Part shown: piece after piece, positions 1 to 15,946 of the stretch
Numbering within the stretch: the first letter of the stretch is position 1
Layout: every line of letters starts with the position of its first letter
Source: Desulfoprunum sp.
GTDB lineage: Bacteria > Desulfobacterota > Desulfobulbia > Desulfobulbales > Desulfocapsaceae
Direction of reading: 5' to 3'
Assembly: GCA_030696435.1 (NCBI GenBank)
Contig: JAUYSF010000179.1
Coordinates: 1 to 15,946, forward strand
DNA length: 15,946 nucleotides
The notes under the pieces: generated by a model
Database searches by the model: none
What the model was told of the DNA's origin: nothing
The model's input: only the letters and a program-made list of their open reading frames with translations
Made by a program: the position numbers and the translations under genes

Positions 1-128
1 AGTCCTTGCCCCAGATCGCCCTGCCAAAGACCTTCCTGGTCATTGAAAACCTGCCGAACATGGGAAGCGGCAAGATCGACTTCCGGAGCATTACCGAGCT
101 GGCCAGGGAAAAACTGTCAGCACATTAA
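1..128 (+). CDS. C-terminal end of an AMP-forming acyl ligase, Aas-like (partial, 5' end outside window)
   Basis: The reading frame is open from base 3 to a TAA at 126-128, giving the last 41 residues of a protein that begins outside the window. The visible tail has the closing signature of the adenylate-forming (acyl-CoA/acyl-ACP synthetase) superfamily: LPKTF, then ENLPNMGSGKIDF. The Lys after GSG is the catalytic lysine of the mobile C-terminal subdomain. The spacing and the GSGK(I/P)DF wording resemble the end of Aas, the bifunctional 2-acylglycerophosphoethanolamine acyltransferase/acyl-ACP synthetase that re-acylates lysophospholipids at the inner membrane. That assignment is inference from a short tail; any acyl-CoA or acyl-ACP synthetase is possible. 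Its stop codon overlaps the stop codon of the convergent kinase-like gene by two bases, so there is no room for an intervening terminator. Confidence 0.6.
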   Translation, partial: SLPQIALPKTFLVIENLPNMGSGKIDFRSITELAREKLSAH

Positions 129-1126
129 CTCCGGCTGCAGATTTCCTCCAGAGAACTGATGCAGGCAGCAAGCTCGTCATGGAACTCGCTCACCGTATCA
201 TAGATGACCGACGTCCCTGCCGAGAAGTGCAGCAGGATGTTGTTCAGCTGGTCCGGGATATAAGGGTAGATCTTTTTCAGGTTGAAGACCCGGTCGCGGG
301 CCAGAAGCGCCATATCCTCAACACACAGACTGTTGAACACCCTCTCCCCGAACTCCGGATTGCCGAGGATCTCCTGTGGTCGGAAGTTCTGCTTGCCGAC
401 GATATAGAGCAGGACATTGCCAAGCCCGAGAAGATCCATGGCATACGGCCTCTCAGGCAGGTAGAAATCGTAGTCGAAATCTATCCAGATAAAGCTGCCA
501 TCCTCGCGATTGACGAAGATATGATCACGGCGGATATCGCCATGCTTGAGCCCGTGGCTGTGGAGCAGGATAATCCCCTGCACGGACACAAGGAAGCGCT
601 CCAGGACATAGCACATGTGATTCTTAAAATAATCGAGGTGATCCTCGCCGAGATACTCAATATACTTATCCAGTCGTTTGCCCGGTACGACATTGAGGAT
701 GCGGACGAGATTATCAGCATCGTCGAGTGCTGAATATCCCTGCATGAAAGCGGGATTGCCCCGCACCAGCTCGATGACCCTGGCCTCTTTTTCCGGGCTG
801 CGGTAGCACTTCACCTCCAGGTCACCCAGACTGATCGTGTAGGTCTCATAAAACACCAGTTTGAGAATATTCAGCTCGCCCGTCTCTAGATCATAGACCT
901 TGGGAACCCACTGTTTCGGCTGATCATCAATTCCAAACCGGCCCTCACGGGTATAGCCGACGACCAGAAGATAGCGGTTATCAACATGAATAATGTCGCC
1001 ATAATCAATGCTGGTAAATTCACTGGTGTCGCGCCAGATCCGAGGCTGCCGCCGGATGCTCTTCATGGCGGGATGAGCCTGGAGGCGTGGCAGAATGCTC
1101 AGAGGGAAATAGCTCCAGTCAATCAT
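125..1126 (-). CDS. Protein-kinase-like phosphotransferase
   Basis: A 333-aa protein when started at the ATG at 1126. The frame is open further upstream to 1312, but that part lies inside the universal stress gene in another frame and reads as Arg/Pro/Gly-rich nonsense, so I reject the longer start. The kinase fold is recognisable. NILKL near residue 89 fits the ATP-binding lysine strand and PEKEARVIEL near 111-120 the helix-C glutamate. HGDIRRDHIFV at 195-205 is the catalytic loop with Asp197, and WIDFDYDF at 214-221 is the metal-binding DFG equivalent with Asp216. The Asn normally five residues after the catalytic Asp is His202, an atypical feature. No membrane segment or signal peptide is visible. 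The gene begins only 5 bp after the stop of the upstream universal stress gene, so the two are almost certainly co-transcribed. A role in stress signalling or small-molecule phosphorylation is inference; the substrate is unknown. Confidence 0.72.
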   Translation of the reverse strand: MIDWSYFPLSILPRLQAHPAMKSIRRQPRIWRDTSEFTSIDYGDIIHVDNRYLLVVGYTREGRFGIDDQPKQWVPKVYDLETGELNILKLVFYETYTISLGDLEVKCYRSPEKEARVIELVRGNPAFMQGYSALDDADNLVRILNVVPGKRLDKYIEYLGEDHLDYFKNHMCYVLERFLVSVQGIILLHSHGLKHGDIRRDHIFVNREDGSFIWIDFDYDFYLPERPYAMDLLGLGNVLLYIVGKQNFRPQEILGNPEFGERVFNSLCVEDMALLARDRVFNLKKIYPYIPDQLNNILLHFSAGTSVIYDTVSEFHDELAACISSLEEICSRS

Positions 1127-1131
1127 TGGCC

Positions 1132-1587
1132 TTACCCCACAATCCAGGCGGTGAAGTCGCGGCTGTGGCGGGCCAGGGCGTTGGAGATGGAACCGAAGAG
1201 AAATTCCTCGGCCTTCGAGACTCCCCTCTTGCCGGTGGCCACGGTGCCGAACTGCCCTTCTCGCTGGATCTCCAGGACCACCTGGCTGATGGTCTTGCCC
1301 TCGGCCATACAAACCCGCTGGCTGATATTTCTGCCGCTGATCCCTGCGGCCTCAAGGACATTGAGGGATTCGAGCATAAAATGCTCCGCCCGTTCTTCGC
1401 GCAGCATCTGATACCTGTCCAGCATGCCGCCCTGCCCATAGAAATCGGGTGGTGGTTCGGGATAGACATGCAGGAGGCAGATATGGACATCGGCAAGACC
1501 GGCGGTCATATAGCCGACATAGCGTACCGCCCGCAAGGATGTCTCGGATTTATCTACCGCAATCAGAAATCTGTTCCAGTTTTTCAT
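1132..1587 (-). CDS. Universal stress protein (UspA family)
   Basis: A 151-aa single-domain protein, the usual length for the family. It starts MKNWNRFLIAVDKSE (first strand plus the Asp of the nucleotide site). It carries TGKRG, nine residues, then GS near the C-terminus, which fits the G-2x-G-9x-G-S/T ATP-binding signature exactly, so it is predicted to be an ATP-binding rather than a UspA-type non-binding member. The start ATG at 1587 is preceded by a strong GAGGGGAG ribosome binding site. A kinase-like gene follows 5 bp after its stop, so the pair looks like a two-gene operon. USPs are cytosolic dimers induced by starvation or respiratory stress; what this one binds or regulates cannot be read from the sequence. 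Confidence 0.88.
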   Translation of the reverse strand: MKNWNRFLIAVDKSETSLRAVRYVGYMTAGLADVHICLLHVYPEPPPDFYGQGGMLDRYQMLREERAEHFMLESLNVLEAAGISGRNISQRVCMAEGKTISQVVLEIQREGQFGTVATGKRGVSKAEEFLFGSISNALARHSRDFTAWIVG

Positions 1588-1626
1588 ATTCTCCCCTCTC
1601 AGGAATGAAATCGGCCCGATTCCATC

Positions 1627-1696
1627 TTATTCCGTTTCCAAATCAAGCGTTAACTTCGTCGGCTGCGCGCTTGCCTTCTTGTTTCCAACTTGATTT
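1627..1696. repeat. Dispersed imperfect-palindrome repeat, short copy
   Basis: A 70-bp element that matches, in inverted orientation, the longer element at 14784-14902. Shared blocks include TTTCCAAATCAA, GTTAACTTCGTCGGCT and GCGCGCTTGCCTTCTTGTT. The ends are inverted copies of AAATCAA/TTGATTT. Relative to the long copy, 45 internal bases are missing. The missing segment is bounded by imperfect direct repeats (GCAGCGACGA versus GTAGCCGACGA in the long copy), which suggests loss by slippage or recombination. It lies 10 bp beyond the panE stop codon and upstream of the universal stress gene. It has no coding capacity and could act as an RNA hairpin at the 3' end of panE. Confidence 0.8.
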
Positions 1697-1706
1697 AAAA
1701 AGGGAA

Positions 1707-2657
1707 TTACAACTGCTCAAGCCCCGGCCGCCATTTTTCGAGAAGCCTGATCAGCTCGACGATTGTCTGGTGGGTCGGCACCGCAATGCCATGCTCCTCG
1801 GCATAACGGCAGATCGCCCCGTTCTGGGCCTCGATCTCGGTCGGACGCTCATTAAGGATATCCTGCAGCATCGACGACAGATTGTTGGAACTGCGCTGGC
1901 ATGCTTCAAAGAGCAACTCATAGAGATCGGTATAGACCAGATCGATACCGCAGGCCTCGGCGACCCTCCGGCCCTCGTCGAGCAGCCGTTTCATCAGGGT
2001 TATCGACTCCATGCGGGTCGTCAGGCAGCCATTGGGGACCTTGAGCAGAGACGATAGCGGGTTGATCGCCGAATAGATGATCACCTTACACCACAGGCGG
2101 CCGACGACCCGCCGGGCCATCTGGGTCTGGATTCCACAGTCGCTGAAAACTTGGTGTATTTTTTTCAACCTCGGGGTCAGCTCGCCGCTCAGTTCGCCGA
2201 TATAGGTCTTGCCCGCCCCACCATGCCGCACCGTCGAGCCGCCCAGAGCGGTCCCCGACATGAAGGTGAAACCGACGAGGACATGCTCCAGCGGTACAAT
2301 CTGCCCGATGACCTCGACATTACCAAGCCCGGTCTGGACAACAAGCAGCGGACAGCTCGGCGATACCAGATGGGCTATGCCCTGGGTTGCCAGCCTGGTG
2401 GAAAAAGACTTGACCATCAACAGGATCAGATCGCATTCTTTGATGCCCGCGCCGTCACTCATGGCCGTAACCGGCACCAAAGTCACCTCATCAGGGTCAT
2501 CTTCGCCATGGGCCATCACCCCGATACCCTGGCTCTGCATCGCCCCGACAACCTCATTATCGATATCAATCAGGGATATTTCATTACCACCTTTTGCCAG
2601 AAAAGAACCAAAAAGCCTGCCGATTGCCCCGCCACCGACGATTACAATCTTCATCAT
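1707..2657 (-). CDS. panE: 2-dehydropantoate 2-reductase (ketopantoate reductase family)
   Basis: A 316-aa protein of the PanE/ApbA family, slightly longer than the usual ~300 aa. MMKIVIVGGGAIG gives the N-terminal Rossmann GxGxxG for NADPH. VKSF (Lys83), TGLGN (Asn113), LWCKVIIYSAINP (Lys191, the catalytic lysine region) and TEIEAQNG (Glu274/276, substrate site) occur in family order. The enzyme reduces ketopantoate to pantoate in coenzyme A biosynthesis. The family also contains other 2-oxoacid reductases, so the exact substrate is an inference, and no other pantothenate genes are adjacent. I chose the ATG at 2657 because GAGGAG lies 5 bp upstream of it (2663-2668 on the reverse strand). 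An in-frame GTG at 2663 would overlap that site, and the next ATG at 2654 is also possible. The gene appears monocistronic. Confidence 0.85.
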   Translation of the reverse strand: MMKIVIVGGGAIGRLFGSFLAKGGNEISLIDIDNEVVGAMQSQGIGVMAHGEDDPDEVTLVPVTAMSDGAGIKECDLILLMVKSFSTRLATQGIAHLVSPSCPLLVVQTGLGNVEVIGQIVPLEHVLVGFTFMSGTALGGSTVRHGGAGKTYIGELSGELTPRLKKIHQVFSDCGIQTQMARRVVGRLWCKVIIYSAINPLSSLLKVPNGCLTTRMESITLMKRLLDEGRRVAEACGIDLVYTDLYELLFEACQRSSNNLSSMLQDILNERPTEIEAQNGAICRYAEEHGIAVPTHQTIVELIRLLEKWRPGLEQL

Positions 2658-2697
2658 AGTCACTCCTCTCGTGTATCGTTATGTACCACCCTACCGG

Positions 2698-2742
2698 GAG
2701 ACCGGTTATCTGAATTATACCGGCCTCTTTTTATTGTATAAT
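2698..2742. promoter_or_regulatory. Divergent promoter region of panE and the ABC operon, with overlapping dyad
   Basis: Two perfect TATAAT hexamers face opposite ways 17 bp apart: ATTATA at 2714-2719 (a minus-strand -10 toward panE, about 50 bp before its start) and TATAAT at 2737-2742 (plus strand). Neither has a convincing -35, because each would fall on the other's -10. An imperfect dyad pairs GAG-A-CCGGT-T-AT (2698-2709) with AT-ACCGG-C-CTC (2717-2727) and is followed by TTTTT on the plus strand. It could be an operator or a small intrinsic terminator. The promoter assignment is inferred from the hexamers only. Confidence 0.35.
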
Positions 2743-2926
2743 GACTGGCGCTGGAATGCAAACGGCTGATTGCGATCCCTCCCCCTCTCCCTTGAGAATC
2801 TCCCTGTTTTCCTGCGCCACCTCCCGGATCACGAGAAAAATCATTCTGGATTTTTTCGCCATAACCCTGTACCCTGATCTCTGAGATTAATTATTATGTC
2901 GACAGGTTATACCCTCTCATGAGCCC
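2743..2926. other. Leader region upstream of the ABC permease gene
   Basis: No gene is visible here. An interrupted inverted repeat pairs ATAACC-C-TGT (2861-2870) with ACAGGTTAT (2902-2910), separated by 31 bp, just before the permease start. It could be an operator, but I recognise no known regulator site. A three-codon ATG-AGC-CCA-TGA leader frame at 2919 ends two bases into the permease start, which is probably chance. Confidence 0.3.
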
Positions 2927-3745
2927 ATGATGCGCCATTCTGCTCCGAAAAAGATACGCAGCGTTCACAACCTGCTCCGCTCCCCCCTTTTCGAGCTGTT
3001 CCAGCTCCTCATGCTTTTTTCGGCAATTTTCTGGCTCTTTGCCACAGGTTCCCGCAATCTCAATTACAACTGGCAGTGGTACCAGATCCCCCAGTATTTG
3101 GTTATCCCTTCCGCAAAGGGGCTTTCCGCCGGCCCTTTATTGCAAGGCCTGCTTATCACCCTGCAGATCTCGGCAATCAGCCTCATGGTTTCTCTGCTGA
3201 TCGGCCTTATCACCGCCGTTTTCCGGCTTTCGGCCTCACCCGTTGCCGGCCTTCTGGCCCGGCTGTATATTGAAATCATCAGGAATACCCCGCTGCTCAT
3301 CCAGCTCTTTTTTATCTATTTCGTTCTTGGCCCCCTGCTTGGCCTTGATCGGCTGCCCGCCGCCATCCTCTCTCTAAGCCTTTTTGAAGGGGCCTATATC
3401 GCCGAAATCTTTCGCTCTGGGATCCTCTCGGTGGCACGCGAACAGTATGAGGCAGCCTACAGTCTGGGCCTCAGCCCCTATGCCACCTATCGCCATGTCA
3501 TCCTGCCCCAGGCCATCCGCACCGTCCTACCTCCCCTCACCAGTCAGGCCATCTCGCTGATCAAGGATTCGGCCCTGGTCAGCACCATAGCCATCTACGA
3601 TCTGACCATGCAGGCTCAATCCATCATTGCCGAGACCTTTCTGACCTTTGAGGTCTGGCTGACGGTGGCCGTACTCTATCTGATCATCACCATTGCCCTG
3701 TCGTATCTCGCCGGGGTCCTGGAACATCGCTTGAAACTGCCCTGA
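2927..3745 (+). CDS. Polar amino acid ABC transporter permease (HisM/GlnP family), first subunit
   Basis: A 272-aa inner-membrane protein with about five to six hydrophobic segments. The family start motif YIEIIRNTPLLIQLFFIYF lies at about residues 112-130. The cytoplasmic EAA loop reads EQYEAAYSLGLSPYATYRHVILPQAI at about 169-194 and is where the ATPase docks. The N-terminus carries the extra segment and the LNYNWQWYQIPQYL stretch shared with the second permease of this cluster, as in Aap/Bzt-type importers. Two ATGs abut (2927 and 2930) and no strong ribosome site is visible, so the exact start is uncertain. The gene is followed 37 bp later by the binding-protein gene, and the two permeases probably form a heterodimeric channel. 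The substrate is likely a polar amino acid or related compound. Confidence 0.9.
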   Translation: MMRHSAPKKIRSVHNLLRSPLFELFQLLMLFSAIFWLFATGSRNLNYNWQWYQIPQYLVIPSAKGLSAGPLLQGLLITLQISAISLMVSLLIGLITAVFRLSASPVAGLLARLYIEIIRNTPLLIQLFFIYFVLGPLLGLDRLPAAILSLSLFEGAYIAEIFRSGILSVAREQYEAAYSLGLSPYATYRHVILPQAIRTVLPPLTSQAISLIKDSALVSTIAIYDLTMQAQSIIAETFLTFEVWLTVAVLYLIITIALSYLAGVLEHRLKLP

Positions 3746-3782
3746 AAGGCATACTGTAGAACATAAATACCAAAAGGAGAAT

Positions 3783-4607
3783 ATGATGAAAAAAACACTG
3801 ATCCTCTCTTTGATCCTGCTGTTCAGTAGCATAACCGGGCTGGCAGGTGCAGCCTCCACCCAACAGCAGCTCACGGCGGAAAGCTGCATTGAACAGGTCG
3901 TCAAAAAGGGGGTGTTGCGGGTGGGTATGGATATATTCCAGCCCTGGGCCATGAAGGACAAGAACGGCAAGCTTATCGGTTTCGAAATAGATGTGGCGAC
4001 TCGATTGGCCTCAGACATGGGTGTCAAGGTCGAGTTTGTGCCCACCGCCTGGTCCGGCATCATCCCGGCCCTCTTGACCGGCAAATTCGATATGATCATC
4101 GGCGGCATGGGCATCACCCCGCAACGAGCTCTGAAGGTCAACTTCTCTAGCCCCTATGACTATTCGGGAATGTCTCTGGTTGCTCATCGAAAACTCACTG
4201 CCGGCTTTACAACGCTTGCCGATTTCAACAAAGCCGAGGTGCAGATTGCCGTCAAGTTGGGGACAACTGCCGCAACCGCCGCCAAGAAGTTTCTCCCGCT
4301 GGCAACTCTCAGAATGTTCGACAACGAGACCCAGGTTTATCAGGAACTGCGCAACGGTAACGTCCATGCGGTCATCGCCAGTGCCCCCCGCCCGGCCTAT
4401 GAGGCAGTCGACTACAAAGAGACCCTTTTCATGCCGTTTACCGAGATATTTGCCAAAGAGCCGATCGGCTTTGCCCTGCGTAAAGGTGATCCGGATACCC
4501 TGGCCTATGTCAACAGTTGGATTTCCCTGGTTCAACTTGAAGGCTGGCTACAGGAACGACATGACTACTGGTTCGGCACCAAGGACTGGAACAATCAGAT
4601 CCAGTAA
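3783..4607 (+). CDS. Periplasmic substrate-binding protein, amino-acid ABC transporter family 3
   Basis: A 274-aa protein with a classic signal peptide: Lys-Lys, a hydrophobic core, and a likely cleavage after residue 23 (GLAGA-AS). There is no lipobox, so it should be free in the periplasm. The SBP_bac_3 fold is clear: GVLRVGMDIFQPWAM, GKLIGFEIDVATRLA, IIPALLTGKFDMIIGGMGIT, QRALKVNFSSPY and VKLGTTAATAAKKF. Arg115 (TPQRALKVNF) matches the ligand-carboxylate arginine of HisJ-type proteins. The Asp that usually holds the alpha-amino group (D-A-x-x-x-D-x-P region) is replaced: here the stretch reads VHAVIASAPRPAY, with Ser200 at that position. The ligand may therefore not be a standard alpha-amino acid. 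The AAAAGGAGA ribosome site before the ATG at 3783 is strong, fitting higher synthesis of the binding protein than of the permeases. Confidence 0.9.
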   Translation: MMKKTLILSLILLFSSITGLAGAASTQQQLTAESCIEQVVKKGVLRVGMDIFQPWAMKDKNGKLIGFEIDVATRLASDMGVKVEFVPTAWSGIIPALLTGKFDMIIGGMGITPQRALKVNFSSPYDYSGMSLVAHRKLTAGFTTLADFNKAEVQIAVKLGTTAATAAKKFLPLATLRMFDNETQVYQELRNGNVHAVIASAPRPAYEAVDYKETLFMPFTEIFAKEPIGFALRKGDPDTLAYVNSWISLVQLEGWLQERHDYWFGTKDWNNQIQ

Positions 4608-4644
4608 TGATCCCGGCCATTTGCCGAAGATACTTCCCCGCAAG

Positions 4645-4682
4645 GAGAGGACAGGAACGCTCTGCGGAGCGTCCTGTCTCTC
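4645..4682 (+). terminator. Intercistronic hairpin after the binding-protein gene
   Basis: A long stem: GAGAG, bulge, ACAGG, A, bulge, CGCTC, then loop TGCG, paired back with GAGCG, T, CCTGT, CTCTC. Only a weak T-stretch follows (TTTG). It lies 38 bp after the binding-protein stop and 39 bp before the second permease. A partial terminator or mRNA-stabilising hairpin that sets binding protein above permease is the usual role at this position. That role is inference. Confidence 0.6.
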
Positions 4683-4721
4683 TTTGCCTGCAGTGCATAA
4701 GACTCCTTTGACCAACAGCCT

Positions 4722-5606
4722 ATGCGACACAGCCCAAAACGCCTGACCCTGCTTGATTGGCTGGTTCTCCTGGGTCTTCTTGCCCTGACAGGCTGCATTT
4801 TCTACAGGCTGGCCTTCAGCCTCAATTACAAATGGAACTGGCCAATCATCCCCACCTATCTGATCCGTTTTGACAGCCAGCAGCAGCGCTGGGTGGCAAA
4901 CGTCCTGCTCCAGGGGTTTTTCACCACACTCAAACTCAGTTTCTGGGGCATGCTCCTCGCCACCATTCTTGGCGTATTCATGGGTCTCATGCGGATCTCA
5001 CCGCGCCTTGCACCCCGTCTGGCCAGCCGCACCTACGTCGAATTCATCCGTAATACGCCGCCCCTGGTCCTGGTCTTTCTCTTCTACTATTTCGTCAACG
5101 ACCAGGTCCTCTCCCACTTCGAGATTGAGACCTTTTTCCGCCAGAGCAGCCCTGCAGTCCAAAACCTCCTGGCCTTTGTCGCCAGTGAACCAGAAAGTCT
5201 ATCGCCTTTTATCTCGGGGGTGATGACCATCGGCCTCTTTCAAGGGGCTTATATATGCGAGATCATCAGGGCCGGCATCCAGTCAATCCCGGCAGGTCAA
5301 TGGGAGGCCTCCCGTTCCCTCGGCCTGAAAAAATGGCATCTGATGCGGCTGGTCATCCTCCCTCAAGCCATCCGCATCATGCTGCCGCCACTGGCCGGTG
5401 AATGTATCAATACGATAAAATATTCCTCGATAGTCTCCATCATCTCGATCCAGGAGCTGACCTTTCAGGGCCTGCAGATCATGGCCTCGACCCAGGCAAC
5501 CATTGAGATATGGCTGACGATCACCCTCATGTATCTCCTCCTCTGCCTCAGCCTCTCTCTGGCGGTCCACCGGCTGGAGATCCATCTCAACAGAAGTGTG
5601 TACTGA
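4722..5606 (+). CDS. Polar amino acid ABC transporter permease (HisM/GlnP family), second subunit
   Basis: A 294-aa membrane protein paralogous to the permease at 2927-3745. It has an N-terminal hydrophobic segment, SLNYKWNWPIIPTYL, then TYVEFIRNTPPLVLVFLFYYF and the EAA loop GQWEASRSLGLKKWHLMRLVILPQAI. It has a longer insert between membrane segments (about residues 125-165) than its partner, as in BztB/AapQ-like subunits. The ATG at 4722 has no strong ribosome site. It lies downstream of the hairpin at 4645-4682 in the same transcription direction. The cluster is permease-binding protein-permease with no ATP-binding subunit before or after, so the ATPase must be encoded elsewhere or shared with another importer. 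Confidence 0.9.
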   Translation: MRHSPKRLTLLDWLVLLGLLALTGCIFYRLAFSLNYKWNWPIIPTYLIRFDSQQQRWVANVLLQGFFTTLKLSFWGMLLATILGVFMGLMRISPRLAPRLASRTYVEFIRNTPPLVLVFLFYYFVNDQVLSHFEIETFFRQSSPAVQNLLAFVASEPESLSPFISGVMTIGLFQGAYICEIIRAGIQSIPAGQWEASRSLGLKKWHLMRLVILPQAIRIMLPPLAGECINTIKYSSIVSIISIQELTFQGLQIMASTQATIEIWLTITLMYLLLCLSLSLAVHRLEIHLNRSVY

Positions 5607-5679
5607 ACCATGAGGCTGCAATGCGTTGCTACAATGATACACTCTCATTCCCTCTATCCTGCCATCTATTGGAACAATT

Positions 5680-7041
5680 ATGCCGCCCCTGCCATCGCCT
5701 TTTTCCATACCAAATGTCCGTTTGTTCATCCTCTTCAGGATCTTTTTCAACTCGCGATTCTACTACCCGGTCTTTACGATTCTCTTTCTCGATTACGGTC
5801 TGTCGATTGAGCAGTTTTCCCTGCTGAATACGGTTTGGGCCATCACGATTGTTCTCACTGAGGTCCCTTCCGGCGCCTTGGCAGACGTCCTCGGGCGGAA
5901 ACAACTGCTGGTGGGAACCTCCTTTTTGATGGTCGCCGAGATGCTGCTGATCGGTTTTGTGCCCTTGGGCAACAGCAATCTGATCTTCTGGGCCTTTCTT
6001 ATCAACCGGATACTTAGTGGTCTCGCCGAGGCCATGGCCAGCGGAGCCGATGAGGCCATGGCCTACGACTCTCTGGTGGCCCAAGGCAACCCGGATGACT
6101 GGCCATACGTCCTCAGTGTGCAGATGCGCCTGCGCTCGTTTGCCGCCATACTCTCCATGGCACTCGGGGCCCTCGTCTATGACCCGGCCATGGTCAATCG
6201 CCTGCTGGCCTGGATGGGCTCGAACCTGCAAGTCACCCAGCAGATGACCATGCGCTACCCGATCTTTTTAACCCTTCTGCTCAGCTTCGGTGCCTGTTTC
6301 GCCTCTCTGCGGATGACGGAATCCACCCCTGTCGATGTAGAGAAACTGCCGGGCACATTACTCCGCACCCTCAAAGCGACGAGTCGGATGACCTTGGAAG
6401 CGGCGGGCTGGATAGTCAAAACGCCCTTTGCCCTTGCCGTCATCCTGCTCGGCATGGGCTACGATCATATCCTGCGCCTGGTCGTGACTATGACCAGCCA
6501 GTATTTTCGCTTGATCGATCTCCCGGAGGCCAGCTTTGGCCTTATCGGCGCGGCCCTGTCTGTCATCGGAGTCGTTTCTCCCAGGATTGCCGAGAAGATG
6601 GTCGAGGTCTTTTCCCCTGCCCAAAATGTCCTCTGGCTGGCCGGACTGACTCTCACAGCTCTCCTTGGCCTCACCGGCTTCTTTCCCTATCTGGGCCTCC
6701 TGCCCATAGCCCTCATTTTCTTTGTCATGATGCTTGTGTCATTTTTCAGCAGCCATTATCTGAACAGGATCACACCCTCGCAACAGCGGGCGACAGTCCT
6801 CAGTTTTAAAGGTATGGCCTTCAATCTCGCCTACGGTCTTATCGGCATCTTTTTTGCTCTGCTTATCCAGCACCTGCGAATCCAGGGCACGGCAGCAGGA
6901 TCGGGCCTCAACCTTGCCGACGAGGCCTTCAAAGGGGCAATATACCGGCTGCCCCTGTATTCTCTCGTTATCCTGAGCGTCATAATCCTCTACTGCCTGG
7001 CCAAACTCAAAGGTTCAGCGCAGATCAGCCAAAAAGGCTGA
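5680..7041 (+). CDS. Major facilitator superfamily transporter
   Basis: A 453-aa protein made of roughly twelve hydrophobic stretches. MFS motif A, GALADVLGRKQ, lies at residues 65-75 between the second and third helices, preceded by TEVPSG. A second conserved stretch, SGLAEAMASGADEAMAYDSL at about 113-132, is typical of one MFS subgroup that contains many uncharacterised efflux-like permeases. It therefore acts in the inner membrane as a proton-coupled or uniport carrier of unknown substrate. The start at 5680 (MPPLPSPFSIP) puts the first helix at about residues 14-36; no strong ribosome site is visible. It lies 73 bp after the second ABC permease and could be read through from that operon. 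The stop codon sits inside a small hairpin (TCAGCC-AAAAA-GGCTGA, 7025-7041). Confidence 0.85.
   Translation: MPPLPSPFSIPNVRLFILFRIFFNSRFYYPVFTILFLDYGLSIEQFSLLNTVWAITIVLTEVPSGALADVLGRKQLLVGTSFLMVAEMLLIGFVPLGNSNLIFWAFLINRILSGLAEAMASGADEAMAYDSLVAQGNPDDWPYVLSVQMRLRSFAAILSMALGALVYDPAMVNRLLAWMGSNLQVTQQMTMRYPIFLTLLLSFGACFASLRMTESTPVDVEKLPGTLLRTLKATSRMTLEAAGWIVKTPFALAVILLGMGYDHILRLVVTMTSQYFRLIDLPEASFGLIGAALSVIGVVSPRIAEKMVEVFSPAQNVLWLAGLTLTALLGLTGFFPYLGLLPIALIFFVMMLVSFFSSHYLNRITPSQQRATVLSFKGMAFNLAYGLIGIFFALLIQHLRIQGTAAGSGLNLADEAFKGAIYRLPLYSLVILSVIILYCLAKLKGSAQISQKG
7025..7041 (+). terminator. Small hairpin spanning the MFS stop codon
   Basis: A perfect 6-bp stem TCAGCC / GGCTGA closes an A5 loop and includes the TGA stop at 7039-7041. 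No T-run follows, so termination would be weak. It may be chance. Confidence 0.3.
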
Positions 7042-7080
7042 GAGGCCAGCGAAATATCGTTTATATTCAATATAATACCT

Positions 7081-7128
7081 GATTTTCGCAGCAAATATTT
7101 GCGCCCCCCCGGAAAATCGCTGTATAGT
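7081..7128 (+). promoter_or_regulatory. Nested palindromes and probable promoter upstream of nikR
   Basis: A perfect 12-bp palindrome GCAAATATTTGC (7091-7102) sits inside a wider inverted repeat GATTTTC (7081-7087) / GAAAATC (7112-7118). A plausible sigma70 promoter, TTGCGC (7099-7104), an 18-bp spacer and TATAGT (7123-7128), overlaps the right half. A regulator bound to the palindrome would therefore cover the -35. It does not resemble the E. coli NikR box (GTATGA-N16-TCATAC), so the bound protein is unknown. A second TATAAT at 7071-7076 has no -35. Confidence 0.45.
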
Positions 7129-7217
7129 TGCGGGGCAATGGTTTTTAATAAGGTTTGCTATCACGCCGCAAGAGAAGAAGAATGATTCTCGACAACAGAC
7201 AGGAGTAACGGACTAAC

Positions 7218-7628
7218 ATGCTGAAACGATTCTCGATATCACTCGAAGAAAACTTGCTTGAGATCTTTGACAAACACATCCGGGCCCGCAGCTATACCAA
7301 TCGCTCAGAGGCCATCCGCGATCTTATCCGTAAGGCCTTCGTCAAAAAAGAATGGCAGGCCGACAAACTGGTCATGGGGGTGATCAGCCTGGTGTATGAC
7401 CACCATCAACCCAATCTGCAAGATAAGCTGACCGAGGTCCAGCACGACTATCATCATCACATTATCTCTTCGACCCATGTTCACATGGATCATGACAACT
7501 GCCTTGAGGTCATCATCGTCCGGGGCAAAGCCAAAGAAATCCAGGAATTGTCGGACCGAATGATCGCCCTGCGTGGCATACGTGACGGCCACTTGGCCAT
7601 GAGCAGCACCGGCAAATCCCTGCACTGA
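7218..7628 (+). CDS. nikR: Nickel-responsive transcriptional regulator NikR
   Basis: A 136-aa protein, close to the family length of ~133-140. The N-terminal ribbon-helix-helix domain (LKRFSISLEENLLEIFDKHI, then YTNRSEAIRDLIRKAF) binds DNA. The C-terminal ACT-like regulatory domain carries the square-planar nickel ligands at exactly the E. coli numbering: His76, His87, His89 and Cys95 (in STHVHMDHDNCLEVI). NikR tetramers bind Ni(II) and then repress nickel-uptake or respond at nickel-enzyme promoters. AGGAG at 7201-7205 is 12 bp from the ATG, rather long. No nickel transporter, hydrogenase or urease gene is adjacent, so its targets lie elsewhere, unless the DUF3047 gene or the MFS gene is one. 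Autoregulation through the upstream palindrome is possible but unproven. Confidence 0.95.
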   Translation: MLKRFSISLEENLLEIFDKHIRARSYTNRSEAIRDLIRKAFVKKEWQADKLVMGVISLVYDHHQPNLQDKLTEVQHDYHHHIISSTHVHMDHDNCLEVIIVRGKAKEIQELSDRMIALRGIRDGHLAMSSTGKSLH

Positions 7629-7701
7629 TACTTCAGCGCTACGGGATACCCCAGAGCCCAGAGCACTCCTGAAAAATCGTGCAGGTATCACGGAGAAAAA
7701 C

Positions 7702-8394
7702 ATGATCGCCCTTATTGCCAGGCTCCTTTGCCGCCGGTGGAGCCCTCTGCCCTCCCTCCTTCTGATCTTTTTCCTGATCCATCTCTCAGTCAGCTCAACG
7801 GCCCTCTGGGCAATGAAAGTGGAATTGCCGCCATTGACCGCAGCAGAACACCTCGGCTGGCAGGAAAAGCGCTTTGTTGGTCGGACAGTGTACAAGGCAG
7901 TGCAGGAAAATGGCCGGGATATGCTGCACGCCTCCAGCCACGGCACCGCCTCCGGTCTGTTTCGGGCGCAAAAGATTGATCTGCGGATTACCCCGGTGCT
8001 GCATTGGTCCTGGAAAGTGGAAACGATTATGCAAGGACTCGACGAGCGGCAGAAATCCGGGGATGACTTTCCAGCCCGGGTCTATGTGGTGGCAAAAGGA
8101 GGCCTGGCCTTCTGGAAAACCAGGGCGCTGTCTTACGTCTGGTCAAACAGCCAACCTGCCGGCACACTCTGGCCCAACCCCTTCACCGCAAATGCCGTTC
8201 TCATTGCCGTACAGAGTGGCAAACAACACCTTGGTTCTGTAGTCGAAGAAAAACACAATGTCCGGCGGGACTGGCAACGGGCCTTTGGCGAGGATCCATC
8301 AACCATTGACGGCATTGCCATAATGACTGACTCAGACAACTCAGGCCAAGCGGCTTCAGCCCTGTATTCCACCCCTTGGTTTTCTGAGAATTGA
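7702..8394 (+). CDS. DUF3047 family exported protein
   Basis: A 230-aa protein starting at an ATG 7 bp after CGGAG. The N-terminus has two Arg residues followed by a hydrophobic run (about residues 17-36) ending ALWA-MK, so it is a probable signal peptide or an N-terminal anchor. The rest matches what I know of DUF3047: LHWSWKVE at 100-107, SGDDFPARVYVVAKG at 119-133, LSYVWSNSQPAGTLWPNP at 143-160, and a C-terminal IDGIAIMTDSDNSGQAASALY at 202-222. The family is widespread in Proteobacteria, is predicted periplasmic and has no established function. It lies 73 bp after nikR in the same direction and could be in the same transcript. Confidence 0.8.
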   Translation: MIALIARLLCRRWSPLPSLLLIFFLIHLSVSSTALWAMKVELPPLTAAEHLGWQEKRFVGRTVYKAVQENGRDMLHASSHGTASGLFRAQKIDLRITPVLHWSWKVETIMQGLDERQKSGDDFPARVYVVAKGGLAFWKTRALSYVWSNSQPAGTLWPNPFTANAVLIAVQSGKQHLGSVVEEKHNVRRDWQRAFGEDPSTIDGIAIMTDSDNSGQAASALYSTPWFSEN

Positions 8395-8669
8395 AGATAC
8401 TTCGCAGACATCCCGAAGGCAGGATAGCCTTCGAGCCGTGGAACGAAATTCTCCTTCGAATCCGCCATTTTTCAGTGCACTGCCCACCTCACTTTTCTGT
8501 ATCTCGTTGTTTTTTTGACGCTTTATCTTGACCTTCGTGAGAGAAGACCTTAATGTTTTACGATCGTTTCAGGCCATAGCGCCAGTGCGCTAAAAACAAC
8601 GGAACTCCACTCAGTCAGCAGCAGAAAATTGCCGTATTGCCACCTTGCCGAGAACCCTAAGGGTACATC
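8395..8669. other. Intergenic region with two hairpins
   Basis: No gene is visible. A 7-bp stem CGAAGGC-AGGATA-GCCTTCG (8414-8433) follows the DUF3047 stop by 19 bp and may stabilise or weakly terminate that message; it lacks a T-run. A perfect TAGCGC-CAGT-GCGCTA stem lies at 8577-8592. A possible promoter for the next gene is TTGACC (8528-8533), 17 bp, TAATGT (8551-8556), with a poor -10. Confidence 0.4.
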
Positions 8670-9749
8670 ATGAAAAATCAGCTCACCACATTCCGTGATG
8701 CGATCTTCATCGTCACAGAGGAACGCTCCTGTCCTATTTATAATGTAGGCGATGAATTCAAGATTGAAAATTTCTGCCTCTCCGTCCCCTTCTATAAACC
8801 GGGCTGCCTCTATCTATCGCAGGTAATTGCCAATATCATCTCATCAAAGGAGAGTTACGGCGGCGTTCCCAAATTTGGCGGGCACAAACCGATATTTGAT
8901 TGCGGCGGCTGCGACGGCTTGATCCACTTTGAATTCAAAAAGGAAAGGGATTTTGCCACCCCGCAGATGAAGTTGCTCAATGAGACGGAAGAGCGGCAGC
9001 GAAGGTTGCATCTTGATAAATTTTTTGGCGTATTGCGAAACCTTGATTTCTTCGAATCCCTTGATGACGATGCCTTGAGCGATCTGACCATGCTCCTTGA
9101 GATGAGGACCATCCCCATCGATAAGGTGGTTATCAAAAAAGGAGACACCGGGAGTCATCTCTATATTGTGTTGATGGGTCGGGTAGCGGTGATGGCCAAA
9201 GACGGTTCAAGAATTACAGAAATGGGGGAGGGAGAGATCTTCGGTGAGATGAGCCTTCTCTCCGGCGAACCGGTGTCCAGCTCCATTCACACCGTTTCCG
9301 ACACCCAGCTGGCCATGCTGAGTAGCAAAAACTTTAAACATGTCCTTAAAAAGTATCCGGTCTTACAACTTTTCCTTTTTAAAATGCTGGTCGAACGGGC
9401 CCAGATCTTGACCCTGCGATCGGGTAATATCACCTCAGGCATGACAGGGGAACTGGCCGAAATCACCACCATGAGTCTCTTTCAGCTTATCAAGTCGGCA
9501 CAGAAGACCGGGCGGATTGACCTGGCCCTTGAGCAGGGGCGGGCAATGGTCTTTTTCAGAGAAGGTGAAATCATCCATGCCCGTTTCCTCAAACTTCGGA
9601 ACAAGGATGCGGTGTTTGCGCTGCTCAATGAGAAAAGCGGTCGCTTCACCTACACCAAGGGAATCCCCAAAGAGCTCGACAACCTGCCGCCCATTGGCGG
9701 TTTCAGAGGAATGTTGACAGAGGAATTACAGGGGATAGATGAGCAATAG
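8670..9749 (+). CDS. Cyclic-nucleotide-binding domain protein with DUF4388 (PATAN) domain and N-terminal Cys-rich module
   Basis: A 359-aa cytosolic signalling protein with three parts. Residues 1-90 form a small module with CPIYNVGDEF, CLSVPFYKPGC and a CGGC pair (Cys78, Cys81; also Cys21, Cys36, Cys46), which could bind metal or sense redox. Residues ~117-245 are a CAP_ED/cNMP-binding beta-roll (FFGVLRNLDFF, IKKGDTGSHLYIVLMGRVAVM, GEGEIFGEMSLLSGEPVSSSI). The phosphate-binding cassette keeps FGE (Glu193), but the Arg that contacts the cyclic phosphate (PR[ST]A) is Val202. Residues ~258-330 are a DUF4388/PATAN domain (MTGELAEITTMSLFQLI, RAMVFFREGEIIHARF). No HTH is present, so it acts by protein contacts rather than as a CRP-type regulator. 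AAGGG precedes the ATG. The gene stands alone between gaps on both sides. Confidence 0.85.
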   Translation: MKNQLTTFRDAIFIVTEERSCPIYNVGDEFKIENFCLSVPFYKPGCLYLSQVIANIISSKESYGGVPKFGGHKPIFDCGGCDGLIHFEFKKERDFATPQMKLLNETEERQRRLHLDKFFGVLRNLDFFESLDDDALSDLTMLLEMRTIPIDKVVIKKGDTGSHLYIVLMGRVAVMAKDGSRITEMGEGEIFGEMSLLSGEPVSSSIHTVSDTQLAMLSSKNFKHVLKKYPVLQLFLFKMLVERAQILTLRSGNITSGMTGELAEITTMSLFQLIKSAQKTGRIDLALEQGRAMVFFREGEIIHARFLKLRNKDAVFALLNEKSGRFTYTKGIPKELDNLPPIGGFRGMLTEELQGIDEQ

Positions 9750-9895
9750 GTTAACAGGCACACTTCCCCTCTTCTTAAATGCAGAGATTGGGGTTTGCTC
9801 TAGCATAGCCGAACTGCCGGTTTGCATCAATACGGGGAACCAGTTCGCTGCATACCATCTGAAATTTCCCCAAAAGCTACCGCGGGCTATTAAAC
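9750..9895. other. Left junction of the accessory region, with an imperfect hairpin
   Basis: No gene is visible. An inverted repeat pairs AGC-C-GAACTG (9807-9816, one bulged C) with CAGTTC-GCT (9841-9849) across a 24-base loop and has no T-run. At the right end GTTGTGC (9896-9902) resembles the integron R' core (GTTRRRY, six of seven) and would mark the upstream edge of the first cassette. I could not find a matching R''/L'' arm for it. Confidence 0.35.
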
Positions 9896-9911
9896 GTTGT
9901 GCGACAAAGAA

Positions 9912-11372
9912 ATGACACCCAAAATTGTCAAATCAGAGGGAGTAACACCCACAGAAAGATTGCTCGCAGATCTTTGTGATCGATCTTTTCTGAAATTATG
10001 GAGTTATCCCAATCCATTCAAAGAGGATAAAGATGAACTCTGCGACCTACTGGCTGTTTTTGAAAATCATGTATTCATTTTCTTCGACAGAGAAAACTTG
10101 GCATTTTCAAAAGAAGGCAATGATCAATTAATCAGCTGGAATCGATGGAAGAAAAAAGCTATTGATTCTCAAATTCGCACAGCACACGGAGCGGAACGGT
10201 ATATTAGAAGCGGTCGAAAAATCTTTCTGGATAAAGATCTAACGATTCCATTTCCTTTTGATATTGATTGCCAAAAAATGGTGGTGCACAAAATCATTAT
10301 CGCGCACGGCGCGAAAGACGCTTGCGAAAATTTTTCTGAAAACAATGTTTATGGAAGTCTAGGTATTTCCTATGGCCAAAACGAGGCCAAGTTACCATTT
10401 CCCTTTATGATAAACATAGACAAAGAGACCCCTGTCCATGTGTTTGATAGTTATAACCTTCCAATTATCTTTTCGGAATTAGATACTTTTTACGATTTTT
10501 CCTCATATCTTGATGCGAAGGTTGAGGCAATTAAAACATACGATATGTTGTCTTATTGCGGTGAGGAAGATTTATTAGCTCACTACTTTCTCAATTTTGA
10601 TGAGTCAAGAAACAAGCATTTTATTGGCACTTCGGAAAAAGACATCAATGGCGTTATGATTGGCGAAGGTGAATGGAAAGATTTCATTGAATTAGAAATA
10701 TATAAAAGGAAAAAATTTGCTGATAAAATTTCTTATCATTGGGATAGACTTATCCAAATCACCTGCCAAAACACACTTGACGGAACAATAGGTGGATTTT
10801 CTCCATTGATGGGGCGAAGTGCCATCAATGAAATGGCAAAAGAGCCTCGCTTTCACCGTCGTGCGTTATCCGAAAGGATGATTCAGTCGATCCGTAATTT
10901 TCCAGAGACACCGCAACGATTAATGAGAAACTTGTCGTTCATGCCGTCATTTTACAAAGACAAGGGATATGTGTTTTTGCAACTCAAGGTAGACGGCATC
11001 ACCAAGTGTGAGAATGAATACCGTTCTAAAAGACAAGCCATGCTTGAAGTAGCCTGTGGCGCAGCAAAAAATAAGTTTGATCATTTGAAAACAGTTGTTG
11101 GCATCGCAATTGATGCTCCAAAGTATTCAAGGACCAACGCAGAAGATTTCATCCTAATGGACTGTACTGATTGGACAGATGAGCAAAGAGAGTATTATGA
11201 AAAGGCAAATGAAGGTCTTGCGTTCTTCAAGACTGGTGTTGTTGAGCAAAGAACTGTGTCTGAGTTCCCTGATAGCAAAAAGGCCAAAAGTCCAATGAAA
11301 GTTGGCAGGAATGCCCAATGTCCTTGCGATTCGGGGAAGAAATACAAAAAATGCTGCATTAGGAATAAATAA
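9912..11372 (+). CDS. SEC-C motif protein with a possible nuclease-like N-terminal domain
   Basis: A 486-aa protein from the ATG at 9912, or 491 aa from a TTG at 9897 that overlaps the possible cassette core site; neither has a clear ribosome site. The C-terminus is a SEC-C zinc motif: VGRNAQCPCDSGKKYKKCC, ligands Cys475, Cys477, Cys486 and Cys487 (491-aa numbering). Near the N-terminus TERLLADLCDRSFLKLWSYPNPFK, then KDELCDLLAVFENHVFIFFDREN looks like the core of a PD-(D/E)XK-type fold: an acidic residue in a first helix, Asp50, then a hydrophobic strand ending Asp64-x-Glu66. The usual lysine is absent, so activity is uncertain. ...SWNRWKKKAIDSQIRTAHGAERYI follows, as in proteins I have seen with this N-terminus. 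The middle ~300 residues I do not recognise. Codon use is AT-rich, unlike the flanks. A defence or nucleic-acid role is a guess. Confidence 0.75.
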   Translation: MTPKIVKSEGVTPTERLLADLCDRSFLKLWSYPNPFKEDKDELCDLLAVFENHVFIFFDRENLAFSKEGNDQLISWNRWKKKAIDSQIRTAHGAERYIRSGRKIFLDKDLTIPFPFDIDCQKMVVHKIIIAHGAKDACENFSENNVYGSLGISYGQNEAKLPFPFMINIDKETPVHVFDSYNLPIIFSELDTFYDFSSYLDAKVEAIKTYDMLSYCGEEDLLAHYFLNFDESRNKHFIGTSEKDINGVMIGEGEWKDFIELEIYKRKKFADKISYHWDRLIQITCQNTLDGTIGGFSPLMGRSAINEMAKEPRFHRRALSERMIQSIRNFPETPQRLMRNLSFMPSFYKDKGYVFLQLKVDGITKCENEYRSKRQAMLEVACGAAKNKFDHLKTVVGIAIDAPKYSRTNAEDFILMDCTDWTDEQREYYEKANEGLAFFKTGVVEQRTVSEFPDSKKAKSPMKVGRNAQCPCDSGKKYKKCCIRNK

Positions 11373-11381
11373 TATGAATCC

Positions 11382-11444
11382 GCACAACCATCCGCTGGAA
11401 TGGATGCGCGAAAAACCGCGGCTCCCTACAGCGGCACGTTGAGC
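11382..11444 (+). other. attC-like recombination site 1 (after the SEC-C gene)
   Basis: A 63-bp nested hairpin starting 9 bp after the SEC-C stop. The outer boxes R'' GCACAAC (11382-11388) and R' GTTGAGC (11438-11444) are complementary at six of seven positions, and R' fits GTTRRRY exactly. Three-base spacers (CAT / CAC) are followed by the inner arms CCGCTG (11392-11397) / CAGCGG (11429-11434), then a top stem CGCG-AAAAAC-CGCG (11407-11420). The layout R-spacer-L-variable top-L-spacer-R is that of integron attC sites. The R' box is also the left insertion edge of the element at 11441-11726. Confidence 0.6.
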
Positions 11445-11726
11445 CTGTAGAAAAAGTCTATTTGCGTTTCTTACGGCTCGGTTTCATTGGAAAACGTATT
11501 GGGAAAATCTTAAAAATCGATCTAGACACCGCTTAACTGCGCAAAAATCTAGTTGTTTTGTTTGATTTCATTATGTTTTTTAGCATCAACCGCATAAACT
11601 CAAGGGTGGTCGAGCCCATAACTTGTTATTATTGTGCAAAATATTAATCTGCTACCAAGTTTTGTCGGGTATAGAAGCCTCGAAAAACCGGAAATTGGAA
11701 AAATAGGGACCTTTTCCTACAGGCTC
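11441..11726. mobile_element. Non-autonomous element with terminal inverted repeats (MITE or IS remnant)
   Basis: The left end GAGCCTGTAGAAAAAG (11441-11456) and the right end CTTTTCCTACAGGCTC (11711-11726) are inverted copies at 15 of 16 positions. The similarity continues inward with gaps (GTC, then TATTT). The trinucleotide GTT lies directly outside both ends (11438-11440 and 11727-11729), which fits a 3-bp target duplication. The interior of 286 bp is AT-rich and I found no transposase reading frame, only short ones. Removing the element and one GTT joins attC1 directly to GTTGGCTGAAAGG and the brnT promoter region. I cannot assign it to an IS family. Confidence 0.6.
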
Positions 11727-11749
11727 GTTGGCTGAAAGGCGTATATATC

Positions 11750-11767
11750 GCCATACATATATATGGC
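11750..11767. promoter_or_regulatory. Palindrome upstream of brnT-brnA, probable autoregulatory operator
   Basis: A perfect inverted repeat GCCATA-CATATA-TATGGC lies 31 bp before the brnT start. It sits inside a run of alternating AT that offers several possible -10 hexamers. BrnA-type ribbon-helix-helix antitoxins, with or without BrnT, repress their own promoters through palindromes at this position. The assignment rests on position and symmetry. Confidence 0.5.
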
Positions 11768-11798
11768 AAATCGTATTTCATTGTGCTAAGCTCAATCT

Positions 11799-12087
11799 AT
11801 GAAGAAAACACGATTTGAGTGGGACGAAAATAAGGATGCTGAAAACCAGAAGAAACATGGAGTACAGTTTTCTTTGGCACAGTATGCCTTTGCCGATCCC
11901 AGCCGTGTCATAGCCGAAGACCTCGCTCACAGTGAAACTGAAAAACGCTTTTTTGTTTCGGCGAGGTCGAGGGTGGTGTTCTCACTGTCCGATTCACCTG
12001 TCGCGGCGGTGTTTTCGTATAATTGGCGCCGGCTACTGGCGAAAGGGAAAGGCAATTTATGAGCGCGAAAATCAAATACACCAATGA
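11799..12087 (+). pseudogene. brnT: brnT-like RNase toxin gene, apparently frameshifted twice
   Basis: The N-terminal half is clearly BrnT (RelE-fold ribonuclease toxin): FEWDENKDAENQKKHGVQFS, FADPSRVIAEDLAHSETEKRFF. After that the frame from the ATG leaves the family and ends at a TGA at 12060-12062 (87 aa). The expected C-terminus is present in other frames. One base missing in the T-run at 11949-11954 would restore CFGEVEGGVLTVRFTCRGGV. One more missing near 12012-12017 would restore IIGAGYWRKGKAIYERENQ, ending with TGA at 12085-12087 and overlapping the brnA start as in intact operons. So two single-base losses (or sequencing errors) separate this from a normal ~95-aa toxin. The broken frame lacks the catalytic C-terminal strand residues, so toxin activity is unlikely. 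Confidence 0.75.
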
Positions 12088-12292
12088 GCCTATTGATGCC
12101 AAGGTCATTAGAGACTTTCTCCCACGGCCCGAAGAGCTTGCTTTCCGGGAAGAAGGGGTGAAAGTTACCATTGCTCTCAGCAAAAAGAGTGTTGAGTTCT
12201 TTAAATCTGAGGCAGCTAAGCACCATACTCAGTATCAGCGCATGATCCGCAGACTTATCGATACCTATGTGGAAACCTACGACAAACCATAG
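12059..12292 (+). CDS. brnA: BrnA-family antitoxin (ribbon-helix-helix)
   Basis: A 77-aa intact protein, usual for BrnA: MSAKIKYTNEPIDAKVIRDF, then LPRPEELAFREEGVKVTIALSKKSVEFFKSEAAKHHTQYQRMIRRLIDTYV. The C-terminal half is the RHH/CopG-like DNA-binding domain; the N-terminal half wraps the BrnT toxin. I start it at the ATG at 12059 (AAAGG 7 bp before) and not at an in-frame ATG-like codon at 12023, because the extra residues translate the brnT C-terminal region in the wrong frame. It binds and neutralises BrnT and represses the operon. With brnT apparently broken, it may now serve only as a repressor or as an anti-toxin against related toxins elsewhere. Confidence 0.9.
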   Translation: MSAKIKYTNEPIDAKVIRDFLPRPEELAFREEGVKVTIALSKKSVEFFKSEAAKHHTQYQRMIRRLIDTYVETYDKP

Positions 12293-12345
12293 GAAATCAA
12301 AAGACTGGCAAAATCAAACCCCTTCAAAGGAAAGCCTATCATAAT

Positions 12346-12435
12346 TTCCAACAGCCAGTCCAGCCGACACCGGGAAGGCTTCGTTCTTGTTTGCGATTGT
12401 CAGTGGCCCGGCGCGGCTGACGCTGATCGTTAGCC
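12346..12435 (+). other. attC-like recombination site 2 (after brnTA)
   Basis: R'' is TTCCAAC (12346-12352) and R' is GTTAGCC (12429-12435). The L arms are GTC-c-AGCCG (12358-12366) and CGGCTGAC (12414-12421), an 8-bp stem with one extrahelical C, the strand-marking bulge typical of attC. The stem continues with CCGGG / CCCGG inside, and the ~30-base top is variable. The spacers between R and L are unpaired. The site lies 53 bp after the brnA stop and 13 bp before the next ORF, as expected for a cassette junction. R''/R' complementarity is only partial (four of seven). Confidence 0.6.
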
Positions 12436-12448
12436 TTCAAATAATATA

Positions 12449-13159
12449 ATGATAGAAATCCTTACCTACGCTTGGCATATTTTCCGTAATGAAATTAAAT
12501 ACATTACTCTTCTTTCAGCCCCGTTTACTCTGCTAGCATTTCCTTCGTATTTCATTTCTCAACCTACTGAAGATAAAATCGCTCTTCCTACAATCATCGG
12601 GCTAATCATATATTTGATTGGCTTCTCAATGTATCTTTCCACATTGATATTTTTTATGTCTCAAAAATATCGAAACAAGTTGGAACCAGTTAAAGCAAAT
12701 ATTATTAATGGCTTAGTATATACGCCTTTATTAATGCTCACATTGGTTATTGCAAATTCTCCAATCATTGCTGCTGGCATAATAATATTTAGTTCGATGT
12801 CATTACAGTACATTGCATTTCCATTATTAATACTGGGTATGTACATCTCACTAAAATCAACTTTCGCGCCTTTTCATTTGATATTGGAAGGTTATAAGCC
12901 TTTGGCGGCAATAAGATGCAGTTTTTACAGCACTAATGGGAAAGTAGTAAAAATCATACTGGTATCAATACTATTTTATTTTTTCTCATCGCTAGTAGAG
13001 AGCTTAACAAATTTCAAAACAAGGATTGAACCATTTAAGGTGTTGATTTTTTTCATTGGAGTTGCAGTAACCATGCTAATGGTAGCGATTCAGCAGATTG
13101 CGGTTTTTAAACTTTATATCAACAGTTTTGAGCAGATAGACAAAGAAATAATTGGCTGA
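12449..13159 (+). CDS. YciC/UPF0259-like integral membrane protein (cassette gene)
   Basis: A 236-aa protein with about six hydrophobic segments and short polar tails. The order AWHIFRNEIKYITLLSAPF at the start, then LILGMYISLKSTFAPFHLILEGYKPLAAIRCSF around residues 127-159, resembles the UPF0259/YciC group of inner-membrane proteins of unknown function. The resemblance is by eye and the sequence is strongly AT-biased. The ATG lies 13 bp after the R' core of attC-like site 2 and has no ribosome binding site, so it may be leaderless or poorly expressed. Its TGA stop (13157-13159) falls inside the R'' box of attC-like site 3. Transport or membrane-stress roles would be guesses. Confidence 0.7.
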   Translation: MIEILTYAWHIFRNEIKYITLLSAPFTLLAFPSYFISQPTEDKIALPTIIGLIIYLIGFSMYLSTLIFFMSQKYRNKLEPVKANIINGLVYTPLLMLTLVIANSPIIAAGIIIFSSMSLQYIAFPLLILGMYISLKSTFAPFHLILEGYKPLAAIRCSFYSTNGKVVKIILVSILFYFFSSLVESLTNFKTRIEPFKVLIFFIGVAVTMLMVAIQQIAVFKLYINSFEQIDKEIIG

Positions 13160-13218
13160 CAAAAACGCTCCAGCGGCCACCGCAAACAGCGATGATCTCG
13201 CGGAGCAAACCGTTATGA
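13154..13218 (+). other. attC-like recombination site 3 (after the membrane protein gene)
   Basis: A 65-bp site: R''-like GGCTGAC (13154-13160), unpaired A-rich spacer, L'' GCTCC-a-GCG (13167-13175), a 23-base top, L' CGCGGAGC (13199-13206), unpaired AAACC spacer, then R'-like GTTATGA (13212-13218). The L stem is 8 bp perfect with one extrahelical A, the hallmark bulge of attC. The R boxes are degenerate (five of seven each to consensus). It overlaps the stop codon of the membrane protein, as happens in real cassettes. Confidence 0.55.
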
Positions 13219-13284
13219 CCCAATTCAAATTTTTCCAAACAATGCTCGCTCCCAGACCATTCAGGCAAAATGTGAATAGCCGCT

Positions 13285-14094
13285 ATGACTAACGAGGTAT
13301 TTTTTAAAGATCAGAGATTGCCCTTTGTGGAATGCCGATATTCAAACAGTAGTCTCCGAACGTTCAAAGCTCATATGCACAGAACATTCAGTGTCGGAGC
13401 CGTTGACCGTGGTCGGGTGGAGTATTCTGTTGGCGGCAGGACGGCCATCCTGTCAATTGGCGCTTTGGCGCTGATCAATCCGGAGGCCCTGCACTCCTGT
13501 AATGCCATCGACAGGGAAGGCCGGAGCTACTACATGATGTATCTCGATGTTGATTGGTGCCTGGAGGTGCAGAAGGCCCTGTGGAATGTCGACGCGTTTG
13601 TTCCGGTTGAGGAAATCCGACTGGATGATACCCTTGTATACAATCAGTATTGCGCAGTCGCAGAACGACTGATGGATCGTAACGTCCATCTGCTGGAAAA
13701 AGAGCACCTGCTTGTTGAACTGGTCTGGGAGATTTTCGGGCGGGTGTGCAGGCCACAAAGCAAGCAAGCGGGTAGTCCACAAAATATACAGGATCTCAAG
13801 TCCCTCCTTGGCGGCAATCTCAGGGATGATCTGACGCTCGAAACCCTGGCTCGTCAGTGGGGCGCCAATCCATATACCCTCCTTCGCCAGTTTAAGGCAA
13901 ATATCGGCATTACGCCCCATGCCTATCGCATGAACTGCAGGGTCGAGCAGGCCCGGCAATACCTGCAACAAGGGATGGATATTGGTGAGGCCGCCCTTGA
14001 GTGCGGCTTTTTTGATCAGAGCCATCTGCATCGCCACTTCAAGGCTATGACAACCGTCACCCCGCAGGAATACCGCGTCAATTTTATCCAATAA
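13285..14094 (+). CDS. AraC-family transcriptional regulator
   Basis: A 269-aa protein with an N-terminal cupin-type sensor domain (about residues 1-150; HMHRTFSVGAVDRGRVEYSVGG, then LINPEALHSCN) and a C-terminal double helix-turn-helix. The first HTH is LTLETLARQWGANPYTLLRQFK. The second is MDIGEAALECGFFDQSHLHRHFKAMTTVTPQEYR. It is followed 47 bp later by a LysE/RhtB exporter in the same direction, the common pairing in which the regulator senses an amino acid and activates its exporter. The effector is unknown. The ATG at 13285 has no clear ribosome site. Composition returns to that of the chromosome left of the array. Confidence 0.93.
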   Translation: MTNEVFFKDQRLPFVECRYSNSSLRTFKAHMHRTFSVGAVDRGRVEYSVGGRTAILSIGALALINPEALHSCNAIDREGRSYYMMYLDVDWCLEVQKALWNVDAFVPVEEIRLDDTLVYNQYCAVAERLMDRNVHLLEKEHLLVELVWEIFGRVCRPQSKQAGSPQNIQDLKSLLGGNLRDDLTLETLARQWGANPYTLLRQFKANIGITPHAYRMNCRVEQARQYLQQGMDIGEAALECGFFDQSHLHRHFKAMTTVTPQEYRVNFIQ

Positions 14095-14141
14095 TTTCCC
14101 CACGGACAGTTCTAAGATGCTTCTTAAAAAAGGAGAAGTAT

Positions 14142-14750
14142 ATGGAATTTGTCCTCATTGCGACCGCTCATTTTCTTGCCCTCTTGAGCCCTGGTCCCGA
14201 CTTTTTTCTCATCATGCAGGCCTCCCTGAGAATGCCACTCCGCTACGGTGTTGCAGTTTGCGCAGGGGTCGCCACGGCCAATGCAGTGTATCTCGTCTGC
14301 GCTGTCCTTGGCCTTGAGGTTATAAAAGAACTGGGCTGGCTTATGACGATCCTGCAATATTGCGGGGCGTTCTATCTTGTTTTTCTGGGAATAATGCTGT
14401 TGCGAGCGCCCAATCGGCCACTGTTCTCGGATGAACCGGGTCATATTTTACAGACTCGTCATCTGGGCCGACAGTTCCTCCTCGGCTTCATGTCCGGCAT
14501 TCTCAATCCTAAAAATGCTATTTTCTACCTGTCGCTTTTCACGGTCATGGTGTCGGAGCAGACGGGTTTTGCAACTCGATGCCTTTATGCACTGTGGATG
14601 ACGACTGTGGTGTTTGTCTGGGATGTCCTGGTTGCAAAAGTTATCAGCCGAGGCCGGATGAACTCATTGCTCTCGCGTGGGGTGTTTCTGGTGGAAAAAT
14701 TCTCGGGGCTGATGTTGCTCTTTTTTGGGATTATCCTGCCGTTTGTCTGA
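14142..14750 (+). CDS. LysE/RhtB-family amino acid exporter
   Basis: A 202-aa inner-membrane protein with five to six hydrophobic segments, the family length. It opens with LSPGPDFFLIMQASLR (the PGP signature after the first helix), followed by GVAVCAGVATANAVYL. It has FMSGILNPKNAIFYLSLF (the NPK motif) in the middle. Such proteins export amino acids or their derivatives (lysine, threonine, homoserine lactone, leucine) using the membrane potential. AAAAGGAGAA lies just before the ATG. It probably forms a transcription unit with the AraC-family gene upstream. The next gene is convergent, and a repeat element fills the gap. Confidence 0.92.
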   Translation: MEFVLIATAHFLALLSPGPDFFLIMQASLRMPLRYGVAVCAGVATANAVYLVCAVLGLEVIKELGWLMTILQYCGAFYLVFLGIMLLRAPNRPLFSDEPGHILQTRHLGRQFLLGFMSGILNPKNAIFYLSLFTVMVSEQTGFATRCLYALWMTTVVFVWDVLVAKVISRGRMNSLLSRGVFLVEKFSGLMLLFFGIILPFV

Positions 14751-14783
14751 ATTTTCTCAATAATTGATCCGGTCTTCTTCCAA

Positions 14784-14902
14784 TTCCAAATCAAGATGAG
14801 AACAAGAAGGCAAGCGCGCAGCGACGAGACAGTACATTGAGTACGGCGAGGAGCCGCACAGCGTAGCCGACGAAGTTAACGTTTGATTTGGAAATGGAAT
14901 AA
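14784..14902. repeat. Dispersed imperfect-palindrome repeat, long copy (possible bidirectional terminator)
   Basis: A 119-bp element between convergent genes, ending one base before the sthA stop. Perfect 11-bp inverted ends, TTCCAAATCAA (14784-14795 region) and TTGATTTGGAA (14883-14893), flank a GC-rich core (ACAAGAAGGCAAGCGCGCAG, then GCCGACGAAGTTAAC). The core matches the element at 1627-1696 in inverted orientation, with 45 extra bases here. It has no credible coding content; frames through it give Pro/Ser/Arg-rich peptides. The transcript can fold through its ends from either direction, so a shared terminator or an RNA-processing site for the exporter and the transhydrogenase is plausible. 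Confidence 0.8.
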
Positions 14903-15946
14903 CTACTTTCTGCCAAAGCTGTCTTCTTTGACAGGAGAAACTATCTTGCGTGTGCATTGGACATCTTCCGGTGAGCCCTTGTCAATCTGGTTTGCGGCGG
15001 AGAGGGCAGCAATCTTCAAGGCTTCGGAATAGGTCGGGTAGTTGAAAATATTGTCGACGAAGATATCAATCTTGGCGTTGTGGATCAGAGCCATCTGGGC
15101 AATATGAATCACTTCGGTTGCCCCGCCACCGAAAATATGGACCCCGAGGATCTCGCGGGTGTCGCGATGGACGATCATTTTGAGCATCCCTTCGCACTCT
15201 CCGGTGATCTGGCCTTTTGGCAGCTCGTGGTACATGCACCTGCCAACCACGATCTTGTAGTCTAAGGCTTGGGCTTCTTCTTCAGTAATGCCCACATAGG
15301 ATATTTCCGGGATAGTGTAGATGCCCACCGGGAAGATCTTTGGAAACGACTCGATCCGTTTTTTCATGCCATTGAGGGCGGCGAGTCGGCCCTGGATAAT
15401 CGAGGTCGCGGCCAGACTCGGCCAGCCGATCACATCGCCCACCGCGTAGATATTCGGGTTTGAAGTCTGGTACAGTTCATTGACCTGGATATAGCGATAC
15501 TCGTTCAGGCCGATGCCGGCCTTGTCGATATCCAGGCCTCCGGTATTCGCTTCACGGCCCAGGGCGAAAAACAGACAATCGGCCGTGAAGACTCGGCCAT
15601 CTTGTAAGAGCAACTTGGCTTCACGACCGTTTCTCTCTACCGTGAAGTCTCCGCAATTGCTGATATAGTTTATGTTGCCATTGGGGAAATTGTCCCTCAA
15701 CTGTTCAATGATCTCCTGATCGATGAATTTCAGCAGCCTCTCGCCTCTATCCAACAATGTCACTTTGACGCCGAGAGCAGCGAAGATGGTGGCATACTCC
15801 GAGCCGATAACCCCGCCACCGAGGATGATCATGGTTTTGGGTACTTGCTCGATGCCAAGGATTGAGGTGGAGTCGACGATCACTTGATGGTCAAAGGGGA
15901 TTTCGGGAGGATTGCGAGGTTGGGAACCGGTGGCGATAATGATTCG
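14903..15946 (-). CDS. sthA: Soluble pyridine nucleotide transhydrogenase-like flavoprotein (partial, N-terminus outside window)
   Basis: The reverse-strand frame is open from the right edge (15946) to TAG at 14903-14905, giving about the C-terminal 347 residues. An internal GTG at 15883 is not the start, because the protein continues upstream with IIIATGSQPRNPPEIPFDHQ, an FAD-domain motif. Visible motifs are MIILGGGVIGSEYATIFAALG (NADPH Rossmann), NPNIYAVGDVIGWPSLAATSIIQGR (second FAD site) and the dimerisation segment NYPTYSEALKIAALSAANQ. The usual His-Pro-Thr of disulfide reductases reads Tyr-Pro-Thr, as in SthA, which lacks the active-site disulfide. It would interconvert NADPH + NAD+ and NADP+ + NADH in the cytosol. 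The first FAD site and redox-cysteine region are not visible, so a related reductase cannot be excluded. Confidence 0.8.
   Translation of the reverse strand, partial: RIIIATGSQPRNPPEIPFDHQVIVDSTSILGIEQVPKTMIILGGGVIGSEYATIFAALGVKVTLLDRGERLLKFIDQEIIEQLRDNFPNGNINYISNCGDFTVERNGREAKLLLQDGRVFTADCLFFALGREANTGGLDIDKAGIGLNEYRYIQVNELYQTSNPNIYAVGDVIGWPSLAATSIIQGRLAALNGMKKRIESFPKIFPVGIYTIPEISYVGITEEEAQALDYKIVVGRCMYHELPKGQITGECEGMLKMIVHRDTREILGVHIFGGGATEVIHIAQMALIHNAKIDIFVDNIFNYPTYSEALKIAALSAANQIDKGSPEDVQCTRKIVSPVKEDSFGRK

Follow-up and report, generated by a model that had tools for sequence, protein, structure and literature searches.

The window analysed here, a 15,946-bp stretch on contig C80 of a 494-contig draft genome (G000) of Desulfoprunum sp., a relative of sulfate reducers, carries at positions 9896-13218 of the plus strand a confirmed array of three gene cassettes, each closed by an attC-type site. 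With a probability of roughly 0.8, we regard this array as an attI-headed CALIN, that is, a platform cut down to an attI core and three cassettes, without an integrase gene of its own. Such an element is a known kind in a little described variant. The assignment builds on a predicted attI of the type found at the genome's intI, cassette starts at a GTT core, putative attC hairpins and an integrase on another contig. A first-pass annotation of the window had proposed a cassette array without adjoining integrase, with the same two ends and three plus-strand units each ending in an attC-type hairpin. All of this was borne out, the hairpins by an arms scan, by shuffles and by similarity to attC and cassettes at other loci. 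The annotation had overlooked both the attI and a MITE-like element (Table 1); its description as integrase-less holds for the locus and is incomplete for the genome, which encodes an integrase on contig C200.

Table 1. Features of the array and its flanks (window positions)
Feature	Position	Strand	Remarks
Left flanking gene	8670..9749	+	Cyclic-nucleotide-binding and DUF4388 protein (Pfam); outside the array
attI core	9856..9902	+	CCCCAAAA..TATTAAACGTT type; GTT crossover 9896-9898; model R1
Cassette 1 gene, SEC-C motif protein	9912..11372	+	~486 aa; Pfam SEC-C; predicted start codon
attC site 1	11382..11444	+	R'' GCACAAC, R' GTTGAGC; end of inserted element completes R'
MITE-like element	11441..11726		286 bp; strand not assigned (.); 16-bp terminal inverted repeats; sits in attC1 R' box
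brnT toxin gene	11799..12062	+	Pfam BrnT_toxin, profile positions 1-47 of 77; frame possibly disrupted
brnA antitoxin gene	12060..12292	+	Pfam BrnA_antitoxin, weak; predicted start
attC site 2	12346..12435	+	CAGCCGAC-type L stem, extrahelical base; degenerate R boxes
Cassette 3 gene, hydrophobic protein	12449..13159	+	236 aa; putative membrane protein
attC site 3	13154..13218	+	L stem with extrahelical base; degenerate R''
AraC-type regulator and LysE-type exporter	13285..14750	+	Right flank; Pfam; no attC proposed 3' of them

The attI core and the surroundings of the array

Window attI was found by R1, a sequence-only attI model from whose building the window had been excluded (E = 2.7e-9 over the window and 6.4e-7 over the genome); the likeness spans 47 bp. 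It shares 82% identity over 38 bp with the attI beside intI on C200, and nothing further is common to both loci. Between the cores, identity is 76% over 34 bp, and the upstream 300 bp agree at 50%, the level of unrelated DNA. A Pc-like promoter, sought as TTGnnn-N16-18-TAnnnT at -260 to -120, is absent upstream of the window attI; 19 of 27 attI loci have such a sequence with a score of at least 8 in this range. No integrase remnant was found upstream of the window attI, and its former linkage to intI is hence deduced from orphan attI of other genomes.

Other genes fill the 9855 bp left of attI. The window holds no match to an integron integrase (best tblastn hit of IntI, E = 2.2), and none adjoins the array. 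By default, IntegronFinder 2.0 calls a CALIN from at least two clustered attC (PMC9024848); here three sites are counted by arms scan, shuffles and homology, and one, at E = 0.58, by covariance model R2 alone. As in a complete integron, an attI heads the array; an intI next to attI and cassettes is missing. Insertion at an attG site would give a left boundary that is neither attI nor attC, and this boundary is occupied by the attI core.

The AT-rich composition first noted against GC-balanced flanks was also seen, GC being 39.9% in 9899-13218, 53.5% in the left flank and 51.1% in the right one. The left flanking gene has homologues in relatives and is 78% identical at the DNA level to a genome of the same genus (G002), and homologues of the regulator and exporter genes on the right adjoin each other in G016. 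A synteny search for empty sites found the flanking genes together in none of the relatives searched. Apart from the attI on C200, matches to the array within G000 occur only on C192, to the MITE-like element and to attC site 2. Rfam gave three sub-threshold matches over the window, none of them relevant.

attC sites, inserted element and cassettes

The arms scan, trained on 30 attC from outside the window that themselves scored 27.5-39.3, was run on both window strands and gave 27.9 for site 1 (rank 1), 20.0 for site 2 (rank 8) and 24.7 for site 3 (rank 2). Sites 2 and 3 lie under all training sites, and site 1 beats the lowest one only. When the three gaps were shuffled preserving dinucleotides, the observed score was reached in 0/400, 3/400 and 0/400 cases for sites 1, 2 and 3; comparison DNA (251,084 nt, both strands counted), which may itself contain attC, had 2 matches of at least 24.7 and 34 of at least 20. 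R2 was built on joined attC arms, full-length alignments having been discarded for misaligned stems. The covariance check came close to failing: over the window R2 reported site 1 alone and left sites 2 and 3 unreported. These misses are not decisive, since R2 misses or cuts long-loop sites of its own training set (L161, L150). Among the first motif finders, one found site 1 only, one was unspecific and one recovered none of the three at threshold.

Folding of the bottom strands gave z-scores of -2.65, -0.97 and -1.72 for sites 1 to 3. R boxes pair in site 1 only; for sites 2 and 3 they had initially been described as degenerate. Extrahelical L-stem bases, first noted for two sites, appear in the folds of sites 2 and 3. 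In G077:C114, an attC ~2 kb from intI agrees with site 2 at 91% over 81 bp, and sites like it occur in G079, G102, G069 and on C192. Sites 1-3 are attC-type sites, predicted from their sequence and weak as motifs.

By its predicted structure, the gap after gene 1 is a MITE-like element that has inserted into the R' box of attC site 1. The element is flanked by GTT at 11438-11440 and 11727-11729, a possible target duplication, resembles copies on C192 and in G034 internally, and has its ends matched in other genomes. A copy in G016 with a similar left end, whose right end was not found, adjoins an IS1182-type transposase (NCBIfam IS1182, 253 bits vs a cut-off of 270). We had considered 11441-11726 as an ORF-less cassette and dropped this in view of the terminal repeats, the GTT on both sides and the transposase-bearing relative.

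Where cassette 1 and the brnTA cassette have homologues at other loci, sequence identity breaks off at the predicted left crossover or no more than a few bases away. At their left boundaries, both thus behave as gene cassettes, i.e., crossover-bounded units found in other contexts elsewhere. For cassette 1, an 86% DNA match in G247 runs from 9898 to 11398 and is preceded by GAT, not by attI; no site there scores at least 25, the best reaching 22.4. A 67% homologue in G064 has attC-scoring sites on both sides, ~8 kb from the intI of that genome. Matches to brnTA have their starts within 11726-11735, with 11726 for G243 and 11728 for G017; the BrnA_antitoxin profile match itself, scanned from 12023, stays below its cut-off (E = 0.0016, 19.2 bits vs 26.1). 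The cassette 3 protein has 56 homologues and matched neither Pfam nor NCBIfam at E<=0.01, and a 67% DNA match in G076 extends from the gene start at 12448 and stops within the gene, short of the cassette boundaries. The SEC-C protein of cassette 1 has 1504 homologues at E<=0.001; plasmid-borne ones are less than 60% identical.

Integrase and orphan attI in the family

TIGR02249 matched six times in G000, over cut-off only on C200 and never on C80. The full integrase gene on C200 (404.9 bits) belongs to a complete integron, in which a Pc-like promoter sequence and an attI of the window type accompany intI and cassettes with attC. C191 carries one cassette with attC and without R1 match.

In the family, 29 attI matches occur in 16 of 93 genomes, the other 77 having none at E<=0.01. 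Most of these (22/29) are orphans, not within 2 kb of intI, and 14 of 21 orphans examined have promoter-like sequence at a constant distance from attI. This attI type lies beside intI in 6 of the 15 orphan-bearing genomes, which covers 9 of 22 orphans; G006, G073 and G075 have orphan matches and no intI over cut-off, and the G069 integrase frame contains a stop. In G017, orphan and intI-linked regions share 467 bp at 87%, from ~20 codons inside intI to the attI crossover. The single 6.75 Mb contig of G063 holds an orphan attI with attC-scoring sites after it, ~607 kb from its intI-linked attI, and the two cores show 2 mismatches in 33 bases. The attI core was better conserved than the upstream 300 bp in 11/11 pairs compared (core/upstream, %: 94/65, 94/67, 82/61, 85/54, 86/62, 88/56, 79/53 and 76/50, with narrow margins at 91/87, 97/96 and 75/69), a comparison biased by the fact that loci were located by their cores. 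The pattern CCCCAAAAN{11,15}TATTAAACGTT occurred in 21 stretches across genome contigs; four read as attI (Desulfopila, Desulfogranum, SB20 and D. benzoelyticum), one in a Deltaproteobacteria MAG is uncertain, and the remaining ones read as chance from their sequences.

Origin of the array and known systems

If the array is an attI-headed CALIN, its cassettes would have been brought in by IntI through attC x attI insertion, the enzyme coming from an intI still in cis at that time or, in trans, from C200; of the C200 integrase they may remain possible substrates. Integrase and promoter region would have disappeared from the platform, and the first attC would have received a MITE-like element, presumably with a preference for attC cores. 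Given these losses and the insertion, expression of the array from outside is probably low now. Since 14/21 orphans have promoter-like sequence without integrase, the window seems to be a worn representative of a recurring class. The cassette boundaries, the G064 homologue and the orphans of G017 and G063 support our assignment. Against it count the R2 result, the unpaired R boxes in sites 2 and 3, the lack of an upstream integrase remnant, the low score of the site at the G247 homologue, the short stretch of 38 bp in common with C200 and the draft state of the genome.

A sub-case, with array and attI in common, is that a complete integron here lost integrase and promoter and is now inert, the C200 integrase no longer acting on it; we give this somewhat less than even odds. 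It agrees with an upstream region unrelated to C200 beside a core at 76%, with the low arms-scan scores, with family members lacking an intact intI, and with the minority of orphan-bearing genomes that pair this attI type with intI. The better conservation of attI cores, biased as it is, and the Pc-like sequence at many orphans speak against it. An attI likeness that is fortuitous, with IntI having placed the cassettes into some ordinary attG-type site of the chromosome, we consider improbable. Such attG insertion has been reported (Loot 2024, as cited in PMC12444791), and the GAT preceding the G247 homologue and the C191 cassette without R1 match would fit; however, a 47-bp likeness at a genome E of 6.4e-7, by a model never trained on this attI, and the absence of matches from 77/93 family genomes argue otherwise. 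That the hairpins arose by chance between fixed chromosomal genes would suit the single R2 hit and the modest z-scores of sites 2 and 3, but is already refuted by the cassette boundaries, and the site 2 copy near intI and the shuffles point the same way, leaving it almost no probability.

Beyond the attI-headed CALIN itself, one integrase gene might serve several dispersed integrase-less platforms in the family, each a ~400-500 bp promoter-attI module driving and refilling its own cassette row, with the window as one at the end of its life. We hold such a distributed system to be rather unlikely, and slightly lowered its odds because only 6/15 orphan-bearing genomes have the attI type beside intI. 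If true, cassette capture and expression would be multiplied without extra integrase genes.

Two explanations of CALINs have been offered, the decay of an integron and the deposition of cassettes at other sites. The family attI signature separates the two locus by locus, and a good number here are attI-headed. The array shares the attI type and attC-bearing cassettes with the complete integron on C200, which differs by its intI and Pc-like promoter sequence. With CALINs as characterised in PMC9024848 it has in common clustered attC, no adjoining integrase and cassettes on one strand, and differs in being headed by attI. A direct precedent is the CALIN with its own attI in Shewanella prophage M16-3, a single phage example (PMC9892861); the arrangement here is chromosomal, in several genomes of one family, and many orphans have promoter-like sequence upstream. 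Xanthomonas CALINs lie at several loci away from intI, with common integrase inactivation, and CALINs in general are said to be mobilisable in trans (PMC12444791); distance from intI is shared, and the excerpt of that report does not mention attI at those CALINs. In Delta-attI gene cassettes of mobile integrons, attI is likewise away from its usual place, but lies within the cassette's recombination site, whereas the attI of the window precedes the first cassette (PMC12901181). With promoter-like sequence and an attI but no integrase, orphan platforms lend themselves to tests of use in trans, for which the single-contig genome G063 and the cultured relatives Desulfoprunum benzoelyticum and Desulfopila aestuarii are available.

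An attI-headed cassette array

Our analyses showed that the window, a 15,946 bp contig of a draft genome of 494 contigs and 3.8 Mb, contains a real cassette array. It is an attI-headed CALIN (an attC cluster without an integrase gene beside it) and thus a variant of a known arrangement; its first attC is interrupted by a MITE-like element. The three hairpins of the first-pass annotation all lie where it had placed them. Its description of the array as integrase-less holds for the immediate surroundings only, as the same genome encodes an integrase on another contig, C200 (TIGR02249, 404.9 bits versus a cut-off of 265). On the cassette side of this intI lies the site CCCCAAAA..TATTAAACGTT, and near variants adjoin intI in three compared genomes (G003, G004, G017). 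An attI of this type is found where cassette 1 begins: it was the sole window match (E=2.7e-9) of a sequence-only model made with eight sites of this kind, window excluded. Desulfoprunum benzoelyticum DSM 28570 and the same-genus genome G001 have one attI match in common.

Features of the array and its surroundings
Feature	Position	Remark
attI	9856-9902	
Cassette array	9896-13218	SEC-C protein, brnTA pair, predicted membrane protein
attC site 1	11382-11444 (+)	
MITE-like element	11441-11726	terminus GAGYCTGTAGRAAAAGTC; also at L189, L201, L203, L204, L208, L209-L217
Inverted repeats, 16 bp	11441-11456; 11711-11726	
brnT	11799-12062	
attC site 2	12346-12435 (+)	
attC site 3	13154-13218 (+)	
Interspersed repeat, ~125 bp	14778-14903	pieces at 1627-1696

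Both attC models were trained on sites outside the window. In the covariance model R2 (16 training sites, joined arms), covariation was clear, with 86.5% paired cells versus 69.4% in shuffles and a covariation score of 0.450 versus 0.165 in shuffles and 0.026-0.092 in slid versions. R2 also picked up additional attC outside its training set, several of them downstream of attI in relatives. In the window it reported site 1 (E=0.58) and left sites 2 and 3 unreported. A scan scoring position weights and pairing of the attC arms (30 training sites; all window candidates on both strands) ranked sites 1, 3 and 2 first, second and eighth; the observed scores of sites 1, 2 and 3 were attained by 0/400, 3/400 and 0/400 dinucleotide-shuffled gaps. 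When the bottom strand was folded, the L stem formed at all three sites and the R stem only at site 1; z-scores were -2.65, -0.97 and -1.72 for sites 1, 2 and 3.

Where the attC motifs leave doubt, homology supports the array. A DNA search of the order's 257 genomes with 9850-13290 matched 84, many matches being short pieces over the SEC-C motif. In G247, 86% identity to cassette 1 extends over 9898-11398, beginning at the attI crossover and reaching into attC1, and is preceded by unrelated DNA; no site in this stretch reached 25 in the arms scan, the best there scoring 22.4. G064 has a more distant cassette-1 homologue (67%), some 8 kb away from its intI and immediately flanked on either side by attC-scoring sites. 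The brnTA cassette recurs in G243 (93%, from 11726) and G017 (89%, from 11728). Site 2 shares 91% identity over 81 bp with a site about 2 kb from intI in G077:C114, and similar sites occur in G079, G102, G069 and on contig C192 of the window's own genome. The brnT family match spans only profile positions 1-47 of 77, the remainder seemingly, by eye, in another frame; the reading frame may be disrupted, or this could be a sequence error.

Both window flanks resemble the genus Desulfoprunum, which NCBI places in Desulfobulbales: the left flanking gene and the reductase at the right end share 78% and 79% DNA identity with the same-genus genome G002. The ~125-bp repeat has ten other places in the own genome among the matches listed (88-94% identity) and further copies in G017 and G007.

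The element behind attC1

The gap behind attC1 measures 354 bp and holds an element bounded by inverted repeats and adjoined externally by GTT at each end. Its left end rebuilds the attC1 R' box, GTTGAGC. Internal similarity was found on the own-genome contig C192 and at two G034 loci, and one end is common to G154, G038 and G016. The G016 copy encodes a 516-aa IS1182-type transposase; its right end was not located. Searching 93 genomes for the terminus without GTT gave nine hits in seven genomes. GTT or AAC, the core of attC and attI, directly borders six of these hits, that of the window among them, but not L209, L215 and L217. Five element ends lie behind an attC-scoring site (window, L189, L201, L203 and L208). 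The element looks like a possible attC-core-targeting IS/MITE family, for which IS1111-attC is a known parallel.

Orphan attI sites in the family

Over the family's 93 genomes, the attI model (E<=0.01) gave 29 matches in 16 genomes. An intI is present within 2 kb of seven of them; the other 22, across 15 genomes, are orphans, farther away or without intI. Fifteen orphans have E-values under 1e-5, and three of the fifteen served as training sites. Contig ends do not account for the orphans, because at least 772 bp of upstream DNA is present at the 21 examined, whereas in six intI-linked loci the start of intI is about 240-480 bp away from the end of attI. In the 2 kb upstream of attI, tblastn (E<=0.5) returned just intI starts besides a handful of borderline hits (E 0.07-0.37), and no intI remnant at the window attI. 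The G017 orphan shares 467 bp at 87% with the intI-linked region of that genome, ending at the attI crossover, and retains approximately 20 codons from the start of intI. The intI start alone is also retained at G072:C105 and G001:C39.

With the score of window site 3 (24.7) as the threshold, a same-strand attC-like site lies within 4 kb in 11/21 orphans, window included, and within 6 kb in the 22nd, in G063; several of these sites belonged to the training set, which was picked by structure and not by position. Comparison DNA gave two such hits in 251,084 nt.

The sequence TTGnnn-N17/18-TAnnnT, which we take as a putative Pc promoter, occurs at positions -180 to -209 relative to the end of attI in 19 of 27 attI loci (two G063 loci left out) versus 105/1350 shuffles, namely at 14/21 orphans and 5/6 intI-linked loci. 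That the attI-headed arrangement recurs together with such a sequence is the part worth pursuing. The window attI has no such sequence upstream. In 11/11 pairs, conservation was higher in the attI core than in the 300 bp preceding it, by small margins in three; this comparison is biased, since the loci were found by their cores, and its control covered 300-bp stretches. For the window pair the core reached 76% and the upstream DNA 50%, the level of unrelated DNA, since unrelated 300-mers give 49.9%. Repeats like TTTCCCAAAAAGCnGC at about -350 from attI in G017, the own genome, G004:C110 and G077 (in G017 also at -236) are similar to the attI core; they could be accessory binding repeats for the integrase.

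Origin and use of the array

Most likely, circular cassettes were inserted successively by IntI at the window attI through attC x attI recombination, a reaction that is established integron biology (PMC9024848, PMC12444791). The integrase may have acted in cis or in trans at the time of capture. For the attI-headed arrangement, a report on Shewanella prophage M16-3 provides one precedent (PMC9892861); on chromosomes of Desulfobulbales, none was found in the passages and abstracts of openly accessible papers that were searched.

The promoter-attI modules in related genomes argue for orphans being maintained to serve expression, capture or both. Their use in trans by an integrase encoded elsewhere would be conceivable. 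However, an attI of this type lies beside intI in just 6/15 orphan-bearing genomes, corresponding to 9/22 orphans; the G001 integrase is merely 34% identical to that of C200, and G006, G073 and G075 have no intI above the cut-off. Genomes without a matching intI argue that some orphans are relics. The window copy, which lacks a promoter and has weak attC boxes, lies nearer the relic end.

Two further loci, C477 of the own genome (L088) and G001:C5 (L087), combine an integrase-less attI, the promoter-like sequence and a following gene. Downstream of attI, C477 has a strong attC (arms score 36.8); at G001:C5 the arms scan found no site scoring at least 22. On own-genome contig C191 (L169, 3915-4695), without an attI model match, one gene that bears an attC (33.5 bits) ends a run of ordinary genes and is possibly an attG-type insertion.
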